NCBI GenBank assembly: GCA_001800975.1
Contig: MGWK01000029.1
Location: 1 to 49,892 of the forward strand
Length of the DNA stretch: 49,892 nucleotides
Source: Flavobacteria bacterium RIFCSPLOWO2_12_FULL_35_11
GTDB taxonomy: Bacteria; Bacteroidota; Bacteroidia; Flavobacteriales; Flavobacteriaceae
Reading direction: 5' to 3'
Position numbers and translations under genes: made by a program
Shown here: positions 1 to 49,892 of the stretch, piece after piece
Layout: each line of letters opens with the position of its first letter
Numbering within the stretch: the first letter of the stretch is position 1
Notes under the pieces: generated by a model
Seen by the model: the letters and a program-made list of their open reading frames with translations, nothing else
Databases searched by the model: none
What the model was told of the DNA's origin: nothing

Positions 1-66
1 ACGGAAGTTGAAAAAGATCATAGAAAACGATTAGCATTAATCAGGGAAGGTGAATATGGAAATTAA
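1..66 (+). CDS. C-terminal end of an unidentified protein (partial)
   Basis: Frame 1 is open from the window edge to a TAA at 64-66. It encodes 21 residues ending RLALIREGEYGN, rich in charged residues. The gene starts outside the window and the tail is too short to assign a family. In related genomes a D-Ala-D-Ala ligase gene often precedes the PASTA gene, but nothing in this tail confirms that here. Confidence 0.5.
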   Translation, partial: TEVEKDHRKRLALIREGEYGN

Positions 67-119
67 AAAAATCAACAAATCAACATATCAACGATTCAAC
101 AAATCAACGATAAAAAAAG

Positions 120-127
120 TATCTTTG
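120..127 (+). promoter_or_regulatory. Bacteroidota -7 promoter element for the PASTA-rluD operon
   Basis: TATCTTTG matches the Bacteroidota -7 consensus TAnnTTTG and lies 22 bases before the ATG at 150. Transcription would start near 133-135, giving a very short leader. No clear -33 TTG is visible. The upstream 70-110 stretch is a degenerate run of ATCAAC-type repeats. Confidence 0.55.
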
Positions 128-149
128 CACAAAATCAAAAAACGGGAAT

Positions 150-755
150 ATGAGTTTATTTCAATTTATTAAATCTAAAGTGTTTTTAAAGCAGTTGCTG
201 ATGGCTTTTGTTGGCTTATTGGTATTGATTGTTCTTAGTGTGTTTTGGTTAAATTTTTCAACCAACCACAATCAGAAAATTGAAGTTCCAAATTTGTCTA
301 AAATGAGTTTGGAGGAAGTCGAAGAAACGCTGGACGACTTAGATTTAAGCTGGGAGGTAATAGATTCTGCAAGTTTTGATGCAGCTTTTCCTAGCAAATC
401 TGTCATTGAGCAAAGTCCGGAAGCAGGAGATTTTGTGAAAGAAAACAGAAAAATTTATTTGACCTTGAATCCATCAGGTTATTCAGATGTTGAAATACCC
501 GATTTTTATGGAAAAACAAAAAGACAGGCCGTTTCACAATTAACTGCAATTGGATTTAGAATAAGTATAACCGAAATTTATGTGAAAGATATTGCGAAAG
601 ATGTAGTGAGAGGTTTAATATACAATGGGAAAGATTTAAAAAACGGTGATAAAATTCCGCAAAATTCTGAAATCATCTTAAAATTGGGCGATGGAAATGA
701 AGGTGGTATGCAAATGGATAGTTTAGAAACTGCTGAAGAACTGATTATAGAATGA
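150..755 (+). CDS. PASTA domain-containing membrane protein
   Basis: A 201-residue protein with a short cytoplasmic N-terminus, one membrane helix at about residues 16-36 and an extracytoplasmic region. That region carries two PASTA repeats, at about 43-110 (starting IEVPNLSKMS) and 113-180 (starting VEIPDFYGKT). PASTA domains elsewhere bind muropeptides or beta-lactams, or mediate protein contacts. There is no kinase or transpeptidase domain, so this is a stand-alone PASTA protein of the type commonly found next to rluD in Flavobacteriia. The stop overlaps the start of the next gene (ATGA), which indicates translational coupling. Its exact function is unknown; a cell-envelope role is inferred. 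Confidence 0.9.
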   Translation: MSLFQFIKSKVFLKQLLMAFVGLLVLIVLSVFWLNFSTNHNQKIEVPNLSKMSLEEVEETLDDLDLSWEVIDSASFDAAFPSKSVIEQSPEAGDFVKENRKIYLTLNPSGYSDVEIPDFYGKTKRQAVSQLTAIGFRISITEIYVKDIAKDVVRGLIYNGKDLKNGDKIPQNSEIILKLGDGNEGGMQMDSLETAEELIIE

Positions 756-1780
756 AAATAGACGACATAGACGAATTAGAAAAAGAAGAATTTTACGAAC
801 ATTACAGGTATGTCGCCAGCGTAGGTCAGGAGCCATTGCGCGTGGATAAATATTTAATGAATTTCATAGAATATTCAACAAGAAATAAAATTCAACAGGC
901 GGCAAAAGCAGGAAATATATTGGTGAATGACATTCCTGTAAAATCAAACTACAAGGTAAAGGCAAAAGACGTGGTTCGCGTTGTTTTGGCGCATCCGCCG
1001 CACGAAAATTTATTGGTTGCAGAAAACATTCCTTTGGATATTTTATTTGAAGATGAGGAAGTTATTGTGGTAAATAAACCTGCCGGAATGGTAGTGCATC
1101 CCGGTCACGGAAATTATAGCGGCACTTTGGTGAACGGATTGATTTTCCATATTGAAAATTTACCGACAAACTCCAATGAACGTCCGGGCTTGGTGCACAG
1201 AATTGACAAAGATACCAGCGGATTGCTGGTGGTGGCAAAAACAGAATATGCAATGGCTCATTTGTCCAAACAATTTTTCGACAGAACCACAGAACGTTTG
1301 TATTACGCTTTGGTTTGGGGAAATATAGACGAAGAAGAAGGAATTATTGAAGGAAATATTGGGAGAAGTTTAAAAAATCGCTTGCAAATGGATGTTTTTC
1401 CAACCGGCGAATTTGGTAAACCTGCAATTACACATTATAAAGTGCTTGAGCGTTTTAGTTATGTTACCTTGGTTCAATGCAAGTTGGAAACTGGCAGAAC
1501 GCATCAAATTAGGGCGCATATGAAACACATTGGCCACACACTTTTTAACGATGAACGCTACGGCGGAGACATTATCTTAAAAGGAACAACGTTCACCAAA
1601 TACAAACAATTTGTCGAAAATTGTTTTAAAGCATTGCCAAGGCAGGCACTTCACGCAAAAACATTGGGCTTTCAGCATCCAATCACCAAAGAATTTTTAC
1701 AGTTTAATTCTGAAATGCCACAAGACATGCAATTGTGCCTGGAGAAATGGCGCAGCTATACCATAAATCAAAAAGATTAA
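752..1780 (+). CDS. rluD: RluA/RluD-family 23S rRNA pseudouridine synthase
   Basis: A 342-residue protein with an N-terminal S4-type RNA-binding domain (about residues 28-90) and a pseudouridine synthase catalytic domain. The RluA-family motif HRIDKDTSG is at 149-157, with the catalytic aspartate at D152. The downstream KLETGRTHQIRAH block is also typical. The enzyme isomerises uridine in 23S rRNA; by architecture it is closest to RluD (helix 69 positions 1911/1915/1917, E. coli numbering), although RluC-type specificity cannot be excluded. It overlaps the PASTA gene by 4 bases and is followed after one base by the CAT-like gene, so the three form an operon. Confidence 0.92.
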   Translation: MKIDDIDELEKEEFYEHYRYVASVGQEPLRVDKYLMNFIEYSTRNKIQQAAKAGNILVNDIPVKSNYKVKAKDVVRVVLAHPPHENLLVAENIPLDILFEDEEVIVVNKPAGMVVHPGHGNYSGTLVNGLIFHIENLPTNSNERPGLVHRIDKDTSGLLVVAKTEYAMAHLSKQFFDRTTERLYYALVWGNIDEEEGIIEGNIGRSLKNRLQMDVFPTGEFGKPAITHYKVLERFSYVTLVQCKLETGRTHQIRAHMKHIGHTLFNDERYGGDIILKGTTFTKYKQFVENCFKALPRQALHAKTLGFQHPITKEFLQFNSEMPQDMQLCLEKWRSYTINQKD

Positions 1781-1781
1781 C

Positions 1782-2408
1782 ATGAAGGAATTTGATGTTG
1801 AAAACTGGAACAGAATTGCACAATATAATTTTTTTAAAACGTATGAAGATCCTTTTTTTAATATTACCGCCAATTTAGAAGTCAGCAATCTTTACAGGTG
1901 CTGCAAACAAAATCAGTTGTCGTTTTCTTTGGCTTGTATGTATGTTGCATTAAAATGCGCCAATGAAATTACTGAATTTAAATTGCGATTTAAAAACGAT
2001 AAGGTTTACTTATTTGACCTCGTAAATATTGGTTCCACTGTTTTAAATGATGACTTCACTTTTTCATTTTGCGATTTTGAGTTTCATAAAACGATGCAAG
2101 AATTCGATGCAAACGGTAAAAAAGTGCTCGAAAATCATAAAATAGGAATCGTATTTAATGCGCAGGAAGATCAATTAGGAATTATTCATTGCTCCACAAT
2201 TCCTTGGGTTTCTTTTACCGGATTTAAACATGCAAGAAATGGAAATGAAGGCTTGCAGGGAATTCCGAAAGTGGTATTTGGCAAAATATTCAAAGAAAAC
2301 GAAATTCAAAAAATTCCCTTTTCGGTGGAAGTTCACCATGCTTTGATGGATGGTTATCACGTTGGACTGCTTTACAAAAAAATGCAGCAATTTATAGATA
2401 GGCTTTGA
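1782..2408 (+). CDS. Chloramphenicol acetyltransferase-like protein (CatA family)
   Basis: A 208-residue protein, close to the usual 210-220 of CatA enzymes. The catalytic histidine signature HHALMDGYHVG is near residues 185-195, corresponding to HHxxxDGFH in type A CATs, and the WVSFTGF block matches the family's W-I-S-F-T segment. The family transfers acetyl from acetyl-CoA to chloramphenicol as a trimer. Chromosomal flavobacterial homologues are common and their substrates are mostly unknown, so resistance should not be assumed. It lies one base after rluD in the same operon, with base composition like its neighbours, so there is no sign of recent transfer. Confidence 0.8.
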   Translation: MKEFDVENWNRIAQYNFFKTYEDPFFNITANLEVSNLYRCCKQNQLSFSLACMYVALKCANEITEFKLRFKNDKVYLFDLVNIGSTVLNDDFTFSFCDFEFHKTMQEFDANGKKVLENHKIGIVFNAQEDQLGIIHCSTIPWVSFTGFKHARNGNEGLQGIPKVVFGKIFKENEIQKIPFSVEVHHALMDGYHVGLLYKKMQQFIDRL

Positions 2409-2554
2409 TAAAAATGAATTATTTCAATAATAATTCAGAAAAACGCAAATATTTATTTATTAATTTTTAATTTTAATAAATTGTTTGTAAAATTTACAAC
2501 ACAAAATTGCATAGTTGTTAGGAATCTCCGCTAAAAAATGACAAAAAAATAGAA

Positions 2555-3313
2555 ATGAAAATAGTAATATCCCCGGCTAAATCATTGGATTATGAGACCC
2601 CAATTCCAACGAAACAATTTACCCAAGGAATTTTTTTGGAAGAAGCCGCAAAAATAAATACCGTTTTAAGGAAGAAATCTCCAAAACAACTTTCGGCATT
2701 AATGAGTGTTTCCCCAAATTTAGGGGAATTAAATTGGCAGCGAAACCAGGAATGGGAATTGCCTTTTTCTTTAGATAATTCCCGTCAGGCAATTTTCGCT
2801 TTTAAAGGGGAAGTTTATATTGGACTGGATGCTTATTCCTTGCCGCTTGATAAATTGGAAATTCTTCAAAATAAATTAAGAATCTTGTCCGGCCAATATG
2901 GTTTGTTGAAGCCATTGGATTTGATACAGCCTTATCGTTTAGAAATGGGCACCAAGTTAAAAGTGGCGAAAAAAGAGAATTTATACCAGTTTTGGGGTAA
3001 AACAATTACTTCTAAATTGAATGAAGAAATTGCTAAGGATGAACTATTCATTAATTTGGCAAGCGCTGAGTATTTTAAAGCTGTAAAACCAGCCTTTTTA
3101 AAAGTTCCCGTAATTATACCGGTTTTTAAGGATTTTAAAGATGGGAAATTAAAAGTGATTGCTTTTTTTGCCAAAAAAGCAAGAGGTTTAATGGTTCGTT
3201 TCATCATTGATCACAACATTGAAACGATAGAAGATTTGAAAAATTTTAATTATGAAGGTTATGCTTTCGACGCAAACTTATCGTCAGAAAACGAGTTGGT
3301 TTTTACGCGATAA
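2555..3313 (+). CDS. yaaA: YaaA family peroxide stress protein
   Basis: A 252-residue protein beginning MKIVISPAKSLDYET, the hallmark start of the YaaA (DUF328/UPF0246) family, and matching it over its full length, including the FKGEVYIGLDAYSL block and the C-terminal FFAKKARGLMVRF block. In E. coli YaaA lowers free intracellular iron during H2O2 stress and binds DNA. It is monocistronic, with about 150 AT-rich bases upstream. Confidence 0.93.
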   Translation: MKIVISPAKSLDYETPIPTKQFTQGIFLEEAAKINTVLRKKSPKQLSALMSVSPNLGELNWQRNQEWELPFSLDNSRQAIFAFKGEVYIGLDAYSLPLDKLEILQNKLRILSGQYGLLKPLDLIQPYRLEMGTKLKVAKKENLYQFWGKTITSKLNEEIAKDELFINLASAEYFKAVKPAFLKVPVIIPVFKDFKDGKLKVIAFFAKKARGLMVRFIIDHNIETIEDLKNFNYEGYAFDANLSSENELVFTR

Positions 3314-3349
3314 TTATAGATTTTTTTTAATTTGTATTGATTTTTTATA

Positions 3350-3357
3350 TAAGTTTG
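3350..3357 (+). promoter_or_regulatory. Bacteroidota -7 promoter element
   Basis: TAAGTTTG followed by C matches the TAnnTTTG consensus. TTG triplets at 3332-3334 and 3337-3339 are possible but closely spaced -33 elements. It lies 20 bases before a small open frame at 3378 and about 280 bases before the arginine decarboxylase start. Confidence 0.5.
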
Positions 3358-3377
3358 CGCCAACGATTTTGGCAGCC

Positions 3378-3560
3378 ATGATAGAAATACGTTTTTTAAG
3401 GTCTAACGTATATGTTTACAGGTCTTTAAAACATAAAATTATTGAAAAATATAACGAAGAATTAAGCATTTTAATGACTTCTTTTAACCACATTTTAAAG
3501 TTATACAGCCCATTGAAAGTTGTTAGGTTTAAAAATAATTATTTAGTATTAAGAGTATAG
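3378..3560 (+). CDS. Possible 60-residue small protein or upstream ORF (unrecognised)
   Basis: The ATG at 3378 sits just downstream of a promoter-like TAAGTTTG and opens a 60-codon frame starting MIEIRFLRSNVYVYRSL, ending 73 bases before speA. The protein would be basic and rich in Leu, Val and Tyr. No family was recognised and codon composition is not clearly coding. It could be a real small protein, an upstream ORF controlling the polyamine operon, or chance. Confidence 0.25.
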   Translation: MIEIRFLRSNVYVYRSLKHKIIEKYNEELSILMTSFNHILKLYSPLKVVRFKNNYLVLRV

Positions 3561-3633
3561 ATATAAGAAAACTTTTTTGAACTTAATATGAGTCTATAAA
3601 GACTGCTTTATTAATTGTAAATTAAAATACTAA

Positions 3634-5031
3634 ATGAATACAAAATATATCGATTTAATAAGCCAAACATTCGATTTTCCACAAGAAGAGTTTAAAGTTG
3701 ATTCCAATAAAAATCTACATTTTCATGATATCGACACCATGAAACTTGTTGAAGAATTTGGCACGCCTTTAAAATTTACCTATCTGCCAAAAATTAGCGA
3801 AAATATCCAAAAAGCCAAAGCAATGTTTGCCAAAGCAATGCATAAGCATAAGTATAAAGCTAAATATCACTATTGTTATTGTACCAAAAGCTCCCATTTC
3901 AAACACGTGTTGGATGAAGCTTTAAAAAATGACATTCATATTGAAACTTCTTCAGCTTTTGATATTGATATTGTTGAAAATTTAAAAAAAGAAGGTAAAA
4001 TAACCGATAAAACTTACATTCTTTGTAATGGCTTCAAGCGAGACGAATACATTACAAATATTCAGCGATTGATCAATAACGGACATAAAAATTGCATCCC
4101 GATTATCGACAATTATGAAGAAATTGGATTGCTTACCGAAGGTACCAAAAAGAAAATAAATATAGGAATCAGGATTGCTTCTGAAGAAGAACCGAAGTTT
4201 GAGTTTTATACTTCACGTTTGGGAATTGGCTATAAAAATATTGTCGATTTTTACCGACGAGAAGTTAAGGACAATCATAAGGTGAACCTAAAAATGTTGC
4301 ATTTCTTTATTAATACGGGAATTAAAGACAATGCCTATTATTGGAATGAGTTAAGCAAATGTTTGAAGGTTTACATCAGTTTGAAAAGAATTTGCCCAAG
4401 TTTGGACAGCTTAAACATCGGTGGCGGATTTCCAATAAAAAACTCGTTGGCTTTTAATTACGATTATGAATATATGGTTGATGAAATTATCAGCCAAATA
4501 AAAGAAGCCTGCGAAGATGCAGAGGTTCAGGTTCCACATATATTTACTGAATTTGGAAGCTATACGGTAGGAGAGAGCGGAGGCGCGATTTACAAGGTTT
4601 TATACCAAAAAAAGCAAAACGACAGAGAAAGATGGAATATGATAAACTCTTCATTTATTACGACTTTGCCAGACAGTTGGGCCATAAATAAACGATTTAT
4701 TTTATTACCTTTAAACCGATGGAATGATGTTTATGAACGGGTGTTATTAGGTGGTTTAACTTGCGACAGTGACGATTATTACAATTCAGAGCAACACATA
4801 AACGCCATTTATTTGCCGGTTTATAAAGAAGAAAAACCGCTGTATTTAGGATTTTTTAATACAGGGGCTTACCAGGAATCTATAGGAGGTTATGGCGGAT
4901 TGCAGCATTGCTTAATTCCACAGCCAAAACATATTATTATATCAAAAGATAACGAAGGAAAACTAGAATTTAAAGTGTTTAAAGAAAAACAAACAGCAAG
5001 CGATTTTTTAAAAATATTAGGTTATGAATAA
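3634..5031 (+). CDS. speA: PLP-dependent arginine decarboxylase (fold type III)
   Basis: A 465-residue alanine-racemase-fold decarboxylase. The likely PLP lysine is in YCTKSSHFKHV (about residues 88-98), and a glycine-rich phosphate-binding loop NIGGGFP lies near 262-268. The family converts L-arginine to agmatine with release of CO2. The substrate assignment rests mainly on context: the next gene encodes agmatinase and overlaps by 8 bases. The protein is shorter than E. coli SpeA (about 660) and is the compact form usual in Bacteroidota. An ornithine- or lysine-type substrate is possible but would fit the operon poorly. Confidence 0.85.
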   Translation: MNTKYIDLISQTFDFPQEEFKVDSNKNLHFHDIDTMKLVEEFGTPLKFTYLPKISENIQKAKAMFAKAMHKHKYKAKYHYCYCTKSSHFKHVLDEALKNDIHIETSSAFDIDIVENLKKEGKITDKTYILCNGFKRDEYITNIQRLINNGHKNCIPIIDNYEEIGLLTEGTKKKINIGIRIASEEEPKFEFYTSRLGIGYKNIVDFYRREVKDNHKVNLKMLHFFINTGIKDNAYYWNELSKCLKVYISLKRICPSLDSLNIGGGFPIKNSLAFNYDYEYMVDEIISQIKEACEDAEVQVPHIFTEFGSYTVGESGGAIYKVLYQKKQNDRERWNMINSSFITTLPDSWAINKRFILLPLNRWNDVYERVLLGGLTCDSDDYYNSEQHINAIYLPVYKEEKPLYLGFFNTGAYQESIGGYGGLQHCLIPQPKHIIISKDNEGKLEFKVFKEKQTASDFLKILGYE

Positions 5032-5959
5032 AAGAACTTACGCGGGGATATCTGAACAATATGCCAAAATTGAAACTTCAAAAATAGTTTTGATTCCTGT
5101 TCCTTATGACGGAACAAGTACTTGGCAAAAAGGCGCCGACAAGGGACCTGAAGCGTTTTTGACTGCTTCAGATAATATGGAACTTTACGATATTGAAACT
5201 GATTCAGAAGTTTATAAAAACGGAATTTATTTGGCAGATGCCGTTACGGAGAATTCTTCTCCTGAAAAAATGGTGGCAGCTGTTCATGCAGTGACCAAAA
5301 CATTTATAAGAAAAAATAAATTTGTTACCATTTTTGGTGGTGAGCATTCGGTTTCTATAGGAACTATTAGAGCTTTTAATGAATGTTTCAATGATTTAAC
5401 GGTTGTTCAAATCGATGCGCATGCCGATTTAAGAAAAGAATATAACGGATCAAGCTGCAATCATGCCTGTACCGCTTATGAAGCAAGTCAGAATACCAAT
5501 CTTATTCAGGTAGGTATTCGCAGTATGGATATTTTGGAGAAAAGTGTGATGGATCCCGATAAAATATTTTTCGCCCATGAAATGGCAATAGATGATTATT
5601 GGATGGAAAATGCGATTGATTTAATGGGAAAAAATGTTTTTATAACATTTGATTTGGATGCTTTCGATCCTTCATTATTGCCATCAGCAGGAACACCGGA
5701 ACCGGGAGGATTGCTTTGGTATGAAACTTTGGATTTTCTGAAAAAAATATTCAAACAAAAAAATGTGGTTGGATTTGATATTGTTGAATTATGTCCGAAC
5801 GAAAAAGACAAATCTTCCGATTTTCTTGCCGCAAAATTGTATTATAAAATGTTAAGCTATAAGTTCTCTAACTTAGATATTGATGATTACGAGAACGAAT
5901 CCGGTTTTAAAGAACCAAATAATAAAACCTCAAAATTTGAAGACGAAGACTATGACTAA
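5024..5959 (+). CDS. speB: Agmatinase (ureohydrolase family)
   Basis: A 311-residue arginase/agmatinase-fold enzyme hydrolysing agmatine to putrescine and urea. The Mn-binding motifs are visible: GGEHSV (about residues 105-110), DAHADL (about 131-136) and FDLDAFDPS (about 209-217). The C-terminal tail after about residue 283 is strongly acidic and hydrophilic and is an extension beyond the enzyme core. Its start overlaps the decarboxylase end by 8 bases and its end overlaps the DHS-like start by 8 bases, indicating tight translational coupling in the polyamine operon. Confidence 0.92.
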   Translation: MNKRTYAGISEQYAKIETSKIVLIPVPYDGTSTWQKGADKGPEAFLTASDNMELYDIETDSEVYKNGIYLADAVTENSSPEKMVAAVHAVTKTFIRKNKFVTIFGGEHSVSIGTIRAFNECFNDLTVVQIDAHADLRKEYNGSSCNHACTAYEASQNTNLIQVGIRSMDILEKSVMDPDKIFFAHEMAIDDYWMENAIDLMGKNVFITFDLDAFDPSLLPSAGTPEPGGLLWYETLDFLKKIFKQKNVVGFDIVELCPNEKDKSSDFLAAKLYYKMLSYKFSNLDIDDYENESGFKEPNNKTSKFEDEDYD

Positions 5960-6926
5960 TAAAGGAGCAATTTCCCAATTTATTGAAAATTATTACCTGC
6001 ATTTTAATTCTGCAGCATTGGTTGATGCCGCCAAAGCATATGAAGCCCAATTGGCAGCTGGCTCAAAAATGTTAGTCTCAATGGCCGGTGCCATGAGCAC
6101 TGCTGAAATAGGCAAAGTATTTGCTGAAATTATCAGACAGGATAAAGTTCAAATAATTTCTTGCACCGGCGCAAATTTAGAAGAAGATGTCATGAATTTG
6201 GTTGCCCATTCCCATTACAAAAGGGTTCCGAATTATCGGGATTTAACGCCTCAAGATGAATGGGATTTGATGGAAAAAGGATTGAACAGGGTTACAGATA
6301 CTTGCATTCCGGAAGAAGAAGCTTTCAGAAGATTGCAGAAGCATATTTTTAAAATTTGGAAAGATGCAGAAGACAAGGGAGAACGATTTTTTCCGCATGA
6401 ATTTATGTATAAATTAGTACTTTCTGGCGTGTTGGAACAATATTATGAAATTGACCCAAAAAATAGCTGGATGATTGCTGCTGCACAAGCCAATTTGCCT
6501 ATGGTTGTTCCGGGTTGGGAAGACAGCACAATGGGAAATATTTTCGCTTCTTACGTGTTAAAAGGGGAGCTTAAAGCCAGCACCGTGAAATCGGGAATCG
6601 AATATATGACTTTCTTAGCCGATTGGTATACTGCAAATTCAGAAACCGGTATTGGATTCTTCCAAATAGGAGGTGGAATTGCAGGTGATTTCCCTATTTG
6701 TGTGGTACCAATGTTATACCAAGATTTAGAACGTACAGACACGCCATTTTGGAGCTATTTTTGTCAGGTTTCAGATTCTACCACCAGTTATGGATCGTAT
6801 TCTGGTGCGGTTCCAAATGAGAAAATTACTTGGGGAAAATTAGACATCAATACCCCGAAATTTATTATAGAATCTGACGCAACCATTGTTGTGCCGTTAA
6901 TTTTTGCGTATTTGTTAAATATGTAA
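5952..6926 (+). CDS. Deoxyhypusine synthase-like protein, probable polyamine synthase
   Basis: A 324-residue protein from the ATG at 5952. The frame is open further upstream to 5880, but that part lies inside speB and does not resemble the family. The C-terminal block GSYSGAVPNEKITWGK aligns with the eukaryotic deoxyhypusine synthase active site, and K296 in WGK corresponds to the catalytic lysine that accepts the aminobutyl group. Bacteria lack eIF5A, so protein modification is unlikely. DHS relatives are known to act as homospermidine synthases, and flavobacteria characteristically contain homospermidine. With agmatinase directly upstream, making homospermidine from putrescine with NAD is the best guess. 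Confidence 0.85.
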   Translation: MTNKGAISQFIENYYLHFNSAALVDAAKAYEAQLAAGSKMLVSMAGAMSTAEIGKVFAEIIRQDKVQIISCTGANLEEDVMNLVAHSHYKRVPNYRDLTPQDEWDLMEKGLNRVTDTCIPEEEAFRRLQKHIFKIWKDAEDKGERFFPHEFMYKLVLSGVLEQYYEIDPKNSWMIAAAQANLPMVVPGWEDSTMGNIFASYVLKGELKASTVKSGIEYMTFLADWYTANSETGIGFFQIGGGIAGDFPICVVPMLYQDLERTDTPFWSYFCQVSDSTTSYGSYSGAVPNEKITWGKLDINTPKFIIESDATIVVPLIFAYLLNM

Positions 6927-6935
6927 TTGCAGTTT

Positions 6936-7232
6936 ATGAAAAGAGTTATAGTAGATTACAGTAAATTAACAAGTGAAATATTAAACTTGTTGGTAGAGAA
7001 ATTCCCTAACGGATATGGCTACAAAGACATCATTACCTTTAAAAATGCCAAGGGTGAAACCGTTAGAGCGGTTGAGGTGACTTTTGAAGATACCATATAT
7101 CTTGTTAAAATCAGTTTGAAACTGGAAGAAACCATGGAAGATTATGATGCAGATGAAGATAATTTTGATGATGTATTTGACAGTGATATTGAAGATATAG
7201 CAGATGAAGAAAGTGAAGTGGAGGAAGATTAA
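6936..7232 (+). CDS. Small acidic protein of unknown function in the polyamine operon
   Basis: A 98-residue protein from the ATG at 6936; a TTG three codons upstream is a weaker alternative start. Residues 1-68 form a compact, probably alpha/beta domain (MKRVIVDYSKLTSEILNLL). From about residue 68 the chain is almost entirely Asp/Glu, likely disordered and polyanionic. It begins 9 bases after the DHS-like gene and is followed by a strong terminator. An acidic tail next to polyamine genes suggests polycation binding, but this is speculation. Some databases label such proteins 'DNA primase', which nothing in the sequence supports. Confidence 0.75.
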   Translation: MKRVIVDYSKLTSEILNLLVEKFPNGYGYKDIITFKNAKGETVRAVEVTFEDTIYLVKISLKLEETMEDYDADEDNFDDVFDSDIEDIADEESEVEED

Positions 7233-7280
7233 TCCATTTCATTGAAAATACTTTAATGCTGAAAAATTCAGAAAATGATA

Positions 7281-7316
7281 AAAAAGAAAACCCGTAATTT
7301 GCGGGTTTTCTTTTTT
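7281..7316. terminator. Bidirectional intrinsic terminator
   Basis: A perfect inverted repeat with arms AAAAAGAAAACCCG (7281-7294) and CGGGTTTTCTTTTT (7302-7315) around a 7-base loop. It lies between the convergent acidic-protein gene and the DUF2853 gene, with T-runs in both directions. Confidence 0.9.
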
Positions 7317-7321
7317 AAACA

Positions 7322-7660
7322 TTAATTGTATTTACCTTCTTGTCCCAATTCTTTTACCAATTCATAATAAACAATAGCCCTGTATTTATTTCTGTTTGAT
7401 TTACCAACCTTTTCAATGACATTTTCAACGGCGTGGTCTAATTTCGGACTGTCAGGCAATCCTAATTTTTTCATTAAAAAGTTTTTTTTCAAAGTTTCAA
7501 GTTCCTTTTTATCGGTACCTGATACAGTTTCAGCATCTGGTTTGTAAATTGAAGGCCCCAAGCCTTTTGTTACTTTTGTCAATAAATCGGCATCAAATTT
7601 AAGACCCAATTTTTTCATTTCACTTTGATAAAGTGTAATTTTTTCATCGAATTTACTCAT
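7322..7660 (-). CDS. DUF2853 family protein
   Basis: A 112-residue, lysine-rich, predominantly helical cytoplasmic protein starting MSKFDEKITLYQSEMKKLGL. Length and the C-terminal YRAIVYYELVKELG block match the DUF2853 family. No enzymatic motif is visible and the function is unknown. It is about 75 bases downstream of the L-serine dehydratase gene on the same strand, so co-transcription is possible, and it ends at the bidirectional terminator. Confidence 0.8.
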   Translation of the reverse strand: MSKFDEKITLYQSEMKKLGLKFDADLLTKVTKGLGPSIYKPDAETVSGTDKKELETLKKNFLMKKLGLPDSPKLDHAVENVIEKVGKSNRNKYRAIVYYELVKELGQEGKYN

Positions 7661-7736
7661 GATTACAATTTTTTAATTAAAAATAGAATACTTTACTTAA
7701 AGTTAAAAAATATTATTGATAAAAAATAAATTTTCG

Positions 7737-9161
7737 TTAACAATCTGAAATATTAACACTTACGGCCAAACCGCCTTCTGAAGTTTCCTTATATTTTGAA
7801 TTCATGTCTTTTGCGGTTTCCCACATGGTTTCAATCACCTTGTCCAGCGGCACTTTTGCATTTGCGGCATCAGATTCCAATGCCAACTCTGCGGCATGAA
7901 TTGCTTTTATGGCGCCCATGGCATTTCGTTCAATACAAGGAATTTGAACCAAACCGCCAATTGGGTCACAGGTTAATCCCAAATGATGTTCCATGGCAAT
8001 TTCACTGGCCATGAGCACTTGTTCCGGACTTCCGCCGAGCAATTCTGTCAATGCGCCTGCGGCCATAGCCGATGACACGCCAATTTCTGCCTGGCAACCG
8101 CCCATTGCTGCTGAAATGGTGGCGCCTTTTTTAAAGATGCTTCCTATTTCTCCGGCCACCAATAAAAATTGCTTCACGTGTTCAAAATTTGCCTGGTGGT
8201 TTTCAATTACCATATAATACATTAAAACGGCAGGAATTACACCGGCGCTGCCATTTGTTGGCGCGGTGACAACCCTTCCCAATGAGGCATTCACTTCATT
8301 AACGCTTAAGGCCAAACAACTCACCCATTTCAGTATTTCCCGAAATTTCACTTCCGTTTTCCGGATGCTTTGCAGCCATTCCGCCGGAGAATTATAGACA
8401 AAATCAACGTGTAATTTTTCATGAATGTCAAAGGCGCGGCGCCTCACATTCAACCCGCCAGGAAGCGTACCCGGAGTGTGGCAACCGATATACATACATT
8501 CGAGCATGGTGTCCCAAATACGGTTAATTTGGTGGTCAATTTCCTGGTCGCTTCTCAGCGATCTTTCGTTTTCCAGCACAATTTCCGATATTTTTAAGTG
8601 TTGCTCTACGCAATAAAGTTCCAGTTCTTTGGCAATTTTTATCGGATATGGAAATGTTTTGTGGATTTTAATATTTTCCTTGGCGTGGATAAGTTCTTCC
8701 CGAACCACAAATCCGCCACCGATAGAATAATAGGTATCTGAAGAAATTTCCGTTTCATTTTGAAATGCGGTAAATTTTAAGCCGTTTGCGTGAAATGGCA
8801 GAAATTCCCTGTTAAATATAATGTCTGTTTCCGGGTCGAAATCAATTAAATTTTTGCCGCCAAAATTTATTTTTTTATAGGTTTGAATGTCATTGGTGAT
8901 GGGAATTATTTCTTCCGTAGGAATGGTTTCCGGATCTTCCCCGGCCAATCCCAATAATATGGCCAAATCAGAAGCATGGCCTTTGCCGGTTAAAGAAAGC
9001 GAACCGTATAAATCGACCTTTATGGATGTGACTTTCGTAAAATTAGCCTCTTTTTTAAGGTGATTGATCCACCTTTCCGCAGCGCGCCACGGACCTAAAG
9101 TATGTGAACTGGAAGGACCGATTCCTATCTTTAACATATCAAAAATCGAAATACATTCCAT
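7737..9161 (-). CDS. sdaA: L-serine ammonia-lyase (L-serine dehydratase), single-chain iron-sulfur type
   Basis: A 474-residue [4Fe-4S] enzyme deaminating L-serine to pyruvate and ammonia. The N-terminal regulatory domain carries the GIGPSSSHT motif (about residues 13-21). The catalytic domain carries the [11 protein letters not shown] and [17 protein letters not shown] cluster-binding blocks. The last residue is Cys (SVNISDC); in type II bacterial enzymes the C-terminal cysteine occupies the fourth cluster position ('tail-in-mouth') until substrate displaces it. A promoter TATCTTTG lies 26 bases upstream. Confidence 0.95.
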
Positions 9162-9186
9162 TTTTATCGTTTTTTAAACAAGTATG

Positions 9187-9215
9187 CAAAGATAGAGCAT
9201 TGCGTAATATCCCAA
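9187..9215 (-). promoter_or_regulatory. Promoter of the serine dehydratase gene
   Basis: On the minus strand, TTG (9215-9213) and TATCTTTG (9194-9187) are separated by 18 bases, matching the Bacteroidota -33/-7 consensus. The start codon at 9161 is about 20 bases downstream of the predicted transcription start. Confidence 0.7.
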
Positions 9216-9291
9216 TCATTTTTATAAAAATTATGGTATTTGAAGCGGTTTCAGTGACAAATTCGGAGTGTTCTGTTTTAATTATGACAAC

Positions 9292-9318
9292 TTGACATAA
9301 TTTTTGCAATGGCATAAT
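9292..9318 (+). promoter_or_regulatory. Possible dnaK promoter region
   Basis: No perfect TAnnTTTG is present before dnaK. The stretch contains TTGACA (9292-9297) and CATAAT (9313-9318) separated by 15 bases, with TAATTTTTG between them, one base longer than the Bacteroidota -7 consensus. It could be a variant housekeeping promoter or a stress promoter. No CIRCE inverted repeat is present. Confidence 0.35.
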
Positions 9319-9372
9319 CATTGAATACCGTAAATCAGAGTTTAAAAAACAAAAATTAAATAGCATAGAGTC

Positions 9373-11277
9373 ATGGGAAAAATTATAGGAATAGATTTAG
9401 GAACAACCAATTCATGTGTTTCCGTAATGGAAGGAAATGAGCCAGTGGTAATTCCTAATGCAGAAGGAAAAAGAACAACACCTTCTATTGTAGCATTTAT
9501 TGAAGGTGGAGAAAGAAAAGTGGGTGATCCCGCTAAACGTCAGGCTGTTACAAATCCTTTAAAAACAGTTTATTCGATTAAACGTTTTATGGGAAACAAA
9601 TATTCTGAATCTAAAATGGAAGCAGAGCGTGTTCCTTATAAAGTTGTAAAAGGAGATAATGACACACCTCGTGTTGATATCGACGGAAGATTGTACACGC
9701 CACAAGAAATATCAGCCATGATTCTTCAAAAAATGAAGAAAACGGCTGAAGATTATTTAGGAACAGAAGTAACGGAAGCCGTTGTAACGGTGCCTGCTTA
9801 TTTTAACGACGCACAACGTCAGGCCACTAAAGAAGCCGGAGAAATTGCCGGACTAAAAGTGAGCCGTATTATTAACGAGCCTACTGCTGCGGCATTGGCT
9901 TATGGTTTGGATAAAAAAGGAATCGATCAAAAAATTGTAGTTTTTGACTTTGGTGGAGGTACGCATGACGTTTCCATCTTGGAATTGGGCGATGGTGTAT
10001 TTGAAGTATTGTCAACAGATGGTGATACGCATTTAGGTGGAGATGATGTTGATCAAAAAATTATAGACTGGTTGGCAGCAGAGTTTAATGCTGAAGAAGG
10101 CATTGATTTGCGTAAAGATCCAATGGCATTGCAACGTTTAAAAGAAGCTGCCGAAAAAGCCAAAATTGAATTGTCATCAGCTGCAACAACTGAAATTAAC
10201 TTGCCTTATGTAACTGCCACTGCAAGCGGCCCAAAACATTTGGTTCGCAGTTTAACCAGAGCAAAGTTTGAGCAATTGATTGACGATTTGATCAAAAGAA
10301 CTATTGAGCCTTGTAAAACAGCGCTTAAAGGTGCAGGTTTAACAACCGGTGATATCAACGAAATTATCTTGGTTGGTGGATCAACCCGTATTCCTGCGGT
10401 TGTGGAAGCTGTAGAAAAATTCTTCGGAAAAACACCGTCAAAAGGGGTGAATCCTGATGAGGTTGTTGCCATTGGCGCAGCCATTCAAGGTGGTGTTTTA
10501 TCTGGTGATGTGAAAGATGTATTGTTGTTAGACGTTACACCACTTTCATTGGGTATTGAAACTATGGGAAATGTAATGACCAAGTTAATTGAAGCCAATA
10601 CAACCATTCCAACCAAAAAATCGCAAGTATTTTCAACGGCAGCCGACAATCAGCCATCCGTAGAAATTCACGTGTTGCAAGGCGAACGTGCTATGGCGGC
10701 CGATAACAAAACAATTGGACGTTTCCATTTGGATGGCATTCCGCCAGCACAAAGAGGAACACCTCAAATTGAAGTTACTTTTGATATTGATGCCAACGGT
10801 ATTATTCACGTAACTGCCGGCGATAAAGCTACAGGTAAAACACGAGATATCAGAATTGAAGCTTCTTCTGGATTGACTGAAGATGAAATCAAAAAAATGA
10901 AAGCTGATGCGGAAGCAAATGCTGAATCTGATAAAAAAGCCAAAGAAACTGCCGAAAAAATAAATGCAGCAGATTCTATGATTTTCCAAACAGAAAAACA
11001 ATTAAAAGAGTTTGGTGAAAAATTATCGGCTGATAAAAAAGGACCAATTGAAGCTGCGCTTGTTGATTTAAAGAAAGCTCATGAAACAAAAGATATTGCA
11101 CAAATTGACGCTGCAATGGAAAAAATAAATGAAGCTTGGAAAGTAGCCAGTGAAGAAATGTACAAAGCAGAACAAGATACACAAGGCGCTCCAGCCGGCG
11201 ATGCCGGAAACGGACAAGCAAAAAATGAAAAAGACCATGTGGAAGATGTTGACTTTGAAGAAGTAAAAGAAGAATAA
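9373..11277 (+). CDS. dnaK: Molecular chaperone DnaK (Hsp70)
   Basis: A 634-residue Hsp70. The N-terminal ATPase domain begins [19 protein letters not shown] and carries phosphate-2 loop motif [11 protein letters not shown] (about residues 195-205) and adenosine motif [12 protein letters not shown] (about 336-347). It is followed by the linker [13 protein letters not shown], the substrate-binding beta domain, and a helical lid ending [11 protein letters not shown]. The last residues match the conserved EEV-type tail used for cochaperone contacts. It stands alone: dnaJ and grpE are not adjacent, as is usual in this group. Confidence 0.98.
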
Positions 11278-11297
11278 TTTTTATTGAAATAACATGT

Positions 11298-11327
11298 AAA
11301 AGCCTCCAATTTTGGAGGCTTTTTTTA
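11298..11327 (+). terminator. dnaK intrinsic terminator
   Basis: Stem AAAAGCCTCC (11298-11307) and GGAGGCTTTT (11314-11323) with a 6-base loop, followed by further T residues. It is 21 bases after the dnaK stop and, being symmetric, may also serve the convergent epimerase gene. Confidence 0.9.
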
Positions 11328-11367
11328 TGTTTCTTTATTTATGTTGTTTTTTTTATATAGGAAGGCT

Positions 11368-12258
11368 TTAATTATCAAGCGCTTCTCTAATATTCGGATA
11401 TTTAAATTTAAAACCTGTCGCCATTATTTTTTCTGAAGAAACACGGCTTCCTTCCAAGATGATTGCGGCCATTTTTCCCAAGATCAATTTTATCACAAAA
11501 GCGGGGATATTTGGCAGCCATAATGGCTTTTTAAGTTTATTGGCAATGATTTTTGTAAGTGATTTATTGGTAAGATGGTCTGGGGCAACGGCATTGTAAA
11601 TTCCTTGAATTTCTTCATTTTCAATTGCTTCAAGATACATATTGCATAAATCTTCAAGGTGAATCCAGGGAATATATTGTTCGCCGCTTCCAAGAGTAGC
11701 ACCAACGCCCAATTTTATGGACTGGCTAAATTTTTCTAAAGCGCCCCCTTCTCTGGAAAGCACAACGCCGGTTCTTAAAATGACGGTTCTTATGTTAATT
11801 TTATTAAATTGGTTTGCGGCTTTTTCCCAAACTTTGCAAATGGCACTTACAAAATCACGGTTTGCAACATCATTTTCATTGTAAATTTTTTCGGAAGTTG
11901 TGGAGCCGTAATAGCCAATTCCTGAAGCTGAAATAAATCCTTTTAAATTTGGATGGAGTTCTTTCACTTTTTCAAACAAAAGATTGGCCGAATCTACCCG
12001 GCTCCTAATCAAAAGGTGTTTTCTTTCTTTGGTCCAGCGCTTGTCTGCGATGCCTTCGCCAGCCAAATGAATGATATAATCGGCTTTAATGATGGCTTCA
12101 GGATCAATATAATGCTCCTCCAAATTCCAATAAAAGGTGTTGGGATTGTCGGTTTTTATTCGGCTTAAAATTAAAACGGTGTGGCCTTTTTCCCTTAATA
12201 AATCACAAAGCGCAGTTCCTATAAATCCGGTCCCGCCGGTCACTAAAATTGAAGCCAT
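11368..12258 (-). CDS. TIGR01777 family NAD(P)-dependent epimerase (YfcH-like)
   Basis: A 296-residue extended short-chain dehydrogenase/reductase. The Rossmann nucleotide-binding motif GGTGFIG is at residues 8-14, followed by YIIHLAGEGIADKRW, typical of the TIGR01777/YfcH/SDR39U1 family, and the C-terminal DUF1731-like LPNIPAFVIKLILGKMA block. The substrate is unknown. It lies directly downstream of korC, but an inverted-repeat terminator separates them, with its T-tract ending at this gene's ATG. Confidence 0.88.
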   Translation of the reverse strand: MASILVTGGTGFIGTALCDLLREKGHTVLILSRIKTDNPNTFYWNLEEHYIDPEAIIKADYIIHLAGEGIADKRWTKERKHLLIRSRVDSANLLFEKVKELHPNLKGFISASGIGYYGSTTSEKIYNENDVANRDFVSAICKVWEKAANQFNKINIRTVILRTGVVLSREGGALEKFSQSIKLGVGATLGSGEQYIPWIHLEDLCNMYLEAIENEEIQGIYNAVAPDHLTNKSLTKIIANKLKKPLWLPNIPAFVIKLILGKMAAIILEGSRVSSEKIMATGFKFKYPNIREALDN

Positions 12259-12262
12259 AAAA

Positions 12263-12304
12263 AATTCGGTTATTTTGTATAATATTACACAAAATAACCG
12301 AATT
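12263..12304 (-). terminator. korC terminator, a perfect 16-bp inverted repeat
   Basis: Arms AATTCGGTTATTTTGT (12263-12278) and ACAAAATAACCGAATT (12289-12304) are perfectly complementary around a 10-base loop. Read on the minus strand it follows the korC stop and ends in a run of T that abuts the start codon of the epimerase gene (12258). The promoter of that gene must therefore overlap the hairpin or depend on read-through. Confidence 0.8.
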
Positions 12305-12327
12305 CTGAAATAAAGAACAATTAAAAA

Positions 12328-12897
12328 CTAATTTTGAAACACGGGTATTTCCACTTTATAAGGAACAATATTGTTCATTCCAATGGTAATGGCTTCCACA
12401 TTTAAAGGAATTAAATTATGGTAGCGTTCAGAGATTGATTTTTTCAAACCTTCAATCACATTTTCTAATTTTACGACTGGTTTTACTTTTAAATAGCCGC
12501 CTAAAATGATCATATTAAAAATTTTTTTATTTCCCATTTCTGAAGCGAATCTGGTGCCTTCAATTTGGTAAATTTTGATGTCAGTTCTAGATGGATGCGC
12601 GGTAATTCCGTTGGGATCGTAAATTAAAACGCCTCCCGGTTTTACGGATTCCTCAAATTTATCCATCGATTGCTGGTTTAAAATAATGGCGGTGTCCACA
12701 ATTTTTAAGTAAGGCGAACTAATTCTTTCATCACTTAAAATTACGGTAACATTTGCTGTTCCGCCGCGCATTTCAGGTCCGTAAGAAGGCATCCAGCTCA
12801 CTTCCTGATTTTGCATGATGCCAGAATAGGCCAATATTTTTCCCATTGATAGCACTCCTTGTCCACCAAAACCTGCGATAATAATTTCTTCTGTCAT
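12328..12897 (-). CDS. korC: 2-oxoacid:ferredoxin oxidoreductase, gamma subunit
   Basis: A 189-residue subunit of the pyruvate/ketoisovalerate oxidoreductase gamma domain family, starting MTEEIIIAGFGGQGVLSMGK, with the conserved GFGGQGV and the PSYGPEMRGGTANVTV block. It completes the four-subunit enzyme encoded by korD-korA-korB-korC. It starts 4 bases after korB ends. The subunit contributes to the CoA-binding and dimer architecture in this enzyme class. The 2-oxoacid specificity (2-oxoglutarate, branched-chain or other) cannot be read from this subunit. Confidence 0.9.
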   Translation of the reverse strand: MTEEIIIAGFGGQGVLSMGKILAYSGIMQNQEVSWMPSYGPEMRGGTANVTVILSDERISSPYLKIVDTAIILNQQSMDKFEESVKPGGVLIYDPNGITAHPSRTDIKIYQIEGTRFASEMGNKKIFNMIILGGYLKVKPVVKLENVIEGLKKSISERYHNLIPLNVEAITIGMNNIVPYKVEIPVFQN

Positions 12898-12901
12898 TGT
12901 T

Positions 12902-13678
12902 TTATTTTTTTAAGATACCATCAACTTTTATATCACCAAGCGGAAAGTATGGAAACATATTTTCTTCCATCCAAATATTTGACTCATTTGGTGCCATTTT
13001 CCAACCGGAGTTGCAGTTAGACACAATTTCAATAAATGAAAGTCCTTTTCCCAATCGTGTGTTTTCAAACGCTTTTTGAATCGCTTTTTTAGCTTTACGC
13101 GCGTGTTTGTGCGTATGGACTGCGTGACGGGTTACGTAATATACACCGGGAAGATTGGCAATTAATTCTGTCATTTTCAAGGGAGAACCCATCGTTTCAA
13201 TGTCTCTTCCGTAAGGTGATGTGGAAGATTTCATTCCAGCCAAGGTTGTTGGCGCCATTTGTCCGCCGGTCATTCCGTAAATTCCATTATTCACAAAAAT
13301 GATCACAATGTTTTCGCCTCTGTTGCAGGCGTGAATGGTTTCAGCAGTTCCAATAGCGGCCAAATCACCGTCACCTTGGTAAGTGAACACATATTTTTCA
13401 GGCCAAAGTCTCGAAATGGCTGTTGCTACTGCCGGTGCGCGTCCGTGGGCAGCTTGTGTCATATCTATATTCATAAAATCATAAGCTAAAACAGAGCAGC
13501 CAACCGGTGCAACACCGATAACGTCTTCTGAAATCCCCATTTCATCAATGACTTCCATAGTTAAATTGTGCGCAGTGCCATGACCACATCCCGGACAGTA
13601 AGACAGGGCATTGTCGGTCATTAATTTTGTTTTACAGAATACTTGATTCTCTGGTCTTATGATGTCTGATACTTCCAT
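12902..13678 (-). CDS. korB: 2-oxoacid:ferredoxin oxidoreductase, beta (TPP) subunit
   Basis: A 258-residue thiamine-diphosphate subunit. CPGCGHG near residues 28-34 provides two cluster ligands, GVAPVGCSV a third and SNCNSGWK a fourth for the single [4Fe-4S]. The TPP/Mg motif runs from GDGDLAAIG to NNGIYGMTGGQ. The start at 13678 lies within the end of korA (47-base overlap). It is preferred over the internal Met at residue 20 because the segment IRPENQVFCKTKLMTDN is typical of this family. It catalyses CoA-dependent oxidative decarboxylation with ferredoxin as acceptor. Confidence 0.92.
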   Translation of the reverse strand: MEVSDIIRPENQVFCKTKLMTDNALSYCPGCGHGTAHNLTMEVIDEMGISEDVIGVAPVGCSVLAYDFMNIDMTQAAHGRAPAVATAISRLWPEKYVFTYQGDGDLAAIGTAETIHACNRGENIVIIFVNNGIYGMTGGQMAPTTLAGMKSSTSPYGRDIETMGSPLKMTELIANLPGVYYVTRHAVHTHKHARKAKKAIQKAFENTRLGKGLSFIEIVSNCNSGWKMAPNESNIWMEENMFPYFPLGDIKVDGILKK

Positions 13679-14756
13679 TTTTAATAATTTTTTGTTCTAA
13701 AGCTTCTAAAATTTCTTCTGGCGTGTGGATAATTCCTCCAGTTCTTCCAAAATGTTCAACGGGTACTTTGAATTCAACAGAAAGTCGCACGTCTTCTACC
13801 ATTTGGCCTGCATTTAATTCAACGCTTAAAATTCCTTTTACCTGGTCGGCCAAATCGAAAAGTGCTTTTTTTGGATAAGGAAATAAGGTAATCGGTCTTA
13901 ATAAACCTACTTTTATTCCTTTTGCTCTTCCCAATTCAACGGCTTTTTGTGAAATTCGTGCACTTGAACCGTAAGCAACGATTAAATATTCAGCGTCGTC
14001 GCAGTTTATTTTTTCAAAACGCAAGTCCTCTTTTTCCATTTGTTCGTATTTTTTCATCAACCTGCGAACCCTGGCTTCCATTTTTTCAGATTGTAAATCG
14101 AGCGACGTAATAATATTGCGTTCTCTTCCTTTTTTGCCGGTAACCGCCCAATCGCCACTTTTTTCAATCAATTCCTCATTGGTCATTCTTGGTTTTTGTG
14201 GTTTAAGAACTACCTTTTCCATCATTTGGCCAATTAACCCATCAGAAAGAATTAATGCGGGAGCGCGATATTTAAAGGCGATGTCGAAAGCGTCTTCAAC
14301 AAAATCGGCCATTTCCTGAACCGATGCCGGTGCTAAAACATAGAGTTTGTAATCTCCGTGTCCGCCACCTTTTACCGATTGAAAATAATCGGCTTGTGAA
14401 GGTTGGATCGTTCCCAATCCTGGTCCGCCACGAACAACATTTACAATTACGGCAGGCAATTCTGCACCTGCCAAATAGGAGATTCCTTCCAATTTTAAAG
14501 AAATTCCCGGACTTGATGAGGAAGTCATCGCTTTTTTGCCGGTGCTTGCGGCGCCATAAACCATGTTTATGGCCGCTATTTCGCTTTCAGCCTGTAAAAC
14601 AACCATTCCTGTTCTTAATTCAGGACGTTCGGCCATTAAATATTCAATAATTTCTGTTTGTGGTGTGATAGGGTAACCAAAATAACCATCAACTCCAGCC
14701 CTAATTGCAGCTTCAGCCAATGCTTCGTTACCTTTCATTAATTTTAATTCTGACAT
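13632..14756 (-). CDS. korA: 2-oxoacid:ferredoxin oxidoreductase, alpha subunit
   Basis: A 374-residue subunit starting MSELKLMKGNEALAEAAIRAG at 14756. The open frame continues 33 codons upstream, but that stretch overlaps the ferredoxin gene and is unlike the family. The conserved GYPITPQTEI, SSSPGISLKLEGI and VVRGGPGLGTIQPSQAD blocks identify the alpha chain that carries the pyrophosphate-binding face and substrate pocket. It follows the ferredoxin subunit after 20 bases. The substrate may be 2-oxoglutarate or branched-chain 2-oxoacids; motifs alone do not decide. Confidence 0.92.
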   Translation of the reverse strand: MSELKLMKGNEALAEAAIRAGVDGYFGYPITPQTEIIEYLMAERPELRTGMVVLQAESEIAAINMVYGAASTGKKAMTSSSSPGISLKLEGISYLAGAELPAVIVNVVRGGPGLGTIQPSQADYFQSVKGGGHGDYKLYVLAPASVQEMADFVEDAFDIAFKYRAPALILSDGLIGQMMEKVVLKPQKPRMTNEELIEKSGDWAVTGKKGRERNIITSLDLQSEKMEARVRRLMKKYEQMEKEDLRFEKINCDDAEYLIVAYGSSARISQKAVELGRAKGIKVGLLRPITLFPYPKKALFDLADQVKGILSVELNAGQMVEDVRLSVEFKVPVEHFGRTGGIIHTPEEILEALEQKIIKNGSIRHHKTRESSIL

Positions 14757-14776
14757 TCTACGCAATGTTTTAAATG

Positions 14777-15007
14777 TTATACTGAAACTTTTACTCTGTA
14801 AACTGAGATTGCTCTGTCTGGGCATACAATACCGCAGTTTGTGCAGCCTGTGCAAGCTTCAGGGTTTTTCATGTAAGCATAGTGATAGCCTTTTCTATTC
14901 ACGTCTGCCGACATGCCAATCACGTCATCCGGACAAACAGGAATACAAACTTCACAGCCTTTGCAGGTTTGTGTGTCAACAACTATAGCTCCTTTTACTT
15001 TTGCCAT
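14777..15007 (-). CDS. korD: 4Fe-4S dicluster ferredoxin subunit (delta) of the 2-oxoacid oxidoreductase
   Basis: A 76-residue protein with two classical cluster motifs, CKGCEVCIPVCP (residues 15-26) and CTGCTNCGIVCP (about 52-63). It conducts electrons from the TPP subunit to external ferredoxin. It is the first gene of the korDABC operon. A TATCTTTG promoter element and two tandem 12-bp palindromes lie upstream, which suggests the operon is regulated. Confidence 0.92.
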   Translation of the reverse strand: MAKVKGAIVVDTQTCKGCEVCIPVCPDDVIGMSADVNRKGYHYAYMKNPEACTGCTNCGIVCPDRAISVYRVKVSV

Positions 15008-15053
15008 ATCAATAAATTTATATATGATTACTATACTGTAATTTTATTATTCT

Positions 15054-15061
15054 CAAAGATA
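15054..15061 (-). promoter_or_regulatory. -7 promoter element of korDABC
   Basis: On the minus strand this reads TATCTTTG, an exact match to TAnnTTTG, 47 bases before the korD start codon. The region where the -33 element should lie is occupied by the palindrome pair at 15085-15113. Confidence 0.65.
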
Positions 15062-15084
15062 TGGGTTATTTATTGTAAAAAGAA

Positions 15085-15113
15085 TGACAAATGTCAATAC
15101 GTGACAGTTGTCA
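15085..15113. promoter_or_regulatory. Tandem palindromic operator candidates upstream of korDABC
   Basis: Two copies of the 12-bp palindrome TGACA-N2-TGTCA: TGACAAATGTCA at 15085-15096 and TGACAGTTGTCA at 15102-15113. Their centres are 17 bp apart. They sit immediately upstream of the -7 element, over the expected -33 region, so a bound protein could block or recruit RNA polymerase. The motif is not a clear match to CRP, FNR or LexA consensus sites. Confidence 0.6.
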
Positions 15114-15150
15114 TATTCTTTTATGATTTTTTAAGGAATATGGCTATAAA

Positions 15151-15176
15151 AAAAACACCTGAATAGGTGTTTTTAT
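15151..15176 (-). terminator. Terminator of the fused E1 gene
   Basis: Inverted repeat AAAAACACCT (15151-15160), loop GAAT, AGGTGTTTTT (15165-15174). On the minus strand the hairpin is followed by a run of T, about 35 bases after the stop of the E1 gene at 15208. Confidence 0.85.
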
Positions 15177-15207
15177 TGAATATTTATAAAATGTAATTTG
15201 TGTTACA

Positions 15208-17658
15208 TTAATATAATGGTTTGTATTTTGTTGGATTTACCTCATTCATGATGCTGTAAATTGCTTCAAAAATATCTTCTTCATTTGGTTTTGAAAAATA
15301 ATCGCCATCCGTTCCGTAAGCTGCTCTGTGCGGTTTCGCCGTTAATGTCACCGGTTTGCTGTCCAAATAGCCATAAGCATTTTGTTTTTCCAGGATTTCA
15401 TTCAATAGATAGGCGGAAGCCCCTCCGGGAACATCTTCATCAATAATAATAAGCCTGTTTGTTTTTTGGATACTTTTCACCACATCTTTATTGATATCAA
15501 AAGGCAACAGACTTTGAACATCTATTAATTCAATATCAATATCAACCTGTTTTAAACCATTTACAACTTCTTCCACCAATTTTAAGGTTGAACCATAAGA
15601 AACTACGGTAATGTCAGTTCCGGTTTTAATGGTTTCAACAACACCGATGGGTGTTTTAAATTCGCCTAAATTGTTGGGGAATTTTTCTTTAAGTCGATAG
15701 CCGTTTAAATTTTCCACAATTAAAGCGGGTTCATCACATTCCAATAAAGTATTGTAAAATCCGGCGGCTTTTGTCATGTTTCTTGGAACCAAAATATTCA
15801 TTCCCCTTAACAAATGCACAATAGCGCCCATTGGAGATCCGGAATGCCAGATTCCTTCCAAACGGTGGCCACGGGTTCTTACAATTAACGGTGCTTTTTG
15901 TTTGCCAACGGTTCTGTAATGCAGCGTAGCCAAATCGTCACTCAATATTTGAATAGCGTATAATAAATAATCTAAATATTGAATTTCGGCAATTGGACGC
16001 AATCCTCTTAGCGCCATTCCTATTCCTTGTCCAATGATGGTAGCTTCCCTAATTCCGGTATCGGCCACACGAAGTTTCCCGTATTTTTCCTGAAGTCCGA
16101 CAAGACCTTGATTTACATCGCCTATATTTCCTGAATCTTCTCCAAAAATGAACAAATCATTGTATTTTGAAAATAAGAAATCAAAGTTGTCTTTTATAAT
16201 AATTCGCCCATCAACCATTTCGGCATTTGCATCATAAGTTGGTAAAACTTCTTTTACGTGGCTTACTTTTTTATCGCTTTGGCTGTATAAAAAGGAGCTA
16301 TAATTTTGTTGTTCTTTTTTTAAATAATTGACAATCCAATTTTGAAGTTGTGTTTTTTCTGCAGATTTTTCTTCTCTAACATAAACAATGGCTTTTCTGG
16401 CAGCAACTAAAAGATCTTTTCTTGAGGTGTCCAAAACAGCGGTCAAATCATTTTTTAATTTAAGGATAAAAGATTTGTTGTGACTTTTGTTCGCCAGATT
16501 TTCCAGCAATTGCATCACTTTGGCTTTTTCTTCTTTTACCGGATTTAAAAATGCATTCCAAGCGTCTCTTCTGGCTTGATTGACTTCTTTTTTTGCTTCT
16601 TTTTCAATAATGATCAATTCTTCTTCGGTTTCAACAAAGCGAAGCAAGTTATTGTTGCTGTCTTTTAATTCGAATTCAATAATCCAATCGCGCATTTTTG
16701 CGAGACAGTCGTTTTGTTTTTCCCAAATTAAGCGCTCTTTAGTTTTATAGCGTTCGTGTGAACCGGAAGTTGAATGGCCTTGCGGTTGTGTTAAATCTTT
16801 AACGTGAATTAAAACAGGCACATGTTCTTCACGGGCAATTTTTGCCGCTTTATTATAAACCGAAATCAATTGCGGATAATCCCATCCTTTTACCACGAAA
16901 ATTTCGAATCCTTCCGCAGTTTCATCACGTTGAAAACCTTTTAAGATCTCTGAAATACTTTCTTTGGTGGTTTGATATTTTGCCGGAACTGAAATACCAT
17001 AATCATCATCCCAAACACTAATAATCATTGGAACCTGCAAAACTCCTGCAGCATTTATGGTTTCAAAAAATAAGCCTTCTGAAGTGCTTGCGTTTCCTAT
17101 AGTTCCCCAGGAAATTTCATTTCCGTTGTTTGAAAATTTTGGTTTTTTTAACTCAGAAATATTACGAAACATTTTTGAGGCCTTTGCTATTCCAAGCATC
17201 CTGGGCATCTGGCTTGCTGTTGGCGAAATATCGCCGGTTGAATTGTATTGTTCGGTCAGGTTTTTAAAATGACCGTTTTCATCCAGGCTGTGGGTTGCAA
17301 AATGACCTCCCATTTGTCGGCCGCCCGACATTGGATCGGCGTTAATGTCAGGATGCGCATACAAACCTGCAAAAAATTGTTGGGGCGTTAATTCGCCAAT
17401 CGCCATCATAAAAGTTTGGTCGCGATAATAACCCGATCTAAAATCGCCTTTTTTAAAGGCTTTAGCCATGGCCAATTGCGGTACTTCTTTGCCGTCCCCA
17501 AAAATTCCAAATTTTGCCTTTCCGGTTAAAACTTCTCTACGGCCCAAGTAACTGCATTCTCTGCTTATTACAGCGATTTGGTAATCTTGCAGGACTTCTT
17601 TCTTAAATTGATTAAAAGATAATTGTTCTTGGTTGGTGGATGTAGATTTTACCTGCAT
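15208..17658 (-). CDS. Fused alpha/beta E1 component of a 2-oxoacid dehydrogenase complex
   Basis: An 816-residue fusion. Residues about 25-330 match the E1-alpha TPP-binding half (YYRDQTFMMAIGELTPQQF, then NASTSEGLFFETINAAG and SVWDDDYGIS). A charged helical linker spans about 330-465, and about 475-816 is the E1-beta half (FGEDSG, EIQYLDYLLYAIQILSDDLA, HSGSPMG). The enzyme decarboxylates a 2-oxoacid, probably branched-chain, and acylates the lipoyl group of an E2 encoded elsewhere. The usual GDG of the TPP motif is replaced by GNA. It is longer than ordinary fused E1 proteins because of the linker. It is monocistronic with a canonical promoter. Confidence 0.88.
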   Translation of the reverse strand: MQVKSTSTNQEQLSFNQFKKEVLQDYQIAVISRECSYLGRREVLTGKAKFGIFGDGKEVPQLAMAKAFKKGDFRSGYYRDQTFMMAIGELTPQQFFAGLYAHPDINADPMSGGRQMGGHFATHSLDENGHFKNLTEQYNSTGDISPTASQMPRMLGIAKASKMFRNISELKKPKFSNNGNEISWGTIGNASTSEGLFFETINAAGVLQVPMIISVWDDDYGISVPAKYQTTKESISEILKGFQRDETAEGFEIFVVKGWDYPQLISVYNKAAKIAREEHVPVLIHVKDLTQPQGHSTSGSHERYKTKERLIWEKQNDCLAKMRDWIIEFELKDSNNNLLRFVETEEELIIIEKEAKKEVNQARRDAWNAFLNPVKEEKAKVMQLLENLANKSHNKSFILKLKNDLTAVLDTSRKDLLVAARKAIVYVREEKSAEKTQLQNWIVNYLKKEQQNYSSFLYSQSDKKVSHVKEVLPTYDANAEMVDGRIIIKDNFDFLFSKYNDLFIFGEDSGNIGDVNQGLVGLQEKYGKLRVADTGIREATIIGQGIGMALRGLRPIAEIQYLDYLLYAIQILSDDLATLHYRTVGKQKAPLIVRTRGHRLEGIWHSGSPMGAIVHLLRGMNILVPRNMTKAAGFYNTLLECDEPALIVENLNGYRLKEKFPNNLGEFKTPIGVVETIKTGTDITVVSYGSTLKLVEEVVNGLKQVDIDIELIDVQSLLPFDINKDVVKSIQKTNRLIIIDEDVPGGASAYLLNEILEKQNAYGYLDSKPVTLTAKPHRAAYGTDGDYFSKPNEEDIFEAIYSIMNEVNPTKYKPLY

Positions 17659-17689
17659 GTTTTTGATTTTTTTAGTAGGGGTAAAGTTA

Positions 17690-17722
17690 CAAATTTAAAT
17701 GGTATTTAAAATTACGTTCAAA
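17690..17722 (-). promoter_or_regulatory. Promoter of the fused E1 gene
   Basis: Minus strand TTTG (17722-17719), 21-base spacer, TAAATTTG (17697-17690), a near-ideal Bacteroidota promoter. The ATG at 17658 lies about 25 bases after the expected transcription start. Confidence 0.75.
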
Positions 17723-17868
17723 AATTGAATAAAAGTTCAGTTTAAAGGTTAAAAGTTAAAAGTAAAAAATGGATTAAAAAGTAATCAATTAAAATTAACC
17801 ACGCAATTAACAAAAACCCGATACATGAAACCAAAAAAACTAATAACTTTTAACATATAACTAACAAC

Positions 17869-20679
17869 TTAATAGAACCCCCTTTTTGCAAAATTATAAA
17901 TTTTCTTAGGATTTATGATTAACACAAACCTAATTTTAGAGGCGTAACTTGGTTGGGAAATTTCCCAGCCCAAATTGGAATGTAAAGGAAAATATACTTC
18001 TAAAATATCTTGTATGAAGTTTAATCTGACCCCATTTTCATAAGCAAAATAGACCTTTTGATTCTTGTTTTTTACAAAACCAACATCATTATACACCTCA
18101 AACCAACGCCACAAGCCAACGCTTGTGTTTATGGTTGAAAGCCATTGATTTGCATAAGCAACGGGAAGTTTCGATTTAAATCCGCCTTCATTAATGATGA
18201 TTTGTTGGCTTAAAATACCCGTAGTTTCCGATCTTCCCAAATAATCGTACTGAAATAAATAATCGGATGGCCTGTCTAAGGCAAAACTAAAGAAATCCGT
18301 TTCGGTTTTATTGGACAAAAATGCGCCTGCGAAAATTCTGAAATCAAATTGTCTGTTGGTGTCTGTCAATAACCGGTAATGCCCCGTGGCAGAAACTTTG
18401 CTGAATTTATTGGCAATCTGTATTCCTGTAGAAAATCTAAAATCATCTATAATATTTGGTTTTGCATACCCATAACTTAAATTGAACACATTGTATTTGT
18501 TGGTTTCAATGTGTTGCGTTTGTGTTGGTGACTTTTCCCGGTCAACCATAATATAGGAAGTGTGTAGCGTGCTGCTGGTAACGTCTCTCAAGCTTTTTCT
18601 TTTAAATTCAAGAAGCGCAAAGGGCGTAAAAGTAGCATAAGAAAGGTCTTCTGCATAATGAAAACTGCTTCCCGAAATTCCGGTCAAAAATCTATTGATG
18701 TTTTTATTTTCCGGCAAGTATTCATAAAGCAATGAAAAGGATCCGGAAAAGGAATTGCTTTTTGTGCCATAGGAAGGCGTCATTTTATATTGGAAACTCT
18801 TGTTCAATAATGTTTTATTGGAAATTGCCATTCCTAAAACCAATCCGTCATAATAATTGTATCGGGCTTCAGGCGTATAGAAAATTTGATTGTAATAAGG
18901 GTTTTCTATATCTTTCATAAACTTTAACTGCACCGGCCTGTTAAATAATTTTTTGTTAGTGTCTTTCCAATTGTTTCTTAAATTATATTCCGGCAAATAG
19001 AATTCATGATTTAATGAAAGTTGTTCAAAACCATTTCTTTGAATCGTAACTTTTTCTAATGAATCTATGCCAACAAGCCATTTTTTAAATTTGACTTCAT
19101 TATTTTGAATGCCATATAACTGAACAGGTGCAGTAAAATTTCGTTTATTTAAAATAGTGATTTCAAGAGAGTCGTTTTTCTTGACTATTTTTTTGATGGT
19201 ATAATCAACTTTTTTGCTGGTGTTTAAATAATCTGTTTTAAACCAGGATATGTTTTTAGGCGTATCAATTAAATTTAAAAACTTATCACCAGTGGCCTGT
19301 TTTCCGGAATATTTTTCAGAAAAATCCTTTATCGATTTTGATATTGTTTCTTCCCCCAAATAATTGTCCAAATATCTAATTCCCAAACCGGCCTTATATT
19401 TATTTACAATTTTTCTGTTGAAATTAGACAGGGAATCGGCATGCGTTGTGAGTGGCTGGTCCAGATTTTTTCGAGCTGCGAACTGATAAACAAAGGCATA
19501 TTTATCATTAAAATCAATTTTGGCCAAGTTAAAGTTCCTGATTCCCCAAAGTTTTGAAATATCGCCAATAGCTCTAACTTCCGGATAGTATGCTTCAACA
19601 TATTTAATCATTAAATAGGTTTGTAAACCATCGGCAAGCCAGGCATCTTCTCTTTGATTAAACAAAAAAACGTTGTCTATATATTTTCTGCTCAGAATTT
19701 TAAAAAGTTGAATGTCCCATTCAAAAGTATCCGTAAAAGGCTTTAAAAATGATGGCAATTGGTTAAAGCCATAAACCGGATTTTTCTCATAATCAATTTT
19801 ATTTATGAAAAGCTTTTTTTGCGGATATTTCCCCAAATAAGATTGAATAAAAGAAAGTTCCCTATTGATAATTTCGGTTTTGATGGCGGGATCCAATTTT
19901 TTAGAATCCATATTGGTCACCAGTGTAACAGGGCTTGATTTATACTCCGTAAAATCATTTTCTTTGGTGATGTTTATAGCAATATCCTGTCTGTTTTTCC
20001 CAATCAAGCGATAACTGTTAAAATTGGCCAGTGAATCAAGATAAACCGTTAAATCACTGTTTACTGAATACGCTTTGGGAACTTTTATATTTATGAAATA
20101 ATTTGTATAATCAACATACAAATCATCCATATCCAAATTATTTTGAAGCTGCCACTTTTCATTGAAAACGGCAGGTATTAAGTACCAGTAACGCAAATTA
20201 TAACCGGTTTTATTCACACCATAATTTGTAAACTTATCATTGGGTATTTTTACGGAATAAGTCGCAATAATTTTTATGGAATCCTTCGGTTTTAAGGTTT
20301 CTTTTAGATTGATTTTTAAGATATCAGGATCTTTGTCGGTAATATCCCAGGAAACTAAATCGTAATTAACCGAAATGCTGTTAATTTTGGAGCTTCCTCT
20401 ATGTTTCTCTTTGGTAAAATGAAATGTTTTTGAATAGTTTTCTATGAAACGATTGGCCAGCGGAGTATTTTTATCTTTATAGGCATTTGCCCAATTATGA
20501 AAATAAACAGTATTTAGAATACTGTCTGATTTGTTAAAAAAAATAATTTCCTGTTGGATTTTAAGCTCGTTTGACTCTGCATTTAAAACAGCAATAATGG
20601 TGGTGCTGTTTGTTTGCGAATACGTGTTATTCAAACAAAAAATACCAGTAAAAAGCGTTAAAAATATATATTTTTTCAA
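17869..20679 (-). CDS. M1-like aminopeptidase homologue lacking the zinc site, with C-terminal outer-membrane barrel-like region
   Basis: A 936-residue protein with a signal peptide (residues 1-21, MKKYIFLTLF to TYSQ). An M1-like N-terminal domain and a peptidase-like domain run to about residue 470. The position of HExxH is occupied by K327-I-L-S-R331, exactly 20 residues before W347-L-A-D-G, the counterpart of WLNEG. The second glutamate ligand is Asp350 and GxMEN is replaced by YGFNQLP. All zinc ligands are therefore lost or altered and aminopeptidase activity is not expected. From about 560 to the C-terminal RGFY, alternating aromatic/polar strands suggest an outer-membrane beta-barrel. 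It is 8 bases downstream of the LOG gene, probably in one operon with uvrA. Confidence 0.75.
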   Translation of the reverse strand: MKKYIFLTLFTGIFCLNNTYSQTNSTTIIAVLNAESNELKIQQEIIFFNKSDSILNTVYFHNWANAYKDKNTPLANRFIENYSKTFHFTKEKHRGSSKINSISVNYDLVSWDITDKDPDILKINLKETLKPKDSIKIIATYSVKIPNDKFTNYGVNKTGYNLRYWYLIPAVFNEKWQLQNNLDMDDLYVDYTNYFINIKVPKAYSVNSDLTVYLDSLANFNSYRLIGKNRQDIAINITKENDFTEYKSSPVTLVTNMDSKKLDPAIKTEIINRELSFIQSYLGKYPQKKLFINKIDYEKNPVYGFNQLPSFLKPFTDTFEWDIQLFKILSRKYIDNVFLFNQREDAWLADGLQTYLMIKYVEAYYPEVRAIGDISKLWGIRNFNLAKIDFNDKYAFVYQFAARKNLDQPLTTHADSLSNFNRKIVNKYKAGLGIRYLDNYLGEETISKSIKDFSEKYSGKQATGDKFLNLIDTPKNISWFKTDYLNTSKKVDYTIKKIVKKNDSLEITILNKRNFTAPVQLYGIQNNEVKFKKWLVGIDSLEKVTIQRNGFEQLSLNHEFYLPEYNLRNNWKDTNKKLFNRPVQLKFMKDIENPYYNQIFYTPEARYNYYDGLVLGMAISNKTLLNKSFQYKMTPSYGTKSNSFSGSFSLLYEYLPENKNINRFLTGISGSSFHYAEDLSYATFTPFALLEFKRKSLRDVTSSTLHTSYIMVDREKSPTQTQHIETNKYNVFNLSYGYAKPNIIDDFRFSTGIQIANKFSKVSATGHYRLLTDTNRQFDFRIFAGAFLSNKTETDFFSFALDRPSDYLFQYDYLGRSETTGILSQQIIINEGGFKSKLPVAYANQWLSTINTSVGLWRWFEVYNDVGFVKNKNQKVYFAYENGVRLNFIQDILEVYFPLHSNLGWEISQPSYASKIRFVLIINPKKIYNFAKRGFY

Positions 20680-20687
20680 GGGTTTAC

Positions 20688-21395
20688 TTAAAAATTAGGG
20701 CTTAAACTGTATTTTTTATAAAATGTATTTATCACTTCCAAAACTTCATCTTCGGTATCTACAATTGAAATTAAACTGAGGTCGTCCAAACCTACGGCTC
20801 CTTCTTCAATCAGCGTAGTTTTAATCCAGTCAACTAGTCCCGACCAATATTTTTTTCCAACCAATACAATAGGAAATTTACCAATTTTTTTTGTCTGAAT
20901 TAAGGTGATTGCCTCAAAAAGTTCATCCATGGTTCCAAATCCTCCCGGCATCACCACAAATCCTTGGGAATATTTAATGAACATCACTTTTCGAACAAAA
21001 AAGTAATCAAAATCCAAACTTTTATCGGAGTCGATATAAGGATTGTCAACTTGTTCAAACGGCAACTCAATATTTAAGCCAACAGAGGTTCCTTTGCCGC
21101 GTTGCGCTCCTTTATTTCCCGCTTCCATAATTCCTGGACCACCGCCAGTAACAATGCCGTACCCATGTATCGTTAAATTATACGCGATATTTTCAGCCAG
21201 TTTATAATATTCATGGTCTGTTTTTGTGCGTGCCGAACCAAAAATAGTCACGCAAGGCCCAATTTTACTGAGGCGTTCAAAACCTTCTACAAACTCTGCC
21301 ATAATTTTAAATATGGCCCAGGAATCGTTGGTTTTAATTTCATTCCACGTTTTTTGCTTGAATTTTTCCCTTATTTTTTTGTCGTCATTTGTCAT
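20688..21395 (-). CDS. LOG family protein (TIGR00730), nucleotide phosphoribohydrolase-like
   Basis: A 235-residue Rossmann-fold protein with the two LOG signatures: GGGPGIMEAGNKGA (about residues 81-94) and the catalytic PGGFGTMDELFE (about 148-159). The family hydrolyses cytokinin riboside monophosphates or, more generally in bacteria, purine nucleoside monophosphates to base plus ribose 5-phosphate. The longer N-terminal helical region (first about 45 residues) is typical of bacterial type II LOGs. It lies between uvrA and the M1-like gene on the same strand. Confidence 0.9.
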   Translation of the reverse strand: MTNDDKKIREKFKQKTWNEIKTNDSWAIFKIMAEFVEGFERLSKIGPCVTIFGSARTKTDHEYYKLAENIAYNLTIHGYGIVTGGGPGIMEAGNKGAQRGKGTSVGLNIELPFEQVDNPYIDSDKSLDFDYFFVRKVMFIKYSQGFVVMPGGFGTMDELFEAITLIQTKKIGKFPIVLVGKKYWSGLVDWIKTTLIEEGAVGLDDLSLISIVDTEDEVLEVINTFYKKYSLSPNF

Positions 21396-21458
21396 AATTA
21401 CGCTGTAATTTCTTTTATTAATTGCTAAAATTCAGGATTTTCAGTAAAAATCTGCGGG

Positions 21459-24284
21459 CTAATTTAATTCTTTTTTTAAGAATTTGGCAGTATAGCTTTT
21501 TTTATGTTGGCTTACTTCTTCAGGAGTTCCAAAACAAATTAACTGTCCGCCTTTTTTTCCGCCCTCCATTCCGATATCAATTACGTGGTCGGCAAGTTTT
21601 ACAACATCTAAATTATGCTCAATAACCAAGATGGTATTTCCCTTATTTGCCAATTTATTTAAAACTTCCATAAGCACGCGAATGTCTTCAAAATGAAGTC
21701 CGGTGGTAGGTTCATCTAAAATATAAAAAGTGTTTCCGGTATCTTTTTTAGACAATTCTGAAGCTAATTTTATTCGTTGCGCTTCGCCTCCAGATAAGGT
21801 TGTGGATTGCTGTCCCAGTTTGATATAACTTAACCCGACATCGTGAATTGTTTTAAGTTTTCGATGAATTTTAGGAATGAGTTCAAAAAATGAAGTCGCT
21901 TCTTCAATGGTCATATTTAAGACATCGGAAATTGATTTTCCTTTGTATCTAATTTCCAATGTTTCTCTGTTGAAGCGCTTTCCTTGGCAAGTTTCACATT
22001 CCACATGAACATCTGGCAGAAAGTTCATTTCTATTACGCGAACGCCGCCGCCTTCACAAGTTTCACATCTTCCGTCTTTCACGTTAAATGAAAATCGGCC
22101 AGGTTTATAACCTCTTATGGCTGCTTCGCTTGTTTTGGCGAACAAATCCCTAATTTCACTAAAAACACCGGTATATGTAGCCGGATTTGAACGTGGCGTT
22201 CTGCCAATTGGGGATTGGTCTATGGCAATTACTTTGTCTATATGCTCCAACCCTTCAATGGATTTATAAGGCATCGGTTTTTTAACGCCGTTGTAAATAT
22301 GTTCGTTTAAAATGGGGTATAAAGTTTCGTTTATTAAGGTCGATTTTCCGCTGCCCGAAACGCCGGTAACACAAATTAATTTTCCTAAAGGAAATTCAAC
22401 AGTAATATTTTTTAAATTATTGCCGGTAGCGCCTTTTAAAATTATTTTGTGTCCGTTTCCCTCCCTTCTTTTTTTAGGAACTTCAATGGATTTGGTGCCG
22501 TTTAAATAATCGGCTGTTAACGTGTGGTGTTGTTTTAGTTCTTCATAAGTTCCTTCACTCACAATTTCCCCACCGTGAATGCCCGCGCCCGGACCAATAT
22601 CGAGCACATAATCGGCATGCTGAATCATTTCTTTATCGTGTTCAACAACGATTACGGAGTTACCGATGTCGCGTAAATTCAACAGGGAATTTATTAATTT
22701 TTGGTTGTCGCGTTGGTGCAAGCCAATGCTCGGCTCATCCAAAATATAAAGCACGCCAACCAATTGCGAGCCAATTTGCGTAGCCAACCGAATGCGTTGC
22801 GCTTCGCCGCCCGACAATGATTTTGAGCTTCTGTCGAGGGTTAAATAATCCAAGCCAACATCCAATAAAAACTGAATTCTCGTTCTGATTTCTTTCAGTA
22901 TTTCGGTCGCAATTTTTATTTGTTTTTCAGTTAATTTTTCTTCAATATTGGCAAACCAATTCGCAAGTTCAGTAATGTCGAGTTGCGCCAATTCCGATAT
23001 ATTTTTATCATTGACCTTAAAGTACAAGGCTTCTTTTTTTAGCCGTTTTCCATCGCAGGTTTCGCAATTTACCTCGTCCATAAATTCATTCGCCCAACGT
23101 TTTATGGAAGTTGAATCGCTTGTATTATATTGATTTTCAATAAAATGAATAATTCCTTCAAAATCAATTTCGTAAGTTCGCGTAATTCCTGCCGTTTTTG
23201 AAATAATGTCAAATTTCTCGCTTCCGCCATTTAAAATAATGTCTAAAGCTTCGCTGGGTATTTTTGAAATTGGATCACTTAATTGAAAATGATAACGGTC
23301 GGCAATTAACTGAAGCTGTTTGAAAATCCAGCTGTTTTTTTGTTCGCCAATGGGTTTAATGCCGCCATTTTTGATGGAGATTTTCTGGTCCGGAATTATT
23401 TTTTTGATATTGACTTTATCCAATTTTCCCAATCCGCTGCAAGTTTCGCAAGCACCTTTTGGAGAATTGAAAGAGAACGAATTCGGTTCGGGATTTGGGT
23501 AGGATATTCCAGTGGTCGGACACATTAAATCGCTGCTGAAATAACGCGGATTGTTGGTTTCATGCTCCAAAATCATCACAACATTGTCACCAGCATATAA
23601 GGCTGTTGCAATGCTTTCTTCCACTCTTTTTTCTGAAGCCTCATTTACCGTTAAACGGTCTATCACAATCTCAATATCATGGGTTTTGTAACGGTCAAGG
23701 CGCATTCCTTTTGTAATTTCCAGAAGTTCTCCATCAACCCTTACACGCACAAAGCCTTGTTTTGAAATCTGTTCAAAAAGTTCTCTGTAATGCCCTTTTC
23801 TCGATTTAACGATGGGCGCCAGAATCACTATTTTTTTTTGATCAAATTCCTTTAAAATAAGTTCTTTTATTTGCACATCCGCATAACTCACCATTTTTTC
23901 ATTGGTGTTATAGGAGTATGCGTCAGCGGCTCTCGCGTATAGCAATCGCAAAAAATCGTATATTTCAGTAATGGTTCCAACGGTGGAACGCGGACTTTTA
24001 TTTGTTGTTTTTTGTTCAATGGAAATAACAGGGGAGAGGCCGTCAATTTTATCAACATCCGGTCGTTCCAATCCTCCTAAAAATTGCCTTGCATAGGCCG
24101 AAAAAGTTTCAATATATCTGCGTTGGCCTTCAGCATAAATCGTGTCAAATGCCAATGACGACTTGCCGCTGCCGCTTAAACCGGTAATTACCACCAATTT
24201 TTCTCTGGGAATACGAACATCAATATTTTTTAAATTGTGAACTCGCGCTCCCAAAACTTCAATATATTCTGTGTGTTTTGTCAT
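21459..24284 (-). CDS. uvrA: Excinuclease ABC subunit UvrA
   Basis: A 941-residue DNA damage sensor ATPase of nucleotide excision repair. There are two ABC modules: Walker A GLSGSGKSSLAFD and GVSGSGKSTLINE, and signatures SLSGGEAQRIRLA and TLSGGEAQRIKLA. Zinc-finger cysteine pairs include CETCDGKRL, CETCEGGGVR and CETCQGKRF. The start MTKHTEYIEVLGARVHNLK at 24284 is chosen because a TAACTTTG promoter element lies just upstream (24310-24303). The open frame extends 20 codons further, across that promoter, which makes the longer start impossible for this transcript. Confidence 0.97.
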   Translation of the reverse strand: MTKHTEYIEVLGARVHNLKNIDVRIPREKLVVITGLSGSGKSSLAFDTIYAEGQRRYIETFSAYARQFLGGLERPDVDKIDGLSPVISIEQKTTNKSPRSTVGTITEIYDFLRLLYARAADAYSYNTNEKMVSYADVQIKELILKEFDQKKIVILAPIVKSRKGHYRELFEQISKQGFVRVRVDGELLEITKGMRLDRYKTHDIEIVIDRLTVNEASEKRVEESIATALYAGDNVVMILEHETNNPRYFSSDLMCPTTGISYPNPEPNSFSFNSPKGACETCSGLGKLDKVNIKKIIPDQKISIKNGGIKPIGEQKNSWIFKQLQLIADRYHFQLSDPISKIPSEALDIILNGGSEKFDIISKTAGITRTYEIDFEGIIHFIENQYNTSDSTSIKRWANEFMDEVNCETCDGKRLKKEALYFKVNDKNISELAQLDITELANWFANIEEKLTEKQIKIATEILKEIRTRIQFLLDVGLDYLTLDRSSKSLSGGEAQRIRLATQIGSQLVGVLYILDEPSIGLHQRDNQKLINSLLNLRDIGNSVIVVEHDKEMIQHADYVLDIGPGAGIHGGEIVSEGTYEELKQHHTLTADYLNGTKSIEVPKKRREGNGHKIILKGATGNNLKNITVEFPLGKLICVTGVSGSGKSTLINETLYPILNEHIYNGVKKPMPYKSIEGLEHIDKVIAIDQSPIGRTPRSNPATYTGVFSEIRDLFAKTSEAAIRGYKPGRFSFNVKDGRCETCEGGGVRVIEMNFLPDVHVECETCQGKRFNRETLEIRYKGKSISDVLNMTIEEATSFFELIPKIHRKLKTIHDVGLSYIKLGQQSTTLSGGEAQRIKLASELSKKDTGNTFYILDEPTTGLHFEDIRVLMEVLNKLANKGNTILVIEHNLDVVKLADHVIDIGMEGGKKGGQLICFGTPEEVSQHKKSYTAKFLKKELN

Positions 24285-24302
24285 TGGATTTTCGGAAAGT
24301 TG

Positions 24303-24310
24303 CAAAGTTA
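24303..24310 (-). promoter_or_regulatory. -7 promoter element of uvrA
   Basis: The minus strand reads TAACTTTG followed by C, matching TAnnTTTG. The start codon at 24284 is about 12 bases after the expected transcription start, so the leader is very short. It also decides the uvrA start. Confidence 0.65.
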
Positions 24311-24389
24311 AAAAAATGTAGCTACAATTTTGGCATACAGTCACATCTTTATTTTGAAAATTAGTATATTGCGTTAAAATTTATAGTTT

Positions 24390-24617
24390 GTGGGTTGGAT
24401 AGTTTCTTTGCGTCATTATTTAGAAAAACATGGATTTGCGGTCTCCTCAAGATTTGCGGATAAATTGGGAATTGACGTGTCAAATGTGCGTTTGTTTTTT
24501 ATTTACATTTCATTTGTAACCTTGGGTTTCTCATTTGGAATATACTTAACGCTTGCCTTTTTATTGCGCCTGAAAGATATTGTTTACACAAAACGAAGAT
24601 CTGTTTTTGATTTATAA
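24390..24617 (+). CDS. PspC domain-containing small membrane protein
   Basis: A 75-residue protein with GTG as the only reasonable start (TTG at 24408 is an alternative). The N-terminal amphipathic part (RHYLEKHGFAVSSRFADKLGI) is followed by one or two membrane helices (about residues 34-60) and the tail YTKRRSVFDL, typical of small flavobacterial PspC-family proteins. PspC proteins elsewhere sense membrane stress or act as toxin-like membrane proteins; the role here is unknown. It lies 6 bases before the potassium channel gene, so the two are co-transcribed. Confidence 0.75.
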   Translation: MGWIVSLRHYLEKHGFAVSSRFADKLGIDVSNVRLFFIYISFVTLGFSFGIYLTLAFLLRLKDIVYTKRRSVFDL

Positions 24618-24623
24618 AAGCTG

Positions 24624-25619
24624 ATGGTATTTAAAACAAAATTATATGTATCAATCATATTCTTTATCTCTGTTGTTTCAATAGGTGTAATCGGTTATAT
24701 GATTCTTTCCGAAACTAATTTTATTGATTCATTGTATATGACCATTATTACAATGACAACGGTTGGTTTTGGTGAAATACATCCTTTAAATGAGCATGAA
24801 AAGATTTTTACTATTTTTTTAATTTTAATCAGTATCGTTGTTTACGCTTATTCTGTGACTGCTTTATCTGAATATTTAGTCAATGGAAATTTGCTACAAC
24901 TCTTAAAACTTAGAAAAGTGCAACAAAAAATTAAAAAATTAAAAAACCATACCATTGTTTGTGGTTATGGACGCAATGGCAAACAAGCTGTTATAAAATT
25001 AAAGAGTTTTAACATGCCTTGTGTAGTTGTTGAAAAAGATAAAGAATTATTAGAGGAATTAGAGAATGACAATATTTTATATATTGAAGGAGATGCAACC
25101 GTTGATGAGTCATTACAAAAAGCTGCAATTCAAAATGCCAATAGTTTAATTACGGCTTTACCGTCTGATGCCGACAATTTGTTTGTGGTGCTTTCTGCAA
25201 GGCAGTTTAATAAAAACATGACTATTATTAGCAGGGCATCAAACGAATCATCTATCAATAAATTAAAAATTGCAGGCGCAAATAATATTATTATGCCCGA
25301 CAAAATAGGGGGAATGCATATGGCATCATTGGTAGTTACGCCAGATTTGGTTGAATTTGTTGACAGGTTAACAATGCTTGAGGAAGGTTCAACAAATTTA
25401 GAGGAAATATTGGTGAATGATTTGCCGTCTGAATTTTTAAACAAAACCATCAGGGATTTGGATTTACGCAGACGAACCGGCTGTTCCGTAATTGGTTTTA
25501 AAACGGCCACGAATGACTATATCGTAAATCCGGAATCAGAAACAATATTAACCGCAGATTCTAATTTAATTGTACTTGGCAGACCCAGTCAAATTAAAAA
25601 ATTAAGAGAAATTTTATAG
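24624..25619 (+). CDS. Two-TM potassium channel with RCK (TrkA-N/TrkA-C) domains
   Basis: A 331-residue Kch/MthK-type channel. A first membrane helix (about residues 7-29), pore helix and selectivity filter TTVGFGE (about 45-51), and second membrane helix (about 61-83) are followed by an RCK domain with a Rossmann motif GYGRNGKQ (about 114-121) and a C-terminal TrkA-C domain (about 250-331). It probably forms a tetramer gated by a cytosolic ligand such as nucleotide or Ca2+. The gene follows the PspC gene by 6 bases. Confidence 0.92.
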   Translation: MVFKTKLYVSIIFFISVVSIGVIGYMILSETNFIDSLYMTIITMTTVGFGEIHPLNEHEKIFTIFLILISIVVYAYSVTALSEYLVNGNLLQLLKLRKVQQKIKKLKNHTIVCGYGRNGKQAVIKLKSFNMPCVVVEKDKELLEELENDNILYIEGDATVDESLQKAAIQNANSLITALPSDADNLFVVLSARQFNKNMTIISRASNESSINKLKIAGANNIIMPDKIGGMHMASLVVTPDLVEFVDRLTMLEEGSTNLEEILVNDLPSEFLNKTIRDLDLRRRTGCSVIGFKTATNDYIVNPESETILTADSNLIVLGRPSQIKKLREIL

Positions 25620-26052
25620 TGCTAATTATTAACTACTTAGTAAAAAATACATAAGTTTAAGCGCAAAAATTTGTGGTAAACTAATTTTTTTTAGCATATT
25701 GCAATCAGTTTTATGCTTATACCAAACTATATGAATAAAAAACTGCACTCTTTATTGTTTTCAATTGGATCTTTTATTCCAATTGAGGGAGAAAGCAACA
25801 TTGAAAAACGTAATGATATTTCGGTAAAAATTTCATTAAAATCAAATTACATCTCAAACATTTTCAAGGATCAATCTGAGAGACGCATCAGCCATCATAA
25901 ATTAAAAAAATATAGCGGAAATAGAAATTGCAATCATTCAATAGCCTATTTTCAAAAGATAACAAATAATATCGATTATTTGTTAAATGAGATTAATCTC
26001 AATCTAAATCACCAAAATATGGTGAGTCAACCAACTTAATTTTAAATATAAT
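25620..26052 (+). other. 433-base gap before the sodium symporter
   Basis: AT-rich. It contains one weak open frame (25713-26039, listed separately) and no convincing TAnnTTTG promoter, terminator or RNA structure. The symporter's promoter was not located. Confidence 0.5.
25713..26039 (+). CDS. Possible small protein, unrecognised (up to 108 residues)
   Basis: An open frame ending 13 bases before the symporter. An internal ATG at 25731 (MNKKLHSLLFSIGSFIPIE) gives 102 residues. The product would be basic and rich in Asn, Ile, Ser and Lys, with no signal peptide, domain or known motif. Its composition looks more like AT-rich noncoding DNA than its neighbours. It is listed because it fills an otherwise empty 433-base gap. 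Confidence 0.25.
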   Translation: MLIPNYMNKKLHSLLFSIGSFIPIEGESNIEKRNDISVKISLKSNYISNIFKDQSERRISHHKLKKYSGNRNCNHSIAYFQKITNNIDYLLNEINLNLNHQNMVSQPT

Positions 26053-27723
26053 ATGACACAAAAAGCAGAGTCGTGGGGTACTCGTATGGGATTGATCTTA
26101 GCTATGGCAGGAAATGCAGTAGGCTTGGGTAATTTTTTAAGATTCCCTGTACAAGCAGTACAAAATGGTGGAGGAGCCTTTATTATTCCTTATTTAATAA
26201 GTTTTTTGTTGATGGGAATTCCATTACTGTTTATTGAATGGTCAACAGGAAGATATGGCGGTAAATTTGGAAATCACAGTACGCCATACATATTTGATTC
26301 AATGACCAAAGGCAGAGCCTGGAAATACATTGGCGTATTTGGAATCTTTACAAACATTGCAGTCGCTTCCTATTATTGTTACATTGAGTCTTGGACGATG
26401 TCTTATGTTTATCACTCTTTAATAGGAACATTTGAAGGAATGAGCCAAAGTCAGGTTGCAGGTTTTTTTAATACGTACGTAGATGTTGCATCTTCTTCAA
26501 CAGGAATTCCATACGAATCTGTTGTATTTTATATCGTTGTTTTGGTATTAAATACCTTTATTTTATCAAAAGGTTTGGGAGGAATTGAAAAAGTTGCCAA
26601 AATTGGGATGCCACTTCTTATTTTATTTGGAATTGTACTGGCAATCAGAGGATTGACTTTAGGTACTTCTGGAGCTTCCGATCTGTTTCCCAGCGCAAAT
26701 GCTTGGGACGGATTAAATTTTTTATGGACCCCGCAATTTGATTCACTTTCAAATCCGAAAGTCTGGCTGGCAGCGGCAGGTCAAATATTTTTTACTTTAT
26801 CGGTAGGGATGGGGACAATCCATTGTTATGCTGCTTATATTAAACCAAAAGATGATATCGCATTAAACGCAGCGTCAGCAGGCTTTATGAATGAGTTTGT
26901 TGAGGTTGTGTTGGGTGGCGCCATTGTTATTCCAATTGCAGCCGGTTACTTAGGTTTAGATTGGGTACTTGAAAATGCTGGTTTTGGAATGGCTTTTCAA
27001 ACAATGCCATATTTGTTTCAACAATGGGGTACCATTTTAGCGGTATTTGCCGGGCTATTTTGGTTTGGATTGTTGTTTTTTGCAGGAATAACTTCCTCCT
27101 TGGCCATGGGAACGCCTTGGGTAAGTTTTATGAAAGATGAATTTGGCTGGTCAAATAATAAAAGCGCCTGGTCATTTGGTTTGATAACCTTAATTGTAGG
27201 TTTGCCAACGGTGATATTTTATCAGCAAGGTGTTTTTGATGAATATGATTATTGGGGAGGCACTGTGGGTTTAGTTACCTTTGCATTGTTTGAAACCATT
27301 ATGTTTTCATGGATATTTGGGATAGATAAAGGCTGGCGAGAAATTAACTTAGGCGCAGATATTAAAATTCCTACGATTTATAAATTTATAATTAAATATA
27401 TTACTCCATTAATGTTGTTATTTGTATTTCTTGGATCAATATTTACGCCACAAGGAAATGATTGGACAGGCAATTTCAGCAGTTTATTTAGCGGAAATGG
27501 CTGGAATCTGGACAATGCTTCCATTATTAAACAAATTACCCATGCGGGCATTAAAGAGAAAATAGCAATGACTACCGACATTAATTTAATAGCAGAGCTA
27601 GAAGATAAAATATTTTATGCTAATTTAGCAAGAATTATACTTATATCACTATTTGCCTACATAGGCTTTATGGTATATTTTGCATTTTTAAAACGAAGTA
27701 AAGAAGGGAGGGTAACAATATGA
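26053..27723 (+). CDS. Neurotransmitter:sodium symporter family (NSS) transporter
   Basis: A 556-residue, roughly 12-helix inner-membrane transporter of the LeuT fold. The NSS signature is at the N-terminus (MGLILAMAGNAVGLGNFLRFP, counterpart of GNVWRFP), the first half of the sodium and substrate site. The family imports amino acids or osmolytes with Na+. The loop between residues about 465 and 535 is extended and polar. Its stop overlaps the start of a 51-codon single-helix gene (ATGA), the same architecture as the MetP/MetS amino acid importers. The substrate is not predictable from sequence alone. Confidence 0.93.
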   Translation: MTQKAESWGTRMGLILAMAGNAVGLGNFLRFPVQAVQNGGGAFIIPYLISFLLMGIPLLFIEWSTGRYGGKFGNHSTPYIFDSMTKGRAWKYIGVFGIFTNIAVASYYCYIESWTMSYVYHSLIGTFEGMSQSQVAGFFNTYVDVASSSTGIPYESVVFYIVVLVLNTFILSKGLGGIEKVAKIGMPLLILFGIVLAIRGLTLGTSGASDLFPSANAWDGLNFLWTPQFDSLSNPKVWLAAAGQIFFTLSVGMGTIHCYAAYIKPKDDIALNAASAGFMNEFVEVVLGGAIVIPIAAGYLGLDWVLENAGFGMAFQTMPYLFQQWGTILAVFAGLFWFGLLFFAGITSSLAMGTPWVSFMKDEFGWSNNKSAWSFGLITLIVGLPTVIFYQQGVFDEYDYWGGTVGLVTFALFETIMFSWIFGIDKGWREINLGADIKIPTIYKFIIKYITPLMLLFVFLGSIFTPQGNDWTGNFSSLFSGNGWNLDNASIIKQITHAGIKEKIAMTTDINLIAELEDKIFYANLARIILISLFAYIGFMVYFAFLKRSKEGRVTI

Positions 27724-27875
27724 AAACAGCAGCACTTATAACAATGATATTGACACTGGGAATTGTGACAATCATAACATTATATTTTTTTTATAGGGTT
27801 TTAACAACACCACCTAAAGAAGAACCGGATTCATACAGTGAAAATGATGATGTGGAAGAGAGACAACACGACTAA
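27720..27875 (+). CDS. Small single-helix membrane subunit of the NSS transporter (MetS-like)
   Basis: A 51-residue ORF whose ATG overlaps the transporter stop by 4 bases. Residues 1-10 are MKTAALITMI. One hydrophobic helix spans about residues 4-25, followed by YRVLTTPPKEEPDSYSENDD and an acidic, hydrophilic C-terminus. Small partners of this kind (MetS) are needed for activity or stability of NSS importers in some Gram-positive bacteria. Translational coupling and topology support the same role here. There is no sequence proof of homology. Confidence 0.75.
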   Translation: MKTAALITMILTLGIVTIITLYFFYRVLTTPPKEEPDSYSENDDVEERQHD

Positions 27876-27887
27876 CATATAAATAAT

Positions 27888-28760
27888 ATGAACATACTAA
27901 AATCCCATTTCAGGTACCATAAAAGTCAAAGAAATGGGATTTTCTTTTTATTGCTTTTTATTGTTTTTCTTCAAGCCATTTTCTTTTTTGTCGATTTTTC
28001 TTCGGATGAAAATACTGCAGTTTCCCAAACCGAAATTGTGGCTTTTCAACAGGAAATGGATTCATTGAAAAATGTGGAGGCTGAAAAAAACACTCCGAAA
28101 ATTTATCCCTTCAACCCTAATTATATAAGCGATTTTAAAGGACATCAGCTTGGAATGAGCACCGATGAAATTGATAAATTGCTTGCGTTTCGCGCGCAGG
28201 GAAAATTCATCAATTCAGCCAAACAATTTCAAGAAATAACCGAGGTAAATGACCGTTTATTGGCTTCAATAAGTCCGTATTTCAAATTTTCAGACTGGAT
28301 TGCTTCAGGAAAAAATATAGGAAAAAAATATACAAACAGTAAAATTGACAAATCAATCGTCAAAAAAGACCTCAATGCAGCTTCCGCAGAAGATTTAAAA
28401 ATGATTAACGGCATTGGAGAAAAACTGGCGAAAAGAATTATTGACTACAGAACAAAATTGCAGGGATTCTCCTTTAATGACCAGGTTTTTGAGGTTTGGG
28501 CGCTGGACAAAGAAGTTGCCGATAAAGTTTTACAGTATTTTGAAGTCGTAAAACCGCCTTCAATTAAAAAAATAAATATCAACACCGCCACTTTTAAAGA
28601 AGTGCTCTCCATCGTTTATTTAGATTATGAACTTACCAAAAAAATCTTCAATTATAAAAACCAAGTAGCTGAAATACAATCTATTGAAGACTTGAAAAAA
28701 ATTGATGGTTTCCCGCTGGAAAAATTTAATAGAATAGCGCTATATTTGGACGCTAAATAA
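27888..28760 (+). CDS. Membrane-anchored helix-hairpin-helix (ComEA-like) protein
   Basis: A 290-residue protein with an N-terminal membrane anchor (about residues 18-36) and several helix-hairpin-helix motifs. The clearest are NAASAEDLKMINGIGEKLAK (about 163-182) and NTATFKEVLSIVYLDYELTK (about 232-251), with a degenerate earlier copy. HhH repeats in ComEA bind double-stranded DNA during uptake, and this protein could do the same in the periplasm. It starts 12 bases after the small NSS subunit gene. Confidence 0.82.
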   Translation: MNILKSHFRYHKSQRNGIFFLLLFIVFLQAIFFFVDFSSDENTAVSQTEIVAFQQEMDSLKNVEAEKNTPKIYPFNPNYISDFKGHQLGMSTDEIDKLLAFRAQGKFINSAKQFQEITEVNDRLLASISPYFKFSDWIASGKNIGKKYTNSKIDKSIVKKDLNAASAEDLKMINGIGEKLAKRIIDYRTKLQGFSFNDQVFEVWALDKEVADKVLQYFEVVKPPSIKKININTATFKEVLSIVYLDYELTKKIFNYKNQVAEIQSIEDLKKIDGFPLEKFNRIALYLDAK

Positions 28761-28790
28761 TAAAACTAATATCTTAAGCTACCAGCCTAT

Positions 28791-29957
28791 ATGAATAGTA
28801 TGTATTTTACGGAAGAGCACAATGCGTTCAGAAAAAGTTTTCAGGATTTTTTACAGAAGGAAGTCGTTCCCCATATTGATAAATGGGAAAAAACAGGAAC
28901 TATTGAAAGGTTTATCTGGAAGAAATTTGGCGATATGGGTTATTTGGGCTTAAATGCTCCAGAAGAATACGGCGGATTGGGCTTGGATATTTTTTACACA
29001 GTAATATTTTTGGAAGAACTTCAAAAAGTGAATTCGGGTGGTTTTGCAGCCGCGATATGGGCGCATGTGTATTTGGCGATGACCCATTTGGAAAAAGAAG
29101 GAAGTGATGCCATAAAAAGCAACTATTTAACAGCGAGTATTGAAGGTGAAAAAATAGGATGCTTGTGCATTACCGAACCATTTGGGGGATCTGATGTTGC
29201 CGCAATGAGAACAACGGCGGTTAAAAATGGCGACACTTACGTAATAAATGGCTCAAAAACATTTATTACCAACGGTGTTTATTCAGATTATTTGATTGTA
29301 ACGGCAAAAACAAATCCGGCTGCCCGAAACAAAGGCATCAGTATTTTTTTAATAGACAGAAATACACCAGGAATTTCATCCACAAAATTGGATAAATTAG
29401 GCTGGAGAGCTTCAGACACAGCTGAAATTGCTTTTGATAATGTTGTGATTCCTGCCGGAAATTTAATGAGTGAAGAAGGAAAAGGTTTTCAATATATTAT
29501 GAATCATTTTGCATTGGAGCGTTTGGTGATGGGAATCAATGCCCACGCAAGATCAGAATATGCTTTGGACTATGCCATAAAATATATGTCTGAACGTCAT
29601 GCTTTTGGAAAAACAATCGATCAATTTCAGGCCTTGCGACATAAAATCGCCGATTTGGCCAGTGAAGTTGAAATGTGCAAAGAATTTAATTATTCCGTAG
29701 CCAAAAGATTAAATGAAGGGCAATATATTGTAAAAGAAGCGAGTATGTCTAAATTGGTTTCCACTAAAATCGCCGATAAAGTGATTTATGAATGCCTGCA
29801 ATTTTTAGGCGGCTATGGTTATATGGAAGATTATCCGATGGCAAGATTGTTAAGGGACAGTCGATTGGGGCCTATTGGTGGCGGAACTTCGGAAATTTTG
29901 CGTGAAATTATCGCAAAAATGATCATCGATAAAAAGGAATATAAGTCAGAGAAATAA
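28791..29957 (+). CDS. Acyl-CoA dehydrogenase
   Basis: A 388-residue FAD enzyme catalysing alpha,beta-desaturation of acyl-CoA in beta-oxidation or branched-chain amino acid breakdown. Signatures are CITEPFGGSDVAAMRTTA (substrate/FAD contact), WRASDTAEIAFDNVVIP and the C-terminal QFLGGYGYMEDYPMARLLRD with GGTSEI. The position equivalent to the medium-chain enzyme's catalytic glutamate appears to be in the GPIGGGTSEI segment. A second Met three codons in (28800) is an alternative start. Chain-length specificity is not predictable. Confidence 0.93.
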   Translation: MNSMYFTEEHNAFRKSFQDFLQKEVVPHIDKWEKTGTIERFIWKKFGDMGYLGLNAPEEYGGLGLDIFYTVIFLEELQKVNSGGFAAAIWAHVYLAMTHLEKEGSDAIKSNYLTASIEGEKIGCLCITEPFGGSDVAAMRTTAVKNGDTYVINGSKTFITNGVYSDYLIVTAKTNPAARNKGISIFLIDRNTPGISSTKLDKLGWRASDTAEIAFDNVVIPAGNLMSEEGKGFQYIMNHFALERLVMGINAHARSEYALDYAIKYMSERHAFGKTIDQFQALRHKIADLASEVEMCKEFNYSVAKRLNEGQYIVKEASMSKLVSTKIADKVIYECLQFLGGYGYMEDYPMARLLRDSRLGPIGGGTSEILREIIAKMIIDKKEYKSEK

Positions 29958-30008
29958 TTACTCATAGCTATTTTTTATCAAATTTATAGTGAATAAAATA
30001 AATAGCTG

Positions 30009-30016
30009 TATATTTG
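30009..30016 (+). promoter_or_regulatory. -7 promoter element of rpsU
   Basis: TATATTTG followed by C, an exact TAnnTTTG match, 54 bases before the rpsU start. No obvious -33 TTG is visible. Confidence 0.65.
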
Positions 30017-30045
30017 CAATCCAAAATTTAAAAGAGAACAGTTTG

Positions 30046-30055
30046 AAAGGAGGTG
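30046..30055 (+). promoter_or_regulatory. Strong Shine-Dalgarno of rpsU
   Basis: AAAGGAGGTG is fully complementary to the 16S 3' anti-SD core and is placed 9 bases before the ATG at 30063. Other genes here start without recognisable SD sequences, as is normal in Bacteroidota, where bS21, bS18 and bS6 sequester the anti-SD. An SD on the bS21 gene itself fits the published autoregulation model. Confidence 0.9.
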
Positions 30056-30062
30056 CTAAACT

Positions 30063-30260
30063 ATGTTAATTATACCAGTAAAAGACGGAGAAAATATTGA
30101 TAGAGCGTTAAAACGTTATAAAAGAAAATTTGATCGTACAAAAACGATGAAAAATCTACGTGCACGTAAACAATTTTCAAAACCTTCAGTAACAAATCGT
30201 GCTAAACACATAAAAGCCAAGTACGTTCAAAATTTAAGAACAAACGAAGAGCAAGGTTAA
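30063..30260 (+). CDS. rpsU: 30S ribosomal protein bS21
   Basis: A 65-residue basic ribosomal protein starting MLIIPVKDGENIDRALKRYKRK. In Bacteroidota bS21 caps the 3' end of 16S rRNA and helps hide the anti-Shine-Dalgarno. The gene has its own promoter and a perfect SD, and is followed by a terminator-like long hairpin reaching the xerC start. Confidence 0.97.
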   Translation: MLIIPVKDGENIDRALKRYKRKFDRTKTMKNLRARKQFSKPSVTNRAKHIKAKYVQNLRTNEEQG

Positions 30261-30279
30261 TTTTTTTAACCATTTCCAT

Positions 30280-30336
30280 AAACCGTTAGTTAATGCAAAT
30301 AACAATTCGTAAATTTGTGTACTAACGGTTTTTTTT
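30280..30336 (+). terminator. rpsU terminator-like hairpin overlapping the xerC promoter
   Basis: AAACCGTTAGT (30280-30290) pairs perfectly with ACTAACGGTTT (30321-30331) across a 30-base loop, followed by T residues directly abutting the xerC ATG at 30337. A -7 element TAAATTTG (30310-30317) lies inside the loop, so a transcript begun there would contain only the 3' arm. Confidence 0.65.
30310..30317 (+). promoter_or_regulatory. -7 promoter element of xerC
   Basis: TAAATTTG, an exact TAnnTTTG match, 20 bases before the xerC ATG. The predicted transcript would start near 30323 with a leader of only about 13 nt. It sits in the loop of the rpsU terminator-like hairpin. Confidence 0.6.
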
Positions 30337-31233
30337 ATGCCCATAACCTCATTTTTAAATTACCTAGCCTTAGAAAAAAAATATTCCAGACACACCATAA
30401 CGGCGTATCAGAATGATTTAAACACCTTTCAATTATTTTGCAATCAGGAATTTGGAAATGAAAGCATTGCAAGCGTTAATTATGCCCAAATAAGAAACTG
30501 GATTGTCAGTTTGGTGAATTCAAAAATCACGAATCGTTCCATTAACAGAAAAGTCTCCTCGTTAAAATCATTTTACAAATTTCTTCAAAAAACAAAACAG
30601 ATAGAATCAAGTCCTTTGGTAAAACATCAGGCTTTGAAAGTGTTGAAACAAGTTCAAGTACCTTTTTCAGAAAAGGAAATATTTAGCGTGTTAAACACAG
30701 TGGGTGATGATGGTGATTTTGAATCGGTTCGAAATAAATTAATGGTTGAATTGTTTTATTCCACAGGTATGCGAAGAAACGAATTAATCAACATTAAAAT
30801 CACCGACATAGATTATGTTAATGAAACTGTTAAAGTGCTAGGAAAGCGGAATAAGGAGCGTTATATTCCGTTATTGAAATCAGTGAGGGAATCGTTAAAT
30901 AAATATAGTGAAATCAGGGATGAAATTGAAGGCGGAGAACCTTATCTGTTTTTAACAAAAAACGGCAAAAAAATATATGATACGCTTGTGTATCGCGTAA
31001 TAAATAATTATTTTAGTGCGGTGTCATCAAAAGTTAAAAAAAGCCCCCATGTGATCAGGCACTCTTTTGCGACACACCTGCTTAATGAAGGCGCTGATTT
31101 AAACGCGGTAAAAGAATTACTTGGACATTCTAGTTTAGCGTCAACACAAATTTACACCCACAGTAGTTTGGGTAAATTAAAGGAAGTATATAACCAGGCT
31201 CACCCAAGGAGCCAAAAAACTGATGTATTATGA
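30337..31233 (+). CDS. xerC: Tyrosine recombinase XerC
   Basis: A 298-residue site-specific recombinase. The N-terminal SAM-like core-binding domain (about 1-85) precedes the catalytic domain. Catalytic residues are visible: Arg in STGMRRNEL (about 149), HVIRHSFATHLL (H-x-x-R, about 238-241), the final His in LGHSS and the nucleophile Tyr in QIYTHSS (about 273). The rpsU-xerC-hpf context is the chromosomal dimer-resolution gene of Flavobacteriia rather than a mobile-element integrase. It overlaps hpf by 4 bases. Confidence 0.95.
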   Translation: MPITSFLNYLALEKKYSRHTITAYQNDLNTFQLFCNQEFGNESIASVNYAQIRNWIVSLVNSKITNRSINRKVSSLKSFYKFLQKTKQIESSPLVKHQALKVLKQVQVPFSEKEIFSVLNTVGDDGDFESVRNKLMVELFYSTGMRRNELINIKITDIDYVNETVKVLGKRNKERYIPLLKSVRESLNKYSEIRDEIEGGEPYLFLTKNGKKIYDTLVYRVINNYFSAVSSKVKKSPHVIRHSFATHLLNEGADLNAVKELLGHSSLASTQIYTHSSLGKLKEVYNQAHPRSQKTDVL

Positions 31234-31529
31234 AAGTAATTGTACAATCTGTGAATTTTAATGCAGATAAGGGTCTTATTGATTTTGTTGAGAAAAAAGT
31301 AGCTGGTTTAGAAAAGTATTATGATAAAATTGTAGATTCTGAAGTGTATTTAAAGGTGTTACAAACGAGCGAAAAAGAAAATAAAACAGTTGACATTAAA
31401 ATTAACATTCCGGGCAATGACATTGTAGTTAAAAAACAATGCAAAACGTTTGAGGAAGGCACTATGGTCGCTGTAGATTCTTTAAAAAGAAAGTTAGCCA
31501 AAGAGAAAGAAAAAATACGTGATAAATAA
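31230..31529 (+). CDS. hpf: Ribosome hibernation-promoting factor (HPF/YfiA family, short form)
   Basis: A 99-residue protein with the beta-alpha-beta-beta-beta-alpha fold of the YfiA/HPF family and the conserved C-terminal DSLKRKLAKEKEK helix. It is the short form, without the dimerising C-terminal domain of long HPF. It binds between ribosomal subunits in stationary phase and blocks the tRNA sites. Its ATG overlaps the xerC stop. Confidence 0.92.
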   Translation: MKVIVQSVNFNADKGLIDFVEKKVAGLEKYYDKIVDSEVYLKVLQTSEKENKTVDIKINIPGNDIVVKKQCKTFEEGTMVAVDSLKRKLAKEKEKIRDK

Positions 31530-31553
31530 AAAATTAAAAATTATCATAAAAGT

Positions 31554-31585
31554 TTTGTTTAAAAAATAAAACTTTAATACATTTG
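31554..31585 (+). promoter_or_regulatory. Promoter of the tRNA-tuf operon
   Basis: TTTG (31554-31557), 20-base spacer, TACATTTG (31578-31585), an ideal Bacteroidota promoter. The predicted transcript begins near 31590 with a small hairpin CCGTTA-GAAA-TAGCGG (31590-31605) just before the first tRNA. Confidence 0.85.
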
Positions 31586-31625
31586 CAGTCCGTTAGAAAT
31601 AGCGGGCTTCTTTTATGGAGTAAAA

Positions 31626-31699
31626 GCCGATGTAGCTCAGCTGGCTAGAGCAGCTGATTTGTAATCAGCAGGTCGTGGGTTCGAGTCCCTCTATCGGCT
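31626..31699 (+). tRNA. tRNA-Thr (TGT anticodon)
   Basis: 74 bases. Acceptor arms GCCGATG and TATCGGC pair (last pair G-T). The anticodon stem GCTGA/TCAGC encloses the loop TTTGTAA, anticodon TGT. The T-arm GTGGGTTCGAGTCCC is intact and no CCA is encoded. Confidence 0.95.
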
Positions 31700-31772
31700 C
31701 AAAAATTTGAAATAATGCTCAGATGAAAAATTACTTCACAAGGAAGTGATTTAGAAGGTATAAAATTAAAAG

Positions 31773-31809
31773 CTTGTACCGAGCGCAGTCGAAGAAAGTA
31801 TCTATCGGC
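31773..31809 (+). repeat. GAGCGCAGTCGAAG element with partial tRNA-Thr 3'-end copy
   Basis: CTTGTACCGAGCGCAGTCGAAG (31773-31794 region) is followed by AGTATCTATCGGC (31797-31809), a near copy of the upstream tRNA-Thr 3' end (31684-31698, AGTCCCTCTATCGGC). The same arrangement occurs at tRNA-Trp (33479-33627). Confidence 0.65.
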
Positions 31810-31825
31810 CAGATCTTTGAAAAAT

Positions 31826-31906
<81 letters not shown>

Positions 31907-31954
31907 CAATTGTTTTATAGCAATATAAAGCAGTAGGGAATTGAAAAAAATATT

Positions 31955-32027
31955 GCGAGAGTAGCTCAGTTGGTAGAGCTTCAGCCTTCCAAGCTGACTG
32001 TCGCCGGTTCGAGCCCGGTCTCTCGCT
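31955..32027 (+). tRNA. tRNA-Gly (TCC anticodon)
   Basis: 73 bases. Acceptor arms GCGAGAG and CTCTCGC. Anticodon stem TCAGC/GCTGA encloses CTTCCAA, anticodon TCC. The T-arm CCGGTTCGAGCCCGG is intact. Confidence 0.95.
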
Positions 32028-32036
32028 CTTTTTTTT

Positions 32037-32108
<72 letters not shown>

Positions 32109-32171
32109 CAAAATAAGAATTGAAATTAACACTATATATAACTAAGATTTAAAAATTAAAATTTAATAATC

Positions 32172-33359
32172 ATGGCAAAAGCAACCTTTGATCGTTCAAA
32201 ACCACATTTAAACATTGGGACTATTGGACACGTTGATCACGGTAAAACAACTTTAACAGCTGCTATTACTGTAGTATTAGCAGAAAAAGGATTTTGTGAA
32301 GTAAAAAACTTTGATCAAATTTATAACGCTCCGGAGGAGAAAGAAAGAGGTATCACTATCAATACCGCACACGTAGAGTATTCTACATCAAATCGTCACT
32401 ACGCTCACGTTGACTGTCCAGGTCACGCGGATTACGTGAAAAACATGGTAACTGGTGCTGCCCAAATGGACGGTGCTATTATTGTGGTTGCTGCAACAGA
32501 CGGACCAATGCCTCAAACTAGAGAGCATATCTTATTAGGTCGTCAGGTTGGTATTCCAAGATTGGTTGTATTCATGAATAAAGTGGATATGGTTGATGAT
32601 GAAGAGTTATTGGAACTTGTAGAAATGGAAATCAGAGATTTATTGTCTTTCTATGACTATGACGGTGACAACACTCCAGTTATTCAAGGATCTGCTTTAG
32701 GAGCTTTAAACAAAGAGCCTAAATGGATGGAAAAAATTATGGAATTGATGGATGCAGTTGACACTTGGATTGAATTGCCAACTCGTGATATTGATAAACC
32801 ATTCCTTATGCCAGTTGAAGATGTATTCTCAATTACTGGTCGTGGAACAGTTGCAACTGGTCGTATTGAAACAGGAATTGCAAACACTGGTGATATCATT
32901 GATATAATTGGTATGGGAGCTGAAAAATTAACTTCTACCATTACAGGAGTTGAAATGTTCCGTAAAATATTAGACAGAGGTGAAGCTGGAGATAACGTTG
33001 GTCTTTTATTAAGAGGTATTGCAAAAGAAGATATCAAAAGAGGAATGGTAATCTGTAAAAAAGGTTCTGTAACTCCACACGGTAAATTCAAAGCTGAGGT
33101 TTACGTTCTTAAAAAAGAAGAAGGTGGTCGTCACACGCCATTCCATAACAACTACCGTCCACAGTTCTATGTTAGAACAACGGATGTAACTGGTACAATT
33201 ACTTTACCAGAAGGAGTTGAAATGGTTATGCCTGGGGATAACTTAACAATTAAAGTAGATTTACATCAACCAATCGCATTAAACGTAGGTTTACGTTTTG
33301 CAATCCGTGAAGGCGGTAGAACAGTTGGTGCAGGTCAGGTTACAGAATTATTAGATTAA
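32172..33359 (+). CDS. tuf: Translation elongation factor Tu
   Basis: A 395-residue GTPase delivering aminoacyl-tRNA to the ribosome. G1 GHVDHGKT, G2 [14 protein letters not shown]3 DCPGHADY and G4 NKVDMVDD are all present, followed by domains II and III ending [11 protein letters not shown]. It sits in the classical tRNA-tuf-tRNA-Trp-secE-nusG arrangement, 63 bases after the last tRNA. Confidence 0.98.
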
Positions 33360-33388
33360 TAATATACACCTGATACAAGATAAATTAT

Positions 33389-33420
33389 AGGTGCTTCTTT
33401 TAAGAGGGGCACCTTGTATT
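33389..33420 (+). terminator. Hairpin between tuf and tRNA-Trp (attenuator or processing site)
   Basis: AGGTGCTTCTT (33389-33399) pairs with AGAGGGGCACCT (to 33414), about 10 pairs including G-T wobbles, followed by TGTATTT. The T-tract is weak, so partial termination or RNA processing before tRNA-Trp is more likely than full termination. Confidence 0.5.
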
Positions 33421-33421
33421 T

Positions 33422-33494
33422 ACGGGTGTAGCTCAGTTGGTAGAGCACTGGTCTCCAAAACCAGGTGTCGGGAGTTCGAGTCTCTCCACCCGTG
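33422..33494 (+). tRNA. tRNA-Trp (CCA anticodon)
   Basis: 73 bases. Acceptor arms ACGGGTG and CACCCGT with discriminator G. Anticodon stem CTGGT/ACCAG encloses CTCCAAA, anticodon CCA. Its 3' 16-17 bases are duplicated twice downstream as part of a tandem repeat. Confidence 0.95.
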
Positions 33495-33627
33495 CGAATA
33501 AAAAAAAGTGGTGCGAGAAGTTTATCCTGAGCGTAGTCGAAGGAAGTCTCTCCACCCGTGCGAATAATAAAAAGTGGTGCGAGAAGTTTATCCTGAGCAT
33601 AGTCGAAGGAAGTCTCTCCACCCGTGC
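33479..33627 (+). repeat. 66-bp tandem repeat containing the tRNA-Trp 3' end
   Basis: Two complete 66-bp units (33479-33544 and 33545-33610, 64 of 66 positions identical) plus a 17-base partial third (33611-33627). Each begins with AGTCTCTCCACCCGTGC, the 3' end of tRNA-Trp, continues with an A-rich stretch and ends in TTTATCCTGAGCGTAGTCGA plus AGGA. The third partial copy ends 13 bases before the secE start. Confidence 0.95.
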
Positions 33628-33640
33628 AAAATTTGAAAAG

Positions 33641-33829
33641 ATGAATTTAATCAATTACATAAAAGACTCATTTGAAGAGTTACGCAATAAAGTCTCCTGG
33701 ATTTCTTGGGAAGAAGCTCAAAAATCGACTGTTGTTGTTGCTGTATTTACAGTTTTATTTGCGATAGCGGTATTTGCTGTAGATAAAGCCTTTCAAACAG
33801 TTTTAACTGAATATTTTAAACTATTTTAA
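33641..33829 (+). CDS. secE: Preprotein translocase subunit SecE
   Basis: A 62-residue protein from the ATG at 33641 (MNLINYIKDSFEELRNKVSW). It has the amphipathic helix with conserved VSWISWEEAQKST and a single membrane helix (about residues 32-53), the minimal SecE form. An open frame extends upstream to 33437 but runs through tRNA-Trp and the 66-bp repeats, whose length is a multiple of three, so the longer start is an artefact. nusG follows after 15 bases. Confidence 0.95.
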   Translation: MNLINYIKDSFEELRNKVSWISWEEAQKSTVVVAVFTVLFAIAVFAVDKAFQTVLTEYFKLF

Positions 33830-33844
33830 TTAGTAAAATTTAGT

Positions 33845-34396
33845 ATGACAGATTCTGTTAAAAAATGGTACGTTGTTAGAGCAATTGGCGGTCAAGAAAA
33901 TAAGGTAAAAACTTATATTGAGAACGAAATTGCCCGTTTAGGCATGACTGATTATGTTGATAGAGTCCTTGTACCTTCAGAAAAAGTGATTCAAGTGCGT
34001 AATGGAAAGAAAATAAACAAAGAACGCGTTTATTTCCCAGGTTATGTAATGATTGAAGCAAACTTAAGTGGTGAACTTCCACACATCATCAAATCAATAC
34101 CCGGAGTTATCGGATTTTTAGGAGAGGTTAAAGGAGGAGATCCCGTACCTATGAGGAAATCGGAAATAAACAGAATGCTGGGTAAAGTTGATGAGTTATC
34201 AGTTCAAAATGATAATGTCGCAATTCCGTTTATTGTTGGAGAAACAGTAAAAGTAATTGACGGACCATTTAATGGTTTTGATGGCACTATTGAAAAAATA
34301 AATGAAGAAAAACGTAAACTTGAAGTAATGGTTAAGATTTTTGGCAGAAAAACGCCACTGGAATTAAGTTACATGCAAGTTGAAAAAATTTCATAA
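33845..34396 (+). CDS. nusG: Transcription termination/antitermination factor NusG
   Basis: A 183-residue protein with the N-terminal NGN domain (KKWYVVRAIGGQENKVKTY, residues about 6-24), which binds the RNA polymerase clamp, and a C-terminal KOW domain (GETVKVIDGPFNGFDGTIEK, about 135-154), which contacts Rho or ribosomal protein uS10. Length and position after secE are standard. Confidence 0.97.
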   Translation: MTDSVKKWYVVRAIGGQENKVKTYIENEIARLGMTDYVDRVLVPSEKVIQVRNGKKINKERVYFPGYVMIEANLSGELPHIIKSIPGVIGFLGEVKGGDPVPMRKSEINRMLGKVDELSVQNDNVAIPFIVGETVKVIDGPFNGFDGTIEKINEEKRKLEVMVKIFGRKTPLELSYMQVEKIS

Positions 34397-34416
34397 TTGT
34401 TACAGAAATAATGGAG

Positions 34417-34451
34417 ATATTATGCATTGGCTTCCAATTTATGCATAATAT
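34417..34451 (+). promoter_or_regulatory. Leader hairpin upstream of rplK
   Basis: ATATTATGCAT (34417-34427) and ATGCATAATAT (34441-34451) are perfect inverted arms, with a smaller ATTGG/CCAAT stem (34426-34430 with 34434-34438) nested inside. It lies 18 bases before rplK. In many bacteria uL1 represses rplK-rplA by binding such a leader, so this is a candidate uL1 target. Confidence 0.45.
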
Positions 34452-34469
34452 ATAATTTAAGATTTAAAG

Positions 34470-34913
34470 ATGGCAAAAGAAATTAGTAAAGTAGTAAAAT
34501 TACAGGTTAAAGGAGGTGCTGCTAACCCATCACCACCAGTTGGACCTGCTTTGGGTGCTGCCGGGGTTAATATTATGGAGTTCTGTAAGCAATTTAATGC
34601 AAGAACTCAAGACAAACAAGGAAAAATCTTACCAGTAGCAATTACTGTTTATAAAGACAAATCTTTCGAGTTTGTTGTGAAAACTCCACCAGCGGCTATG
34701 CAAATTATGGAAGCTGCTAAAGCAAAAAAAGGGTCTTCTGAGCCAAACCGTAACAAGGTGGCTACAGTAACCTGGGATCAATTAAGAGTTATTGCTGAAG
34801 ATAAAATGCAAGATTTAAATGCATTTACAATCGAATCTGCTATGCTTATGATAGCTGGTACAGCACGCTCAATGGGTGTTAATGTAAGTGGAGAAGCTCC
34901 TATAAAAAAATAA
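34470..34913 (+). CDS. rplK: 50S ribosomal protein uL11
   Basis: A 147-residue protein with the proline-rich N-terminal [19 protein letters not shown] block and the C-terminal rRNA-binding domain ending [10 protein letters not shown]. It binds the GTPase-associated centre of 23S rRNA. It begins the rplK-A-J-L run. Confidence 0.98.
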
Positions 34914-34926
34914 AACAGTTATTAAA

Positions 34927-35616
34927 ATGGCAAAATTAACTAAAAAGCAAAAAGAAGCACATGCTAAGATTGATAAAAATCAGGCATACTCTTTAAAAGA
35001 CGCTTCCGCTTTAGTAAAAGAAATTACAAGTGTAAATTTCGATGCATCTATTGATATAGCTGTTAGATTGGGTGTAGATCCTCGTAAAGCGAATCAAATG
35101 GTTCGTGGCGTTGTTACGTTACCACACGGAACCGGAAAAGATGTTAAAGTATTGGCATTGGTAACTCCAGATAAAGAAGCTGAAGCCTTAGAAGCTGGCG
35201 CTGATTATGTTGGATTGGATGACTACCTTCAAAAAATTAAAGATGGTTGGACTGATGTGGATGTTATTATCACTATGCCAAGTGTTATGGGTAAATTAGG
35301 TCCCTTAGGTCGTATTTTAGGACCAAGAGGTTTAATGCCAAACCCTAAAACTGGAACAGTGACTATGGACGTTGCAAAAGCAGTAAAAGAAGTTAAAGCT
35401 GGTAAAATTGATTTTAAAGTCGACAAAACCGGTATTGTACATGCAGGTATTGGGAAAGCGTCATTTGATGCCGAACAAATTATTGATAATGCACATGAAA
35501 TCATCAATACTTTGGTAAAACTTAAGCCTACAACGGCAAAAGGAACTTACATCAAAAGTATTTATCTTTCTAGTACAATGAGCCCTGGAGTGAATATTGA
35601 CACAAAATCAGTTTAA
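34927..35616 (+). CDS. rplA: 50S ribosomal protein uL1
   Basis: A 229-residue two-domain protein forming the L1 stalk, which helps release deacylated tRNA. Conserved blocks are [28 protein letters not shown] and the C-terminal SSTMSPGV. It follows rplK after 13 bases. uL1 commonly autoregulates this operon by binding its leader. Confidence 0.98.
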
Positions 35617-35638
35617 TTAAAGTTAAAACTTAGTAATT

Positions 35639-36154
35639 ATGACGAGAGAAGAAAAATCACAAGTAATAGAAGCTTTAACAACCAAGTTAACTGAAGGAAA
35701 GGTAATCTATTTTGCAGATATATCAGGGTTAAATGCTTTGCAAACATCTAATTTACGCAGAGCCTGTTTTAAAGCAAACATAAAACTGGCTGTTGTTAAA
35801 AACACATTGCTTGGCAAAGCAATGGACAAATCTGATAAAGATTTTGGAGATTTACAATCGATATTAAAAGGGAACACCTCTTTAATGATATCTGAATCAA
35901 GTAATGCTCCTGCTAAATTAATTAAAGATTTCAGAAAAAAATCACTTATTCCTTTGTTAAAAGGAGCTTATGTTGAAGAAGCAACTTATATTGGAGACAA
36001 TCAATTAGAAGCTTTAGTTAACATAAAATCTAAAGAACAAGTTATTGGAGACATTATCGGTTTATTACAATCGCCTGCTAAAAATGTTATTTCAGCATTG
36101 CAATCGGGAGGTAATAAATTATCTGGAATTCTTACAACTTTATCAGAAAAATAA
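35639..36154 (+). CDS. rplJ: 50S ribosomal protein uL10
   Basis: A 171-residue base of the L7/L12 stalk. The N-terminal rRNA-binding domain (TREEKSQVIEALTTKL) is followed by the C-terminal helix (about residues 140-168) that binds bL12 dimers. It starts 22 bases after rplA, so there is no room for a large uL10 leader of the kind seen in other phyla. Confidence 0.97.
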   Translation: MTREEKSQVIEALTTKLTEGKVIYFADISGLNALQTSNLRRACFKANIKLAVVKNTLLGKAMDKSDKDFGDLQSILKGNTSLMISESSNAPAKLIKDFRKKSLIPLLKGAYVEEATYIGDNQLEALVNIKSKEQVIGDIIGLLQSPAKNVISALQSGGNKLSGILTTLSEK

Positions 36155-36200
36155 ATACGCGCACTAAATAAACTAAATAATAAAATTTAAACAAAGAGAA

Positions 36201-36578
36201 ATGGCAGATTTAAAAGATTTCGCAGAGAAACTTGTTAACTTAACAGTTAAAGAAGTAAATGAGTTGGCTAAAATATTAAAAGATGAATACGGTATTGAAC
36301 CAGCAGCTGCAGTAGCAGTAGCAGGTCCAGCAGCAGCAGCAGGCAGTGATGACGAAGCTGAAGTAAAAACTGAATTCGATGTAATTTTAAAAGCAGCTGG
36401 AGACTCTAAATTAGCAGTCGTTAAATTAGTTAAAGAATTAACAGGTTTAGGACTTAAAGAAGCTAAAGCTATTGTGGATGCTGCACCAGCACCAATAAAA
36501 GAAGGTATTTCTAAAGATGAAGCAGAAGGATTAAAAGCTGCATTAGAAGAAGCTGGAGCTGAGGTTGAGCTTAAATAA
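36201..36578 (+). CDS. rplL: 50S ribosomal protein bL12 (L7/L12)
   Basis: A 125-residue protein with an N-terminal dimerisation domain, an Ala/Val-rich hinge (about residues 34-52) and the C-terminal factor-binding domain ([20 protein letters not shown]). It recruits translational GTPases to the ribosome. A strong hairpin lies between this gene and rpoB. Confidence 0.98.
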
Positions 36579-36603
36579 GCTTTCATTAGCTAACACAATT
36601 TAG

Positions 36604-36638
36604 GGTTTAGGTCTGGGTGAAAGCCTCAGACCTAAACC
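36604..36638 (+). terminator. rplL-rpoB intercistronic hairpin (attenuator candidate)
   Basis: GGTTTAGGTCTG (36604-36615) pairs perfectly with CAGACCTAAACC (36627-36638), 12 bp with an 11-base loop, followed by GTTTTGTG. It has the look of a leaky terminator or an RNase processing site, at the same junction where other bacteria attenuate rpoB. Confidence 0.65.
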
Positions 36639-36700
36639 GTTTTGTGTATATATTCGTTCTTATATTTTCATAGTTTTTATTAACTTAAAGTTTTTGTCCA

Positions 36701-39700
36701 TTGGCAACAAAAAAAATCACCGAAAGAATTAACTTCGCATCAGCTAAATTGGTAATGGAATATCCGGATTTTTTAGATATTCAGGTAAAATCATTTCAAG
36801 ATTTTTTTCAACTAAAAACCAAAGCTGACGAAAGAAGTACCGAAGGATTATATAAAACCTTCCTCGATAACTTCCCAATTAGTGATACTCGTAACCAATT
36901 TGTGTTAGAGTTTTTGGACTACTTTGTAGATCCACCTAGATATTCAATTCAAGAATGTATCGAAAGAGGTTTGACTTATTGCGTGCCTTTAAAAGCGCGT
37001 TTAAAACTCTATTGTACTGATCCTGAGCACGAAGATTTTGAAACGATTGTGCAAGATGTTTATCTTGGCACAATTCCATATATGACACACAGCGGTACCT
37101 TTGTAATCAATGGCGCCGAAAGGGTTGTAGTTTCTCAATTGCATCGTTCTCCAGGGGTATTCTTCGGGCAGTCATTCCACGCAAATGGAACAAAATTATA
37201 TTCAGCCAGGGTAATTCCTTTTAAAGGTTCTTGGATAGAATTTGCAACTGATATCAATCAAGTAATGTATGCTTATATTGATAGAAAGAAAAAATTGCCG
37301 GTAACCACTTTGTTCAGAGCTATTGGTTATGAAAGAGATAAAGATATTTTGGAGATTTTTGATCTTGCTGAAGAAATTAAAGTTTCCAAAAGCGGACTTA
37401 AAAAATATATAGGCAGAAAACTTGCCGCACGTGTTTTAAAAACTTGGTTTGAAGATTTTGTTGATGAAGATACCGGCGAAGTAGTTTCTATTGAAAGAAA
37501 TGAAATCGTATTGGACCGTGATACCATTTTAGAAAAAGATCAAATTGAAGAAATTATTGAATCAGGTACCAAAACAATCCTGCTTCATAAAGAAGATAAT
37601 GAAATGGCCGATTATGCCATTATTCACAATACCTTACAAAAAGATCCAACAAACTCTGAAAAAGAAGCTGTTGAGCATATTTACAGACAGTTGCGTAACG
37701 CGGAACCGCCAGATTTCGAAACTGCAAAAGGTATTATTGATAAATTATTCTTCTCAGAACAACGTTACAATTTAGGTGAAGTTGGTCGTTACAGAATGAA
37801 CAAAAAGTTAGGACTGGATGTATCTGTTGATGCAAAAGTTTTAACGAAAGAAGATATTATTACCATTATCAAAAACTTGATAAAATTAGTCAATTCAAAA
37901 GCGGAAGTAGATGATATTGACCATTTATCAAACCGTCGTGTACGTACTGTTGGCGAGCAATTGGCCAGTCAGTTTGGCGTAGGTCTTTCCCGTATGGCAA
38001 GAACCATTCGCGAACGTATGAATGTACGTGATAATGAAGTATTTACACCAATTGATTTGATAAACGCCAAAACGTTGTCATCTGTCATCAATTCATTTTT
38101 TGGGACAAACCAATTGTCTCAATTTATGGACCAGACAAATCCATTGGCTGAGATTACGCACAAACGAAGATTATCGGCACTAGGACCTGGAGGTTTATCC
38201 AGAGAAAGAGCAGGATTTGAGGTTCGTGACGTTCACTTTACCCACTATGGCCGTTTATGTCCAATTGAAACTCCTGAGGGACCAAATATTGGTTTAATTT
38301 CCTCTTTGGCAGTTTTTGCAAAAGTGAATAATTTAGGATTTATTGAGACACCTTACAGAAAGGTAACCAATGGTCAGGTAAATATTGTAGATGAACCGTC
38401 TTATTTAAGTGCTGAAGAAGAAGAAGGAATGAAATTTGCCCAGTCAAATCTTCCTTTAGACAATGCAGGTAATTTTGTAAACGACAAAATAATTGTTCGT
38501 GAAGAAGCAGATTATCCGGTAGTTGACCCAAAAGTGGTGAATTATATGGATGTTGCTCCTAACCAAATCGCCTCAATATCGGCTTCTTTAATTCCATTTT
38601 TGGAGCATGATGATGCAAACCGTGCGTTGATGGGATCGAATATGATGCGTCAGGCAGTTCCTTTAATCAGTCCTGAAGCGCCAATTGTTGGTACAGGATT
38701 AGAGCGACGCGTTGCAAAAGATTCACGTATTTTAATCAATGCTGAAGGCGAAGGTACCGTTGAGTATGTTGATGCCAATACCATTAAAATTAAATATGAC
38801 AAAACTGATGAAGAGCGTATGGTTAGCTTCGACAGCGACAGCAAAACATACAATTTAATCAAGTTTAGAAAAACGAACCAAGGAACTTCAATCAACCTAA
38901 AACCTATTGTTAAAAAAGGTGACAGAGTTGAAGAAGGCCAAGTGCTTTGTGAAGGCTATGCCACACAAAACGGTGAATTGGCATTGGGAAGAAATATGAA
39001 GGTGGCTTTTATGCCTTGGAAAGGGTACAACTTTGAGGATGCGATTGTGATTTCCGAAAAAGTGGTAAAAGAAGACATTTTCACCTCTATTCACATTGAT
39101 GAATATTCATTGGAAGTTAGAGACACTAAATTAGGTGCTGAAGAATTGACAAACGACATTCCGAACGTTTCAGAAGAAGCTACAAAAGATTTGGATGAAA
39201 ATGGAATGATCCGTATTGGCGCTGAAGTAAAACCGGGAGATATTTTAATCGGTAAAATTACACCTAAAGGAGAATCTGATCCAACACCTGAAGAAAAATT
39301 ATTGAGAGCTATTTTTGGTGACAAAGCCGGTGACGTAAAAGATGCTTCGTTAAAAGCTTCTCCATCATTGCGTGGGGTTGTTATTGACAAGAAGTTATTT
39401 GAACGTGCCGTAAAAGACAAATCAAAAAGAGCAAAAGATAAAATCAGCATTACCAATTTAGAGCACAAGTATAGTGCAAAATTGGAGGATTTACGTACCG
39501 TTTTAACCGAAAAATTATTCAACTTAATCAGTGGAAAAACTTCTCAGGGAGTGATGAACGATTTGGGTGAAGAAATTCTTCAAAAAGGTAAAAAGTTTAC
39601 GTTAAAAATGTTGAATGCAGTTCCTGATTTTGCTTATTTAACTAGGGGAGTTTGGACTACAGATGACCATATTAATATGCTTGTGAATGAATTGATTCAC

Positions 39701-40516
39701 AATTATAAAATAAAAGTAAACGATTTACAAGGATCTTTACGTCGTGAGAAATTTACAGTTTCAGTAGGTGATGAATTGCCAGCAGGAATTTTAAAACTCG
39801 CCAAAATTTACATCGCTAAAAAACGTAAGTTAAAAGTGGGTGATAAAATGGCTGGACGTCACGGAAATAAAGGTATTGTTGCCCGTATTGTTCGTCAGGA
39901 AGATATGCCATTCTTAGAAGATGGAACTCCGGTTGATATCGTGTTGAACCCGCTTGGTGTGCCTTCACGTATGAATATTGGACAAATCTATGAAACAGTC
40001 CTTGGTTGGGCCGGTCAAAAACTTGGCAAAACATTTGCAACTCCAATTTTTGATGGAGCTAAAATTGACCAAATTAATCAGTTGATTGAAGATGCCGGAA
40101 TTCCAAAACATGGCCATACTTACTTATATGACGGTGGTACAGGAGAACGTTTTGACCAACCTGCAACTGTAGGCGTTATTTATATGATCAAATTAGGCCA
40201 TATGATTGATGACAAAATGCACGCTCGTTCAATTGGACCATACTCATTAATTACACAACAACCATTGGGCGGTAAAGCACAATTTGGAGGTCAGCGTTTT
40301 GGAGAGATGGAGGTTTGGGCACTTGAAGCTTATGGAGCATCAAGTACTTTACGCGAAATCTTAACAGTAAAATCTGATGATGTGTTGGGTAGGGCTAAAA
40401 CCTATGAGGCCATTGTAAAAGGTGATGAAATGCCAGAACCAGGATTACCTGAATCATTTAACGTATTAATGCACGAACTAAGAGGTCTTGGATTAGACGT
40501 TAGATTAGAGGAATAA
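36701..40516 (+). CDS. rpoB: DNA-directed RNA polymerase subunit beta
   Basis: A 1271-residue beta subunit starting with TTG at 36701 ([20 protein letters not shown]). An in-frame stop at 36686-36688 excludes an upstream start, and the next ATG (residue 19) would remove conserved sequence. The rifampicin region [11 protein letters not shown] (471-481) to [14 protein letters not shown] is wild type at the classical resistance positions. The active-site segment [20 protein letters not shown] and the C-terminal [13 protein letters not shown] are intact. It carries the usual Bacteroidota insertions. Confidence 0.98.
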
Positions 40517-40526
40517 CAAAAAAAAG

Positions 40527-40558
40527 ATAGTCAGGAGGCAATTTTGCCTTCTGGCTAT
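40527..40558 (+). terminator. rpoB-rpoC intercistronic hairpin
   Basis: ATAGTCAGGAGGCA (40527-40540) pairs with TGCCTTCTGGCTAT (40545-40558) through 14 pairs, two of them G-T, around the loop ATTT. No strong T-tract follows, so an RNA processing or stabilising structure is more likely than a terminator. Confidence 0.55.
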
Positions 40559-40602
40559 TATATATTTTACAATTTTAAATTCGAATCCATTATTAATATA
40601 TT

Positions 40603-43600
40603 ATGGCCAGAAAAACCGATAATAAATACACTGTAAAAAAATTCAATAAAATTTCTATTGGATTGGCGTCTCCCGAAGTAATTCTTGAGAAATCAAATGG
40701 AGAAGTTTTAAAACCGGAAACTATAAATTACCGAACTCACAAACCTGAAAGAGATGGATTGTTTTGTGAGCGAATTTTTGGACCAATAAAAGATTTTGAA
40801 TGTGCTTGCGGAAAGTACAAGAGAATTCGCTATAAAGGAATAGTTTGTGACCGATGTGGTGTTGAAGTAACCGAGAAAAAAGTTCGTAGAGACAGAGTAG
40901 GACACATTAATTTGGTTGTTCCAGTTGCTCATATCTGGTATTTTAGATCATTGCCTAACAAAATGGGATACCTTTTAGGTTTGCCTTCAAAAAAGTTAGA
41001 CATGATTATTTACTACGAGCGTTATGTAGTTATTCAACCTGCCGGAGCTAAAAACGCCAGTGGCGATCCATTGCAAAAAATGGATTTCTTAACGGAAGAA
41101 GAATACTTGGATATTCTTGAATCATTCCCTAATGAAAATAGATATTTAGACGATAACGACCCAGAAAAGTTCATCGCTAAAATGGGTGCCGAATGTCTAA
41201 TTGATTTATTTAACCGTATCAATTTAGATGAATTGTCTTATGAATTGCGTCATAAAGCAAACACCGAAACATCTAAACAACGTAAAACAGAAGCATTAAA
41301 AAGACTTAACGTTGTTGAGGCTTTTAGAGATGCAGGTAAAAACAGAGAAAATCGTCCTGAATGGATGATTATGAAAGTGATTCCGGTGACACCGCCAGAA
41401 TTGCGTCCGTTGGTGCCGTTGGATGGTGGTCGTTTTGCCACTTCCGATTTAAATGATTTATACCGCAGGGTTATTATCAGAAACAATCGTTTAAAAAGAT
41501 TGGTTGAAATAAAAGCGCCTGAGGTAATTTTACGTAATGAAAAACGTATGTTGCAAGAATCTGTAGATTCATTGTTTGACAACACACGTAAATCTTCAGC
41601 AGTAAAAACTGAATCAAACCGTCCGTTAAAATCATTGTCAGATTCCTTAAAAGGTAAGCAAGGACGTTTCCGTCAAAACTTACTTGGAAAACGTGTTGAT
41701 TATTCTGCACGTTCTGTAATTGTTGTCGGACCAGAATTAAAATTATTCGAATGCGGATTGCCAAAAGATATGGCAGCTGAGTTGTACAAACCATTTGTAA
41801 TCAGAAAATTGATTGAAAGAGGGATTGTAAAAACAGTGAAATCTGCAAAGAAAATTATAGATAAAAGAGAACCTGTTGTATGGGATATTTTAGAAAATGT
41901 TTTAAAAGGACATCCTGTATTGTTAAACCGAGCCCCTACCTTACACCGTTTGGGTATTCAGGCTTTTCAACCAAAATTAATTGAAGGAAAGGCAATTCAG
42001 TTACACCCATTGGTTTGTACTGCATTCAATGCCGATTTTGATGGTGACCAAATGGCAGTTCATTTACCATTAGGCCCAGAAGCCATTTTAGAATGTCAAT
42101 TGTTGATGTTAGCATCACATAATATTTTAAACCCGGCTAACGGAGCGCCAATCACGGTGCCTTCTCAAGACATGGTTTTGGGATTGTATTATATGACCAA
42201 AGAAAGAAAATCCACTCCTGAACGCAAAGTAAAAGGTGAAGGATTGACTTTTTATTCTCCTGAAGAAGTAACCATTGCATTCAACGAAAAAGCTGTTGAA
42301 CTAAATGCGGTTATTAAAGTTAGAACAAAAGATTTTAACGCGGAAGGTGAATTGGTATCACAAATAATTGAAACAACTGTCGGCAGGGTTCTATTTAATG
42401 AAGTGGTGCCGGTAAAAGCAGGTTATGTCAATGAAGTTTTAAACAAGAAAAACTTAAGAGATATTATTGGGACAATTCTGAAACTTACAGATGTGCCAAC
42501 AACCGGAAAATTCCTTGATGACATGAAGGATATGGGATACAAATTTGCATTCCGTGGCGGCTTGTCATTCAGTTTGGGAGATATTATTATCCCGCCGGAA
42601 AAACATAAAATGATTGCTGATGCAAACGAACAAGTTGACGTTATTATAGCAAACTATAATATGGGTATGTTAACAAATAAAGAACGTTACAATCAGGTAA
42701 TTGATATTTGGGGATCTACAAACAACCGTTTAACTGAACTTTCAATGAAACGTTTGCGCGAAGACCAACAAGGATTTAACTCTGTGTTTATGATGCTAGA
42801 TTCTGGTGCAAGGGGTTCTAAAGAACAAATTCGTCAGCTAACAGGTATGCGTGGATTGATGGCGAAACCTAAAAAATCATCATCCGGCGGAGGAGAAATT
42901 ATTGAAAATCCAATTTTGTCGAACTTTAAAGAAGGTTTGTCAATTCTTGAATACTTTATTTCTACGCACGGTGCACGTAAAGGTTTGGCGGATACTGCTT
43001 TAAAAACAGCCGATGCGGGTTACTTAACACGTCGTTTGGTTGATGTTTCTCAAGATGTGATTATCAATGAAGTGGATTGTGGAACTTTAAGAGGTTTATT
43101 TGTTGAACCGCTTAAAAAGAATGATGAAATTGTTGAATCGTTAAGCGAAAGACTTGATGGCCGTGTATCGTTGCATGATGTTATCGATCCAATTACTGAA
43201 GAATTATTTGTGCGTTCAGGAGAAGAAATTTCTACTGAAATTGCGAAACGCATTGAAAATTCATCACTTGATGGGGTAGAAGTACGTTCTGCTTTAACTT
43301 GTGAATCAAAAAAAGGTATTTGTGCCAAATGTTATGGGCATAGCTTATCAACAAGAAAAATGGTACAAATTGGAGAAGCAGTTGGCGTTGTTGCGGCACA
43401 GTCAATTGGGGAACCAGGTACACAGTTAACCTTGAGAACATTCCACGTTGGAGGGGTTGCAGGAAATATTTCTGAAGAAAACAGCTTAAATGCAAGACTT
43501 TCAGGAGTTGCTTCCATAGATGATTTAAAAACTGTTACAGGCAAAGACAATGATGGAAATGTTGTGAATATCGTTATTTCAAGAACATCTGAGATTAAAG

Positions 43601-44880
43601 TTATTGATGAGAAAACCGGATTGACCTTAAGTACAAACAACATTCCTTATGGTTCAACCATTTACATAAAAGACGGTGAAAAACTAAAAAGAGGTGATGT
43701 TATTTGTAAATGGGATCCATTTAACGGTGTTATTGTTTCTGAATTTGCAGGTAAAATTGAATTTGATAATGTTGAAAAAGGGGTAAATTACCTTGTAGAA
43801 ATCGACGAACAAACTGGTTTCCAGGAAAAAGTAATTATCGAGTCAAAAAGCAAAAAAACAATACCAACATTATTGTTAAAAGATAAAAATGACAATGTAC
43901 TTAGATCGTACAACTTACCTTTAGGGGCGCACTTAATCGTTGAAGACGGTGAGAAAATCCCTGCCGGTAAAGTAATTGTTAAAATCCCTCGTAAATCTGG
44001 TAAAGCCGGAGATATTACAGGAGGTTTGCCACGTGTAACCGAGTTATTTGAAGCACGTAACCCATCAAATCCAGCAGTTGTGTCGGAAATTGACGGTGTT
44101 GTTTCTTTCGGTAAAATTAAAAGAGGTAACCGTGAAATCGTTGTTGAATCTAAATTAGGAGATATCAGAAGGTATTTAATTAAACTTTCCAATCAAATCT
44201 TAGTTCAGGAAAACGATTACATTAAAGCAGGTATGCAACTTTCTGAAGGAGCAACTGCACCTGATGACATTTTAAATATTCAGGGGCCGTCAAAAGTTCA
44301 AGAATATTTGGTAAATGAAATTCAGGAGGTTTACCGTTTACAGGGCGTAAAAATTAACGACAAACATTTTGAAGTGGTTGTTCGCCAAATGATGCGTAAA
44401 GTAAAAATTATTGATTCTGGAGATACCTTATTCTTAGAAAATCAACTGGTGCATAAAAACGACTTCTTTGAAGTAAATGATGACATTTACGGATTGAAAG
44501 TGGTTGAAAATGCAGGTGATTCTGATGTTTTAAAAGAAGGACAAATTATAACTCCTCGCCAATTGCGTGACGAAAACTCCGTATTGCGCAGAGAAGACAG
44601 AAATTTGGTGGAAGCAAGAGATTCAAGACCGGCAACGGCTGAGCAAATTTTGCAAGGAATTACAAGAGCGTCATTACAAACAAAATCGTTCATTTCTGCA
44701 GCCTCATTCCAAGAAACTACTAAAGTGTTAAACGAAGCTGCGGTAAGCGGTAAAATAGATTTCTTAGAAGGATTGAAAGAAAATGTAATTGTTGGAAAAC
44801 GTATTCCTGCAGGAACAGGAATGAAACATTATGACAATGTTATTGTTGGCCCTAAAGAAGAAATGATGTCAAAACTTTAA
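40603..44880 (+). CDS. rpoC: DNA-directed RNA polymerase subunit beta'
   Basis: A 1425-residue beta' subunit. The N-terminal zinc ribbon CACGKYKR to CDRCGVEV, the catalytic Mg-binding NADFDGDQM at 476-484, the bridge helix region, and the second zinc site [13 protein letters not shown] are all present. It starts 86 bases after rpoB, with a hairpin between, and is followed after 2 bases by the DUF3467 gene. Confidence 0.98.
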
Positions 44881-44882
44881 TT

Positions 44883-45197
44883 ATGAGCAATCAAAAATCT
44901 GAAGGAGAAGGAAAAATAAATATTGAGTTGGATGATAAAACTGCCGAAGGAATTTATTCTAATTTGGCGATTATCAATCATTCGGTTTCAGAATTTGTTG
45001 TTGATTTTATCAGTGTTATGCCTGGGCAACCAAAGGCTAAGGTAAAATCAAGGATCATTTTAACTCCGCAACATGCAAAGCGTTTTTTGAAAGCGCTTGC
45101 CGATAATGTGCACAGGTTTGAGAAAACTCATGGGGAAATAAAGGATTTTGACCAGCCTACAATTCCATTGAATTTTGGGCCCTCGGGAGAAGCATAA
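44883..45197 (+). CDS. DUF3467 domain-containing protein
   Basis: A 104-residue protein matching DUF3467 (IYSNLAIINHSVSEFVVDFI, RIILTPQHAKRFLKAL). The function is unknown. It starts 2 bases after rpoC and ends just before the operon terminator, so it is expressed with RNA polymerase. This linkage is conserved in the phylum and suggests, but does not prove, a transcription-related role. Confidence 0.88.
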   Translation: MSNQKSEGEGKINIELDDKTAEGIYSNLAIINHSVSEFVVDFISVMPGQPKAKVKSRIILTPQHAKRFLKALADNVHRFEKTHGEIKDFDQPTIPLNFGPSGEA

Positions 45198-45203
45198 AAA
45201 GTA

Positions 45204-45236
45204 AAAAAAGCCAAACGAAAGTTTGGCTTTTTTTTT
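45204..45236 (+). terminator. Terminator of the rpoBC operon
   Basis: GCCAAAC (45211-45217), GAAA tetraloop, GTTTGGC (45222-45228), flanked by a run of A upstream and nine T downstream. It is a textbook intrinsic terminator. Confidence 0.95.
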
Positions 45237-45269
45237 ATCTATTTTGCTTTCTGTTTAGTATCAATTTAA

Positions 45270-45277
45270 TAGATTTG
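45270..45277 (+). promoter_or_regulatory. -7 promoter element of the TonB-dependent receptor gene
   Basis: TAGATTTG followed by C matches TAnnTTTG. A TTG at 45244-45246 lies 23 bases upstream, slightly far for a -33 element. The leader of about 110 nt contains a 27-codon open frame. Confidence 0.6.
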
Positions 45278-45304
45278 CCGACTACTAACAAAGAACCTGT
45301 TTAA

Positions 45305-45388
45305 ATGAAACGAGCAAAACAAATTTTGATACACGAAGGAATGATTAATAGCGAACAGCAGCTGTTACCGATAAAAAATAAAATTTAA
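45305..45388 (+). CDS. Possible 27-residue leader peptide upstream of the TonB receptor
   Basis: The ATG at 45305 opens 27 codons, beginning MKRAKQILIHEGMINS and ending 4 bases before the receptor start. It lies just after a promoter. Spacing suggests coupling to the receptor start, but no family or conserved motif is known. It may be chance. Confidence 0.3.
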   Translation: MKRAKQILIHEGMINSEQQLLPIKNKI

Positions 45389-45392
45389 ACAG

Positions 45393-47195
45393 ATGAAAAT
45401 ATCCTATTTTTTACTGATTGTGATTACAATTATAAGCACTTCCGCAAACGCACAAAAAGACACCGTTAAATTGAAAGAAGTTGAAGTCACTTCAAACAGA
45501 ATATCCCTGCCTTTTTCCAAAACTTCACGCACCATCACTATTTTAAGCCAGGAGGATCTCGCCAAATCGGCAGCAACCAATTTGGCCGATGTGCTGCAAA
45601 ATGTTGCAGGTGCTGATATCAGAAGGAGGGGAATTGACGGAATGCAATCAGATTTATATATCCGAGGAGGAAATTTCGACCAAACTTTGTTGTTGATTGA
45701 TGGTGTAAAAATGGATGATGCACAAACTGGGCATCATACCATGAATGGCATTTTATCTTTAGAAAACATTGAAAGAATTGAAATTATAAAAGGGCCTGCC
45801 GCGCGTATTTACGGACAAAATGCTTTTACCGGCGCCATAAATATTGTGACAAAGGCGGTAACGGAAAATGCCGCAATCGTAAATTTAAATTATGGCTCTT
45901 ACAACAATAAAAAAGGCGAAGTGTCTTTGGGGCACAAATTTAACCAGGGCGATGTTTTGGCTACGGTGAGTCATCAGGAATCTGATGGATACCGATACAA
46001 TACCGATTTTAAAAATAGCGCTGCATTTTTTAAATCCAATTTCAAAAATTTCAGTTTAATCACTTCGTTTGCGCAACGTAAATTTGGGGCAAACGGATTT
46101 TATGCGAGTCCGGCTTATAAAGACCAATATGAAGAAACCCAAACAAGTTTGGTGGCACTTTCATCAAATTATTCGAGCAATAATGTAATTATTAAACCAA
46201 GAATTTACTGGAGAAGAAATCAGGATTTGTATTTGTTTATTAGAGAAAATCCTTCCTATTACAGAAATTTACACATTTCAAATAAAATGGGCGCGGAAAC
46301 GAATGTTGTTTTTAATTCGAGCTTGGGAAAAACTGGCGTCGGACTTGATATTTCAAGAATATTTTTGGTGAGTAACAATTTAGGCGATCACCAAAGAACG
46401 GCCATAACAGGTTTTATAGAACACCGATTTGAATTGTTGAATGAAAATCTTGATATTACGCCAGGTGTTGCCGTTAGTTCTTATTCGGATTTTAACACGA
46501 AAGCTTTTCCCGGATTGGATGTTGGTTACCGCATTTCAGAAAGAGTTAAGCTATACGGAAATATTGGCTATACCTATCGTGTGCCTACTTTTACCGATTT
46601 GTATTATGTGGGTCCAACCACCAAGGGAAATGCCGATTTGGAAGCAGAATCTGCTTTGGCAGAAGAGCTGGGAATTAAATTTACAACTGCCAACTTTCAA
46701 ATGGAGGCGGCTATTTTTAACAGAAAATCTGATAATTTAATTGACTGGACCAAAGACAATGAAACAGATAAATGGGAAGCCAGAAACTTTAGTGAAGTGG
46801 TGGCTAAAGGTTTGGAAACAACCATAAATTATCAGTTTAAATTGGGTAAACACCAACAAAAATTTAATTTGGGTTATAGTTTTATTGAGGATGTCATCAA
46901 AGACAATCAAGTGCAATTCACCCAATATTCCATCAATAGTATCAAACACCAGCTTACTTCAGGTATTTCCACTAAATTTTGCCCAATTTTCAGTCAGCAT
47001 ATAACCTACAGATATGTGGAAAGAACCAACGGGCAACATTACAATGTGGTAGATGCCAAAATAAGTGCGATGCTTAAAACTCACATGGAATTTTTCATAG
47101 CAGCCAACAATATTTTTAATGCAGAATACACAGAAACCAATTTGGTGCCGATGCCAAAAGGAAATTTGATGGCGGGGTTTACTTTCAAACTTTAA
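45393..47195 (+). CDS. TonB-dependent outer-membrane receptor (BtuB-like size)
   Basis: A 600-residue receptor with a signal peptide (residues 1-20, cleaved after SANA) and a TonB-box region near VKLKEVEVTSNR. The plug domain (about 40-150) includes DVLQNVAGADIRRRG and LLLIDGVKMDD, and a 22-strand barrel follows, ending in GFTFKL. At 600 residues and without a CarboxypepD or SusC N-terminal domain it resembles small-ligand receptors (cobalamin, siderophore, metal) rather than glycan importers. No SusD partner follows. The ligand cannot be named. Confidence 0.9.
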   Translation: MKISYFLLIVITIISTSANAQKDTVKLKEVEVTSNRISLPFSKTSRTITILSQEDLAKSAATNLADVLQNVAGADIRRRGIDGMQSDLYIRGGNFDQTLLLIDGVKMDDAQTGHHTMNGILSLENIERIEIIKGPAARIYGQNAFTGAINIVTKAVTENAAIVNLNYGSYNNKKGEVSLGHKFNQGDVLATVSHQESDGYRYNTDFKNSAAFFKSNFKNFSLITSFAQRKFGANGFYASPAYKDQYEETQTSLVALSSNYSSNNVIIKPRIYWRRNQDLYLFIRENPSYYRNLHISNKMGAETNVVFNSSLGKTGVGLDISRIFLVSNNLGDHQRTAITGFIEHRFELLNENLDITPGVAVSSYSDFNTKAFPGLDVGYRISERVKLYGNIGYTYRVPTFTDLYYVGPTTKGNADLEAESALAEELGIKFTTANFQMEAAIFNRKSDNLIDWTKDNETDKWEARNFSEVVAKGLETTINYQFKLGKHQQKFNLGYSFIEDVIKDNQVQFTQYSINSIKHQLTSGISTKFCPIFSQHITYRYVERTNGQHYNVVDAKISAMLKTHMEFFIAANNIFNAEYTETNLVPMPKGNLMAGFTFKL

Positions 47196-47234
47196 TTAAA
47201 GTTTAAAGTTGAAAGTTAAAAGGAAAACAAAAAT

Positions 47235-47261
47235 TCCCGTCTCGAGAGGGGCAGGGGTGTG
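47235..47261. repeat. Interspersed TCTCGAGA-type intergenic repeat
   Basis: CCCGTCTCGAGAGGGG (47236-47251) followed by CAGGGGTGTG. The near-palindrome around TCTCGAGA (47240-47247) resembles short G-rich intergenic repeats scattered through flavobacterial genomes. It lies in a repeat-rich gap after the receptor gene, beside low-complexity TTAAAGTTTAAAGTTGAAAG. Confidence 0.45.
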
Positions 47262-47351
47262 TTTTTTATTGAACTAAAAATCAAATTAGGCTAAATTCAC
47301 AATTTATAATCCAAAATTCAAAATTCAACATTATTTAAATATATTTGTTTT

Positions 47352-47669
47352 ATGGAAGATCACATAAAATCATTTGAGGAGTTTTATCCGTTTTATTTGA
47401 AACAGCACAGCAATAAAATTTGCCGTTTGTTGCACGTGATTGGAACTACCATTGTTTTTGCTTTGGCATTTACGGCTGTGTACCATAATATGCCTAAATT
47501 GTGGATTGCAGTTCCCATTGCAGGTTATGGTTTTGCCTGGGTGGGTCATTTCTTTTTCGAAAAAAACAAACCTGCAACTTTCCAGTATCCCTTGTGGAGT
47601 TTGCGCTCCGACTTTAAAATGTATTTCGAAATTCTTTCCGGAAAAATTCCGCTTAATCCTTCTAAATAG
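47352..47669 (+). CDS. DUF962/Mpo1-like membrane protein
   Basis: A 105-residue protein with two membrane helices (about residues 30-48 and 51-66). The DUF962 histidine signature is visible: an early His in YLKQHSNK, LLHVIGT and WVGHFFFEKNKPATFQYP. Yeast Mpo1, the family's characterised member, is an Fe2+-dependent dioxygenase shortening 2-hydroxy fatty acids. Bacterial members are uncharacterised but retain the histidines. It is monocistronic. Confidence 0.88.
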   Translation: MEDHIKSFEEFYPFYLKQHSNKICRLLHVIGTTIVFALAFTAVYHNMPKLWIAVPIAGYGFAWVGHFFFEKNKPATFQYPLWSLRSDFKMYFEILSGKIPLNPSK

Positions 47670-47779
47670 TTTTTCTTTTACCGTTTAAGCGTTTAATGGT
47701 TGAGTCGTTTATTTGTGTTGTTTTCTCATTCTTTTTTAGAGTCAATGTTATTAAGTTAAGACATTTATACTTTATTTTT

Positions 47780-47850
47780 GTCCTTCCGTAGGTACGAGGA
47801 ATCTCATCATATGTGCTCGTTTGTTGCGATTCCTCCTTTGTCGGAATGAC
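47780..47850. repeat. Palindromic repeat element (REP/MITE-like)
   Basis: The left arm 47780-47805 (GTCCTTCCGTAGGTACGAGG and AATCTC) is the imperfect inverted counterpart of the right arm 47826-47850 (GCGATTCCTCCTTTGTCGGA and ATGAC), with a loop of about 20 bases. It resembles GTCATTCC...GGAATGAC palindromes common between genes in Bacteroidota. It encodes no protein. Confidence 0.7.
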
Positions 47851-48149
47851 AAATATTTCGTTAACTTATTGGCATTGCCTTTATGGCCAGAAAAAGAAAA
47901 AAATGTTCAATCCTTCTATTGGCATAATGGCTGGTTTCCCAATGGCTTATTATCTATTTGGTTAATTATTTGAATTTCTTATAGTTTTAATTGAAAAGTG
48001 TTATACAGGATATATACAATACATACATTTATTACGAATAATGTAAATAAAAGTATTTAAATTTGCTAAATAATTCATATATGTAAAAATAAACGTTAAA
48101 ATAATGTGAAATATCTAATAAATTGCTTTTCTAAATCTAAAAGATATTG

Positions 48150-48157
48150 TATATTTG
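48150..48157 (+). promoter_or_regulatory. -7 promoter element of a small transcription unit
   Basis: TATATTTG followed by CAC, an exact TAnnTTTG match. The predicted start is near 48163. The unit ends at the strong terminator at 48336-48372, giving a transcript of about 210 nt. Confidence 0.7.
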
Positions 48158-48187
48158 CACCAGCATTAATTACTAACACCAACCGTT

Positions 48188-48301
48188 ATGGAAACCACTA
48201 AAAACAGTATAAATCAAGACCGCAAAACAAGACCAAACACCATCGATTTCAGGAATTCTAAAAGCAATACCTGGAACAGCAAAAGAAGGTTTGGCATTTA
48301 A
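48188..48301 (+). CDS. Predicted 37-residue small protein (or small RNA)
   Basis: The ATG at 48188, about 25 bases after the predicted transcription start, opens 37 codons beginning METTKNSINQDRKTRPNTID and ending SKRRFGI. The product would be hydrophilic and strongly basic, rich in Asn, Arg, Lys and Ser, with no membrane helix or known domain. It is flanked by its own promoter and intrinsic terminator, so something is transcribed here. It could instead be a non-coding regulatory RNA of about 210 nt. Confidence 0.5.
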   Translation: METTKNSINQDRKTRPNTIDFRNSKSNTWNSKRRFGI

Positions 48302-48335
48302 ATGATAAAAACCATTGTTTGATTATTTGATAAAT

Positions 48336-48372
48336 AAAAAGGGCGAAAGATTTAATTCTTTCGCCCTTTTTT
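48336..48372 (+). terminator. Strong intrinsic terminator of the small transcription unit
   Basis: AAAAAGGGCGAAAGA (48336-48350) and TCTTTCGCCCTTTTT (48357-48371) are perfect inverted arms around TTTAAT, with a run of T at the end. Confidence 0.95.
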
Positions 48373-48404
48373 AGGTTAAATTTTAAGAATTATGATATTG
48401 TTGT

Positions 48405-48440
48405 GAGAAAACCCCAAGACATAGATGTATTGGGGCTTTT
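48405..48440 (-). terminator. Terminator of the lipoprotein gene
   Basis: CCCCAA (48412-48417) and TTGGGG (48430-48435) form a short stem flanked by A and T runs. On the minus strand it follows the lipoprotein stop (48473) by about 35 bases and ends in a T-run. Confidence 0.7.
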
Positions 48441-48472
48441 GTAAAATGCTAAAGGCATTTATTAAAAAATTT

Positions 48473-49375
48473 TTATGGACAAAGTTGTGTAAACTTATCT
48501 TCCGGGTCAAGTTTCTTAGAAACACTGTTTACTTTAAAGTCTGTCCAAACATTAGATTGAGGAGAATTACCACTGCAGTCTGCATCCAAAGTAACTGTCC
48601 AAGTATAAGTTTCACATTCGTTTAAATCCATGATAGCAGACCATACTGAAGACACGCCACCATTTTGAGTAAAAGGAGCGCTTAATCCGCTTACAGCAAC
48701 ACCTTGTGCAAACGTAAACTCCACCAAAGCGCCAATTGCGTCAGCTTCAGGAGTGTAGGTAAATGTGTATGTTTTATCGCCATTATCAACATAGGTAAAC
48801 TCTTCATCACAACCTATTGGGCAATACTCGTATACTCCATAATTGATGCCAGTTAGTTCAGCTTGTGGCCCACCAAAAACTATAACACTTGTCAAAGTAT
48901 ATTCGCAAGCATTATATCCTTCAGGAAGATTAAAGTAAGTATAGAATACTTGATTAGCGGGAATGTCTAATGCAGGATCATTTGTATATGTAACTCCATT
49001 TACCACGATTTCTACCTTATCCGTTGCGAAGTTATTAGTTGTTTGTACAATTAATTGAGTAGCGGTATTCCAAATTTGGTAATTGACATTCTTATAATTA
49101 GAACTATTTCCTACTTGATCATTTGTATTGTCTTCGAAAAGAACTCTTTCATTAATGCAACCAGATGCACAATCTGCTACACTAACTTGTGTAATTTTAA
49201 ATGTAGATTGTGTGCTAGCTTTACTACTTGCTTTAGCTGCTACTTCACTATTAATTTCTTTTGCCAAAGCGGCAGCATCCATTGCTTCATCATCTTGACT
49301 GCATGAAGAAGCGATTAAAATAAACATGAATGCGAATGTTAATTTTACAATTCGTGAGGTAAATTGATTTTTCAT
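48473..49375 (-). CDS. Predicted surface-exposed lipoprotein of unknown function
   Basis: A 300-residue protein with a lipoprotein signal (FAFMFILIASSC, lipid-modified Cys25). Directly after the Cys comes SQDDE, like the flavobacterial lipoprotein export signal (Ser followed by Asp/Glu), so the protein is probably flipped to the cell surface. A low-complexity Ala/Ser/Lys linker (about 33-55) precedes beta-rich sequence with paired cysteines (CASGC, CPIGC). No enzymatic motif was recognised. It is monocistronic, with its own terminator. Confidence 0.8.
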   Translation of the reverse strand: MKNQFTSRIVKLTFAFMFILIASSCSQDDEAMDAAALAKEINSEVAAKASSKASTQSTFKITQVSVADCASGCINERVLFEDNTNDQVGNSSNYKNVNYQIWNTATQLIVQTTNNFATDKVEIVVNGVTYTNDPALDIPANQVFYTYFNLPEGYNACEYTLTSVIVFGGPQAELTGINYGVYEYCPIGCDEEFTYVDNGDKTYTFTYTPEADAIGALVEFTFAQGVAVSGLSAPFTQNGGVSSVWSAIMDLNECETYTWTVTLDADCSGNSPQSNVWTDFKVNSVSKKLDPEDKFTQLCP

Positions 49376-49799
49376 AATTTTAGTTTTTAGTTAAATTAAA
49401 TATACAAACGATTGCAAGACCTAATGTGATTAGTGTCAGCTGGTTAATTCGAAATAATTTTTTTGATTTGTGGGAACTTAATATGATAAAGCCAAATCGT
49501 TTTTATCATCTAAGTAAAAATAGATTATAAAGTAATATAAAAAACAAGCAACAAAACAATCTAACAAACTGCAATATATTTTATATAAACGGATCATTAT
49601 TCAAAATAAATTGCGCGATATTGATTATTTTAAATCGCAATCAATCAGCGATTTAAGGTTTTTTAAGGGAATTTTTTGGCTAAAAATGAAGAAAATGGAA
49701 GGTGAAAATAAAAAAAGCTATTTTAGAATGATTTAAATTCAACAAAAAAGGCAGCAGGTTTTTAAACCCACCGCCTTTTCTTTTAGGTTTGTTTATAAA
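49376..49799. other. 424-base AT-rich gap
   Basis: It holds the upstream region of the lipoprotein gene and, at 49745-49782, a terminator-like structure for the partial gene on the minus strand. No ORF, tRNA or exact promoter consensus was recognised in the rest. Confidence 0.6.
49745..49784 (-). terminator. Terminator of the partial gene at the window end
   Basis: An imperfect hairpin: AAAAGGC and GCCTTTT form the outer stem, GGTTT and AAACC the inner stem, with a small internal loop. It is read on the minus strand about 20 bases after the stop at 49800. Confidence 0.6.
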
Positions 49800-49892
49800 T
49801 TATCTTTGTTCTCTTGATTTGGCAACAACAGTTTTACTCAATTGATGTTTATTTGTTGTTAAGCGAATAATCAAGGCTTGGTCATTAACACT
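49800..49892 (-). CDS. C-terminal end of a protein with a probable T9SS sorting domain (partial)
   Basis: The minus-strand frame is open from the window edge to a TAA at 49802-49800, encoding 30 residues that end ALIIRLTTNKHQLSKTVVAK plus SREQR. The pattern LIIRLTT followed by basic residues, SKTVV and K resembles the last two beta-strands of type IX secretion system C-terminal sorting domains. The remainder lies outside the window, so this is tentative. Confidence 0.5.
   Translation of the reverse strand, partial: SVNDQALIIRLTTNKHQLSKTVVAKSREQR

Follow-up and report, generated by a model that had tools for sequence, protein, structure and literature searches.

What does a protein do whose N-terminal half is predicted to have the fold of an M1 peptidase with the zinc site gone, and whose C-terminal half is predicted to form an outer-membrane barrel? 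The question is raised by a gene in a 49,892-nucleotide stretch of DNA, hereafter the window, from a flavobacterial genome (3.56 Mb in 98 contigs). A preliminary description of the gene had named both halves and suggested a binding or assembly role, an interpretation that our analysis supports in part. The parts of the gene and its conserved neighbours are as follows.

15208..17658, minus strand: 2-oxoacid dehydrogenase E1, downstream conserved neighbour (E1_dh and transketolase domains in one frame)
17869..20679, minus strand: whole gene, 936 amino acids, dead M1-like domain and Omp85-like barrel (sequence and model)
17875..17910, minus strand: C-terminal helix, residues 924–935 (model)
17920..18891, minus strand: predicted 16-stranded Omp85-like barrel, residues 597–920 (model)
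18079..18093, minus strand: YNDVG on strand 13, residues 863–867, at the position of the Omp85 (F/G)xDxG motif (model and alignment)
18145..18309, minus strand: long loop between strands 11 and 12 (Omp85 L6 position), residues 791–845, with Arg816 (model and alignment)
18940..19209, minus strand: beta-rich linker domain, residues 491–580 (model)
19210..19899, minus strand: M1 catalytic-like helical domain, residues 261–490 (model and PDB alignment)
19627..19641, minus strand: third zinc-ligand position, residues 347–351, WLADG, with D350 for E (alignment)
19687..19701, minus strand: HExxH position, residues 327–331, KILSR (alignment with relatives)
19753..19773, minus strand: GxMEN-type motif position, residues 303–309, YGFNQLP (alignment with relatives)
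19900..20616, minus strand: M1 N-terminal beta domain, residues 22–260 (model and PDB alignment)
20617..20679, minus strand: putative signal peptide, residues 1–21, followed by Gln22 (sequence reading)
20688..21395, minus strand: upstream conserved neighbour (synteny), a lysine-decarboxylase-like protein that we take to be of the LOG type
21459..24344, minus strand: uvrA-like excinuclease ATPase, conserved neighbour (named by sequence reading)

The frame is open throughout 17869–20679. It begins with TTG, as do all ten genus copies printed, and this codon lies eight bases past the stop of the LOG gene (20677–20690), an arrangement that may mean weak or coupled translation. Two short inverted repeats lie near the gene; elsewhere the window holds an ordinary rpoB–rpoC pair (36701–44880), followed by a TonB-dependent receptor (45393–47195).

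Relatives were read in two alignments, a close set of 81 rows, formed by the window protein and the best 80 of 580 confirmed stretches, and a diverse set of 86 rows, 67 of them dead at the zinc site and 19 intact. L072, where a contig end leaves half a gene, was dropped, as were L006 and L007 (the window itself) and L185, from genome G135 of another family, which is interrupted by an in-frame TAG inside the barrel match. Gln22, just after the signal-like N terminus, is a glutamine in 65 of the 67 dead rows.

The structure model and its alignment with PDB structures predict an M1 fold (clan MA, gluzincin) for the N-terminal half, with the two motif helices spaced as in M1 aminopeptidases, which bears out the fold and the kept motif spacing of the preliminary description. 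The HExxH zinc site and the third glutamate ligand are absent, with KILSR and D350 in their places, and the lost zinc site claimed there recurs throughout the close set (window and best 80 of 580): the first zinc histidine is kept in 0 of 81 rows, the catalytic glutamate of HExxH is absent from all 81 and a lysine stands at the first HExxH place (Lys327) in 80, as it does in 57 of the 67 dead rows overall. At two further positions, mapped from intact relatives and belonging to motifs that we take to be M1 landmarks, the window has Q307 for the GxMEN-type glutamate and K427 for the catalytic tyrosine; among dead rows, the former is kept in 1 of 67 and the latter in none. The helix of the old active site (residues 317–337) has 2 of 21 columns below 0.5 bit and a mean entropy of 1.62 bits, against 1.64 for the rest of the core. 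A misread register was rejected, as the 19 intact relatives fix the alignment at the HExxH position. The preliminary description had counted an intact HExxH among orthologues as an objection to its reading, and such motifs do occur in deep relatives; with the first histidine kept in none of the 81 flavobacterial rows, the loss is dated rather than overturned.

In predicted N-terminal fold and in the spacing of the motif helices, the window protein is like the M1 aminopeptidases (tricorn factor F3, ERAP1/2, IRAP, LTA4H and E. coli PepN), whereas it lacks HExxH, the third glutamate, the GxMEN-type glutamate and the catalytic tyrosine and ends in a predicted outer-membrane barrel. Among the dead rows, L064 (2–2905) reads DEIVQ...WLIEG, with glutamate at the catalytic and third-ligand places and neither histidine, a possible intermediate stage of zinc-site loss as judged from its sequence. 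L060 (245–3151) reads KEFLH...WETEG, in which only the first zinc histidine is replaced, by lysine, and the glutamate, second histidine and third glutamate are in place; it was counted as dead.

For the C-terminal half, where the earlier reader had also seen a barrel, structure prediction gives a 16-stranded outer-membrane barrel with an extended loop L6, of Omp85-like form (66 of 81 full-length rows and 78 of 81 barrel rows in the alignments used). Foldseek TM-scores (query) to the listed matches are just 0.41–0.51. Strand 13 reads YxDxG, the tyrosine lying outside the stated (F/G)xDxG motif, and [FYG]xDxG is found in 61 of the 67 dead rows and in 13 of the 19 intact ones; all five flavobacterial TamL-type rows printed read FVDAG or FADAG there. 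The (V/I)RG(Y/F) motif is absent from the tip of L6, which reads GRSE and has the arginine alone in common with it. In L058, L059, L062 and L186, all from one family of the order, the loop arginine is lost too (GESA or GQSA) and the strand-13 aspartate is retained.

In hhalign comparisons with six barrel families, the barrel profile reached probabilities of at most 2.9% against flavobacterial BamA, TamL and DUF5686, none significant; the control barrel PorP gave 2.5 and 5.4%, as high as the Omp85 candidates, and the same set-up linked BamA to TamL at 88%. Because the profiles are not significant and the control scores equally, the link to Omp85 depends on the predicted structure and topology and on two motif positions. 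A Pfam scan of 19 barrel rows matched no Omp85 model and gave one weak hit to DUF5686 (PF18939; E 0.064), a family from which the barrel also differs by having no significant profile match. For the window protein, no Pfam or NCBIfam model was above cut-off (NCBIfam gave two rows, far below the cut-offs), and PDB sequence searches with the protein, the dead alignment and the barrel profile returned no match. The Pfam scan found no POTRA family in the window protein, whose N-terminal region is M1-like instead. Its likeness to TamA, BamA, Sam50 and FhaC lies in the predicted 16 strands, the long 11/12 loop with a conserved arginine and the YxDxG of strand 13; it differs from them in the lack of a detected POTRA domain, of (V/I)RG(Y/F) and of a significant profile match.

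The gene is near-universal in Flavobacteriaceae, though not universal. The 80 listed matches come from Flavobacteriaceae genera or from flavobacterial and Bacteroidia metagenome-assembled genomes; among them, the closest with a genus name is Lutibacter (82%, 66% and 66% identity), and one flavobacterial metagenome-assembled genome reaches 85%. In a nearer sample, the gene is present in 57 of the 61 family genomes, the source genome among them. No copy was found in G004, G027, G053 or G060, where a barrel-profile search was also negative; the first three are fragmented drafts, and G060 consists of one contig and is 99% complete. Since these four genomes, one of them a single contig, yielded no copy, the gene is not a strict requirement in the family, and the outer membrane of G060 could reveal what the protein is needed for. 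Six other genomes of the order were rechecked and no copy was found.

Across the phylum, the barrel profile matches 50 of 296 genomes, 30 of them from the family of the window, and the listed non-matches, ordered by kinship, include no genome of that family. A dead twin standing beside an active copy was rejected, as each of the 50 matching genomes has one barrel-profile match, with mostly only six first-look candidates scored per genome. The source genome encodes five other M1 proteins (L001–L005), all with HExxH intact, in open frames of 541–813 amino acids; L004 and L005 lie about 2 kb apart.

Fifty-six of the 80 loci keep the full order uvrA, LOG, gene, E1 dehydrogenase, and several of the incomplete ones end at contig borders. 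The neighbours have housekeeping roles and offer no hint of function. Among 14 deeper regions, the E1 gene adjoins in four (L157, L163, L168 and L170), stands one open reading frame off in L162 and is present as a partial gene about 5.6 kb away in L165; the LOG gene adjoins in L169, and the other seven hold none of the window's neighbours. Since L157 carries the intact L063 beside its E1 gene, intact and dead forms share a neighbour gene.

The 19 intact rows divide into five within the order, from four other families (L063, L067, L069, L070 and L071), and 14 from other families of the class, which are all the readable ones of 15 matches among the 296 phylum genomes (the fifteenth, frame-broken, was set aside). 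Trees were built from 62 and 61 of the 86 rows, with genus members thinned out. In the second, built quickly from the 61 rows after L073 and the active-site columns had been taken out, a branch with SH-aLRT support of 100 separates the 42 dead rows from all others; in the first, which includes L073, the support is 84. L073 (228–2906) is dead, has a branch length of 2.83 and stands weakly beside intact rows in that first tree, possibly an independent loss. An independent loss in the family of L064, L065, L066 and L068 was rejected, its grouping with the intact L063 giving p 0.023, a value not far below 0.05 for a group chosen after the tree was seen. As all 14 rows read outside the order are intact, one loss inside it is the simplest reading, and from these sequences the active site was probably lost once, within the order Flavobacteriales.

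The alignments show a shift of constraint from the peptidase half towards the barrel, above all towards its lid-like loop. Pairs matched by overall identity were compared region by region, with intact and dead sets aligned separately (a joint alignment agrees) and without L073 and L184, which is cut short. In the 30–35% bin, mean identities for 61 intact pairs are 0.47 (N-terminal domain), 0.40 (core), 0.61 (residues 317–360), 0.21 (barrel) and 0.28 (loop); the corresponding means for 296 dead pairs are 0.29, 0.30, 0.33, 0.36 and 0.53. The 25–30 and 35–40% bins run in the same direction, and in the 40–50% bin (10 intact and 462 dead pairs) the two sets agree in core and barrel, the differences being confined to the helix (intact 0.61, dead 0.40) and the loop (0.53 and 0.71). 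The pairs share ancestors and are not independent, so no p-value is attached to them. Within the 81 close rows, the loop has the lowest mean entropy of all regions (0.92 bits, 26 of 55 columns below 0.5 bit); residues 846–936, at 1.41 bits, are the only others below the peptidase core (1.64), and strands 581–790 lie above it at 1.82. The firm part of the constraint claim is therefore the loop, and the barrel as a whole gains only relative to intact relatives. Within the genus, dN/dS is 0.09–0.12 for the whole gene (7 of 9 pairs computable) and at most 0.08 for the loop in 9 of 9 pairs.

These values bear on what the barrel is for. The main rival to a working pore holds that the barrel does no more than anchor the protein in the membrane, with nothing passed through it or inserted by it, and that the dead M1 domain acts as a periplasmic scaffold or receptor. 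The barrel is indeed the most variable part of intact relatives (0.21 against 0.40 for the core in the 30–35% bin), as an anchor would lead one to expect, and in the close dead rows its strands vary more than the core, whereas an anchor should not need a kept loop and the loop is by far the best-kept stretch of the dead proteins; we regard an anchor as rather unlikely. The same loop weighs on a second proposal, that the barrel carries the M1-like domain to the cell surface in the manner of the patatin-type Omp85 protein PlpD, which in the available part of the 2014 Omp85 survey is a precedent for an enzyme-derived domain before such a barrel (PMC4104836). PlpD has a POTRA domain, while no POTRA family was found in the window protein, and the best-kept stretch lies in the barrel and not in the would-be passenger, so self-secretion seems improbable.

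A different catalytic activity on new conserved residues could be read from Lys327, present in all but one of the close rows (window and best 80 of 580), yet lysine is less constant across the dead rows overall and its helix is conserved no better than the core, and we give this very little credence. That the gene is decaying and retained by chance would suit the missing active site and the four family genomes where no copy was found, but selection and conservation already contradict it: the open frame, the dN/dS values and the conserved gene order rule out a pseudogene, and with presence in 57 of 61 family genomes they leave decay next to no probability.

The best explanation of the whole, at a probability of about 0.48, is that the dead M1 domain captures without cutting and hands over to an Omp85-like barrel, in a factor for assembly, insertion or translocation. 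The protein would be exported, probably through its signal peptide, and seated in the outer membrane by its 16-stranded barrel; an even number of strands would place both ends in the periplasm, so that the dead M1 half would stand where POTRA domains stand in other Omp85 proteins. Its ancestor would have been a working M1 peptidase on the same barrel, which then lost its active site as constraint moved towards the barrel and the lid-like loop. The dead domain may bind a peptide, a protein or a partner and pass this cargo on, feeding or gating the barrel. The binding or assembly role proposed in the preliminary description agrees with the predicted barrel and the shift of constraint towards the loop. 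Computation shows the predicted folds, the lost zinc site, the synteny, the wide distribution and this shift; export, the placement in membrane and periplasm, and substrate and action are inferred. A wider proposal, doubtful on present evidence, is that of an overlooked Omp85-like machine, present in nearly all Flavobacteriaceae, whose substrate binding, a task of POTRA domains, has passed to a retired aminopeptidase; the active forms that persist in other Bacteroidia would be peptidases on the same pore.

Searches of the open PMC literature, including the available portions of PMC12611786, PMC4104836, PMC4490367 and PMC12045153, yielded no description of the protein; PMC10281475, as far as its accessible text goes, concerns a TonB-type protein and is irrelevant. 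The 2014 survey, in the part at hand, lists patatin, PF00149, WD40 and lipoprotein groups and names no M1 group; PlpD and its 'Metallo' group are alike in having an enzyme-derived domain before an Omp85-type barrel but differ in that the domain is patatin or PF00149 (PMC4104836). The Flavobacterium johnsoniae TamL paper, in its available sections, names TamL, TamL2 and TamA; TamL shares the phylum and an Omp85-type barrel with our protein and differs as a lipoprotein with three POTRA domains (PMC12045153). The F. johnsoniae BAM complex has the bacterial family and an Omp85 core in common with it, none of the subunits BamA, D, G, H, M and P is described as M1-like in the portion seen, and the word peptidase is absent from the main text (PMC12611786).

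The outer-membrane assembly machinery of Flavobacteriaceae has recently been shown, in the same portion of that paper, to be heavily remodelled (PMC12611786), and an Omp85-like protein present nearly family-wide, and unnamed in the parts of the survey, BAM and TamL papers at hand, would help to complete the picture. The protein also allows the loss of an enzyme to be located in a phylogeny: living relatives with and without the active site share a neighbouring gene, and constraint has measurably shifted from the enzyme half towards the pore half and its loop. Our analysis suggests that an old enzyme has been recycled as the binding domain of an unstudied membrane machine.
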